The position numbers and the translations under genes are program-made. Positions 1-36,874 of a DNA stretch of 36,874 nucleotides are shown here, one piece after another. The notes below the pieces were generated by a model. The model saw only the letters and a list, made by a program, of their open reading frames with translations. It was not told where the DNA came from and did no database searches. How positions within the stretch are numbered: position 1 is the stretch's first letter; each line of letters opens with the position of its first letter. The stretch lies in the IMG/VR virus record IMGVR_UViG_3300049727_000045, positions 1 to 36,874 of that record; one strand, 5' to 3'. Origin of the DNA: a virus.

Positions 1-127
1 CGCTGGTTTGGAGATACCAAATAGCTTATAAATAAGCACCATCATATTCAAAGCTTTGTGACGAACCTTTGGATCTTGATCAAATGCTTTAATCTTTTGG
101 AATGTATGCTGACCTTTGAAATCACCT
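1..127. repeat. Left copy of the 127-bp terminal direct repeat
   Basis: Bases 1-127 are identical to 36748-36874. A length of exactly 127 equals a common maximum assembler k-mer, so this is best read as the overlap left when a circular or circularly permuted genome is assembled, not as a biological terminal repeat. It lies inside the coding sequence of the SSB-like protein, which is in frame when the ends are joined. Confidence 0.95.
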
Positions 128-300
128 TCAATTAGCATCCAATCTATCTTGTAACTCTTGACACCATTAAATGAATCATTCTTTAATGAAATGATTTTTG
201 CCAAAGCTGTTGTTCCGTCTGGTATTGTCGAGAAACTTCTAGAAAACGCATCCTCTGCGCTGCCAGATAAAGCTCCTAAATCGCTGCTCCAAAAACTCAT
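1..300 (-). CDS. DUF669/SSB-like ssDNA-binding protein, N-terminal part (gene crosses the window ends)
   Basis: This is the 5' part of a 185-aa gene that continues at 36747-36490 when the 127-bp repeat is merged. The start is ATG at 300-298, overlapping the TGA of the upstream ATPase gene (ATGA), with the strong ribosome site GGAGGAAG just ahead. The product begins MSFWSSDLGALSGSAEDAF and resembles phage DUF669 proteins. These sit beside recombination ATPases and are thought to bind single-stranded DNA. The C-terminus (see 36490-36874) ends in the acidic EDDIPF tail typical of bacterial SSB, which recruits partner proteins. The role as SSB partner of the adjacent Sak4-like ATPase is inferred from family knowledge and context. 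Confidence 0.8.
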   Translation of the reverse strand, partial: MSFWSSDLGALSGSAEDAFSRSFSTIPDGTTALAKIISLKNDSFNGVKSYKIDWMLIEGDFKGQHTFQKIKAFDQDPKVRHKALNMMVLIYKLFGISKPA

Positions 301-965
301 TCTTCTTCCTCCGATAATAAATCTGAATTGTAATATTCGCTTATTGTTTCTCGTATAACTGCTAAGTCATTGTCGATATACATTTCCTCAAACATAGAAA
401 TAGGACTCTTAGCAACACTTGTGCCATCATGCTGAGTAAGAAACTTATATTGTCTATCAACTATCTGACTGTGTAATACTATTGATACTCTTTCTGATAT
501 TCCCACATAGTCAGCAGTCATCTTGCCGACTGTTTTTGGCTTAATCACGCCTGCATGGTCTTTTTCAGTATGACACATAATAAAGCAAAACAAGTCTGTC
601 CTGAAATTCTTGCATGTTTCTAAGATGGTAAACATATTGCTAGCCATCTCGGTAAACTTATCGAATGTCTTTTCTCTACAGCGTCTCATGAACTCATTGT
701 TCATTAGAAAACTAAAATCATCGATGACTACAGTTTTTATATCAGGACGCCTTTCATTGATAGCGATAAGATATTGGTTGATCATTCTGTAGTCGTCAGA
801 CTCTAAGAAATTAAGACTTTCTTCATTATAGACTTTCTTGTAGCCTCTAAATGGAAGAGGCTTACTAAGGACATTGATGACGTATGTTTCTTTTGGATCT
901 AGATTGCGCATAGACGTTGATTTTCCGGTACCGCTCTCACCGAGTACTACAATTAGATTACTCAT
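297..965 (-). CDS. Sak4-like RecA-fold recombination ATPase (AAA_24 type)
   Basis: A 222-aa P-loop ATPase. Walker A GESGTGKST is at residues 9-17, Walker B TVVIDDF at about 78-84, and a RecA-like sensor stretch IMCHTE at about 129-134. Length and motif order match phage AAA_24 proteins, which include Sak4, a RecA-core single-strand annealing protein known to work with a cognate SSB. The next gene downstream encodes an SSB-like protein with an EDDIPF tail, so the pair probably promotes annealing and recombination of replicating phage DNA. The gene overlaps its upstream neighbour by 4 bases and its downstream neighbour by ATGA, indicating translational coupling in the leftward early unit. The Sak4 assignment is by motif and context; a generic nucleotide-binding protein is the alternative. 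Confidence 0.8.
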   Translation of the reverse strand: MSNLIVVLGESGTGKSTSMRNLDPKETYVINVLSKPLPFRGYKKVYNEESLNFLESDDYRMINQYLIAINERRPDIKTVVIDDFSFLMNNEFMRRCREKTFDKFTEMASNMFTILETCKNFRTDLFCFIMCHTEKDHAGVIKPKTVGKMTADYVGISERVSIVLHSQIVDRQYKFLTQHDGTSVAKSPISMFEEMYIDNDLAVIRETISEYYNSDLLSEEEE

Positions 966-1363
966 ACAGCCGCCTTAATGCTCACGTGCAATTTAGAAGG
1001 CTTCTTACTTATCAACTGCGCCATCAACTTCAAATCATCAGGAGATCCATATTTCTCAGCATCACGAATAACAGCTTTATCTAATTCATACTTTGTGACT
1101 TGCTTCACGGGATTAAAACATAATGGCAAGCGATGACCTACGATCATATATTCTTCTTTGTTCAATGTATAATTGTAGCCAGTTTTAACGGTAACCTTGA
1201 ATTTATCACAAACATAAGTTTTACTGCTATCATCATTATGCTCTAGCAGCGCACAAAGACGTGCTTCTAACTCTTCTTTAATGCGCGCTAGCTCAGCTAT
1301 CTCATAATTAATCGTATTTAATGTCTTTGTGTATTCTATTATCTGATCTCGTTGGTTCATCAT
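962..1363 (-). CDS. Conserved phage protein, first gene of the leftward early unit
   Basis: About 133 aa. Two adjacent ATGs (1363 and 1360) follow the ribosome site GAGAGGAAGT, which favours a start here over the far-upstream extension to 1432 that would reach into the promoter. Residues 1-45 are predicted helical or coiled coil (ELARIKEELEARL). The remainder holds a basic region with GYNYTLNKEEY and a C-terminal KKPSKLHVSIKAAV. I do not recognise a family with certainty; similar small proteins occur beside Sak4/DUF669 modules. Its place ahead of the ATPase, nuclease and helicase suggests a recombination accessory role, but that is only context. Confidence 0.75.
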   Translation of the reverse strand: MMNQRDQIIEYTKTLNTINYEIAELARIKEELEARLCALLEHNDDSSKTYVCDKFKVTVKTGYNYTLNKEEYMIVGHRLPLCFNPVKQVTKYELDKAVIRDAEKYGSPDDLKLMAQLISKKPSKLHVSIKAAV

Positions 1364-1408
1364 ACTTCCTCTCTTTAGTTTACGTACTGCGGCGATTGCC
1401 GAACAGTG

Positions 1409-1437
1409 ATCATATGATATTTGACATATCATGTCTA
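1409..1437 (-). promoter_or_regulatory. Leftward early promoter (sigma70 type)
   Basis: On the minus strand TAGACA (1437-1432), a 17-nt spacer and TATGAT (1414-1409) form a good -35/-10 pair. It points into the recombination genes. It overlaps the rightward promoter at 1421-1448 and the operator at 1414-1432, so both cannot be used at once when the operator is filled. Confidence 0.7.
1414..1432. promoter_or_regulatory. Operator O1: ATGATA-N7-TATCAT
   Basis: The 19-bp sequence ATGATATTTGACATATCAT is a near-perfect palindrome. It contains the -35 hexamer of the rightward promoter and abuts the -10 of the leftward one. The same half-sites with the same 7-base spacing recur at 9268-9286. It is the likely site for the Cro-like protein encoded at 1468-1704. 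Confidence 0.65.
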
Positions 1438-1448
1438 TAGGTTACACT
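1421..1448 (+). promoter_or_regulatory. Rightward early promoter (sigma70 type)
   Basis: A perfect -35 TTGACA (1421-1426), a 16-nt spacer and TACACT (1443-1448) lie about 20 bases upstream of the Cro-like gene. The -35 sits in the centre of operator O1, so binding there should block this promoter directly. Confidence 0.7.
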
Positions 1449-1467
1449 ACCATTGAGGTAAATAAAT

Positions 1468-1704
1468 ATGAAATTAGAAGATGTAAAAAATTATTTTGGA
1501 AGCAGTTATCAGTTCCGCAAGAAAACGGGCATGGAGCACGCTAACTACCTTAATTGGGAAAAGAAGGGATTTATACCGATTAAGACGCAAATCAAGCTAG
1601 AGAGGCTTACAGAAGGATTATTGAAGGCTGATTTAAACGATATAGATAGAGGATATGATGACAGAGAGCGAACGGAAGGAACTGGAAGAACTGAGATTAT
1701 TTAA
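1468..1704 (+). CDS. Cro/YdaS-like helix-turn-helix regulator
   Basis: A 78-aa protein whose first 55 residues match the pattern of small phage Cro proteins. An initial helix (LEDVKNYFG) is followed by the helix-turn-helix SSYQFRKKTGMEHANYLNWEKKG and a basic IPIKTQIKLERLTEGLL segment. The tail (55-78) is charged and probably disordered, and overlaps the next gene. The ATG follows GAGGT at about 9 nt. It is the first gene after two overlapping divergent promoters, as in lambdoid control regions, and probably represses both by binding ATGATA-N7-TATCAT. No CI-type partner is seen, so it may tune early transcription instead of forming a lysogeny switch. Family is clear from the fold pattern; the binding site is inferred. 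Confidence 0.8.
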   Translation: MKLEDVKNYFGSSYQFRKKTGMEHANYLNWEKKGFIPIKTQIKLERLTEGLLKADLNDIDRGYDDRERTEGTGRTEII

Positions 1705-1855
1705 ACAGGCGCATGAAGGGAAGGCTTTGAATCGTGCATTTTCTCGATTGCAACAGTTGATTGATATATCTAGCCATGATCCTTCAATTAATATCCGTGC
1801 GTTCAGGGCTATAACGGAATGCTTAATTTGTCTTCGCGAGGAGATCCAAAAATGA
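1658..1855 (+). CDS. Small helical protein of the early right unit
   Basis: A 65-aa protein, mostly helical and charged, starting MTESERKELEELRLF. The second of two adjacent ATGs (1658) has better spacing from AGAGGA than the first (1655). The gene overlaps the end of the Cro-like gene by 47 bases and the next gene by ATGA, so it is translationally coupled on both sides. No family is recognised. Confidence 0.6.
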   Translation: MTESERKELEELRLFKQAHEGKALNRAFSRLQQLIDISSHDPSINIRAFRAITECLICLREEIQK

Positions 1856-2007
1856 CAGAATCAGAAGAAATTATCATAAAAGATATCATAGCCAATTCAC
1901 TTAGTTGGTACAAAGGGAGTATTATTGATGATACATTTATCAACAAAGTTTCTGAGGAAATTCGTGATGTACTCAAAGCTAAAAAAGTTTATGAAAAGCC
2001 TAATTAA
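1852..2007 (+). CDS. Small acidic protein of the early right unit
   Basis: A 51-aa protein starting MTESEEIIIKDIIANSL. The start at 1852 is set by GAGGAG at 1838-1843 and by the ATGA overlap with the previous stop. It shares the opening MTES with its upstream neighbour, perhaps by duplication of the gene start. Function unknown. Confidence 0.6.
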   Translation: MTESEEIIIKDIIANSLSWYKGSIIDDTFINKVSEEIRDVLKAKKVYEKPN

Positions 2008-2083
2008 TTGCAAACACGAATGGGAGCAAAGCTCATTTTTATTTGTTCATTGTAAGAAATGTGGTATCAAACAGAAAGACTAA
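1991..2083 (+). CDS. Mini zinc-ribbon protein (30 aa)
   Basis: A 30-aa frame begins inside the end of the previous gene and stops one base before the next ATG (TAA then ATG). It carries CKHEW near residue 7 and CKKCG near residue 22, a Cys-x-His...Cys-x-x-Cys pattern that can hold one zinc ion. The same CxHxW...CxxC layout recurs in several proteins of this genome (6554-6739 and 7232-8005). Tight packing and the motif support a real gene despite its size. Confidence 0.6.
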   Translation: MKSLINCKHEWEQSSFLFVHCKKCGIKQKD

Positions 2084-2275
2084 ATGAACGATGATATTTT
2101 TTATGAATGCATTCGACGCGAAGGTGATGAAACTATTTATCATCTTGTACATGAATGGAAAGAAATTAAGACATTTTTTGGCATTATCCATGCTTATCAA
2201 TGCAGTAACTGTGGATATTTGTTAAACAAAAAGCAATTTATTAAGAAAAATTGTAGACTTCATTTAGATATTTAA
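2084..2275 (+). CDS. Small zinc-binding protein
   Basis: A 63-aa protein with CSNCG near residue 40 and a later Cys/His pair (CRLH), giving one possible zinc site. It follows the stop of the 30-aa zinc-ribbon gene directly, with no gap. A long gap with hairpins follows. No specific family is recognised. Confidence 0.6.
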   Translation: MNDDIFYECIRREGDETIYHLVHEWKEIKTFFGIIHAYQCSNCGYLLNKKQFIKKNCRLHLDI

Positions 2276-2287
2276 TATAAAGTGATT

Positions 2288-2399
2288 GGCCTAAAAGCTG
2301 TTGGCACAGCTAAAAGGCCATGCGCGTAGCGCGGTGGCAATTTCAACCTTTTTAGAGAAGGCGAAATGTGCTGTTAATTTACACAAAATATTTCACCTT
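2288..2399 (+). other. Structured intergenic region with three hairpins
   Basis: Three inverted repeats lie in a row. (a) 2288-2319: GGCCT-aaa-AGCTGT, loop TGGC, then ACAGCT-aaa-AGGCC, a perfect stem with a symmetrical AAA/AAA internal loop. (b) 2322-2332: GCGC-gta-GCGC. (c) 2358-2367 with 2390-2399: AAGGCGAAAT pairs with ATTTCACCTT with one mismatch, and GTG/CAC pair inside. No poly-T follows, so this is not an ordinary terminator. It could be a regulatory RNA leader or a replication or processing site ahead of the primase gene. Confidence 0.45.
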
Positions 2400-2440
2400 T
2401 GCAAGTGAATTTTACGTCTTTTCGAAGAGGGATTTTTATT

Positions 2441-2566
2441 ATGCGTAAATTATTGATTAAACAATCATTAAAACATGCGCCAGGATATGGTTTAAGATGG
2501 CATATTGGCCGCGTTAAATTTATGGAGGATGTATGGGGAAGATTATGTTTGCGTGCTAGTCTATAG
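2441..2566 (+). CDS. Possible basic miniprotein (41 aa)
   Basis: ATG at 2441 follows GAGGG at about 9 nt, and the frame ends with TAG at 2564-2566. The product is strongly basic (MRKLLIKQSLKHAPGYGLRW...), with no recognised domain. It lies between the structured region and the GGA-rich primase leader. It could be a real small gene or a leader reading frame. Confidence 0.4.
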   Translation: MRKLLIKQSLKHAPGYGLRWHIGRVKFMEDVWGRLCLRASL

Positions 2567-2568
2567 CA

Positions 2569-2629
2569 AAGGAAGGGGGAGGGGTGAGTCCCCCTGGAAT
2601 ACTAAAAAAGCGTATAAGGATTTTACTGT
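2569..2629 (+). promoter_or_regulatory. GGA-rich leader of the primase gene with a G/C hairpin
   Basis: Four GGA triplets (2571, 2578, 2596, 2618) lie within 50 nt ahead of the primase ATG. GGGGGA (2575-2580) pairs with TCCCCC (2589-2594). The last GGA is the ribosome site AAGGA, 9 nt from ATG. Clustered GGA motifs with one over the ribosome site are the typical layout of a CsrA target, and this phage encodes CsrA. The link is an inference. Confidence 0.35.
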
Positions 2630-4465
2630 ATGAGTATAGCACAAGTGATAAATATCAAGCAAGATAAGGTGTTTGGGGAAAATCAAGGTGTCTGGGAATA
2701 TAGAAGTTATGATAATGAATTTATTTGTTGTACGGTAAGAACAAAATATTTATCAAACGATAAGTGGGAAAAAAAAATAACCCCATGGACAATGCAAGAT
2801 GGAAAGTGGATCAACAAATTTCATTCTAATATTAAAAATAAATTAATTTATAACGAGCATTTATTAAAAATACATCCTAAAAAAACAGTTTTAATTGTAG
2901 AAGGTGAAAAAACCACTGATGCAGCATCAAAATTATTTACTGATTATGTATGTATAAGCTGGATGGGTGGTGCGCAAGCAGTTAAGAAAGTATTACTTGA
3001 TAATCTAGTCGGAAGAAAAATTATACTATGTCCTGATAATGATGAGCCTGGTTATGGAGCCATGGAATATCTTTATCAAGAACTTAGAAAATTAAAATGT
3101 GATGTGGCATTTGTAGATATTAAAAGACTTGGACTTACTCAGGGTTGGGATTTAGCTGATTTAAATGATCAACATGGTGAAATAGATTCAGAAGATATCT
3201 TTGAATTAATACAAGAAACAAAATTTAATAATAAAGACTTGCCGGTATTTTATAAATTAATGGATAAAATGACATTTCCTGATTTATCTACTAAATTTAA
3301 TCCCATAAATACATCAGAAAATATTGAAGAATTAGGTAAATTTTATAAATTAGAAATAAAATTTAATATGATGTCTAGAAAAATTGAATGCGAAGCTGAT
3401 GGCCAATTATTTAGTCTCCAGAATAAAAATGATTGTTTTTTTACTTATCTATCAAATTTATGCGTTCGAAATGGAGTTCCTAAAGTAGATTTGCATAATC
3501 ATTTAATTTATATCGCTGATAAATATCGTTATCACCCAGCTGTTGAATGGATTGAAAGTAAAGCATGGGATCGAATATCAAGAATAAAAGATTTTTTAAA
3601 AACTATTCAATCAGAAAATCAAGATTTGTCGAATAAGATAATTTATCGATGGATGATTGGTTGCATTGCTTCCCTTTATACGCCGCAAGGTATTTCTTTA
3701 GAAGGAATGCTCGTAGTTCAAGCACCACAGAAAATGGGTAAAAGTCATTGGTTTTTGAATCTTGTCCCTAGTGATAAAAGAAACTTAATCATAGATAGCG
3801 AATCTATAAATACTGATGATAAAGACGACGTTAAACGCGTTACAGGGCGTTGGATTTGTGAACTAGCAGAAATAGAGTCTACGATCAAAAAAACGAGCAT
3901 AGAGTCTCTGAAAGCCTTTATAACGAAATCTATTGATTGCTATCGAGTCCCTTTTGGAAGAACTGATGCTGATTATCCTAGAATGACCTCATTTTATGGC
4001 TCTGTTAATAGCGCTGAATTTTTAATTGATCAAACTGGAAACAGAAGGTTCTGGTGTATAAAAGCAAGTTCTATTAATCATGATCATAAAATGAATATGC
4101 AGCAAGTTTGGGCAGAATTTAAAGAATTATTTGATAATGGTCAATCTTATAGACTAACTGATGAAGAACAAAATCTGATAAATGAAGAAAATAAATTTTT
4201 TACGATAATAGATCCATTGGAACAAGCTATTTTAAATGCTTTTGACTGGACTAATCCGTATAGAAATTATCCAATGACCGCTTCCCAAGTATTAGAAAAA
4301 TTAGGCATTACAATAGCTCATCATAAAATAAATGGCTTTACTCGAAAAATAGGTTCGATACTTCGTAAATTATTAAAAACAGAACCACGCCAAAGTAACA
4401 AAAAACTGTTATTTGACATGCCAAATTGCATAATTAAAACAAATATAGATAGTATTAAATACTAA
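2630..4465 (+). CDS. TOPRIM-VapE primase-helicase
   Basis: A 611-aa replication protein. Residues 85-180 form a TOPRIM domain, with VEGEK at 90-94 and CPDNDEPG around 134-141. This fold makes RNA primers or opens DNA in phage primases. Residues 300-480 are a VapE/SF3-like P-loop ATPase: Walker A APQKMGKS at 365-372, an acidic strand RWICELAEIE at about 407-416, and an arginine-finger-like TGNRRFW at about 469-475. The C-terminal part (about 530-600) is helical and may bind DNA. The TOPRIM plus VapE fusion is typical of phages and satellites that bring their own primase-helicase but use the host polymerase, which fits the lack of a polymerase gene here. The candidate origin lies just downstream. 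The ATG follows AAGGA at 9 nt. The base composition is more AT-rich than in the late genes. Confidence 0.88.
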   Translation: MSIAQVINIKQDKVFGENQGVWEYRSYDNEFICCTVRTKYLSNDKWEKKITPWTMQDGKWINKFHSNIKNKLIYNEHLLKIHPKKTVLIVEGEKTTDAASKLFTDYVCISWMGGAQAVKKVLLDNLVGRKIILCPDNDEPGYGAMEYLYQELRKLKCDVAFVDIKRLGLTQGWDLADLNDQHGEIDSEDIFELIQETKFNNKDLPVFYKLMDKMTFPDLSTKFNPINTSENIEELGKFYKLEIKFNMMSRKIECEADGQLFSLQNKNDCFFTYLSNLCVRNGVPKVDLHNHLIYIADKYRYHPAVEWIESKAWDRISRIKDFLKTIQSENQDLSNKIIYRWMIGCIASLYTPQGISLEGMLVVQAPQKMGKSHWFLNLVPSDKRNLIIDSESINTDDKDDVKRVTGRWICELAEIESTIKKTSIESLKAFITKSIDCYRVPFGRTDADYPRMTSFYGSVNSAEFLIDQTGNRRFWCIKASSINHDHKMNMQQVWAEFKELFDNGQSYRLTDEEQNLINEENKFFTIIDPLEQAILNAFDWTNPYRNYPMTASQVLEKLGITIAHHKINGFTRKIGSILRKLLKTEPRQSNKKLLFDMPNCIIKTNIDSIKY

Positions 4466-4467
4466 AT

Positions 4468-4640
4468 AAGTGTAGCAAGTGTAGCAAAAGCATTGATTCT
4501 ATAGAGATAGGAGACCTATAGGGATAATTATATACAAAATGCATTAACATAATTACAAATTGATTGTTAATATATATATTTGATATTAATGGTTTCTATA
4601 GGTCGCTATTCTATATGAAAGTAATGCTTTTGCTACACTT
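4468..4640. other. Candidate replication origin: large inverted repeat around an AT-rich core
   Basis: Arms 4477-4521 and 4596-4640 are 45 bp each. The outer 18 bp (AAGTGTAGCAAAAGCATT, 4477-4494, against 4623-4640) and the inner 9 bp (GACCTATAG, 4513-4521, against 4596-4604) are perfect complements; the middle is imperfect. The 74-bp centre is almost all A/T. An extra tandem copy of AAGTGTAGC (4468-4476) precedes the left arm, and CTATAG recurs at 4499, 4516 and 4596. Position directly behind the primase-helicase gene, symmetry and AT content suggest an origin. A strong transcription barrier is the alternative, although no poly-T tract follows. Confidence 0.5.
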
Positions 4641-4687
4641 GACCCACTGTTTAGTATAATTGTTATCCAATTTAGGATGATCTTAAA

Positions 4688-4945
4688 ATGAAATTTCCTG
4701 AATACATGGAAAAAATTTGCGCTGAAAATAAGATAGAATTTATAAAAGGTGATCTGCAACATTTATTTAATGCGATTAAACGAATTCCATTTCATTTGAG
4801 GCGTGAAACTATTCATGAGTACGTGAATGTATGGTCGAGCTCGATCATGTCTTGTAGCAGCCCTATTGCGTCTAAATGCATGAATGAAGGACGTAGAGCT
4901 GCGAATAATTATCTAAAAAGATGCTGCAATGAAGAACTAACTTGA
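4688..4945 (+). CDS. Hypothetical protein, last gene of the early right unit
   Basis: An 85-aa basic helical protein (starts MKFPEYMEKICAENKIEF) with a cluster of Cys residues and no recognised family. AGGA lies about 10 nt before the ATG. It is isolated by the 222-bp inverted-repeat region and meets the leftward csrA unit tail to tail, with about 60 bases between. A perfect TATAAT at 4655-4660 lies upstream but has no convincing -35. Confidence 0.6.
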   Translation: MKFPEYMEKICAENKIEFIKGDLQHLFNAIKRIPFHLRRETIHEYVNVWSSSIMSCSSPIASKCMNEGRRAANNYLKRCCNEELT

Positions 4946-5008
4946 TTGATTACATAAATCCAAGCCGCAACTCGCACGATAAATGAAGTTTCGCAGAGTA
5001 CAGCAAAT

Positions 5009-5206
5009 TTATAATATTTTTGATTTTCCATCCTGTATTTCTCCATTGTTTATACGTTCTTGAATTTCTTCTCGATGAATAGAAATATCTATCGGAGCAT
5101 CTATGCCTATACGTCCTTGTCCATAGCTTCCAATGCCTAGAAAAGTTATTTTTATATTTTTATTGATGATGATTGATTGATTTTCTTTTCTGGTTAAAAT
5201 GAGCAT
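5009..5206 (-). CDS. csrA: CsrA-type post-transcriptional regulator
   Basis: A 65-aa protein matching CsrA over its full length: MLILTRKENQSIIINKNI, then RIGIDAP and IHREEIQERI. The RNA-binding residues of Escherichia coli CsrA are kept: Leu4, Arg6 and the HREEI arginine (Arg45 here, Arg44 in E. coli, owing to one extra residue in the loop GIGSYGQGR). CsrA dimers bind GGA motifs near ribosome sites to block or stabilise mRNAs. The start at 5206 is set by AAAGGA at about 7 nt; the longer frame upstream belongs to another gene. It is the promoter-distal gene of the leftward accessory unit. A phage copy may redirect host metabolism or time phage translation. The usual Val in QVRIG is Gly here. 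Confidence 0.93.
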   Translation of the reverse strand: MLILTRKENQSIIINKNIKITFLGIGSYGQGRIGIDAPIDISIHREEIQERINNGEIQDGKSKIL

Positions 5207-5217
5207 ACTCCATCCTT

Positions 5218-5310
5218 TTAGTGTAATATATAATCTATAGCATACAGTAGATATATTATTGCTGCTATACAAGCTAATCCTAAAATGCATTGGATATATT
5301 CTTTAATCAT
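5218..5310 (-). CDS. Single-span membrane miniprotein (30 aa)
   Basis: The frame starts at ATG 5310-5308, overlapping the TAA of the upstream gene (TAATG), and ends 11 bases before csrA. After MIKEYIQCI it is almost entirely hydrophobic (LGLACIAAIIYLLYAI), enough for one membrane helix, and ends DYILH. AAGAGG lies about 11 nt upstream. No family is recognised. The overlap and spacing support real translation. Confidence 0.55.
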   Translation of the reverse strand: MIKEYIQCILGLACIAAIIYLLYAIDYILH

Positions 5311-5564
5311 TAGTGTAAACCTCTTCGTTTCATTTCTTTAAATAACATATCAGCAATTTTTTCTTGCCATGTTGAAAATCCTGTATCTCGGACTATGAAT
5401 TCATGGAATGTTCTGATTGCAAGCGCTGCTTCCTGCTGGTTTTTCTCATTAGACTCATCTTTTAAATCATGTTCTAATTTCTTAAATATCGCTTTAAGGT
5501 CTTTAATGATGTTCATTGCATATTCAATTGCATATAGCTTTGCTGCTTTTACTTCTTCATTCAT
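5310..5564 (-). CDS. Hypothetical helical protein
   Basis: An 84-aa, highly charged helical protein (MNEEVKAAKLYAIEYAMNII...), probably a coiled coil over residues 15-45. It sits in the accessory unit just behind the DUF551-like gene and overlaps the 30-aa membrane gene at its stop. Function unknown. Confidence 0.65.
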   Translation of the reverse strand: MNEEVKAAKLYAIEYAMNIIKDLKAIFKKLEHDLKDESNEKNQQEAALAIRTFHEFIVRDTGFSTWQEKIADMLFKEMKRRGLH

Positions 5565-5567
5565 TTT

Positions 5568-5810
5568 TTATTTCCTTAAATTATTTTCTATTATATGTTC
5601 GTAAGCTTTAGGAATTGGATCGGGATAGCAGAAATACATGACTTTAAATATGTCGCATTCAATATCTTCCTTGTGTTCCCAGTCTTTCCAACCATCGTCC
5701 CATTCTGCTAACCATAGAGAAATATTGTTATTTTCTTTATTTCGCACAGCTACCAATACACAACAGCATGACAATATTGGTTGATGTTCTTTTACTGAGT
5801 ACCATTTCAT
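5568..5810 (-). CDS. DUF551-like phage protein
   Basis: An 80-aa protein starting MKWYSVKEHQPILSCCCVLVAV. It follows the DUF551 pattern of a W-x-S-V opening, a VLVAV strand, a central Trp-rich part (WLAEWDDGWKDWEH) and a Pro-rich end (YPDPIPKAY). DUF551 proteins are common small phage proteins of unknown role. It overlaps the upstream gene by ATGA. Confidence 0.6.
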   Translation of the reverse strand: MKWYSVKEHQPILSCCCVLVAVRNKENNNISLWLAEWDDGWKDWEHKEDIECDIFKVMYFCYPDPIPKAYEHIIENNLRK

Positions 5811-5968
5811 TCTTTTGAATCCTTAAATTCTGGCTCTCCACAAAAGTATCCATAAGATACCGGCAATCTTTTTTGCATAGCCATCTCTAATTCTGACATT
5901 TTGCGCCCACATTTGTTTTTGCAGTTTGGTGATGCGCAATAGGTGCGGTCTTTGAAGCATATTCTCAT
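5807..5968 (-). CDS. Small cysteine-motif phage protein (53 aa)
   Basis: Starts MRICFKDRTYCASPNCKNKC and continues GRKM, with VSYGYFC near residue 37. The block C-x4-C-x3-CGR is a pattern seen in many small phage proteins and is probably a zinc site. The start at 5968 has GGAAATAAA upstream, and the stop overlaps the next ATG (ATGA). Role unknown. Confidence 0.65.
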   Translation of the reverse strand: MRICFKDRTYCASPNCKNKCGRKMSELEMAMQKRLPVSYGYFCGEPEFKDSKE

Positions 5969-5978
5969 TTTATTTCCT

Positions 5979-6086
5979 TTAGTTCTTCATTTTGCTGTGC
6001 AACAATCTCTCGAAGAAACAATCTAGCATCATAAATTCCTTCGTCAAAGATTGACACTCACATAATTCTTTATTGAAATCATTCAT
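5979..6086 (-). CDS. MNDF-family miniprotein (35 aa)
   Basis: Begins MNDFNKELCECQSL; the ATGAATGATTTC start matches the starts of the three genes upstream (6267, 6557, 6739). It overlaps the previous gene by 8 bases through the ATGAATGA cassette. It has three Cys and no recognised fold. The shared start implies descent by duplication of a gene 5' end. Confidence 0.5.
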   Translation of the reverse strand: MNDFNKELCECQSLTKEFMMLDCFFERLLHSKMKN

Positions 6087-6267
6087 TTTTAATCACCAAA
6101 ATATAATCACATGTTTTATTGGAGCAACTTGCTCGCGTTTCTATTATTTTAGTGCATTGTGAGTTCCAAAATATTGCCGCTGTATCATTAATTTTACTAT
6201 GACATTTTTGACACTTCTGACATCCTTGCATATGTGTTGTTATACTTTCTTTCGTAAAGTCATTCAT
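6079..6267 (-). CDS. MNDFTK-family zinc-ribbon protein
   Basis: A 62-aa protein starting MNDFTKESITTHMQGCQKCQ. Two Cys pairs (CQKCQKC near 16-22 and CSNKTC near 48-53) make a treble-clef or ribbon-like zinc site likely. The start overlaps the upstream stop by ATGA. The first six codons are shared with its neighbours while the rest differs. Confidence 0.6.
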   Translation of the reverse strand: MNDFTKESITTHMQGCQKCQKCHSKINDTAAIFWNSQCTKIIETRASCSNKTCDYILVIKNE

Positions 6268-6557
6268 TCCAATTCCTCACTCCCTACACATTGGCCATTT
6301 TCAAATGTAAATTTGAATAAGATATCGCAGTGTCGGCATCTATAAATGTCAGAATAGTAATTAACCTGTTGACGTTGCTCATTGTAATGATTGTTGCTAG
6401 ACCTGTGGTCACATTTAGGAAAATTATCGATTAAGGATTGGAGTTTTTTTAATATTTCGGTTAATTCTCTATCGCTATGCATAACCGGATAATCATCTCG
6501 AGCATGCAGGATTATATTCTTAATTCCATCTAACTCATCTTTCGTGAAGTCATTCAT
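6264..6557 (-). CDS. MNDFTK-family zinc-ribbon protein
   Basis: A 97-aa protein starting MNDFTKDELDGIKNIILHAR. Residues 1-48 are a helical part ending in LQSLIDNFPKCDH, and the second half holds CRHC. Together CDH and CRHC form a CxH...CxxC zinc ribbon. The helical part resembles that of the gene upstream (IQSMIDNYCEHIW), so the two are probably paralogues. ATGA overlaps on both sides. Confidence 0.65.
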   Translation of the reverse strand: MNDFTKDELDGIKNIILHARDDYPVMHSDRELTEILKKLQSLIDNFPKCDHRSSNNHYNEQRQQVNYYSDIYRCRHCDILFKFTFENGQCVGSEELE

Positions 6558-6739
6558 CTTTTACCTACATACGCTTGACACTTAAAGCAAAAAAGAAGAT
6601 TGCCGCTGCCTTCTGACCAGATGTGTTCACAATAGTTATCGATCATGGACTGGATTTTGTTATAAACATCAAATTTTTCACACTCAATACCTAATAGAGC
6701 TAATATTTCGTATAGCTCGCCTTTCGTGAAATCATTCAT
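6554..6739 (-). CDS. MNDFTK-family zinc-ribbon protein
   Basis: 61 aa from ATG 6739: MNDFTKGELYEILALLGIEC, then IQSMIDNYCEHIW and CFKC near the end. CEH...CFKC is a compact zinc ribbon. The start at 6739 is preferred to 6781 because the MNDFTK start is shared with the two genes downstream, and the upstream stretch encodes another gene in a different frame. GGA lies 7 nt upstream. Confidence 0.65.
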   Translation of the reverse strand: MNDFTKGELYEILALLGIECEKFDVYNKIQSMIDNYCEHIWSEGSGNLLFCFKCQAYVGKR

Positions 6740-6741
6740 TT

Positions 6742-6879
6742 CTAATTCCATCCTTCTTTTGTACATATTATATCTTTGCATCGAGAACAGAAAAATCTAT
6801 CTGGCATTTTTTGCTCATCTAAAGGCATATTGAAGCCTGCAAATCTATGACCAATTAATTTACATATCCATTTTTTCAT
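6742..6879 (-). CDS. Zinc-ribbon miniprotein (45 aa)
   Basis: Starts MKKWICKLIGHRF, with CSRC near residue 31 and a further Cys. CxxxxH...CxxC suggests one zinc site. The start follows GGAGAATTCAACAGATGA, one of three near-identical initiation cassettes in this unit (6876-6893, 7012-7029, 7232-7249). It overlaps the end of the upstream gene by 20 bases. Confidence 0.6.
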   Translation of the reverse strand: MKKWICKLIGHRFAGFNMPLDEQKMPDRFFCSRCKDIICTKEGWN

Positions 6880-7015
6880 CTGTTGAATTCTCCTTGTCTT
6901 CTTTTATGTAATATTGCGGCATCAGTTCTAATATTATTTCATCTATTCTTGTTTTTGCATCTATAATTGGCTTTAAGCTATCGATAATGAATTGTGGGAG
7001 TTTATTTTCATTCAT
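6860..7015 (-). CDS. Small helical protein (51 aa)
   Basis: Starts MNENKLPQFIIDSLKPIIDA; probably one long helix followed by a charged tail. Its start has the cassette GGAGAATTCTACAGATGA, and its own last 30 bases contain the cassette of the next gene. Its C-terminus (KENSTDE) repeats the C-terminus of the upstream gene, because both are read through the same cassette sequence. Function unknown. Confidence 0.55.
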   Translation of the reverse strand: MNENKLPQFIIDSLKPIIDAKTRIDEIILELMPQYYIKEDKENSTDEKMDM

Positions 7016-7235
7016 CTGTAGAATTCTCCTTCTTCTTATGCAGCTCGCAATCTTTAATCAACGGGGAATTCATATTAGTCATTGGAGATACCATGAGCAC
7101 CTCACCACATTTATCACATTCGCACCTAATAAGTTTCATTTCTATCGGGTCAGATATTTTTGAAAACATCATCTTGACCGAATTTGGATTGTCATCTATA
7201 TCAGGATAGAACAATTTAAATTCATCTTTAGTCAT
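7008..7235 (-). CDS. Small zinc-binding protein
   Basis: 75 aa from ATG 7235 (MTKDEFKLFYPDIDDNP), overlapping the upstream TGA by ATGA, which favours this start over 7253. It carries CECDKC near residue 38 and a C-terminal CELH, a likely zinc site. It ends KENSTDE, encoded by the next gene's initiation cassette. Family unknown. Confidence 0.6.
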   Translation of the reverse strand: MTKDEFKLFYPDIDDNPNSVKMMFSKISDPIEMKLIRCECDKCGEVLMVSPMTNMNSPLIKDCELHKKKENSTDE

Positions 7236-8005
7236 CTGTAAAATTCCCCGCATTTATTGCATTTATAGTGATGAGACCTTTGATGCATATACTCTTCACC
7301 ATCGTTTTCATGCTCACATTCTTTCACGCATTCATCTCTTGATATTTCATGATAATAACCGCATTGCTTAGAGCAGCCAGTTCTCCATTTATTATCTTCA
7401 CAAAGCCCGGCATAATCTGCCATTTCTGAATTACAATCTGGGCATTTATTTATTTTAGAGACTAACAGGATAGGGCATTCTTCTGTCGTACCTGTGTGGA
7501 CTGAACAGCATGAAGATAATGAATCTATAGCAGATTGTATTTTTTCAATGGGTATACTTCCTTCGAAAGGAGCGGGTTGTATTTTTCTATCTTCCCACAT
7601 CATTTCTGACCAATATTTAATTTGTGCTTCGATTAACTCTGATTTTGTAGGGTATAGTTCATCTTCTCTATACCATCTCTCTCCCTGAATACAATATTTA
7701 TAATCCGCTACTAAATCTATCTCCATTATTGGATCACAACCAATATTGCCTTCTAAATCCATGAAATATACTCTATCGCCAATTTTATATTTTGTTTTTA
7801 GTTGAGTTAGCTCTTGGAGTTTATAAATACATGCATTTATATCTAAATAGCTTTCATGCTTATGAAATAAACCATCTTGCAATCTTTCATAATTAATTTG
7901 ATACAAATTCGCTTCAAGACAATTTACTCGAATAGTAGCGGAAAATTTGCAATCAATTTTTTCGGCTAACTCTATGCATTGCTTTAATTTCTCAAAATCA
8001 ATCAT
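7232..8005 (-). CDS. Multi-zinc-ribbon phage protein (257 aa)
   Basis: The largest protein of the accessory unit. Residues 1-70 are mixed helix/strand. Residues about 71-115 (KYKIGDRVYFMD...) look like a small beta-barrel of KOW or SH3 type. A helical segment follows (SELIEAQIKYWSEMMWED). The C-terminal 75 residues have at least three Cys clusters: CPDC, the CSKQC region, and CEH...CNKC, the last matching the CxH...CxxC ribbons of the small neighbours. It may be a fusion of a host-interaction domain with the ribbon module spread through this unit. Overlaps of 8 bases upstream and ATGA downstream. Function unknown. Confidence 0.65.
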   Translation of the reverse strand: MIDFEKLKQCIELAEKIDCKFSATIRVNCLEANLYQINYERLQDGLFHKHESYLDINACIYKLQELTQLKTKYKIGDRVYFMDLEGNIGCDPIMEIDLVADYKYCIQGERWYREDELYPTKSELIEAQIKYWSEMMWEDRKIQPAPFEGSIPIEKIQSAIDSLSSCCSVHTGTTEECPILLVSKINKCPDCNSEMADYAGLCEDNKWRTGCSKQCGYYHEISRDECVKECEHENDGEEYMHQRSHHYKCNKCGEFYR

Positions 8006-8228
8006 CTGAATCCCTCTCGACTAATTCATTTATTGCACTCAAATAACCGCATGAGTAAAACAATAAACATAACAATTCTTTGCTTGCATCCTCAATCACC
8101 TCTTTATTAAGTAAAGTTTGCAACAATACCTGAAAGTCTAAACGAACCGCATTTTTCTCCATGAATTCGACTATATCGGAAGGCATATTTAGACGTTTTA
8201 TTATCTCTATCTCATCTTGAATGCTCAT
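7998..8228 (-). CDS. Hypothetical helical protein
   Basis: A 76-aa helical protein starting MSIQDEIEIIKRLNMPSD, with a hydrophobic C-terminal helix (ELLCLLFYSCGYLSAI). It overlaps both neighbours by a few bases. No family is recognised. Confidence 0.6.
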   Translation of the reverse strand: MSIQDEIEIIKRLNMPSDIVEFMEKNAVRLDFQVLLQTLLNKEVIEDASKELLCLLFYSCGYLSAINELVERDSDD

Positions 8229-8440
8229 AGATCAAATAAATCCTTCTGTATGCGTTCATCTTGCTTTAATATCATTCTCGCGAAACTTACTAGTCCATTC
8301 CATGCGTGCACATTTGAAGTCTCATCGAATACAACTTCTTCTAGTTCATTCCATACTTCTGTTTGGACTTCACCATTTTTGACTCTTGCGAAGATTGAGT
8401 GATCGTCGCCCATGATTTCATATAGGGTTAGTTTTTTCAT
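8225..8440 (-). CDS. Hypothetical protein
   Basis: A 71-aa acidic protein starting MKKLTLYEIMGDDHSIFARV, mixed strand and helix, ending KDLFDL. It overlaps neighbours by ATGA at both ends (8438-8440 and 8225-8228). No family is recognised. Confidence 0.6.
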   Translation of the reverse strand: MKKLTLYEIMGDDHSIFARVKNGEVQTEVWNELEEVVFDETSNVHAWNGLVSFARMILKQDERIQKDLFDL

Positions 8441-8598
8441 TTTGATTCCTCTCTCATCATTATCAATACTTTATTCATCGACGAAATTGCATCTATCAAA
8501 TGTCTTAATATTTTATTATTTGAATCAAATCTTTCATTCATTTTCATTAATTCTTCTGATATTTTTATTAAATTATCATTATTTTTAATATTATTCAT
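8437..8598 (-). CDS. Small coiled-coil protein (53 aa)
   Basis: Starts MNNIKNNDNLIKISEELMKM; an amphipathic helix runs through most of the length. The ATG at 8598 lies 6 nt from AGAGGA, while the ATG at 8604 directly abuts it, so 8598 is chosen. The stop overlaps the next start (ATGA). Very AT-rich. Function unknown. Confidence 0.5.
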   Translation of the reverse strand: MNNIKNNDNLIKISEELMKMNERFDSNNKILRHLIDAISSMNKVLIMMREESK

Positions 8599-8600
8599 TT

Positions 8601-8777
8601 TCATTCCTCTAAAGTTTTCTCAATCTCATTAGCTATACTGATTAATTGCCTTTGAATATCCTTTAATCCATCGATTGATTGTTTCCATGCTGACAATCCT
8701 CTGGATTTATTGCTCTTATTGCTGATTCGGATATCATATCCTTGAGGGCTGTTAATTATTAATAATTCTAGTTTCAT
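8601..8777 (-). CDS. Hypothetical protein (58 aa)
   Basis: Starts MKLELLIINSPQGYDIRISN, a short beta-hairpin followed by a long helix (WKQSIDGLKDIQRQLISI). GAGAGGA lies about 8 nt ahead of the ATG. It packs tightly between its neighbours. No family is recognised. Confidence 0.55.
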   Translation of the reverse strand: MKLELLIINSPQGYDIRISNKSNKSRGLSAWKQSIDGLKDIQRQLISIANEIEKTLEE

Positions 8778-8778
8778 C

Positions 8779-9099
8779 TTAATATCCTCTCAATTTTTGT
8801 CTATCTTCATGAGCCTTCATATATGTTTCATGAGCTGTAGGTGTGTCATAATCTGGTTCGTCTGGGCCATCTTCCAAGATATCTATGTGATTACACGCTG
8901 CTTCAATGGCTTCTTGTTCAGTTGCGTACCATTCGTCCGAATCTAATTCAGTCTCTCCAGTCCAGTATTTTCTTTCCAGATCATCTAATAATATTTTGTA
9001 TAACCACTTCGTAGAATTGATTTTTGGATCCCTATCAGCTAGATCGTAACTTGCTTCATAATCCTGGTAAACTTCGTATTCGTAATTGCTATGTTTCAT
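8779..9099 (-). CDS. Hypothetical acidic protein
   Basis: A 106-aa, very acidic protein starting MKHSNYEYEVYQDYEASYDL. The strong negative charge and the aromatic residues recall DNA-mimic or host-takeover proteins, but there is no firm family match. It overlaps the first gene of the unit by ATGA. Confidence 0.6.
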   Translation of the reverse strand: MKHSNYEYEVYQDYEASYDLADRDPKINSTKWLYKILLDDLERKYWTGETELDSDEWYATEQEAIEAACNHIDILEDGPDEPDYDTPTAHETYMKAHEDRQKLRGY

Positions 9100-9236
9100 T
9101 TGGCACCTAAGCTTTCTTTAAGAAAATCGTTCATCGCTTTTTGATTCATAACATTGAATCCAGCTTTTGTAATTTTACCGGCTACAAAATCTTCATATAT
9201 TGCTGATAATAATTTCTTTAATTTTGCTTCTCTCAT
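9096..9236 (-). CDS. First gene of the leftward accessory unit (46 aa)
   Basis: Starts MREAKLKKLLSAIYEDFVAG and ends in MNDFLKESLGAK, where the MNDF string resembles the starts of the downstream MNDFTK family. GGGG lies 6 nt from the ATG. It is the first gene behind the promoter at 9268-9296. Function unknown. Confidence 0.55.
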   Translation of the reverse strand: MREAKLKKLLSAIYEDFVAGKITKAGFNVMNQKAMNDFLKESLGAK

Positions 9237-9267
9237 TTCATTCCCCGTTTAATGACTCGATGAAAGT

Positions 9268-9286
9268 ATGATACGCCACTTATCAT
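9268..9286. promoter_or_regulatory. Operator O2: ATGATA-N7-TATCAT
   Basis: ATGATACGCCACTTATCAT has exactly the same half-sites and 7-base spacing as O1 at 1414-1432, while the spacer bases differ. It covers the -10 of the leftward accessory promoter. The shared pattern suggests one regulator, most simply the Cro-like protein. Confidence 0.6.
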
Positions 9287-9296
9287 AGCCCGTCAA
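9268..9296 (-). promoter_or_regulatory. Promoter of the leftward accessory unit
   Basis: On the minus strand TTGACG (9296-9291), a 17-nt spacer and TATCAT (9273-9268) match the sigma70 consensus well. The first gene starts 32 bases further on. Operator O2 overlaps the -10. Confidence 0.7.
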
Positions 9297-9314
9297 TACA
9301 TTGATATATAAATA

Positions 9315-9343
9315 TTGAACACAGCCGATAAACCAGTTAGTAT
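9315..9343 (+). promoter_or_regulatory. Possible late rightward promoter
   Basis: TTGAAC (9315-9320), a 17-nt spacer and TAGTAT (9338-9343) face the terminase genes. The -10 is weak, so an activator or another promoter may be needed. Confidence 0.35.
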
Positions 9344-9370
9344 AAGGAAAAAGAAGGGTTATTAGATTGG

Positions 9371-9393
9371 TTGTCCACAGATTTTGGGGATAA
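9371..9393. promoter_or_regulatory. Pair of inverted DnaA-box-like sites
   Basis: TTGTCCACA (9371-9379) and TGGGGATAA (9385-9393, TTATCCCCA on the other strand) each differ by one base from the DnaA box TTATCCACA and face each other. They could bind host DnaA, either for replication or to tune late transcription. A chance match is possible. Confidence 0.35.
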
Positions 9394-9395
9394 GA

Positions 9396-9503
9396 ATGAA
9401 TGATTTTGCATGCGACATTGACGACAAAGAATCTCTAAATGCATATTTATTACGCGTTATGGATTATATCGAATATCTAAAGGAGCATTATGCGGTGTTA
9501 TAA
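9396..9503 (+). CDS. MNDF miniprotein at the head of the late unit (35 aa)
   Basis: Starts MNDFACDIDDKESLNAYLLR; a short acidic, helical protein. GGGG lies 6 nt upstream, and the next gene begins inside its end (overlap of 14 bases). The ATGAATGATTTT start repeats that of the MNDFTK genes of the opposite unit. Confidence 0.5.
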   Translation: MNDFACDIDDKESLNAYLLRVMDYIEYLKEHYAVL

Positions 9504-9714
9504 ATGCCAAGGTTCTGGCACTATCATGGGAAGCGGAATGATATTTAAGGACTGCGATTGTGATGATGGGCAAGCTTATGAAGTTAAGCCAGTATCGATT
9601 GATAAGAGATCTAAAGCGTATCGTGAGGCGATTGAAAAGATTATGGCAACTGGCGATGTTTCCCGAGAGGAAGCAATGAAAGTTTTTGAAACCGAATTTG
9701 ATAAAATAGTTTGA
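9490..9714 (+). CDS. DnaJ-type CxxCxGxG zinc-motif protein
   Basis: A 74-aa protein starting MRCYKCQGSGTIMGSGMIFK, then DCDCDDG. CxxCxGSG followed by CxC is half of a DnaJ-like zinc hairpin. The rest is a charged helix (KAYREAIEKIMATGDV). The AAAGGAG ribosome site is good. Its position directly ahead of the small terminase gene is common in related phages, but its role is unknown. Confidence 0.65.
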   Translation: MRCYKCQGSGTIMGSGMIFKDCDCDDGQAYEVKPVSIDKRSKAYREAIEKIMATGDVSREEAMKVFETEFDKIV

Positions 9715-9721
9715 GGTCGAT

Positions 9722-10192
9722 ATGGCCAAACCAACAGGCAAACCAAATGGAAGACCCTCGATTTATACTCCTGAATTAGCAGAAGAAATTTGTCAAGCAA
9801 TCTCAGTATCTAACAAAGCATTACAAACTATATGCATGTCTCATGAGCATTGGCCTTCCTACGTTACTATTTGGGATTGGATACAAAAAGATAGAAATGG
9901 CTTTGCTAAGCTATACGCGGAGGCAAAAGAAGCACAAGCAGATTATTTGTGCGAAAGCATCCTTACAATCATCGACAAGCCGGAAACATTTGTAGATGAA
10001 AATGGTAATGAACGTAATGATGTCGCGATGATGCGTCTCAAGGTAGATTCGATGAAATGGCAAGCCATGAAGCTCAAGCCAAAGAAATACGACAAGTACG
10101 TTGAAGACCTACAAGCTGACAACGAACGCGTTAAGAAAGAACTACAAGAACTCAAAGATAAGCTCGATCTAGAAAACTTAAGGGAATATTAA
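9722..10192 (+). CDS. terS: Terminase small subunit (Sf6 gp1-like)
   Basis: A 156-aa protein. A basic start (MAKPTGKPNGRPSIYTPELA) is followed by a helix-turn-helix with the LQTICMSHEHWPSYVTIWDW signature, KLYAEAKEAQADYL, and a closing LRVDSMKW..KLKPKKYDK block. This order is that of the Sf6-type small terminase, which recognises the packaging site and regulates the large subunit. The last 35 residues are a coiled coil. It lies directly before a tRNA and the large subunit. Assignment is by family pattern and position. Confidence 0.8.
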   Translation: MAKPTGKPNGRPSIYTPELAEEICQAISVSNKALQTICMSHEHWPSYVTIWDWIQKDRNGFAKLYAEAKEAQADYLCESILTIIDKPETFVDENGNERNDVAMMRLKVDSMKWQAMKLKPKKYDKYVEDLQADNERVKKELQELKDKLDLENLREY

Positions 10193-10195
10193 TAG

Positions 10196-10271
10196 TGGGG
10201 CTTAGCTCAGCTGGTAGAGCATCAGGTTTTGATCCTGGTTGTCGATGGTTCGAGTCCATCAGTCCCTGCCA
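10196..10271 (+). tRNA. tRNA-Gln (anticodon TTG)
   Basis: A complete 76-nt cloverleaf. D stem GCTC/GAGC with GCTGGTA loop, anticodon stem CAGG/CCTG with loop TTTTGAT (anticodon TTG, reads CAA), T stem GATGG/CCATC with loop TTCGAGT, discriminator G and encoded CCA. The acceptor 5' strand TGGGGCT gives the U1 usual for glutamine tRNAs, but position 72 is T, so the first pair is U-U instead of U-A. The gene is wedged between the terminase subunits, 3 nt after terS and 12 nt before terL, in the same direction. It may supply CAA decoding for Gln-rich late proteins, and its processing would cut the terS-terL transcript. Confidence 0.93.
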
Positions 10272-10283
10272 TGCTGGGATGCT

Positions 10284-11828
10284 ATGAAAATAGACCTCGA
10301 CAAAGAAAATCTAGCCAGCGAACTTCGCGGTAGCCTGCTAAAATTCACCCAATTCTTCTATCCTCTATTAACAAGTCGTGAATTCCTAATTAGCCATCCA
10401 TTAGGTCGTGAGTCTCATCAAATCATTATCTGTAGAGCCTTATCCCAAGCGGCACGTCTAGAAATCTCTGAACAACGACTAATGATTAATGTTGCTCCTG
10501 GAAGTGGAAAATCTACGTTACTTGCTGCCTGGGTAGCATGGACCATGGCTAGTTATCCAGATTCACGTTTCTTATATATAAGTTACTCGAAGGTTTTAGC
10601 CGCAAAGCATACTGAAACCATTAAGCGTATTATTCAATTACCTCATTATAAATATTTATTTGATGTGAGTATAAGACATGACAGTAAAGCACGAGAGTAT
10701 TTCCAGACTACTTCGGGAGGAGCTGTTGCAGCATTTGGATCGGGCGGAGCAATCACTGGACAAGATGCGGGACTTCCTGGTCTCTCAAGATTTAGTGGGG
10801 CAGTTATCCTTGACGATGCCCATAAACCAGATGAGGTCCATAGCGACACAATTAGACTTTCTGTTATCGAAAATTATCGAGAGACAATTCAGCAGCGAGC
10901 CCGAGGCATCAATGTCCCCTATATATTCATCGGACAGCGCTTACATGAAGACGATCTCGCAGCCTATCTCATCGAAGGTAAAGACGGCTACAACTGGCAA
11001 CAAGTAATATTAAAGAGCTTGGATGAGGCTGGCAATGCAATGTACCCCGAAGCACATCCACTCGAAATGCTTAAGATTAAACAAGAACGTGATCCATATG
11101 TATTTGCTAGTCAGTTTCAACAGAACCCAATACCTGCGGGCGGCGCATTATTCAAACCAGAATGGTTCGTACTATTAGATGAAGAGCCAAAGATAATCGC
11201 AAGCTTCATAACCGGAGACACAGCAGAAACATCGAAGAGCTACAACGATGCGACGGTATTTAGTTTCTGGGGAGTGTATGAGATTGAAAGCTATGGTCGT
11301 AAAACTGGTGAGTATGGTCTGCATTGGCTGGATTGTCTTGAGACGCGCATAGAACCAAAGGACTTGAAAGATACGTTCTTAGATTTCTGGGCGGAATGTA
11401 TGCGTCATCCATCGCCCCCAAAGTTGATTGCGATTGAGAAGAAATCCACGGGTGGTACATTGCTGAGCCTAATTGATGATATCCGTGCAATCCAGGTTCG
11501 TGATATACCGAGGACCCGAGAACAAGGTAGCAAGACCAAACGGTTTTTAGAAGCACAGCCTTACATAGCGGAACGACGATTATCATTTACTCTGGGCTCG
11601 CGCCATGTCAAGATGTGTATTGATCATATGTCAAAAATTACAGCGAATGAAACACATCGATGGGATGATATTGCAGATACTTGTTCAGATGCCATTAAGT
11701 TTGCTTTAATAGATAAAATTATAGTTAATGCGACAGTTGCTCAAACAGATTATAATCAACTAGCAAAAAGATTGAATGTGACTCATAATAAGATTGACAA
11801 GCTCCGGAAAGCTGCATATACACGCTAA
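10284..11828 (+). CDS. terL: Terminase large subunit
   Basis: A 514-aa packaging motor. Walker A APGSGKST is at 71-78 and Walker B VILDDAH at about 174-180. The C-terminal RNase H-like nuclease begins near ITGDTAETSKSYNDA, with the catalytic Asp in GDT. It pumps DNA into the procapsid and cuts concatemers. The ATG at 10284 follows GGGA and lies after the tRNA; upstream in-frame starts fall inside the tRNA and are rejected. A 109-codon frame in another phase (10678-11007) lies within it and is treated as a shadow. Confidence 0.92.
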   Translation: MKIDLDKENLASELRGSLLKFTQFFYPLLTSREFLISHPLGRESHQIIICRALSQAARLEISEQRLMINVAPGSGKSTLLAAWVAWTMASYPDSRFLYISYSKVLAAKHTETIKRIIQLPHYKYLFDVSIRHDSKAREYFQTTSGGAVAAFGSGGAITGQDAGLPGLSRFSGAVILDDAHKPDEVHSDTIRLSVIENYRETIQQRARGINVPYIFIGQRLHEDDLAAYLIEGKDGYNWQQVILKSLDEAGNAMYPEAHPLEMLKIKQERDPYVFASQFQQNPIPAGGALFKPEWFVLLDEEPKIIASFITGDTAETSKSYNDATVFSFWGVYEIESYGRKTGEYGLHWLDCLETRIEPKDLKDTFLDFWAECMRHPSPPKLIAIEKKSTGGTLLSLIDDIRAIQVRDIPRTREQGSKTKRFLEAQPYIAERRLSFTLGSRHVKMCIDHMSKITANETHRWDDIADTCSDAIKFALIDKIIVNATVAQTDYNQLAKRLNVTHNKIDKLRKAAYTR

Positions 11829-11852
11829 TAACTTTGTTACGGACTCTATGTT

Positions 11853-13958
11853 ATGCTAGTAGCACAAAAATACCAAGACCGCTTACCAAAAATCAAGAAT
11901 CGTGTACGTAATGCGCATGATTACTTTAGAGAAAATTACGATCGTTACAATGAATTTATCAGATTTGTATTTGAATCAAATCTTACTGGCGATGAAGTAA
12001 CATTGCTGCAAACCATGAATCGTCCCCAATTAGAATTTAATACATTAGAAGCACGCATTAGTCGATTACTTGGTGAATTTAGCAAGCAAGAGCCTGATGT
12101 GATTCTTACTGCAGATGATGAAGCTAAAGCCGATTGGCTTACCATGAAAGTAATCGAACAGCATTTGCGGCACGTTTTGCTGGATGTTGATAATGAGCAT
12201 ACTAGATACCAAGTGTATAAAGATTTATTAGCTGGTGGTTTTTCGGTTATTAAGGTCTATACCGATTATGCCAACTCAATGTCAATGGACCAGGTCATTA
12301 AATTTATAAGAGCTGAACCTACCTTGTGTGTCTTCGATAAAATCGCACGGATGTCACACAAAGGCGATGGCGGTTGGTGTGCTGAACTTTTCCCAAAAAG
12401 CAAAGAAGATTTTCAAGATGAATTTCCCGAAGCAAAGACAAGCGCTATAAGTTTTAGCCGTGATTTCTCAGGTTTTAATTGGTCATACATTAATGACAAC
12501 TCTGAGATTATTTTAGTTGCTGATTACTATGAGAAAGTTAGGCGCCATCAAACGATTGTTAAAGTTCGCGATGACAATGATCCATCCGGAAAAGTCATGA
12601 CATTAGAAGCTTATAACAAACTCGTCGATGAATGGGATGATATTACTGTTCCACCTGCTCAAATTGGCAAACCTAGAAAGACTATGATTGACCGAATAGA
12701 TCGCTATCGTGTTATTGATAATCAGGTTTTAGAATATGAACAAACTGATTACACGATGCTGCCTCTTGTATTCGTTGATGGTTCTAGTGTTATGGTAAAG
12801 ACACCTAAGAATGGCAATATTAGACAAGTATGTAGACCATATGTTTACAATGCTAAGGGCGCGCAAAGGTTAAAGAACTTTGCAGGTATTGCATTAGCAA
12901 ATGAAATTGAGAACGCTACTCAAGCTAAACTTATGGTTGCAAAAGAAGCAATGCCGAAAGAGGAAGAATTGCTAGATGCATACAAGAACCCTCAATCTGC
13001 TAACGTTTACGTATTCAACTCAGTTCATGAATCTAATCCTGAGATGCCAATTAGCAATCCGATTCGTGAAGTTCAGAAAGTTCCAGCTCCTCCAGAAATT
13101 GTGCAGGCGTTTACCGGCGCTGATGGTTTAATTGAACAAGTTCTAGGCTCTTACGATGCTAGCCTTGGGATTAATAATAACCAGCTATCTGGTATTGCTA
13201 TTGTTGAAGGCGCTACACAATCTAATTCGGCTGCTATGCCGTATGTGGTTGGTTTTATGCAGGGATTGCAACGAGCCTCGCAGATTTATGTGGATTTATT
13301 GCCTAAGTATTATACTACTCCAAGAACAATCCCAATATTAGATGCTGAGGGTAAACGTAACTTTGTTAAGATTAATACCGATGACGGAATGCCTTTTGAC
13401 TTTGATACAAATGCATTGAATGTTGTAGTTAAAGCAGGCGCTAGCTTCCAAATACAAAAATCACGTACCATTAATATGGTTAAAGATATGATGGGAATGT
13501 CGCCACAATTCGCTGAATTTATCTCAAGCAAAGGATTAAATTTCGTTCTTGATAATATGGAAGGACGCGGTATCGAGCAACTTAAATCCATGGTCGATGA
13601 GTGGCAGCAAGAACAAGAGAAAATGAAACAACAAGCCATGCAAATGCAACAACAAGAGATGCAAAATAATCCAGCTATGGTTAAACTCAAAGTTGAGACG
13701 CAGAAATTGCAGCAAGATGCAGAGAAGAATAAAGCGCAACATATTGTTGATATGGAAAAGATTGCTGTTGAGCGTGAAAAGATTATGGCTGATAAGGAAA
13801 TTAGTGAACAACAAGCAGCTGTTCAATTGGTTAAAGCGCAAACAGAACGAATTGTTCATAAAGCCGATAACGAATTGAAGCATCATGACATGTCGCATAG
13901 ACATTTGCATGAAGCTATAAAGTTACATCATGAGACAACTAAACGGAGTGAAATATGA
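11853..13958 (+). CDS. P22-type portal protein
   Basis: A 701-aa protein, close to the 725 aa of P22 gp1. The N-terminus (NRVRNAHDYFRENYDRYNEF..NRPQLEFNTLEARISRLLGEF) and the core are those of P22-like portals, which form the dodecameric ring for DNA entry and tail attachment. Residues about 585-700 are a Gln/Met/Lys-rich coiled coil, like the P22 portal barrel extension. Its TGA overlaps the next ATG. The ribosome site is weak. Confidence 0.88.
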   Translation: MLVAQKYQDRLPKIKNRVRNAHDYFRENYDRYNEFIRFVFESNLTGDEVTLLQTMNRPQLEFNTLEARISRLLGEFSKQEPDVILTADDEAKADWLTMKVIEQHLRHVLLDVDNEHTRYQVYKDLLAGGFSVIKVYTDYANSMSMDQVIKFIRAEPTLCVFDKIARMSHKGDGGWCAELFPKSKEDFQDEFPEAKTSAISFSRDFSGFNWSYINDNSEIILVADYYEKVRRHQTIVKVRDDNDPSGKVMTLEAYNKLVDEWDDITVPPAQIGKPRKTMIDRIDRYRVIDNQVLEYEQTDYTMLPLVFVDGSSVMVKTPKNGNIRQVCRPYVYNAKGAQRLKNFAGIALANEIENATQAKLMVAKEAMPKEEELLDAYKNPQSANVYVFNSVHESNPEMPISNPIREVQKVPAPPEIVQAFTGADGLIEQVLGSYDASLGINNNQLSGIAIVEGATQSNSAAMPYVVGFMQGLQRASQIYVDLLPKYYTTPRTIPILDAEGKRNFVKINTDDGMPFDFDTNALNVVVKAGASFQIQKSRTINMVKDMMGMSPQFAEFISSKGLNFVLDNMEGRGIEQLKSMVDEWQQEQEKMKQQAMQMQQQEMQNNPAMVKLKVETQKLQQDAEKNKAQHIVDMEKIAVEREKIMADKEISEQQAAVQLVKAQTERIVHKADNELKHHDMSHRHLHEAIKLHHETTKRSEI

Positions 13959-14134
13959 ATAAGAAAATAACTTGGTCTGATTTGAATAATGCAACATTTG
14001 CAGAATTGAAAAAAACTTATAAATTGAATGATAAGCAGCTTGAAATGGGTGTCAGGAATCACCTGGATGGAGCGTCAGTCCAAGAAAAACGCGATATGTA
14101 TTCTAAAGTTTGGACGCCTGAAGAGAAGAGGTAA
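13955..14134 (+). CDS. Small protein downstream of the portal (59 aa)
   Basis: Starts MNKKITWSDLNNATFAELKK; helical and charged. ATGA overlap with the portal gene and GGAG 7-8 nt ahead. It is the first of a run of tiny genes between portal and scaffold. Function unknown. Confidence 0.6.
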   Translation: MNKKITWSDLNNATFAELKKTYKLNDKQLEMGVRNHLDGASVQEKRDMYSKVWTPEEKR

Positions 14135-14136
14135 AT

Positions 14137-14259
14137 ATGCCATTAATTAAAGGAGCTAAGCCTGGGACGAAAGGGTTTAAAAAGAATATAGAAACTGAAA
14201 TGAAAGCTGGAAAACCACAAAGGCAAAGTGTGGCAATTGCATACTCAGAAACCAAATAA
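14137..14259 (+). CDS. DUF6496-like phage miniprotein (40 aa)
   Basis: Starts MPLIKGAKPGTKGFKKNIET and ends AGKPQRQSVAIAYSETK. The GF..NI..E...GKPQ.Q.VAIAYS pattern is that of a very common small phage protein usually found beside head genes. Role unknown. Confidence 0.7.
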   Translation: MPLIKGAKPGTKGFKKNIETEMKAGKPQRQSVAIAYSETK

Positions 14260-14279
14260 AAAAAGAGGAGAAAGAAGAA

Positions 14280-14447
14280 ATGAAAGAACATGACAAGCAT
14301 ATGAAAATGGCTCATAAAAAAATGAAGGAAGCAGAAATGCATCATAAAAAAGCTCATGAAGCTATGATGAAAGAAGCAAAGCATGCCGATAAAAAAGAAG
14401 ATATGAAGATGTTAAAAAAGAGCGTCAAGAAAGATTGTATGAAATAA
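14280..14447 (+). CDS. Lys/Met/His-rich small protein (55 aa)
   Basis: Starts MKEHDKHMKMAHKKMKEAEM; composed largely of Lys, Met, His and Glu in one long helix. GAGGAGAAAG lies just upstream. The composition suggests a nucleic-acid or metal-binding peptide, perhaps packed with DNA, but this is a guess. Confidence 0.55.
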   Translation: MKEHDKHMKMAHKKMKEAEMHHKKAHEAMMKEAKHADKKEDMKMLKKSVKKDCMK

Positions 14448-14456
14448 GGACTGTTA

Positions 14457-14585
14457 ATGACGACCAAGGATTTACAAGATATATTACAAGCCATGCAAAT
14501 GTTACATGAACGTTTATTGCGTGTAGAGACATGGATGCTTAATGAGGACAAGAAAAATGAAGAAGAAAGAGAAAATTCCGGTTAA
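14457..14585 (+). CDS. Hypothetical miniprotein (42 aa)
   Basis: Starts MTTKDLQDILQAMQMLHERL; an amphipathic helix with an acidic tail. The next gene starts within its end in another frame. No strong ribosome site (AAGGA about 6 nt upstream). Unknown function. Confidence 0.45.
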   Translation: MTTKDLQDILQAMQMLHERLLRVETWMLNEDKKNEEERENSG

Positions 14586-14793
14586 TGGTAATGTTAATCC
14601 ATATGATAAGCGTGAAGTAAAATCTGCAAAGAAAGCTATGGCGTCGACTAATAAATCAGTTAAACCTGTGGCTAAAGATACAAATAAGACTCGTCGGAAA
14701 GAAACGAAAGAGCGGATTGCTGGTCCTTTGAGTAATGTGAAAAAACCTAGAGTCGGAAGTCCTGTGCCTAGAAAAAGCAAGAAAGGAGAATAA
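14557..14793 (+). CDS. Highly basic protein (78 aa)
   Basis: Starts MKKKEKIPVNGNVNPYDKRE, with about one third Lys/Arg. The start at 14557 is favoured by GAGGA 8 nt upstream; an ATG at 14542 would lie before that site. It is probably disordered and DNA or RNA binding. It overlaps the previous gene by 29 bases. Confidence 0.6.
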   Translation: MKKKEKIPVNGNVNPYDKREVKSAKKAMASTNKSVKPVAKDTNKTRRKETKERIAGPLSNVKKPRVGSPVPRKSKKGE

Positions 14794-14795
14794 TA

Positions 14796-14978
14796 ATGAG
14801 TTTTGTATCTGGTGTTATTATAAGTATGTTAGAGAAAGAATTGACTGCCCAAGGGCCTGAAGTTGAAGCTTATGTATTGCAATTACTTGGTACATTGTCG
14901 GCTGATATTGTTGCTTATGTCGAAAAAAAAATGAATCCGCAAGCTCCAGCGGCAGTCGTCCAAACGTCGGAGAGTTAA
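14796..14978 (+). CDS. Hypothetical protein (60 aa)
   Basis: Starts MSFVSGVIISMLEKELTAQG; two helices (VEAYVLQLLGTLSADIVAYVEKK) and a Pro/Ala-rich tail. Good AAAGGAG site. It lies one codon from its neighbours. No family is recognised. Confidence 0.6.
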   Translation: MSFVSGVIISMLEKELTAQGPEVEAYVLQLLGTLSADIVAYVEKKMNPQAPAAVVQTSES

Positions 14979-14979
14979 G

Positions 14980-15162
14980 ATGCCAGCACATTGGATCCAA
15001 GGAGCCACAAAGAATAAAGGTGCTCTTCACCGAAAACTTCATGTGCCAATGGGTGAGAAAATTAGTACGAAGAAGTTAGAAAAAGCTGAACATAGCAAGA
15101 ATCCAAAAGAACGTCGGGAAGCGAATTTAGCTAAAACCCTCAAAGGATTGCACAAGAAATAA
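14980..15162 (+). CDS. Conserved small phage protein WIQGATK...LHRKL (60 aa)
   Basis: Begins MPAHWIQGATKNKGALHRKL and continues with VPMGEKI and a basic EHSKNPKERREANLAKTLKG end. This pattern recurs in very many phages near the portal and scaffold genes, where its role is undefined. Strong basic charge. GGAG lies 7 nt upstream. Confidence 0.75.
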   Translation: MPAHWIQGATKNKGALHRKLHVPMGEKISTKKLEKAEHSKNPKERREANLAKTLKGLHKK

Positions 15163-15202
15163 TAAAGGTTTAAAATTTATTAAACTACACATAGGTGATG
15201 CC

Positions 15203-15424
15203 ATGGAATACAAATGCAAAGCAGGTATGATTGATAATCGTATGGTTAAAGACAACCATCAACAAGGTATAAGCCGTGTTCTTCAGCGTAAAAGCGAAAA
15301 GATGAAGGCTGATGTTGAAGGACACAAAGGTAGTATGGCTGGTGGTTGGAAGCATGGCAAAGGCGGTCATGAGCATGCTGGTTTCAAACGTTCTGATGCG
15401 TCTATGACGCCTCGTAAAGCATAA
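15203..15424 (+). CDS. Gly/Lys/His-rich small protein (73 aa)
   Basis: Starts MEYKCKAGMIDNRMVKDNHQ, with a second half rich in Gly, His and Lys (GGWKHGKGGHEHAGFKR). AGGTGA precedes the ATG. It is probably disordered and basic, like its neighbours, and may be a minor virion or assembly protein. Confidence 0.55.
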   Translation: MEYKCKAGMIDNRMVKDNHQQGISRVLQRKSEKMKADVEGHKGSMAGGWKHGKGGHEHAGFKRSDASMTPRKA

Positions 15425-15435
15425 GTGAGACAATA

Positions 15436-16440
15436 ATGGGCATTTTGCAAGCTCCAACACAATTAGCAGGTACTCCTGGTATTAAGCCTAATTTCAAATA
15501 CATGACTACTACTGATAGCTATGCGACGATCACTGCTGCGGGCTATCTTAATCAACCATCATTAGAAGTAACACCTGTCGGTCAGGGTGATGTTATCCAG
15601 TGTTTATATTCGGTAACTATTCCGGCTGGGACTTCCACTTATGGTGTATTTACAGTTTCTATTGCTGCCGGTACTGGCATAATTACACTCGTGCCTTGGG
15701 GTGGTGATAGTGGTGTTGTATTACCTACGATTGCTAATCATATTGCTACGTATACCAATACTACAGGTACTATCGGCGAAGATGCGGCTACTGCGATTAA
15801 TGGTGGTAATATTCAAGCCGGTCTAAGTGGTACTGCTGGTACAGTTGCATCTTTCCCTGCTACTGCTTCTAAAGGTTCATTAGTTTTAGCGGCTGTTGCA
15901 AATACTGGAAATACCGTTACAACAATTAGTAACGTTGCAATGGGCCAAGCTTCAGTAGTTAGTATTCCTGATCCAGGCGCTGCGACTGCTGATTTCGTAG
16001 TAGCTCCTGCAGCCTTAGTTTCTGGTAATTTAATTCAAGCCTCAGGAACTGCAGGCCTTGTTGCTGATGCTGGAATTGCTACGACCAACGTGATGTCAAA
16101 AATTGCATCTAACGTACTGTCTGGCGCTGGTCAAATTACATTAGCTAAAGTAAATGGGACTGAAGCAACTAATGCAGTAACTGCAAGCGGCAATGCTGGA
16201 GTAATTACAACTTCATCATTAACAACCGCCGGCGGTGCTACATACGCTATTACTTGGACAAACACCAAGATAACAGCAACATCTGTGTTTACTTTCTGTA
16301 TTCAAGGTGGAACAAATACAACTCAAAATATTACATTTACTTGCGTGCCTGGAACAGGTACAGCAACGCTGACGATTTATAACAATACAGCAGCTACAGC
16401 ACTAAATGGCACTATTTTAATTGGGTATACTGTTCTATAA
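15436..16440 (+). CDS. Beta-rich structural protein (334 aa)
   Basis: Low-complexity, Ala/Thr/Gly/Val-rich with almost no charged residues, the composition of a surface-exposed beta structure. The opening (MGILQAPTQLAGTPGIKPNF) has no signal peptide. Position between the portal cluster and the scaffold, and the strong terminator right after it, suggest a virion protein such as a head decoration protein made in large amounts. There is no family match by eye; a fibre fragment is the alternative. Confidence 0.6.
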   Translation: MGILQAPTQLAGTPGIKPNFKYMTTTDSYATITAAGYLNQPSLEVTPVGQGDVIQCLYSVTIPAGTSTYGVFTVSIAAGTGIITLVPWGGDSGVVLPTIANHIATYTNTTGTIGEDAATAINGGNIQAGLSGTAGTVASFPATASKGSLVLAAVANTGNTVTTISNVAMGQASVVSIPDPGAATADFVVAPAALVSGNLIQASGTAGLVADAGIATTNVMSKIASNVLSGAGQITLAKVNGTEATNAVTASGNAGVITTSSLTTAGGATYAITWTNTKITATSVFTFCIQGGTNTTQNITFTCVPGTGTATLTIYNNTAATALNGTILIGYTVL

Positions 16441-16448
16441 TTACTAGG

Positions 16449-16501
16449 GCCCGCAACCTCATAACTTAAAATGTTGTGGCTAATATTGCGGGCTTTTTTT
16501 T
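16449..16501. terminator. Bidirectional rho-independent terminator
   Basis: GCCCGCAA (16449-16456) pairs with TTGCGGGC (16486-16493), followed by eight T residues. Part of the loop can also pair (CAAC with GTTG). It ends the rightward transcript of the 334-aa gene and overlaps the 3' end of the leftward gene at 16500. Confidence 0.85.
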
Positions 16502-17078
16502 AGAATATTATTTTTGTTGGTTCTTCTACGTTTTTATAGAGCTCATGTTTCCTCAATGTTTTGTCGCTTAACTTTAGTAGCTCTTCATATTTCTTTTTAA
16601 GTTCAAGTATTTCAATTATGCGCAAATCGCATTCATTCTTAATTAATCCTTTCGCACCTTCTGTGATATTCTTAACTTCTTTAGAAAATCCCTCTATTTT
16701 TTCATTCAGAGGTAACTGTAGTTCTTGGGCTTTTTGTCCAAGCTCAATGGCGAGTTTAACACTATCTTTGACTTCATAAAGTGTATCTTTTTTGATACTT
16801 GCATAATCTTCGCGTATATTCTCGAGTTCTGTTCTGGTGTCTTGCAGGTATTGTTCATTATGAGCTTTGATAGTCCTAAACTCTGTGCGAATCTTTGTAT
16901 ACTTCTTATCCATTGATTGGTCTTTGAGGTTAATTTCATTGAGTGTGCCATCCACATCATGAATCTGCGCTCTTATTTTGTTTTCAATCGGTTTCCATAT
17001 CTCCATGAATATCTTTTCAATATGCGTTTCAATAATCTGTTTTATTTTACTCTCATTGATGCTAAGTTCCTTATTCAT
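16500..17078 (-). CDS. Coiled-coil protein of the leftward insert
   Basis: A 192-aa protein, helical almost throughout, with heptad-like stretches from about residue 45 to 175, no membrane segment and no Cys-rich site. It starts MNKELSINESKIKQIIETHI and overlaps the AlpA-like gene by 4 bases (ATGA). Opposite strand to the surrounding late genes, so it is an independently transcribed insert. It might be a host-modifying or exclusion protein; nothing in the sequence decides this. Confidence 0.65.
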   Translation of the reverse strand: MNKELSINESKIKQIIETHIEKIFMEIWKPIENKIRAQIHDVDGTLNEINLKDQSMDKKYTKIRTEFRTIKAHNEQYLQDTRTELENIREDYASIKKDTLYEVKDSVKLAIELGQKAQELQLPLNEKIEGFSKEVKNITEGAKGLIKNECDLRIIEILELKKKYEELLKLSDKTLRKHELYKNVEEPTKIIF

Positions 17079-17275
17079 TCTTTTTCCTTCATCTTATTTT
17101 TAAACCATTTATCAGTCTCATCCAGTGGATATAAGACCCTTCCATGATTACGTAACTGTATAAAATGCGGACCATAACCTTGTGCTCTTGCTCGATTAAA
17201 CCAAGATGAAGAATATCCGTAACGCTGAGCGGCTTCTTTCTCGGTCAAATACATATCTCCAATCATCTCAATCAT
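17075..17275 (-). CDS. AlpA/excisionase-like DNA-binding protein
   Basis: A 66-aa winged-helix protein: MYLTEKEAAQRYGYSSSWF (about residues 8-26), then the wing HGRVLYPLDETDKWFK. This is the AlpA/HTH_17 layout of small phage regulators and excisionases. With no integrase in the genome, a transcriptional role is more likely. Start at 17275 with AGGGA 6 nt upstream. The gene is divergent from the scaffold/coat genes, with a palindrome between them. Confidence 0.75.
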   Translation of the reverse strand: MIEMIGDMYLTEKEAAQRYGYSSSWFNRARAQGYGPHFIQLRNHGRVLYPLDETDKWFKNKMKEKE

Positions 17276-17310
17276 ATCAAATCCCTATTTTGACACATTT
17301 TTCATATTCT

Positions 17311-17339
17311 ATCGTACTATTTTTTGCTAAGCCATTCAA
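17311..17339 (-). promoter_or_regulatory. Promoter of the leftward two-gene insert
   Basis: On the minus strand TTGAAT (17339-17334), a 17-nt spacer and TACGAT (17316-17311). It overlaps the rightward promoter at 17324-17352. Confidence 0.45.
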
Positions 17340-17352
17340 TAGAATCTATAGT
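17324..17352 (+). promoter_or_regulatory. Promoter of the scaffold/coat unit
   Basis: TTGCTA (17324-17329), a 17-nt spacer and TATAGT (17347-17352) form a good sigma70 pair directed at the scaffold and coat genes. The expected transcription start falls in the palindrome at 17359-17368. Confidence 0.55.
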
Positions 17353-17358
17353 TCTTCT

Positions 17359-17368
17359 AACAATTGTT
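17359..17368. promoter_or_regulatory. Palindrome AACAATTGTT at the expected transcription start
   Basis: A perfect 10-bp palindrome downstream of the rightward -10 and upstream of the leftward -35. It is a plausible operator for the AlpA-like protein encoded next door, and differs from the ATGATA-N7-TATCAT sites. Confidence 0.4.
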
Positions 17369-17490
17369 GATAGATGTAGACTCGTGACATATAGCGAGGA
17401 GTGGTATTTACCGCGGCAGCGGGGAAACGGCCAAGGGACCCATACTTTGATTTGGGGCATAAGCGTAGCGGCGTTAATAGCTAGAAGGGA
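17369..17490 (+). other. Long GC-richer leader of the scaffold/coat mRNA
   Basis: About 120 bases clearly richer in G and C than the flanks lie between the promoter and the ribosome site. Short stems are visible: CTCG/CGAG (17381-17384, 17395-17398), GTGGT/ACCGC (17401-17405, 17410-17414, one G-U pair), CCGC/GCGG (17411-17414, alternative, with 17419-17422) and a CCCA/TGGG pair. A GTG-started frame also runs through it. It may be a structured 5' untranslated region that stabilises or controls the coat mRNA. Confidence 0.35.
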
Positions 17491-17497
17491 GTAATTG

Positions 17498-18196
17498 ATG
17501 GAAGAAGTGTTAGGTCAAAATGTAGAAAGCGTATCATCACCAGTTTCAGAATCATCTACTCCTGGTGAGAAGATGTTAAGACAGTCTGAGGTTAATGATA
17601 TTGTTGGTCGAGCTAAACAGGATGCGGCAAGCCGAGCGGTTGAACAATATAAACGCTCCCAAGAAACGAGCAGCCAAAACCAATCCACTCAACACTCACC
17701 ACAAATGAGCGAAGAGCGTTTTCGTCAGGTCGCAGCGGAAGAGGCCCAGCGTGTTCGCGATCAAGAACGATCAGAATGGCAGACAAAGTCAGAAACTGAA
17801 AATGCACAACGAATCGTGAAAAGTTTTTACGATAAGATGGCAGCTGGCAAAGAGAAATACGACGACTTTGATAAGGTTACAGGCGAAATTGATTTGCAGA
17901 CTTTCCCTAATGTTGTTCAGCTTTTAGCAGAGCACTTAGATAATCCGCATGATGTTTTGTATGAGTTTGGCAAGAATGCTCTGAAAATGGAGCAGCTCGA
18001 ACGATTAGCTGAGCGATCACCAAGAATGGCGATTGCAGAGGCAAGACGTATGGCCGAATCCATTAAAGCAAATGATTCCGCTCAAGGCCGAAGAACACCT
18101 AATGCACCACTAAGTCAACAACGACCTTCTAACGTCGGAACGGATTCAGGTACTGCCCTGTCTATGCGCGATTTAAAGGCAAGATATAAAGGCTAA
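17498..18196 (+). CDS. Capsid scaffolding protein
   Basis: A 232-aa hydrophilic protein rich in Gln, Ser, Glu and Arg, with long helices (residues 25-110 and 150-190) and a basic C-terminus (MRDLKARYKG). The length, the composition, the position directly before the coat gene and the basic tail match scaffolds such as P22 gp8, whose basic C-terminal helix-turn-helix binds coat. The ATG at 17498 follows AGAAGGGAG. Identity rests on these features, not on close sequence similarity. Confidence 0.7.
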   Translation: MEEVLGQNVESVSSPVSESSTPGEKMLRQSEVNDIVGRAKQDAASRAVEQYKRSQETSSQNQSTQHSPQMSEERFRQVAAEEAQRVRDQERSEWQTKSETENAQRIVKSFYDKMAAGKEKYDDFDKVTGEIDLQTFPNVVQLLAEHLDNPHDVLYEFGKNALKMEQLERLAERSPRMAIAEARRMAESIKANDSAQGRRTPNAPLSQQRPSNVGTDSGTALSMRDLKARYKG

Positions 18197-18241
18197 ATAC
18201 CTGCTATCCGACCTATTCATTTATAGTTAGGAGCAGCCCAA

Positions 18242-19558
18242 ATGGCAACTTTTCCCGCAAATTTACTGCAACAGGTACAAACATACCAGCGTTCTGGTTT
18301 GGCCCTGTTGCAAAATCTATGCTGTCATATATCAACAGCAAATACACGTTTCAAAGACTTCGATGAAATCCAAGCAAACTTGGGATCAGTCGTAACATTT
18401 GACTTACCACCAAGAGCCACAACTGTTGCTGGTCTTGTTGCATCATTCCAACCTGCTGTACAACGTGTACAGACATTGGCGTGCGACCAAGCGAATAACA
18501 GTTCGTTCGCAGTTACTTCACAACAACGTATCTTCAACTTAGAAAAAGGTGAAGAAGATTACATGCGTGTGTTTGGTAAATCTTTCATTGCTGAACTTGC
18601 AACTCAAGTTGAAGGCAACATTGCTTTAAACTGGGATTCAGGTGTAGTCAGTCAAGTGGATGGAACTACAAACGTATTCTCTGGTCCTTATCGTTATTTC
18701 GGTAATGGCTCAACAGCGCTAACTTCTTACCAGCAATTAGCTCAAGCCATTATGTTCTTCAAGAACTATGGATCTGTTGCTGAAGGTATTAAAGTTTACT
18801 TGCCAGACACTGTTGTTCCTGCAATTGTTGGTAATGGTTTAAACCAATTCGTTCCTAATCGAAATGATGATATCGCAATGTCATGGGAAGTGGGTGATTT
18901 TGGTACTCCATTAGTTAAATACTATCAATCAAACTTAATGCCTATTCACGTATCTGGTAATACAGGCGTATTGGGACAAACTTTGACTGTAGTTTCTACT
19001 AACGATCCAAGCGGACAAAACGTTACTCAAATCACATTAAGTGGAGCGAGTACTAGCGATGCAAATGCCGTTTTTGCTGGTGACTTATTCCAGTTTAATG
19101 ATGGTGTTTCTGGTCAGCCCAACATGAGATATTTGACTTTCATTGGTCATTTCCCATCAGCCAACCCTGTGCAAGTACGAGCTGTTGCAAATTCTGCTTC
19201 GAACTCAAGCGGCAACGTTACTATTACGATTACACCTGCGCTTAACTGGGCTGGCGGTCAAGACCAAAACTTGAATAATCCAATAGCAGCTGGCATGCAA
19301 ATGAGCGGCCTGCCTTCGCATCGTTGTGGTGGTATTTTAGGTGGTGAAGCGTTCTATTTAGCTATGCCTCAGTTACCTGAACAATCTCCTTACGACACAG
19401 CGAATGAGTATGATGAAGACACAGGTTGTTCATTGCGTTTGACCTATGGTTCTCTATTCGGTCAAAACCAAACAGGTATGATTTATGACGAGACCCATGG
19501 TTCAGTCATCGTGCCTGAATATTCAATGAGGTTTATTATTCCTCTTTCTCAGGGATAA
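18242..19558 (+). CDS. Major capsid protein, P22 coat-like
   Basis: A 438-aa protein, close to P22 gp5 at 430. The N-terminal helix (MATFPANLLQQVQTYQRSGL) is followed by the HK97-fold core pattern seen in P22-type coats, including ITFDLPPR-like VVTFDLPPRATT and the RIFNLEKGEEDYMRVFGKSF segment. The middle (about 230-350) is Gly/Ser/Asn-rich, consistent with an inserted surface domain. The TAGGAG site is strong. A UUCG hairpin follows the stop codon, fitting a highly expressed mRNA. Confidence 0.85.
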   Translation: MATFPANLLQQVQTYQRSGLALLQNLCCHISTANTRFKDFDEIQANLGSVVTFDLPPRATTVAGLVASFQPAVQRVQTLACDQANNSSFAVTSQQRIFNLEKGEEDYMRVFGKSFIAELATQVEGNIALNWDSGVVSQVDGTTNVFSGPYRYFGNGSTALTSYQQLAQAIMFFKNYGSVAEGIKVYLPDTVVPAIVGNGLNQFVPNRNDDIAMSWEVGDFGTPLVKYYQSNLMPIHVSGNTGVLGQTLTVVSTNDPSGQNVTQITLSGASTSDANAVFAGDLFQFNDGVSGQPNMRYLTFIGHFPSANPVQVRAVANSASNSSGNVTITITPALNWAGGQDQNLNNPIAAGMQMSGLPSHRCGGILGGEAFYLAMPQLPEQSPYDTANEYDEDTGCSLRLTYGSLFGQNQTGMIYDETHGSVIVPEYSMRFIIPLSQG

Positions 19559-19572
19559 AGGTTGATCCGGTA

Positions 19573-19590
19573 GGAGGGTTTCGGCCCTCC
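19573..19590 (+). other. Hairpin with a UUCG tetraloop after the coat gene
   Basis: GGAGGGT-TTCG-GCCCTCC folds into a 7-bp stem (last pair U-G) capped by the exceptionally stable UUCG loop, 14 bases after the coat stop. There is no T tract, so it is more likely a block to 3' exonucleases or a translation insulator than a terminator. Confidence 0.65.
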
Positions 19591-19617
19591 ATAGTTCAAA
19601 GATTGATGGGGAAAAAC

Positions 19618-20499
19618 ATGGCATTTTCAAATAACAACGCGGGCGGCGCAGTCGCTCAGGTACAAAACGATCCCATTTATGCATTGTCACATCTGTATAT
19701 TAGTGGATTGAATATTTCAGTTGCGTCTACTACAGTACTAGGAATTGCTCCAGGTGCTTGCCGTGATGCGAGCAATAACATTGATATGGAAGTGGGTTTT
19801 GCGAATCTTCAAGGAAACGTAGTTCCTGCAACTTTATTTCAAGGTTATATGCAGGGTCTATTGATTAACTCAGCAACTATTGGTGCAAATGGTTTAGACC
19901 AAGGAACATTGGGGGCTAGCCTTCAGTACGCTGTTTATTTAATAGCAGACTCACGAGGATACTTACCAGTTGCTGGCATCATGACTTTGACAAGCAATCC
20001 ACTGCCTTTGGTTCCACAAGGTTATGATTCGTATCGTTTGATAGGATTCATTGAAACTGATGGTTCTAATCATTTTGTATATGCGACTCACAAGCCTCAA
20101 AATATGCAGGGTGCTGTAGAATATATAAATCAACCACCTCTTTCTGTATTGTCTGGCGGTAATGCAACTTCATTTACTGCAATTGACTTAACAACGAATG
20201 CTGCCGTTCCTACAACTACATTGCCTAACGTAATCGTGACTTTATTAGTTACTTTTATCCCTGTAGCTGCGGGTGATGTTGTGACATTCCGTCCGACAGG
20301 TCAAACAACTGGTGCTTACTGGACTATTACAGGTGTTGCAGCGGGTATTGCTCAATCGCAATATCTAGTAGTAACTGCTGGCGTTGGTTCATCTAAGCCA
20401 GAAATTGATTACTTGGTAACTTCTTCAAGTGACGCGGTTTCTGTATCAGTAGTAACATGGACAGGCGTATCTAATACAGCTTATCCAGCGTTAGTGTAA
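19618..20499 (+). CDS. Beta-rich virion protein downstream of coat (293 aa)
   Basis: Starts MAFSNNNAGGAVAQVQNDPI; poorly charged and rich in Val, Thr, Ala and Gly. The N-terminal 180 residues look like a folded domain (YAVYLIADSRGYLPVAGIM) and the rest like a beta-sandwich (VVTFRPTGQTTGAYWTITGV). The start is set by GGGG 6 nt upstream; an ATG at 19606 lies before this site. Proteins of this type follow the coat gene in related podoviruses and may be decoration or tail accessory proteins. Confidence 0.6.
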   Translation: MAFSNNNAGGAVAQVQNDPIYALSHLYISGLNISVASTTVLGIAPGACRDASNNIDMEVGFANLQGNVVPATLFQGYMQGLLINSATIGANGLDQGTLGASLQYAVYLIADSRGYLPVAGIMTLTSNPLPLVPQGYDSYRLIGFIETDGSNHFVYATHKPQNMQGAVEYINQPPLSVLSGGNATSFTAIDLTTNAAVPTTTLPNVIVTLLVTFIPVAAGDVVTFRPTGQTTGAYWTITGVAAGIAQSQYLVVTAGVGSSKPEIDYLVTSSSDAVSVSVVTWTGVSNTAYPALV

Positions 20500-20517
20500 T
20501 ATTATCAGGAGGTAGTT

Positions 20518-21807
20518 ATGGCTTACTTAGCGAGGCAACTAGTAACTGCCTCCTGGTTTTTATCAGGTATTGTTGCTCGTAATTTACAGTTCCCAACAGG
20601 GGACCAGATGAATGATGGGCTTCAAATGCTGAATGATTTGTTGAATTTTAAACAAATCGAAACCGAATTAGTTCCTTATTATCAGTACATCACTTTCAAT
20701 GCAGTCCCTAGCCAAGAATATTATTACTTGCCATCAATTTCATTAATCGAAGAGATGACATTCAATTTAGGTGTCGTAAGATATCCAATGATGTCGCAGC
20801 CACGAACCAATTACTTTGGTGGCGCAAGAGTAGATAATATCTCAACACTTCCTTTCTCTTGGAACTATGATAGAGCGTTGGGCGGCGGTAACTTAGCCAT
20901 GTATTTCATTCCAGACCAAGCTTATCCTATCAAGATGAAAGCCAAGTTGTTTTTTACTGACGTCAATATTGATACGGATTTGACGGATGTTACGAGTTTG
21001 TTTGGTACGACGATTTCGTTTACTGCACCTCAAATTACGAAGTCATTTACCTCTTCGATGGGAATAAGCGGTCAACTCGTAATTAATAGTACACAAGCCG
21101 TGAGTTTTGGTGAGCAAGTTCAGTTTATTGGCGGGAGCATTCCATCTACCCTATCGTTGGCAACCACTTATTATGCTGTACCGATAAATACTGCTACTTT
21201 TTATGTAGCTACTTCGTTAGCGAATGCGCAGAGCAATACATTTGTATCTTATGCTGCTGGCTCTGGCAGCGTTGAGTCATTTGCATTAGTGCTTACTTTA
21301 TCTGCGCCTGAGACTTATGCGGTTGGCGATCAATTGATGTTTACGAGTGTTACAGGCGCATTGCCGACTGGATTGCTGCCTAATGTTATTTATTATGCGA
21401 ATCCAATTAATTCAACCTCGATGACAGTAGCCACAACATTTGCTAATGCTACCTCTGGCGCCAATATTCTATTTACAGATGCAGGTACTGGAACGCATAC
21501 GATTTCATTTATTAATCCAAATAACATTCCTTATTATACGCCTTATACTTTTATTAATAGTTCTAATCAGGGTTATGACACAAGTTATCTGGAATATTTG
21601 CGTTATGCATTATCGCGCTATATGTGTTCTGAATATGGTGTTTCGTTTAATCCTCAGTCTGAAGCTATTTACAATTCATATGCTCGGAAGTTGATGTATA
21701 TATCTCCGCCTGATTTGTCTATGAAGAAGCTGTCTATATTGTCACATAGTGAGCAAACTGGTTATAATTGGGGCGATGTGAACCTGGGCCACGGATGGAG
21801 ACCATAA
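20518..21807 (+). CDS. P22 gp4-like head-tail adaptor with inserted beta repeats
   Basis: A 429-aa protein. The N-terminus (LVTASWFLSGIVARNLQFPTGDQMNDGLQMLNDLLN) and C-terminus (LRYALSRYMCSEYGVSF...YARKLM) match the two ends of P22 gp4, the adaptor that extends the portal, which is only 166 aa. Between them, residues about 186-332 are two tandem copies of a 70-residue beta module (VQFIGGSIPSTLSLATTYYA... and LMFTSVTGALPTGLLPNVIY...). The module recurs in the tail fibre and, more weakly, in the gp10-like protein. The AGGAGG site is strong. Confidence 0.75.
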   Translation: MAYLARQLVTASWFLSGIVARNLQFPTGDQMNDGLQMLNDLLNFKQIETELVPYYQYITFNAVPSQEYYYLPSISLIEEMTFNLGVVRYPMMSQPRTNYFGGARVDNISTLPFSWNYDRALGGGNLAMYFIPDQAYPIKMKAKLFFTDVNIDTDLTDVTSLFGTTISFTAPQITKSFTSSMGISGQLVINSTQAVSFGEQVQFIGGSIPSTLSLATTYYAVPINTATFYVATSLANAQSNTFVSYAAGSGSVESFALVLTLSAPETYAVGDQLMFTSVTGALPTGLLPNVIYYANPINSTSMTVATTFANATSGANILFTDAGTGTHTISFINPNNIPYYTPYTFINSSNQGYDTSYLEYLRYALSRYMCSEYGVSFNPQSEAIYNSYARKLMYISPPDLSMKKLSILSHSEQTGYNWGDVNLGHGWRP

Positions 21808-21834
21808 ATTATACAATTTGATTAAATTTAAATC

Positions 21835-21862
21835 TTAATATTATTTTAATATATGTTACAAT
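21835..21862 (+). promoter_or_regulatory. Promoter of the HNH endonuclease gene
   Basis: TTAATA (21835-21840), a 16-nt spacer and TACAAT (21857-21862) preceded by an extended -10 TGT. It lies after the gp4-like gene in an AT-rich gap and would start transcription just at the three-stem element. Confidence 0.45.
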
Positions 21863-21868
21863 AGACGA

Positions 21869-21922
21869 AACAAAGTCTAGGGTAGCTCCCGAAAGTTAGT
21901 ACCTCAACTAATCGACTTTGTT
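21869..21922 (+). other. Three-stem junction element upstream of the HNH gene
   Basis: AACAAAGTC (21869-21877) pairs with GACTTTGTT (21914-21922). Inside are two hairpins: GGG-tagct-CCC (21880-21890) and TTAGT-acctca-ACTAA (21896-21911). The whole folds as a three-way junction in RNA, or as a cruciform-like branch in DNA. It precedes an endonuclease VII family gene, whose relatives cut branched DNA. Confidence 0.5.
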
Positions 21923-21951
21923 CTACATTGAGGATTACTGGAGGGGTATGT

Positions 21952-22707
21952 ATGTCAGATATTATTAAGATTTGTAAAATTCATAAGATCGAACAAATAA
22001 AAAAAAAGAGCACAGGATTATTTTATTGTAAAAAATGTGCTTCAGAATATAGTCAACAACGTTATCATGTGACTAAAGATAAATTGAAAATAGAAAGAGC
22101 TATATTTTTAGATAAAACTCCAGAAAATGAAATAGTTAAAAGATGCAAGTTACATGGCGATCTCCGTAAACATGAAATTACTTATATAACTTATCAAAAC
22201 ATGAGATGCAGGGCTTGTGATAGAGATTCATCAAAAAGAAGCAGGATAAATAATCCAGAAACAAGTAAATATTATCAAAGGAAAAGAAGATTAGATAATC
22301 TTGAAGAATTTCGAAAACGAGACAATGAATATAAAAAGAAAGATTACAAAGAAAGAAAAGATGTCTATCAAGAAAGATCCAAGAAATTTTATCAGAACAA
22401 TAAAGATAAAGTAAGAAATTATAGATTAAAGAAAGAATACGGGATTACTTTAGAGCAATATAATAAAATATTTGAAGAACAAAAAGGATTATGCAAAATA
22501 TGCGGATCTGCTGAGAGCGCTATTTCTTCTTATACTAAAGAAATAAAATTTCTAGCCGTAGATCATAATCATACTACCAAAGAAGTACGATCACTGCTTT
22601 GCAGTAGATGTAATTGTCTAGTTGGATATTCTTTAGAAGATACTGATATACTAAAGAAAGCAATTGAATATCTTAAAGGATATCAAAATGGTAGTGAGAA
22701 GTTCTAA
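21952..22707 (+). CDS. Endonuclease VII family HNH nuclease
   Basis: A 251-aa protein. The C-terminal 75 residues carry GLCKICGS...LAVDHNHTTKEVRSLLCSRCNCLVGY, the endonuclease VII pattern: two CxxC pairs around a DHxH active site. The N-terminal 80 residues hold two more Cys/His sites (CKIHK..YCKKC and CKLHGD..CRAC), and a very Lys/Arg-rich helix joins the parts. Family members are Holliday-junction resolvases or free-standing homing nucleases. It is far more AT-rich and lysine-rich than its neighbours and sits between two tail genes, which suggests an invading homing nuclease. The start at 21952 follows GGAGGGG; the end overlaps the next gene by 20 bases. Confidence 0.85.
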   Translation: MSDIIKICKIHKIEQIKKKSTGLFYCKKCASEYSQQRYHVTKDKLKIERAIFLDKTPENEIVKRCKLHGDLRKHEITYITYQNMRCRACDRDSSKRSRINNPETSKYYQRKRRLDNLEEFRKRDNEYKKKDYKERKDVYQERSKKFYQNNKDKVRNYRLKKEYGITLEQYNKIFEEQKGLCKICGSAESAISSYTKEIKFLAVDHNHTTKEVRSLLCSRCNCLVGYSLEDTDILKKAIEYLKGYQNGSEKF

Positions 22708-24559
22708 TAATCAAGCTATGCCCTTGGACCTGGTCGGTTCTAGTACATTTGGTAGATACGATAAGATAAGTGTCCAAAAAACACTAAACATGTTCGTTTC
22801 GGACAATTTTTTAGTCGATTACGCAGGCTACGAAATCATCATTTCATCAACATTATTAGGCAATGGAAGCGAAGGCCGCGGCATATTCACAAGCACAAAG
22901 CTAGGCATGCTTGTCGTCGTAATAGATGCAACTGTCTGGCTCATTCGAATTGGCTATAATCAAGTAACCGACCAACCTAACTTCGAACAAATATTCGAAA
23001 TTGGTAGTCTACAAACATCAACAGGTGTTGTGTATATCACCGAGAATAATAAACCTCAAATCCTATTCTCAGACAATGTGCATCTTTATATCTATGACAC
23101 AACCATTAGCGGAACTGTGCAAGTCGTTCCTAATTTGAATTTCACACCTGGCTACATAACATTCCATAATACATATTTTCTATGCGCAGCCTCTCAGGAT
23201 AATACATATTCACCGCCTGCTAATAACACATGGAGACTATCATTACAGAACCAAGGTTATCAGAATACGATCACATTCACTGGTTCCGGCACAACGGTAA
23301 CCCCAACTTCAGGTGGAAATTTTGCGACCGGTACGCCCGTTATAGCTATTGGTACATCGACATTAACCGCGGGAGCTACTTATTATATCGGAAACTATAC
23401 AGGCTCGACGTTTGAGTTATTTTTGTCGGCTGCTGATGCTGCATCATTGACTAATCCGCAAAACGTAGATTCGACTGGTAGTCTTGGATCAACCGCGTGG
23501 CCGTCAATAGCACAAAACGTAGGTCTAATATCAACCAAGCCTGATAACACGCAAGCAGTCGTAAGGTTCCCATCGAAAGGAAACATGATATTTGTAATGG
23601 GTTCCATTGTAACTGAAGCATGGTTTTTCACAGGAACTCAATTATTTCCATACCAACGAAACAATCAGTTCAACGTTGATTATGGCTGTATATCTCCCGC
23701 AACTGTAGCATATATGGATGAAATTGTTGTGTGGCTCGCTCAGAATGAGAAGTCAGGACCAATCATCATGTATTCAAATGGTGGCATGCCTAAGAAGATT
23801 ACGACTGATGGTATAGATTTTCTATTCTCCGAACTACAAAACCCTCAAGATTCACAGGGATTTTTATATCGACAAGATGGTCATTTGTTTTATCACATAA
23901 ATTTCTATAGCGATAATATTTCATTATTTTATGATTTTAATACCGATAAGTTCTATAACGCTTCAGACCAAAACATGAATTACTTTATTGCTGCTGAAAT
24001 AGCATTTATTGGTAATCAGTATTACTTTATAACTAAGAATAATGGCAACCTCTTTGCTTTCGATACAGCATTTACTGTATACCAAGATGTTGAATCAAAT
24101 ACTTCGACAACACCTAAGAATTATATTATTCCTAGAATAAGAACTTGTCATAATATCCGACTACCGTCACAAGAATATTTTATCTCCAATGATGTTGGCT
24201 TTACGATTGAAACGGGAGAAACGAATTATTATCAGCAACAAGAAAATCTTGGTGATGTTCAACCATTTGCATTATTGGAAGGCGGATTTTTTCTATTATT
24301 GAACGGACAAAACTTTGATTTGTTATCAGATACAGCGCCCGTTATTGCTGATACACCTAAAGTATTTTTGTCGATGTCCTATGATGGTGGTGCGGCTTTT
24401 GGAGCTGAATGGAAGTATGATTTGCCTGCGATTGGCAAGCGTCGTAATCGATTAATGTGGTGGCAGTGTGGCATTGGAAATGACATGGTGTGCAATTTTC
24501 GATTCCAATCAATTGGACGTTTCACGGCTACAGACGGAATTATGAACATTAGGACATAA
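22688..24559 (+). CDS. P22 gp10-like packaged-DNA stabilisation/tail hub protein
   Basis: A 623-aa protein. The start MVVRSSNNQAMPLDLVGSSTFGRYDKISVQKTLNM and the beta-propeller-like repeats through residue 480 are typical of P22 gp10 (472 aa), which plugs the portal and holds the needle and tail fibres. The extra length includes a beta module at about 194-270 (VIAIGTSTLTAGATYYIG). AAGGA, provided by the end of the HNH gene, lies 7 nt before the ATG. Confidence 0.8.
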   Translation: MVVRSSNNQAMPLDLVGSSTFGRYDKISVQKTLNMFVSDNFLVDYAGYEIIISSTLLGNGSEGRGIFTSTKLGMLVVVIDATVWLIRIGYNQVTDQPNFEQIFEIGSLQTSTGVVYITENNKPQILFSDNVHLYIYDTTISGTVQVVPNLNFTPGYITFHNTYFLCAASQDNTYSPPANNTWRLSLQNQGYQNTITFTGSGTTVTPTSGGNFATGTPVIAIGTSTLTAGATYYIGNYTGSTFELFLSAADAASLTNPQNVDSTGSLGSTAWPSIAQNVGLISTKPDNTQAVVRFPSKGNMIFVMGSIVTEAWFFTGTQLFPYQRNNQFNVDYGCISPATVAYMDEIVVWLAQNEKSGPIIMYSNGGMPKKITTDGIDFLFSELQNPQDSQGFLYRQDGHLFYHINFYSDNISLFYDFNTDKFYNASDQNMNYFIAAEIAFIGNQYYFITKNNGNLFAFDTAFTVYQDVESNTSTTPKNYIIPRIRTCHNIRLPSQEYFISNDVGFTIETGETNYYQQQENLGDVQPFALLEGGFFLLLNGQNFDLLSDTAPVIADTPKVFLSMSYDGGAAFGAEWKYDLPAIGKRRNRLMWWQCGIGNDMVCNFRFQSIGRFTATDGIMNIRT

Positions 24560-24560
24560 T

Positions 24561-25067
24561 ATGGCAACCGAACAACCAATTCTACAATCCTTATTTCCAG
24601 ACCTTCCTAGGGAAAATCCTGCTGTAGATAAAGATGGCAATTTTACTGAATTATGGGATTTAGGATTAAGCGCATTATTCCAAGCATTGCAGCAAAACTT
24701 TAAGAATGAAGGCATAATAATACCATTGCTTTCAGCGGCAAACATGACAACGATTCAAGATTTGTATACACCGTACATCGGTCAATTATATAATGTATTA
24801 ACATTAGCATTACCGGATATTAGTGGTCAGACTGTTTATGACACAACAACACAAATTACGAATCAGTTTGTAATTAGTCAAGATGCTACAAACCATGTAA
24901 CACTAGCGCAGTGGGTTCCATTATCAGTAATGCTGACCAATGCAGGCAATCCAAATGGCAGTGTTGCTGGTGTATTAAATTGGTTGTGTCTTAACACTTC
25001 CGGCCCTACACTTTACGTATGTACATTAAGCGGAAACGCTGCAAATGCCACCTGGCACTCTATCTGA
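24561..25067 (+). CDS. Tail-associated virion protein (168 aa)
   Basis: Starts MATEQPILQSLFPDLPRENP. It has a helical first half and a compact second half ending GVLNWLCLNTSGPTLYVCTL. Its place directly after gp10 is that of the P22 needle gene (gp26), but there is no long coiled coil, so it is called only tail-associated. Confidence 0.55.
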   Translation: MATEQPILQSLFPDLPRENPAVDKDGNFTELWDLGLSALFQALQQNFKNEGIIIPLLSAANMTTIQDLYTPYIGQLYNVLTLALPDISGQTVYDTTTQITNQFVISQDATNHVTLAQWVPLSVMLTNAGNPNGSVAGVLNWLCLNTSGPTLYVCTLSGNAANATWHSI

Positions 25068-25076
25068 GGAATGATT

Positions 25077-25724
25077 ATGGCTCTTACAATGGCGGAATTA
25101 CAACAAATGTTGGGTAAAGGTGCTGGGATTGGTGGCATTGCATCAGGTATAGGTGGATTGATTGGTGGGAATAAAAATCCAGCTGATAAAGCTAATAAAT
25201 ATATTAATCAAATACCAGGACAAACTGGCCAATATCTTGATCCATATAATCAAGCCGGACAGAATCAATTGTCTGGATTATCTGAGCAATATGGCAAAGG
25301 GATGAATAATCCTGGCGGATTGCTTAATGATATTGGTTCTAACTATAAGCAGTCCCCGGGATTTCAGTTTGCTCTACAACAAGCATTAATGGGCTCAAAT
25401 AACGCCGCAGCTGCAGGTGGCATGGCAGGAAGCCCTCAGCATGAACAAGAGAATATGGGTGTTGCGCAGGGCTTGGTTAGCAAGGATTATAATGACTGGC
25501 TACAACAAGCTACAGGATTGTATGGGAATGCATTGACTGGTTCTCAGGGAATGGCTAATCAAGGACAAGCGGCTGGGACTTCTCAGGCTGATATGATAGC
25601 GCAGGCATTGGCACAGAAAGCAGCATATGGTTATGAAGGTCAAGCCTCTAAGAATGCTTCTAGTCCTTGGGGAAATATCTTAGGAGGAGCAGGAACTCTG
25701 GCCGCATTTGGAGGGTTAATTTAA
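25077..25724 (+). CDS. Internal (ejection) protein, first
   Basis: A 215-aa, Gly/Ala/Gln/Asn-rich protein with two hydrophobic glycine-rich stretches (GIGGIASGIGGLIGG near the start and a GILGGAG-like end) and no signal peptide. This composition is typical of phage DNA-injection proteins (P22 gp7/gp20/gp16 type) that insert into the host envelope. The ATG at 25077 follows GAGGA. Confidence 0.6.
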   Translation: MALTMAELQQMLGKGAGIGGIASGIGGLIGGNKNPADKANKYINQIPGQTGQYLDPYNQAGQNQLSGLSEQYGKGMNNPGGLLNDIGSNYKQSPGFQFALQQALMGSNNAAAAGGMAGSPQHEQENMGVAQGLVSKDYNDWLQQATGLYGNALTGSQGMANQGQAAGTSQADMIAQALAQKAAYGYEGQASKNASSPWGNILGGAGTLAAFGGLI

Positions 25725-26552
25725 ATGTCATTTACATTCAATTCACCAAGAAAGTTGAGTCCTGAAGAAGCTAATCCGATGCAAGCTTTGATCTCTAGAG
25801 CATTAGAGACTTTTGGGAAGACTACTAAAGCGGCTAATATGCAGCGACAAATTGATGCGGATATCTTTGCAAAGGAAATAGGACCGCTAGCAACGTTGGC
25901 TGGCAGCCAGAATTTCCAAGGATTTAATCCTGAGATTAATAAAATGATCGGTGAGAGAGTTGGAGATTATATTGGAGGGCATGGAGCGAGCAGTGGTGGC
26001 GAAAAAAGCACCGAAGATAATGGCAAAAAAAAGGAGTACGATGCGGATGTTCCTGGTTATACAGCTCCAGATAAAATTTATAAAGGATTGGTTGATGCTG
26101 CAAATATAACAGAAGTTCCTGGAGGGCATGGGAATGTTATATTATCTAATTTAGCGGGAGCTGCAACCAAATTAGCGGGTGATAACCCTATATCTAATGC
26201 GCTTAATGCTTTTAATAAAAATCCTAATGCTGGAGCTGAAGCCGCGAAAGGAGAATCAATGGCAGCCGATGCAAGAAGATTTTTAAAATTACAAAACCGT
26301 TCTCCTCAAGACATAGAAGATATTGTTAGAAAAAGAGATTCAGAAACAAATATACAATATGCAGAAAGAATTAGACCGTATTTTATTGCTGGCCAAAAGT
26401 CTTCGAATGCTCCCATTACAAACATCGATCAAAAAATAGCGCGTGATAATACTGAAAGACCAGCTGGCGGAGTTGTAATACCAAGAAAATTGGCGTTAAT
26501 GTCGAGCGATGATATAAAAGCGCTCCATAAGTCTCTATTGAATAAGGGTTAA
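25725..26552 (+). CDS. Internal (ejection) protein, second
   Basis: A 275-aa soluble, charged protein starting MSFTFNSPRKLSPEEANPMQ. The middle is Gly/Ser/Lys-rich (about 90-105). It sits between two other candidate ejection genes with 3-nt gaps, so it is probably one of a set of three, as in P22. The GGAGGG site overlaps the end of the previous gene. Confidence 0.55.
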   Translation: MSFTFNSPRKLSPEEANPMQALISRALETFGKTTKAANMQRQIDADIFAKEIGPLATLAGSQNFQGFNPEINKMIGERVGDYIGGHGASSGGEKSTEDNGKKKEYDADVPGYTAPDKIYKGLVDAANITEVPGGHGNVILSNLAGAATKLAGDNPISNALNAFNKNPNAGAEAAKGESMAADARRFLKLQNRSPQDIEDIVRKRDSETNIQYAERIRPYFIAGQKSSNAPITNIDQKIARDNTERPAGGVVIPRKLALMSSDDIKALHKSLLNKG

Positions 26553-26555
26553 ATC

Positions 26556-28655
26556 ATGGCTTACACATTAGCGCAAGTTGAAGCGGTTATGAAAGAACGC
26601 GGGATGATGCCTGAAAAACAAGAAGAAGAGCAGCCAACATTAGAGCAAGTTCAAGCAGAAATGAAGCGTCGAGGCATGGAAGTTCCTAGCAATGAATCCT
26701 CATCAACCGCTAATACATTAGCTAACGAACAAGGTGGCTGGCTTAAAGGTTTAGGTCAACAAGGACTAAATTCATTAGGAAATCTTGGCGCATCTCTCGG
26801 AAATCTTCCGGCACAAGGCATAGAAAAATTAGGTTTCGATAAGCCGTACAATATTCATCATCCTAAAGATTTACCACCTGCTCAAAATTTAGGTGAGATT
26901 GGAGGTCGTTCTATCGCAAAATCACTCCCCACTTTGCTTCCTTTTGCTGGTGCTGCAGGAACTGCTTCACTAATTCCTAAAGCTGCAGAAGAAGCCGGAT
27001 TAATAGCAAAATTAATTCATGGTGGCGCGAGATTGGGGGGCGGCGGATTGGGAGGAGCAGTAACTGGTGGCGCAATCAACGAGGGTCATCGGAAAGAAGG
27101 CGCTAAAGAAGGCGCAATAGAAGGTGTCGCCGGGATTGCTATACCTGAAATATTAGGATTTGGATTAAATGGCATAATTGGAAGAGATGCAACTAAGGCT
27201 CAAAAGGCATTACAAAAAGCAATGGCTGAATTACAGCAAAAAGAAGGATCATTGGCTGCTGTAAAAGGAGAAGCGAAAGCTAATCAATTACCAACTGATA
27301 TGAATGTTTATCCTCACGCTATAGCAAATAAAAATGAAAAATTGCAAGAAGCCATGCAACAACATGCAGCGAATCCAAGAGAAGAATTCCCAGAGCAAGT
27401 CTTGCATGAAGGTCATACGCAATTAGTGCCGAGAGCCGAAGAACATGTGCAGAACGTCGATAATCTAGTTTCTCGATTTTTACAGCATGGTGAGCCTAAT
27501 GATGAATCATTAGCAAGACAAATTGCTCATCATTTTGAGGGTGTTCCTGGAAGGACTGGAAAGAAATCAGGAGGTTTTAAACAAGACTTAGGACGAGTTT
27601 ATGATTCCATTGATAATGATTTAAAAGGCAAATTTATAACTGAGACCGGTGCTCCATCTTCTTCTTTGACTGATAAGCAATTAGAAGAAGCAGCTGAAAA
27701 AGCTTTAGGTCCTAATGCCGGGCCGAAACAAAAAGAATCGTTCATGAAGCAAGAGCGCGAACATTCAGCGCAAACAGGACCTGAAGAAAAAATTGACGCT
27801 GATAAATATTTTAAAAAATATAGAACATTAAGACTAGAAGGGAATGACGATATTGCTAGAGCTTATCGGGGCGGTTTAACTCCTGAGGCTCATGACGAAT
27901 GGAAATTACGTGGAAAGAAAAAGCTTGATGAAGCAGAGAGAATGGAGCAAGTGCTCGAACATCAAATAGGTGGTGAACCATTAAGGCGTCTTAAAGCGAT
28001 TAATAGGCGTTATGCCCGTGAATATGCGCCTCTGAATGAAAATGAAATTTATCAAAAGATGGTTCATGGAGAAAAGATTGATGCTCGCGATCTCGCTCAT
28101 GCTTTAAGGGGTAATAGCCCAGGAAATGCTATATTAAGACAGTACATACAAAGCAATCCTGATGCTGCTTATTTAATGGCCGCGAAAGAGTTTTCCGCAA
28201 ATCCTGAAAGATTATTAAATCTTAATAGAACTTCTAGACAATATATAAATGAACGCAATACTCCTGAATTGCATCATTTAATACAAGAACAAGTTCGTGC
28301 TCGCAATGCCGTTCCAATTGCTGCTGCTCAACAACATCATTTCACAGAACTTCATAAGTCCGTACAAAATGCATTCAAAGAACATCAGAAAGCAATGGAA
28401 CTTACCACTAAACTTGAAAAAGATATTCCTAAATTGCAATCTGAAATTCAGAGACATACTGCAATGGAGGCTAAGCTTAGGCATGCTGAGTCTGAGAAGG
28501 GGATTTCAAAGGCTGCGCATGATAAGAAGAAAGAGGCGTTGAAAGAGGCGCTTATGAAAAAGAACAAAGCTCGATCAAGACTTCAAGGAATAATTAAGAC
28601 CGGGTATTTAACTGGACTAGAAGAATACAACAGACGCAATCCTCCAGCAAAATAA
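26556..28655 (+). CDS. Internal (ejection) protein, large
   Basis: A 699-aa protein. Two similar N-terminal motifs, LAQVEAVMKERGM and LEQVQAEMKRRGM (residues 5-17 and 28-41), are a duplicated short helix. Residues about 110-215 are hydrophobic and Gly-rich with possible membrane-inserting helices (GGARLGGGGLGGAVTGG). The rest is a long charged helical region with coiled coils. The layout matches the largest ejection protein of P22-like phages. Confidence 0.65.
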   Translation: MAYTLAQVEAVMKERGMMPEKQEEEQPTLEQVQAEMKRRGMEVPSNESSSTANTLANEQGGWLKGLGQQGLNSLGNLGASLGNLPAQGIEKLGFDKPYNIHHPKDLPPAQNLGEIGGRSIAKSLPTLLPFAGAAGTASLIPKAAEEAGLIAKLIHGGARLGGGGLGGAVTGGAINEGHRKEGAKEGAIEGVAGIAIPEILGFGLNGIIGRDATKAQKALQKAMAELQQKEGSLAAVKGEAKANQLPTDMNVYPHAIANKNEKLQEAMQQHAANPREEFPEQVLHEGHTQLVPRAEEHVQNVDNLVSRFLQHGEPNDESLARQIAHHFEGVPGRTGKKSGGFKQDLGRVYDSIDNDLKGKFITETGAPSSSLTDKQLEEAAEKALGPNAGPKQKESFMKQEREHSAQTGPEEKIDADKYFKKYRTLRLEGNDDIARAYRGGLTPEAHDEWKLRGKKKLDEAERMEQVLEHQIGGEPLRRLKAINRRYAREYAPLNENEIYQKMVHGEKIDARDLAHALRGNSPGNAILRQYIQSNPDAAYLMAAKEFSANPERLLNLNRTSRQYINERNTPELHHLIQEQVRARNAVPIAAAQQHHFTELHKSVQNAFKEHQKAMELTTKLEKDIPKLQSEIQRHTAMEAKLRHAESEKGISKAAHDKKKEALKEALMKKNKARSRLQGIIKTGYLTGLEEYNRRNPPAK

Positions 28656-28657
28656 TG

Positions 28658-28687
28658 CTTGTTTATTTTTCTTTGTGCTTATATAAT
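28658..28687 (+). promoter_or_regulatory. Possible promoter ahead of the membrane miniprotein
   Basis: TTGTTT (28658-28663), an 18-nt spacer and a perfect TATAAT (28682-28687). It could raise expression of the two small membrane proteins and the tail fibre. Confidence 0.4.
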
Positions 28688-28713
28688 GCCTATTCATTAA
28701 CGGAGGGGTAATT

Positions 28714-28812
28714 ATGTTTTGGTTGTGGGTTTGCATTATATTTGGCGTGCTTTCGGTTCTATTTCCTGATGGAAGTAGTTGTTGTTGCAGTTCATCTTGT
28801 TCGTGCGGTTAA
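28714..28812 (+). CDS. Cysteine-rich membrane miniprotein (32 aa)
   Basis: After MFWLWVCIIFGVLSVLF, one membrane helix, comes a tail SSCCCSSSCSCG with five cysteines in eleven residues. GGAGGGG at 6 nt before the ATG makes translation very likely. A membrane anchor with a Cys cluster could be acylated, bind metal or form disulfides outside the inner membrane. With the next gene it might form part of a lysis cassette. No family is recognised. Confidence 0.65.
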   Translation: MFWLWVCIIFGVLSVLFPDGSSCCCSSSCSCG

Positions 28813-28814
28813 TC

Positions 28815-28970
28815 ATGGAAGATAAACTAGAATATTACATAGAGCACGAAGTTCGCATCAGAATATTAGAGAAAATATCAAGGCAGATTAATAATACTTT
28901 ACGCTGGATTTTTACGGCTGCTGTAAGCGCTATAATAATTCCAATTGTTTTGAAGCATTATGGATATTAA
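28815..28970 (+). CDS. XhlA-like membrane protein, holin candidate (51 aa)
   Basis: Starts MEDKLEYYIEHEVRIRILEK; a charged amphipathic helix precedes one C-terminal membrane helix (WIFTAAVSAIIIPIVL) and a short basic end. Order and length match XhlA-type small phage holin-associated proteins. It starts 2 nt after the Cys-rich miniprotein, in a lysis-like pair. The lysozyme gene lies 4.4 kb away, so the link is uncertain. Confidence 0.5.
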   Translation: MEDKLEYYIEHEVRIRILEKISRQINNTLRWIFTAAVSAIIIPIVLKHYGY

Positions 28971-29000
28971 TAAATAACTTGACAGTATGAATTTCCCAAA

Positions 29001-29036
29001 CCCTCAGGTACAATAAGAATAAAACTTATCCGAGGG
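29001..29036 (+). promoter_or_regulatory. Hairpin hiding the ribosome site of the tail fibre gene
   Basis: CCCTC (29001-29005), GG, and ATAAG (29013-29017) pair with CTTAT (29025-29029), CC and GAGGG (29032-29036); A29006 and TACA are bulges. GAGGG is the Shine-Dalgarno site, 6 nt from the ATG at 29043. The stem would block ribosome entry until opened. Confidence 0.5.
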
Positions 29037-29042
29037 TCTTGG

Positions 29043-31034
29043 ATGGCTATCGTCGTATCACAACTCATATCAGCAGCGGTACTTCAACTTCCCTTTGTTG
29101 ACAAACAAGGTGATCCCCTGACCAATGGCGTAGTAACCTTCTACCAATCAGACATGGTTACGTTCAAAAACATCTATTACCAAGCATCTCCTGGAAACTA
29201 TATTGCAGCACCTAATCCTTTAACATTAAGTGGCGCTGGTACTCCAATGGATGTAAACGGCAATGACATCATTCTGTTCTATTATCCATATAGCGAAACT
29301 GATGCGAACATATCGCAGCCATATTTTGTTACCGTTTATGATGAATTTGGTACTTTGCAATTTACAAGATTTAACTTTCCTTGGATTAATGGCGGTGAAA
29401 GTGCAGTCGCAACCGTTGCGACGCTTGAGAATTATGTAATTAATAGCCGTTTTTGGAGAAATATTGGTACATTGGATACTGGAACAATAAATGTTCCTAA
29501 TACTTCGACGGCTATGACTTCTGGAACATCATGGACAACACAATATAATACGACTGGTAACTATTACCATGCAAAATTATGTCCCGATCAGCATGACAGC
29601 TTTAGCATGCCTGACGTCAACTATATTAAAAACTTTAATGGAAACGCTACTGAAACAATTACTTTTAATACATTTACTACGACTAATACCCCTATATTAA
29701 CCGGTGATATTGGTCCTGAATATTATATTAATTTCAATTGTTCAGCAGATACTTCAGGCTCTACATTAAAGGTATTTCAATTTCCAATATCTTTACATTT
29801 AGCAACATTAGCGGCTGAGCCATTTTCATTTACAATTCAAGGTCAAAGTATTTCAGGGACAGCAACTATTGGAATTTATATTTATCAATTCTGTGGGACT
29901 GGAGCGACATCACCAAATCCGGTGCAAATTGGTACAATTACTTTTGGTGCGAATTGGACTAAATTTACTTTGACAGGCAAAACATTTGCTGGAACCGTAG
30001 GTTTAACATTACCATCAGCAAATGGTGATGATGCCTATTATTTACAAATCGCTATGCCAACAGGTTCTACGGCAGGTATATGTAACCTGAACTTCACACT
30101 GCCATCAATCTATTTAAGTTCTACATTAAATGATATTCCTACAAATTCATTTGCGACTTACGACCAGATTGATTCGATTATTAACTCACCAAGAACAGGT
30201 GATATTCGTACATCGATGAATCAATTCTATTATTATGGTTGGGTTCCATTGAATGGTGGAACGATTGGTAATGTTGCATCGGCGGCGAATCCTAGAAATA
30301 ATATTGACGCATGGCCATTGTTTAATTTGCTTTGGAATACTTTCAGTCCTTATGGTGCCACTGTATTTCCTATTTATACGAGCGGCACACAAGCATCAGC
30401 AACAACTTATGGCACAAGTGCTTTACTCGATTGGAATGCAAATAAGGCTATAGCATTATCTAAGATGATGGGTCAAGTTATTCTTGGTAATGTTCCGATG
30501 TCGGCGTTGTTGACTTCTACCGCGTTTATTCTTGGGAATAGTGATACATTTACGGCTTCTAGCTCTAGCGGTTTATTAATTACAACGGCGCAAGCAATCC
30601 AAATGTTCAAAGGTATGCCGATTGTATTTTCAACCACGTCAGGTATTTTACCAACAGGAATTACAGCCAATACCATTTATTATGTCACAGCTGATTCTAG
30701 CTATAATGGAACTACAACATTTCATATATCAACTACTTTTGCGAATGCAATGGCAGGTACTGCTATTAGCTGGACAGATAATGGAACTGCACCTAACACA
30801 ATAAGCTTTGCACCATCTGGTGCAAGCGAAGGTGAATCAGCGCATATACAATTGACTGGTGAGGTTGGTCCACATACGCATCCGAATGTAGTAAATACTA
30901 CAGGAAGCGGGGTAGGAAATATTCCACCAACAGGTAGCGAATTTGCTGGAAATACAGGAACCAACACACCTAACAGCGTTCCCTTTAACGTGATGCAGCC
31001 TTCCACGCTGTACAATATTTTCATGAAGCTCTAA
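29043..31034 (+). CDS. Tail fibre with head-binding N-terminus and collar-like tip
   Basis: A 663-aa protein. The N-terminal 115 residues (LPFVDKQGDPLTNGVVTFYQ ... LTLSGAGTPMDVNGNDIILFYYPY) form the virion-attachment domain seen in many podovirus fibres. The middle is beta-rich. Residues about 509-588 are a copy of the beta module found in the gp4-like protein. The end PHTHPNVVNTTGSGVG...NVMQPSTLYNIFMKL, with an HxH metal site, resembles T4 gp12/collar-type receptor-binding tips. It is likely the main host-recognition protein. Confidence 0.8.
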   Translation: MAIVVSQLISAAVLQLPFVDKQGDPLTNGVVTFYQSDMVTFKNIYYQASPGNYIAAPNPLTLSGAGTPMDVNGNDIILFYYPYSETDANISQPYFVTVYDEFGTLQFTRFNFPWINGGESAVATVATLENYVINSRFWRNIGTLDTGTINVPNTSTAMTSGTSWTTQYNTTGNYYHAKLCPDQHDSFSMPDVNYIKNFNGNATETITFNTFTTTNTPILTGDIGPEYYINFNCSADTSGSTLKVFQFPISLHLATLAAEPFSFTIQGQSISGTATIGIYIYQFCGTGATSPNPVQIGTITFGANWTKFTLTGKTFAGTVGLTLPSANGDDAYYLQIAMPTGSTAGICNLNFTLPSIYLSSTLNDIPTNSFATYDQIDSIINSPRTGDIRTSMNQFYYYGWVPLNGGTIGNVASAANPRNNIDAWPLFNLLWNTFSPYGATVFPIYTSGTQASATTYGTSALLDWNANKAIALSKMMGQVILGNVPMSALLTSTAFILGNSDTFTASSSSGLLITTAQAIQMFKGMPIVFSTTSGILPTGITANTIYYVTADSSYNGTTTFHISTTFANAMAGTAISWTDNGTAPNTISFAPSGASEGESAHIQLTGEVGPHTHPNVVNTTGSGVGNIPPTGSEFAGNTGTNTPNSVPFNVMQPSTLYNIFMKL

Positions 31035-31043
31035 GAGGAAATT

Positions 31044-31403
31044 ATGGCGACTAATATACCACCATTACATTTTGGAAGAGATGACCAGTCTTATAATGCT
31101 TATGCTCCAGCCCCATCTACAGTAAAATATTCTGCAACGATTACCAATGGAAGTGCTACTAATACTACGGTACCTTCTTCCTTTGCTGTATGGCTTGTTT
31201 CATTCAGATACTATCCAAATAATGTCTGGGTTGATGTTTCAGGTGCTACAGCTGCAACTCCAGCTGGTGCCACCTTAGCCTCGACAACTTCAGAAATGAA
31301 TCCAGCATCCTTAACATTAAATGCAGGAACGGTCATCAGCATGATTACGGCTCAGACAGCTGCTGATGTAAGTATTGTTATGTGGCCTGTGAGTTATCCA
31401 TAA
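31044..31403 (+). CDS. Small virion protein (119 aa)
   Basis: Starts MATNIPPLHFGRDDQSYNAY; Thr/Ala/Ser-rich and beta-like, ending IVMWPVSYP. AGAGGA lies just upstream. It lies directly behind the tail fibre in the same transcript and is perhaps a fibre partner or cap. No family is recognised. Confidence 0.55.
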   Translation: MATNIPPLHFGRDDQSYNAYAPAPSTVKYSATITNGSATNTTVPSSFAVWLVSFRYYPNNVWVDVSGATAATPAGATLASTTSEMNPASLTLNAGTVISMITAQTAADVSIVMWPVSYP

Positions 31404-31582
31404 TGCCTAGTCATCAACATGATTTTATGTTCGATGTAAATTTCGCTTTTGGAAATGAAAGTGTATTTACGCTTGTTGATGAAACAGCGGGACAACCTTT
31501 GCCGCCTATTGAAGGATTCTTTTTAACGCTTGCAGGCCCACATTTTGGATTATTAAACGGTCAAGACCTAACATTGCTATAA
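31403..31582 (+). CDS. Small virion-associated protein (59 aa)
   Basis: Starts MPSHQHDFMFDVNFAFGNES, with the start overlapping the previous stop (TAATG). Its end GLLNGQDLTLL resembles the segment LLLNGQNFDLL in the gp10-like protein, so it may mimic or bind that site. Function is otherwise unknown. Confidence 0.5.
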   Translation: MPSHQHDFMFDVNFAFGNESVFTLVDETAGQPLPPIEGFFLTLAGPHFGLLNGQDLTLL

Positions 31583-31591
31583 GGACGAACC

Positions 31592-32860
31592 ATGTCAGAA
31601 AATATTGAACAAATCTATGTAGCCAATCCAATTACGACAAACGCATCTACGGATTTAATGTATTTCGGCCAATCACCTTATGGTGCAGGCGATGATGCTG
31701 CGATGCAATTTGTTAATTTCAATGCGCAGATTGTGGCAAATGGAACTGCTAATCAACTAGGCTATTATGCTTCTACTGGTAATAAGATTTCTCCGATTAC
31801 TGGTGCTAATAATGGTGTTTTAATCACAAGCAATAGCGGCGTTCCTTCTTGGCTTGCTAATGGCACCCCTGGATATATTTTAGTTGCTAACTCTGGCGCA
31901 CCTCCATCTTGGCAATCTCCGGCCAGTGTGGATGGATCTGTGTTGTTGGCTCCTAGTGGAGCGCAGACGATTAATACATATCCTTTGAATGTGAATGGTG
32001 GTGTTTATACGCCTGAGATTTTGGATTCGAATGGTGCGAATTTGTTAACATTTACCACTATAACTAATGCAGTAAATTATATATCTATATTTAATAACGC
32101 TACGACAATGTCACCGATATTAATAGCAATGGGAGCTGATACAAATATAGGCATTGGAATAAGAGCCAAAGGAACGTCTCCGGTAACGCTACAAAATACA
32201 GGGACAAATGTATTAACTGTAAATTCAGGCGCAGGATTTCAGCATACTACGGTAATAGATTTTCCGACAACAGCGGCCGCACAAACAGTTACATTTCCTG
32301 ATGCCACTGGAACAGTAACATTGCTAGGAAATACATCAACAGGAACAGGCTCTGTAGTTCTCGCGAATACACCAACATTAATTACACCTGTTTTGGGCGC
32401 TGCAACTGCGACTAGTATTAATTTTGGTGGTAGTTCTTTAGCGAATTATGTTGCGACTACGGCGTGGACGCCGGTATTTACATTTGCAACACCTGGGAAT
32501 TTGTCTGTCGTTTATTCGGCTCAGAATGCTTATTACATTAGAATTGGCAATCTTATACAAGTTAATTTCTGGGTTGGATTTACACCAACATATACCACTG
32601 CAAGTGGAGCTGCTTTAATCACAGGATTGCCAGTGGCTTCTAATGCCTCTACGAATAATGTTTCAGTTGGAGCTTTAACATCCACCGGTTTAAGTGCTGG
32701 CGCAGCTTCATTGATTCCGTTGGCCGAAATAACTGCCGGTTCATCTTCTATAAATATTAATGGGCAGACGCTAGGAGGAAGTAGTGCTAATTTGACAACT
32801 ACATCATTTGTTTCTGGAGGCGCGTATTTATTAATCGGCTCTATATCCTATATGGTATAA
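31592..32860 (+). CDS. Second tail fibre protein
   Basis: A 422-aa, Ala/Thr/Gly/Asn-rich beta protein. It contains the stretch QTVTFPDATGTVTLLGNTST and VVLANTPTLITPVLGAATAT, a pattern common in the shafts of phage tail fibres. The last 140 residues (WTPVFTFATPGNLSVVYSAQNAYYIRIGNLIQVNFWVGF) form a compact tip typical of receptor-binding ends. Start MSENIEQIYVANPITTNAST with AAGGAC 6 nt upstream. A terminator follows. Confidence 0.75.
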   Translation: MSENIEQIYVANPITTNASTDLMYFGQSPYGAGDDAAMQFVNFNAQIVANGTANQLGYYASTGNKISPITGANNGVLITSNSGVPSWLANGTPGYILVANSGAPPSWQSPASVDGSVLLAPSGAQTINTYPLNVNGGVYTPEILDSNGANLLTFTTITNAVNYISIFNNATTMSPILIAMGADTNIGIGIRAKGTSPVTLQNTGTNVLTVNSGAGFQHTTVIDFPTTAAAQTVTFPDATGTVTLLGNTSTGTGSVVLANTPTLITPVLGAATATSINFGGSSLANYVATTAWTPVFTFATPGNLSVVYSAQNAYYIRIGNLIQVNFWVGFTPTYTTASGAALITGLPVASNASTNNVSVGALTSTGLSAGAASLIPLAEITAGSSSININGQTLGGSSANLTTTSFVSGGAYLLIGSISYMV

Positions 32861-32865
32861 CCCAC

Positions 32866-32904
32866 AGGCGCAATAAGCTCATATCCACGGCTTTTGCGCC
32901 TTTT
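32866..32904 (+). terminator. Rho-independent terminator after the second tail fibre
   Basis: AGGCGCAA (32866-32873) pairs with TTGCGCCT (32894-32901), followed by TTTT with the last stem T. It ends the main structural transcript. Confidence 0.75.
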
Positions 32905-32929
32905 CATCATCAAACAAAAGGATTAATAA

Positions 32930-33154
32930 ATGCTAACATTACAAGAATTACAAACCAAATTAGATGCATTGAATCATCAATTACAACAAAGTGCAACTGA
33001 TTATGTAAAAGCCAAAGATGCATTAGCGCAACAATTAGCCAATCATAATGCTCTCGAAGGTGCCGTGATGCTTACACGCCAAATGGTTGAAGAAGAAAAA
33101 GTTAAAGAAGGTTATATAGAGCCTGTACCTGCAGAAGAAATCCCGGTATCATAA
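32930..33154 (+). CDS. Coiled-coil small protein (74 aa)
   Basis: Starts MLTLQELQTKLDALNHQLQQ; a helix with heptad spacing over residues 3-45 and an acidic, Pro-rich end. AAAGGA precedes the ATG. It is located between the tail fibre and the lysis genes. Unknown role. Confidence 0.55.
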   Translation: MLTLQELQTKLDALNHQLQQSATDYVKAKDALAQQLANHNALEGAVMLTRQMVEEEKVKEGYIEPVPAEEIPVS

Positions 33155-33156
33155 CG

Positions 33157-33229
33157 TTGAAGTTACCTCCATTACTTCAAACACGTGCAGTAGACTTGCG
33201 CTCTTTTCCTTCCGTTTGGGGCGCATTTT
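33157..33229 (+). terminator. Two hairpins, the second terminator-like
   Basis: TTGAAGT (33157-33163) pairs with ACTTCAA (33174-33180). Then TGCGCTC (33197-33203) pairs with GGGCGCA (33219-33225, one G-U pair) and is followed by TTTT. Only four T make it a weak terminator ahead of the lysis genes. Confidence 0.45.
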
Positions 33230-33242
33230 ACAGGGATTTTAA

Positions 33243-33407
33243 ATGAACAAGAAAGTATTTGCTTTTTTATTATTAATTCCTCTTTCTATTATTGCAGTTT
33301 TTATTCATTATGGAATTCATAAACATCCAATTAATGAAACTGTGATTCAATTAGAAACTATTGAAGATATTTCTGGCGATGAAAATGATGACATCGATCT
33401 CGAATGA
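33243..33407 (+). CDS. Membrane protein before lysozyme, holin or spanin candidate (54 aa)
   Basis: MNKKVFAFLLLIPLSIIAVF is a signal-anchor or single membrane helix. The rest is short, soluble and acidic at the end. CAGGGA lies upstream. It overlaps the lysozyme gene, so the two are coupled. Topology (N-in anchor, outside tail) would suit a small holin or an inner-membrane spanin piece; neither can be proved here. Confidence 0.6.
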   Translation: MNKKVFAFLLLIPLSIIAVFIHYGIHKHPINETVIQLETIEDISGDENDDIDLE

Positions 33408-33828
33408 AGAAAAATTGATTCAACAAATTACTGATCATGAAGGTAATATTCCTTACGCTTATCAAGATTCCAAAGGCTATTGGACCATTGGTCGAGGAAG
33501 GATGATCGATAAAAGACTTCACGGAGGAATATCTGATGATGAAAGTCTTTATTTGCTTAATAATGATTTAGCATCCATTCGAAAACAATTAAGTCTATTT
33601 GCATGGTTTAAGCTCCAAGACGAAGTTAGAGCTGGAGTCATTATTGAATTATGTTTTAATATTGGATTTGACAAACTGCTTGATTTCCAAAATATGATTT
33701 GTGCTTTAAAAGTTTTAGATTATAAGAAAGCATCTGCAGCATTAATTGATAGCGCATGGGCTAAAGAAGTTGGCCTCAAACGTTCAAGTGATATGCATCA
33801 TCGCTTACTCTATGGCCTTTATAAATGA
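33388..33828 (+). CDS. T4-type lysozyme (GH24 endolysin)
   Basis: About 146 aa from the ATG at 33388. HEGNIPYAYQDSKGYWTIGRG contains the catalytic triad of T4 lysozyme in its exact spacing: Glu18, Asp27 and Thr33 (E-x8-D-x5-T). It cleaves peptidoglycan glycan chains to release progeny. No signal peptide, so it needs a holin, perhaps the overlapping membrane protein or the 28815 gene. ATGs at 33379 and 33385 are alternatives; none has a good ribosome site, which fits coupling to the overlapping upstream gene. The stop overlaps the next ATG. Confidence 0.87.
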   Translation: MTSISNEEKLIQQITDHEGNIPYAYQDSKGYWTIGRGRMIDKRLHGGISDDESLYLLNNDLASIRKQLSLFAWFKLQDEVRAGVIIELCFNIGFDKLLDFQNMICALKVLDYKKASAALIDSAWAKEVGLKRSSDMHHRLLYGLYK

Positions 33829-34169
33829 ATCATCCTGAACGTATTATTCAAATGAATCTTGTCAACTGGCTCCGACAAAAACATCCTGAGATAAAATTTC
33901 AAGCGAATCTTGCTGAACAAAAATGTACAGCCTCTTGGCGCTCTATATTGCATCGTATGGGTATGCGTAAGGGTGTATCAGACCTTTTCTTTCCGGCTAG
34001 TAATCAAGGATTCAAAGGAATGTGGCTTGAGTTAAAGGCTGACAAAGGCCGTCCATCAAAAGAACAAATAGAATTTATTGAAGATATGAAAAGTGAAGGC
34101 TATGCTGGATTTATTACATTTGGCCATGAAGAATCGGAAGAAAAAATCAAATGGTTCTTTAGTCTTTAA
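33825..34169 (+). CDS. VRR-NUC nuclease
   Basis: A 114-aa PD-(D/E)xK enzyme: GVSDLFFP with Asp53, WLELKAD with Glu69 and Lys71, and RPSKEQIEF carrying the conserved Gln. This is the stand-alone phage VRR-NUC type, possibly a branched-DNA or structure-specific nuclease. ATGA overlap with lysozyme. Its 3' end overlaps the convergent helicase gene by 11 bases. Confidence 0.85.
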   Translation: MNHPERIIQMNLVNWLRQKHPEIKFQANLAEQKCTASWRSILHRMGMRKGVSDLFFPASNQGFKGMWLELKADKGRPSKEQIEFIEDMKSEGYAGFITFGHEESEEKIKWFFSL

Positions 34170-35853
34170 ATATTTTCTTGGTAATATGCAGTCGATTCCA
34201 TTCGTCTTTTTTACAAATAATTTGTATGGGCGTGTAAATCTCACCCTGAATCATTTCTATCATTTTCTCTAAATCGTCCATATAAGGCCAATACTCTGAT
34301 GGATTCGGTATATGTTGCTTTATAAAACGAGCATAGAATAAGTTTTTAGCCTTCTTGGATGAAGGATAATATGATTCGTAGACATCACATCGATTCGTCT
34401 TATATAGAACGTTTAGGATTGGAGGCGATGAGCTTTTTATCCAGTATTTGGCTTCAATGACATCCAGGCAGATTAAATCTGATTGACGATGAAGTTTTGC
34501 GTTTGGATCGATTAGCTCGTATTCACAATGATGGCAATATCGACTTGTGATATCGTTTTGTCTTCCGCACTCTTTGCAAACTTTCCATTCGAAATAATGA
34601 TCGCATCTTTTCTTATCGATGACGCCAATGCAACGTCTTGCTGTCTCTTTATTCATCGTTTCGCAATCATGGCATTTAATACAATAATCGGCATTTTCTT
34701 GGTCTTCAGGTTGAATTGCCTCATTGATTAATGGATCATCTATATCGCCGTGACGATCCAAGTTTCCAGCGTAGTCGAGGACGAGGGCTGAATTTTTTCC
34801 GGGTGACAATCTAAGCACTCTTCCGATCCCTTGAGTGAAGAGCACAAGTGATTCAGTTGGACGCAACCAGGCGCAAACATCAAAATTAGGCACATCAACA
34901 CCAACGAGCAAAGTGGCAACATTAACCAGATAATTGATTCCTCCTCTTTTAGCATCCTCAAGAATTTTCTTACGTTCTTCATGTGGTGTATCTCCAGTTA
35001 TGCAAGCGGATTGTTCTAAGGGTAAAGATCGCATACATTCAGCCGCATGCTTTATTGTTGATGCAAAGATAAAGGCGCCATTACGACCTGATTCAATAAC
35101 AGAAACAATCTCTCTCATTATCTCGCCTGTCAATCTTTCTTTTTGATCAATAGATTTCTGTAAATCCTTATGATTAAATTTACCAGTTTTATCGACACGT
35201 AAATTCTTCATGTCGAAGCTATCGACATTTATTTTGCCGAAGACAGGCTTGACTAGATAATTATTTTTGATAAGCCAATTCATTGGAATGGTGCAAACTT
35301 CTTCTTTGAAATAAGCTTCTTCACCGACGATTGAAATAGATTTACCACGATAAGGTGTTCCTGTGAGCCCAACTACACGAAATGAATATTGTTCTGTTTG
35401 TGCCATTAATCCATAATGATTTAAAATTCTCATATACATGGAGGAATTATCATGCGGATTAATATTATGACTTTCATCAATAACTATCAGATTAAATGGC
35501 TGCCGACTGATGTCGCCTTCATTGCGGATATTTTTGCAAATGGAGTGTGGGGAGGCGAATATTATAGGGTTTTCGAATTCTTTGGAATCAAGGCCAGCAC
35601 AATAAATGCCGCATTGTCCATTCTGGAGTTTATATGTCTCTGCATTTTGTTGTATCAACGTACTGCTCAGCGTCAAACAGAGAGCACGCCATCCAGCACG
35701 CTCGATGATAAGTAGAAGCTCTGCAATAATTAGTGATTTTCCGGCTCCTACACTAGCATTTATAAGCAATGGATGCGTTGTTTCTTTTAAGCGTTTTCGA
35801 AGCTTATCGAGCGCTTCTTGTTGATATGGCCTTAACTTCTTGATGAATGACAA
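34159..35853 (-). CDS. SF2 DNA helicase with zinc-finger C-terminus
   Basis: A 564-aa protein. Motif I NASVGAGKS is at 32-40, motif II DESH at 126-129, motif III TGTP at 164-167, and motif VI QGIGRVLR at about 341-348: a DEAH-type SF2 helicase of the phage recombination/replication kind. After the core, residues 391-443 carry three CxxC-type sites (CIKCHDC, CKECG, CHHC). The frame starts at TTG (35853) with AAGGGAG just ahead and no usable ATG nearby. It overlaps the nuclease gene by 22 bases. It closes the leftward early unit. It probably unwinds or remodels forks together with the Sak4/SSB pair. Confidence 0.85.
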   Translation of the reverse strand: MSFIKKLRPYQQEALDKLRKRLKETTHPLLINASVGAGKSLIIAELLLIIERAGWRALCLTLSSTLIQQNAETYKLQNGQCGIYCAGLDSKEFENPIIFASPHSICKNIRNEGDISRQPFNLIVIDESHNINPHDNSSMYMRILNHYGLMAQTEQYSFRVVGLTGTPYRGKSISIVGEEAYFKEEVCTIPMNWLIKNNYLVKPVFGKINVDSFDMKNLRVDKTGKFNHKDLQKSIDQKERLTGEIMREIVSVIESGRNGAFIFASTIKHAAECMRSLPLEQSACITGDTPHEERKKILEDAKRGGINYLVNVATLLVGVDVPNFDVCAWLRPTESLVLFTQGIGRVLRLSPGKNSALVLDYAGNLDRHGDIDDPLINEAIQPEDQENADYCIKCHDCETMNKETARRCIGVIDKKRCDHYFEWKVCKECGRQNDITSRYCHHCEYELIDPNAKLHRQSDLICLDVIEAKYWIKSSSPPILNVLYKTNRCDVYESYYPSSKKAKNLFYARFIKQHIPNPSEYWPYMDDLEKMIEMIQGEIYTPIQIICKKDEWNRLHITKKIFKD

Positions 35854-36488
35854 ACTCCCTTAAACGAACAACTCCGACAAGCAAAATACAAAGGACTATT
35901 GCTAATCTTAGCAGGAGGTATTTCAGCCTCTGAAATCATTCGAGCCTTATTCTTCAATACATCATAAAAAGCTGCATTAAACAAAACCTTCTCATCATGC
36001 AGCTCACTTGTGTCTTTATTTAAAGCAATAACATAAGCCTCATGAATTCCAGACATTCCCATATATGATTGAACCTGAGCGTAGTAAGTTGGCGACCATT
36101 TTAGTAATCCATCTTTGACGAATATATTAAAACTGGAATTTCTTGCGGTTTTTACTTCGATAATTGCACGAGGCTTCATGAGCATCGCATCAATATGACC
36201 TCTGAATATAGGAATTTCTCGATCACAAAATTCATCCCAATCTCTAACTATCTCCAATCCTGATTGCACAAGAATATCTAGGACCAATCCTTCTAAGCGC
36301 TTACCAATAGCAAAAGTTCTCTGCAATTTACGAGGAATTGGTTCACCAGCTACATTCTTAAATTTGTACCATGTTTGACGCGCACATGGATTGCCAATAG
36401 AGCTAGCGCCGATATAATCTCTAGATGGTGATGCGGCATCTTCCCCTAGAATAGCCGCATCAATTAACTTGGTTAGATGGCCTTTCAT
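35832..36488 (-). CDS. RecB/Cas4-like nuclease with Fe-S cluster
   Basis: A 218-aa nuclease. The catalytic core has GHIDAM (Asp100) and IIEVKTA (Glu111, Lys113), with the helix YYAQVQSYM (Gln138) after it. One Cys in the N-terminal GNPCARQTWY (Cys35) and three at the end (CRSCSFKGVC: 204, 207, 213) form the four-cysteine Fe-S layout of Cas4, AddB and Dna2. It probably resects DNA ends to make single strands for the Sak4/SSB pair. The start ATG at 36488 lies just after the TAA of the SSB-like gene; an upstream TTG at 36512 is less likely. Confidence 0.85.
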   Translation of the reverse strand: MKGHLTKLIDAAILGEDAASPSRDYIGASSIGNPCARQTWYKFKNVAGEPIPRKLQRTFAIGKRLEGLVLDILVQSGLEIVRDWDEFCDREIPIFRGHIDAMLMKPRAIIEVKTARNSSFNIFVKDGLLKWSPTYYAQVQSYMGMSGIHEAYVIALNKDTSELHDEKVLFNAAFYDVLKNKARMISEAEIPPAKISNSPLYFACRSCSFKGVCHSSRS

Positions 36489-36489
36489 A

Positions 36490-36874
36490 TTAAAATGGAA
36501 TGTCGTCTTCAAGAGCAGGAGTAGATATTCGACTATTCCTGGTCAATGCAGAATCATCATTAACGACTTCTCTTGTAGCATATATCTTGGACTCACCTGT
36601 TTTTGATTGAAATCCTGCGGCTGGATGAATTTCACTTACATAATTATAAACTTTACCCTCTTCATTAGGCTTTGTTTGCATGATTTTAATGCCTGCAATC
36701 TTGTTGGCAAACAAATTCAAATCATCATCATTAGGTGGTAAATCACCCGCTGGTTTGGAGATACCAAATAGCTTATAAATAAGCACCATCATATTCAAAG
36801 CTTTGTGACGAACCTTTGGATCTTGATCAAATGCTTTAATCTTTTGGAATGTATGCTGACCTTTGAAATCACCT
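36490..36874 (-). CDS. DUF669/SSB-like ssDNA-binding protein, C-terminal part (continues at 1-300)
   Basis: Bases 36747-36490 encode the last 85 residues of the 185-aa protein begun at 300-1; bases 36748-36874 repeat 1-127. The part ends TPALEDDIPF, the SSB-type acidic tail that docks DNA repair and replication partners. Its downstream neighbour, the Fe-S nuclease, starts right after the stop. The full gene sits between the Sak4-like ATPase and the nuclease. Confidence 0.8.
   Translation of the reverse strand, partial: GDFKGQHTFQKIKAFDQDPKVRHKALNMMVLIYKLFGISKPAGDLPPNDDDLNLFANKIAGIKIMQTKPNEEGKVYNYVSEIHPAAGFQSKTGESKIYATREVVNDDSALTRNSRISTPALEDDIPF
36748..36874. repeat. Right copy of the 127-bp terminal direct repeat
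   Basis: Identical to bases 1-127, most simply an assembly overlap from a circular sequence. Merging the copies gives 36747 bp. Confidence 0.95.

Follow-up and report, generated by a model that had tools for sequence, protein, structure and literature searches.

A Cro-family repressor that probably silences two early gene clusters, far apart in its own phage genome, through a pair of 19-base sites

Genome organization and the two control regions

The window, i.e., the whole stretch of DNA analysed here, is an entire virus record of 36.9 kb. It carries a 127-bp direct terminal repeat and one gene reads through the junction, so that the record represents a complete phage genome, either circular or permuted. 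The genes are arranged in four transcription blocks, and the two divergent junctions represent the two control regions (Table 1). A temperate lambda-like immunity region, i.e., a CI/Cro switch with a partner CI and integration genes, is not apparent: no CI or integrase family was recognized among about 30 window proteins scanned, a set covering all but some of the shortest ORFs and a few of the virion proteins. The CsrA homologue is retained in most of the relatives that bear the Cro gene. A tRNA gene (10196–10268, plus strand) separates the genes of the two terminase subunits, small and large, and overlaps the start of the ORF listed for the large subunit, the true start of which is therefore probably downstream. 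Inside the rightward virion genes there is a leftward pair (16500–17275, minus strand) encoding an AlpA/excisionase-like helix-turn-helix protein and a coiled-coil-like protein; AlpA-like ORFs are found at the equivalent place in two relatives, G001 and L064.

Table 1. Coordinates of the features discussed, in window numbering
Feature	Position	Strand	Basis or remarks
Putative operator O1, ATGATA-N7-TATCAT, ATGATATTTGACATATCAT	1414..1432	.	between leftward recombination operon and cro; same position in G001, L085
Putative operator O2, ATGATA-N7-TATCAT, ATGATACGCCACTTATCAT	9268..9286	.	between leftward accessory operon and rightward late genes; same position in G001, G002, L064, L085
Promoter PL1, TAGACA-17-TATGAT	1409..1437	-	consensus match and conservation in G001, L085
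Promoter PR1, TTGACA-16-TACACT	1421..1448	+	consensus match; same layout in G001, L085
Promoter PL2, TTGACG-17-TATCAT	9268..9296	-	consensus match; same geometry in G001, L064, L085
Cro-family repressor gene, 78 aa	1468..1704	+	PHROG 409, E 7.5e-9; profile, predicted fold
Leftward recombination operon	from about 1372	-	Sak4, Cas4-type exonuclease, helicase
Sak4-like annealing protein, PL1 recombination operon	297..965	-	PHROG 2872, E 4e-66
Rightward cro/replication unit	from 1468	+	
Primase/VapE-type helicase, PR1 replication unit	2630..4465	+	family searches
Leftward accessory operon		leftward	PL2; CsrA gene last
CsrA homologue, final gene of PL2 accessory operon	5009..5206	-	Pfam CsrA, E 3e-19
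Packaging, virion and lysis genes	from 9490	rightward	

The preliminary description reported two 19-bp sites with identical half-sites, and both are present as described. With up to two mismatches allowed, ATGATA-N7-TATCAT has no other match in the window, and both of these are exact; the reversed pattern has none. Mere double occurrence is weak evidence, since a dinucleotide-shuffled genome is expected to contain 1.8 pairs of recurring perfect 6-bp inverted repeats (spacer 0–14), versus six in the window. Location is more telling: in none of 20,000 shuffles did the two control regions (1373–1467 and 9237–9489) have a perfect 6-bp inverted repeat (spacer 3–12) in common. The top motif of a blind search of the window, ATAATA-N7 (6/6 matches scored as intergenic), was set aside except at the two known sites, since its other four matches fall within or across short ORFs or the starts of genes. 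A Fur-type box was also considered and discarded, its spacing being different from that of the sites.

Both sites overlap good matches to sigma70 promoters, as originally noted, with two at site 1 and one at site 2. In PL1 (TAGAC[ATGATATGTCAAATATCAT]ATGAT, minus strand), O1 takes up the spacer exactly; the −35 box of PR1, TTGACA, forms the centre of O1. O2 covers the distal part of the spacer and the −10 box of PL2 (TTGACGGGCT[ATGATAAGTGGCGTATCAT]AC, minus strand), the leftward accessory promoter upstream of the CsrA gene. A weaker rightward candidate promoter, TTGAAC-17-TAGTAT, was recognized by eye at about 9316–9344, and a similar sequence is present in G001. Since this candidate lies about 25–30 bp beyond site 2, O2 cannot block it by overlap.

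Several further elements are found around the two sites. The listed start of one ORF, at 1432, overlaps O1; a start at about 1360–1372, behind a ribosome-binding site, is more likely. At the predicted start of the leftward early RNA, about 10 nt past the −10 box of PL1, there is a hairpin (CGKC, loop of 4–7, GMCG; 1390–1401, minus strand), which is found in all 12 genomes compared (the window and 11 relatives, including L003, L013–L016, L019–L023 and L037). Its third pair swaps G-C for U-A and its first pair, in one genome, C-G for G-C, and the varying loop length favours an RNA hairpin over a second operator. Just to the right of site 2, DnaA-box-like 9-mers occur at fixed spacing (0, +12 and, reversed, +26) in G001, G002, L037 and G008 (contigs L003, L012, L037 and G008), and the window retains two degenerate ones (9371–9379, plus strand; 9385–9393, minus strand), making this stretch a candidate replication origin.

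The protein encoded beside the first site

The gene adjoining the first site, previously termed Cro-like, is a genuine member of the P22/N15 all-alpha Cro family, as judged from its profile and predicted fold. The match of the 78-aa protein to Pfam P22_Cro (E = 4e-6, 26.9 bits) falls under the curated cut-off of 30.2, and its family profile matches P22 Cro (1rzs) with an E-value of 2.9e-7, placing it with known Cro profiles. The predicted structure has four helices, with a pLDDT of about 90 over residues 1–50, and shows the helical fold with a helix-turn-helix seen in N15 and P22 Cro. The top PDB fold matches of the model are the N15, P22 and Xfaso1 Cro proteins (E of about 0.006–0.05, probability 1.00). 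Relatives of the window protein were found neither among named phages nor in cellular genomes. The cro gene adjoins O1 in every relative that carries it. The recognition helix can be aligned with its counterpart in P22 Cro. Its sequence differs between relatives, reading MEHANYLNW in the window, MHHSNYLNW in G001 and MHHSCYLNW in L085.

Recurrence of the sites in related genomes

The stronger evidence for the sites comes from relatives, a family of contigs gathered by protein and motif scans of IMG/VR. In G001 (L003/L004), which has a terminase 91% and a Cro 72% identical to those of the window, the sites are ATGCTAATTGACTTAGCCT (site 1) and ATGATAAGTGATTTAGCAT (site 2), with promoters positioned as in the window. 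In L085, a contig recovered solely through its terminase homology, site 1 reads AAGCTAATTGACTTGTCAT and site 2 is a perfect ATGATAACTCACATATCAT; a third copy, ATGATAATACATTTAGCCT, is located on an additional leftward promoter within the accessory block. Thus, in both genomes the 19-bp element stands at unchanged promoter positions in both regions, with altered spacers and partly altered half-sites; site 1 is an imperfect palindrome in both. Site 2 of L064 is perfect but for a different spacer sequence, and it counts for less because this contig was found with a pattern fixing part of the site. G002 has a 19-bp ATGATAGCTCTCTTGTCAT at site 2, and its site 1 is 18 bp long, with the same half-sites 6 bp apart rather than 7. 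Across these genomes, the half-sites roughly follow A-T/G/A-G-A/C-T/C-A and the spacers are free. In five genomes whose spacers are dissimilar, the right half of O2 reads TATCAT, TAGCAT, TGTCAT, TATCAT and TATCAT. The conservation of O2 is partly explained by the promoter, since one of its half-sites doubles as the −10 box.

The half-sites ATGCTA, AGGCTA and AAGCTA of G001 and L085 accompany the change from MEHA to MHHS in the recognition helix. With three genomes compared, the apparent joint change of the helix and part of the half-sites between the window and G001/L085 is a lead rather than a proof.

In G001, ATGMTA-N7-TAKCAT with at most one mismatch has six matches, five of them intergenic, versus 0.47 expected from shuffles, a count that is not fully independent since the pattern was drawn partly from the G001 sites. 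When every combination of 6-bp half-site and spacer was searched blindly, ATGCTA-N7 ranked first in this genome, with a p-value uncorrected for the many tests. The extra matches are doubtful as operators, because one is devoid of a promoter and one lies over a terminator-like hairpin. A third operator-like copy in G001 (24517–24535; L025:4517–4535) is identical to its site 2 at 18 of 19 bases, spacer included, and is located immediately ahead of an ORF that encodes a small membrane protein and is flanked by virion genes, at a place with no promoter-like match. An alternative palindrome at site 1 of G001, ATTGAC-N7-GTCAAT, was rejected, as it consists of the two divergent −35 boxes.

In the more distant relatives L037, L078, G003 and G008, whose gene order is unchanged, no operator common to both regions is visible, so that the shared element is documented for the near clade only. 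The palindromes of the two L037 regions differ from each other. The two divergent regions of G007 share promoter-like sequence without the same palindrome. Three sets of pattern matches were excluded: T4-like contigs matching O2 (the L043 group), set aside as unrelated; L066, matched by O1, which is unrelated and lacks the genes of this phage; and a perfect match in L068 (position 8783), located close to the 3′ end of a short rightward ORF rather than on a recognized leftward promoter.

The proposed circuit and known Cro systems

We consider it likely that O1 and O2 are operators of one dimeric repressor, most plausibly the Cro-family protein, which would shut off PL1, PR1 and PL2. After infection, these sigma70 promoters would fire, driving the recombination genes, cro with the replication genes, and the accessory operon with CsrA, respectively. 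Cro accumulating from PR1 would then occupy O1 and, because this site extends over the spacer of PL1 and the −35 box of PR1, repress both PL1 and its own unit. On O2 it would cover the −10 box of PL2 and close the accessory operon, at a distance of 7.8 kb. Transcription of the recombination, replication and accessory units would thereby stop, with late transcription left free. The original suggestion of one regulator is supported as far as two operators over early promoters, the first of them beside cro, are concerned, with their geometry kept in G001 and L085. Its extension to the late units was not borne out, because site 2 overlaps the leftward accessory promoter only.

The sites could also be real shared operators with a different binder, either a host regulator or the AlpA/excisionase-like protein encoded at 17075–17275 (PHROG 66, E = 3.4e-8). 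The presence of this second DNA-binding protein, with equivalently placed counterparts in G001 and L064, lends the idea some weight, but cro directly adjoins O1 and autoregulation is the rule in the Cro family; the half-sites also differ among close relatives, which is easier to reconcile with a regulator of the phage itself than with an invariant one of the host. Hence, we regard a different binder as unlikely. It is quite improbable that O1 is a Cro operator which O2 resembles by accident, with its left half being the −10 box of PL2 (TATCAT) and its right half fortuitous. The different palindromes in the two regions of L037 would agree with such an accident, yet the right half lies in the promoter spacer, where there is no reason for conservation, and nevertheless recurs in the five genomes; moreover, L085 carries a second such promoter. 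A chance repeat in an AT-rich genome, although repeated inverted repeats of this size are expected, is highly implausible given the location of the sites and already largely refuted by their conservation in relatives.

If Cro is indeed the binder, a single 78-residue protein would time the shut-off of recombination, replication and a CsrA-containing accessory operon without a lysogeny switch. More tentatively, this could be a CI-less phage lineage in which one Cro serves as a genome-wide clock for early genes, its scattered operators and recognition helix changing together from relative to relative as a natural series of paired repressor and operator variants; this is possible, though we would not lean towards it. 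The window, G001 and L085 form a ready set for studying such co-change, which, to our knowledge, has so far been addressed mainly in lambdoid phages.

As phage gene control, a two-site Cro circuit would be fairly ordinary. In lambda, one Cro represses several early promoters via repeated palindromic operators at OL and OR, and the circuit proposed here would work similarly. The six 17-bp operators of lambda (PMC4997575) are shared with CI, whereas each control region of the present phage has a single site, and what the second region drives is a CsrA-containing accessory operon. In family membership, by profile and predicted fold, the closest parallels are P22 Cro (PDB 1rzs, Pfam PF14549) and N15 Cro (PDB 2hin, 6on0), likewise small repressors encoded beside a divergent pair of early promoters. 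By contrast with P22 and N15, no CI gene was found alongside in the window, and a second operator is predicted at a distant accessory operon. The predicted operator is 19 bp long with 7-bp spacing, versus 16 bp in N15 and phiKO2 (PMC4997575). The telomere phages phiKO2 and PY54 also have Cro-type lytic repressors with operators overlapping promoters. However, the sole target of phiKO2 Cro is OR3, a single 16-bp operator (PMC4997575), and PY54 Cro is likewise described (PMC4488713) as binding OR3 only, whereas two sites in two regions are predicted for the Cro of the present phage.
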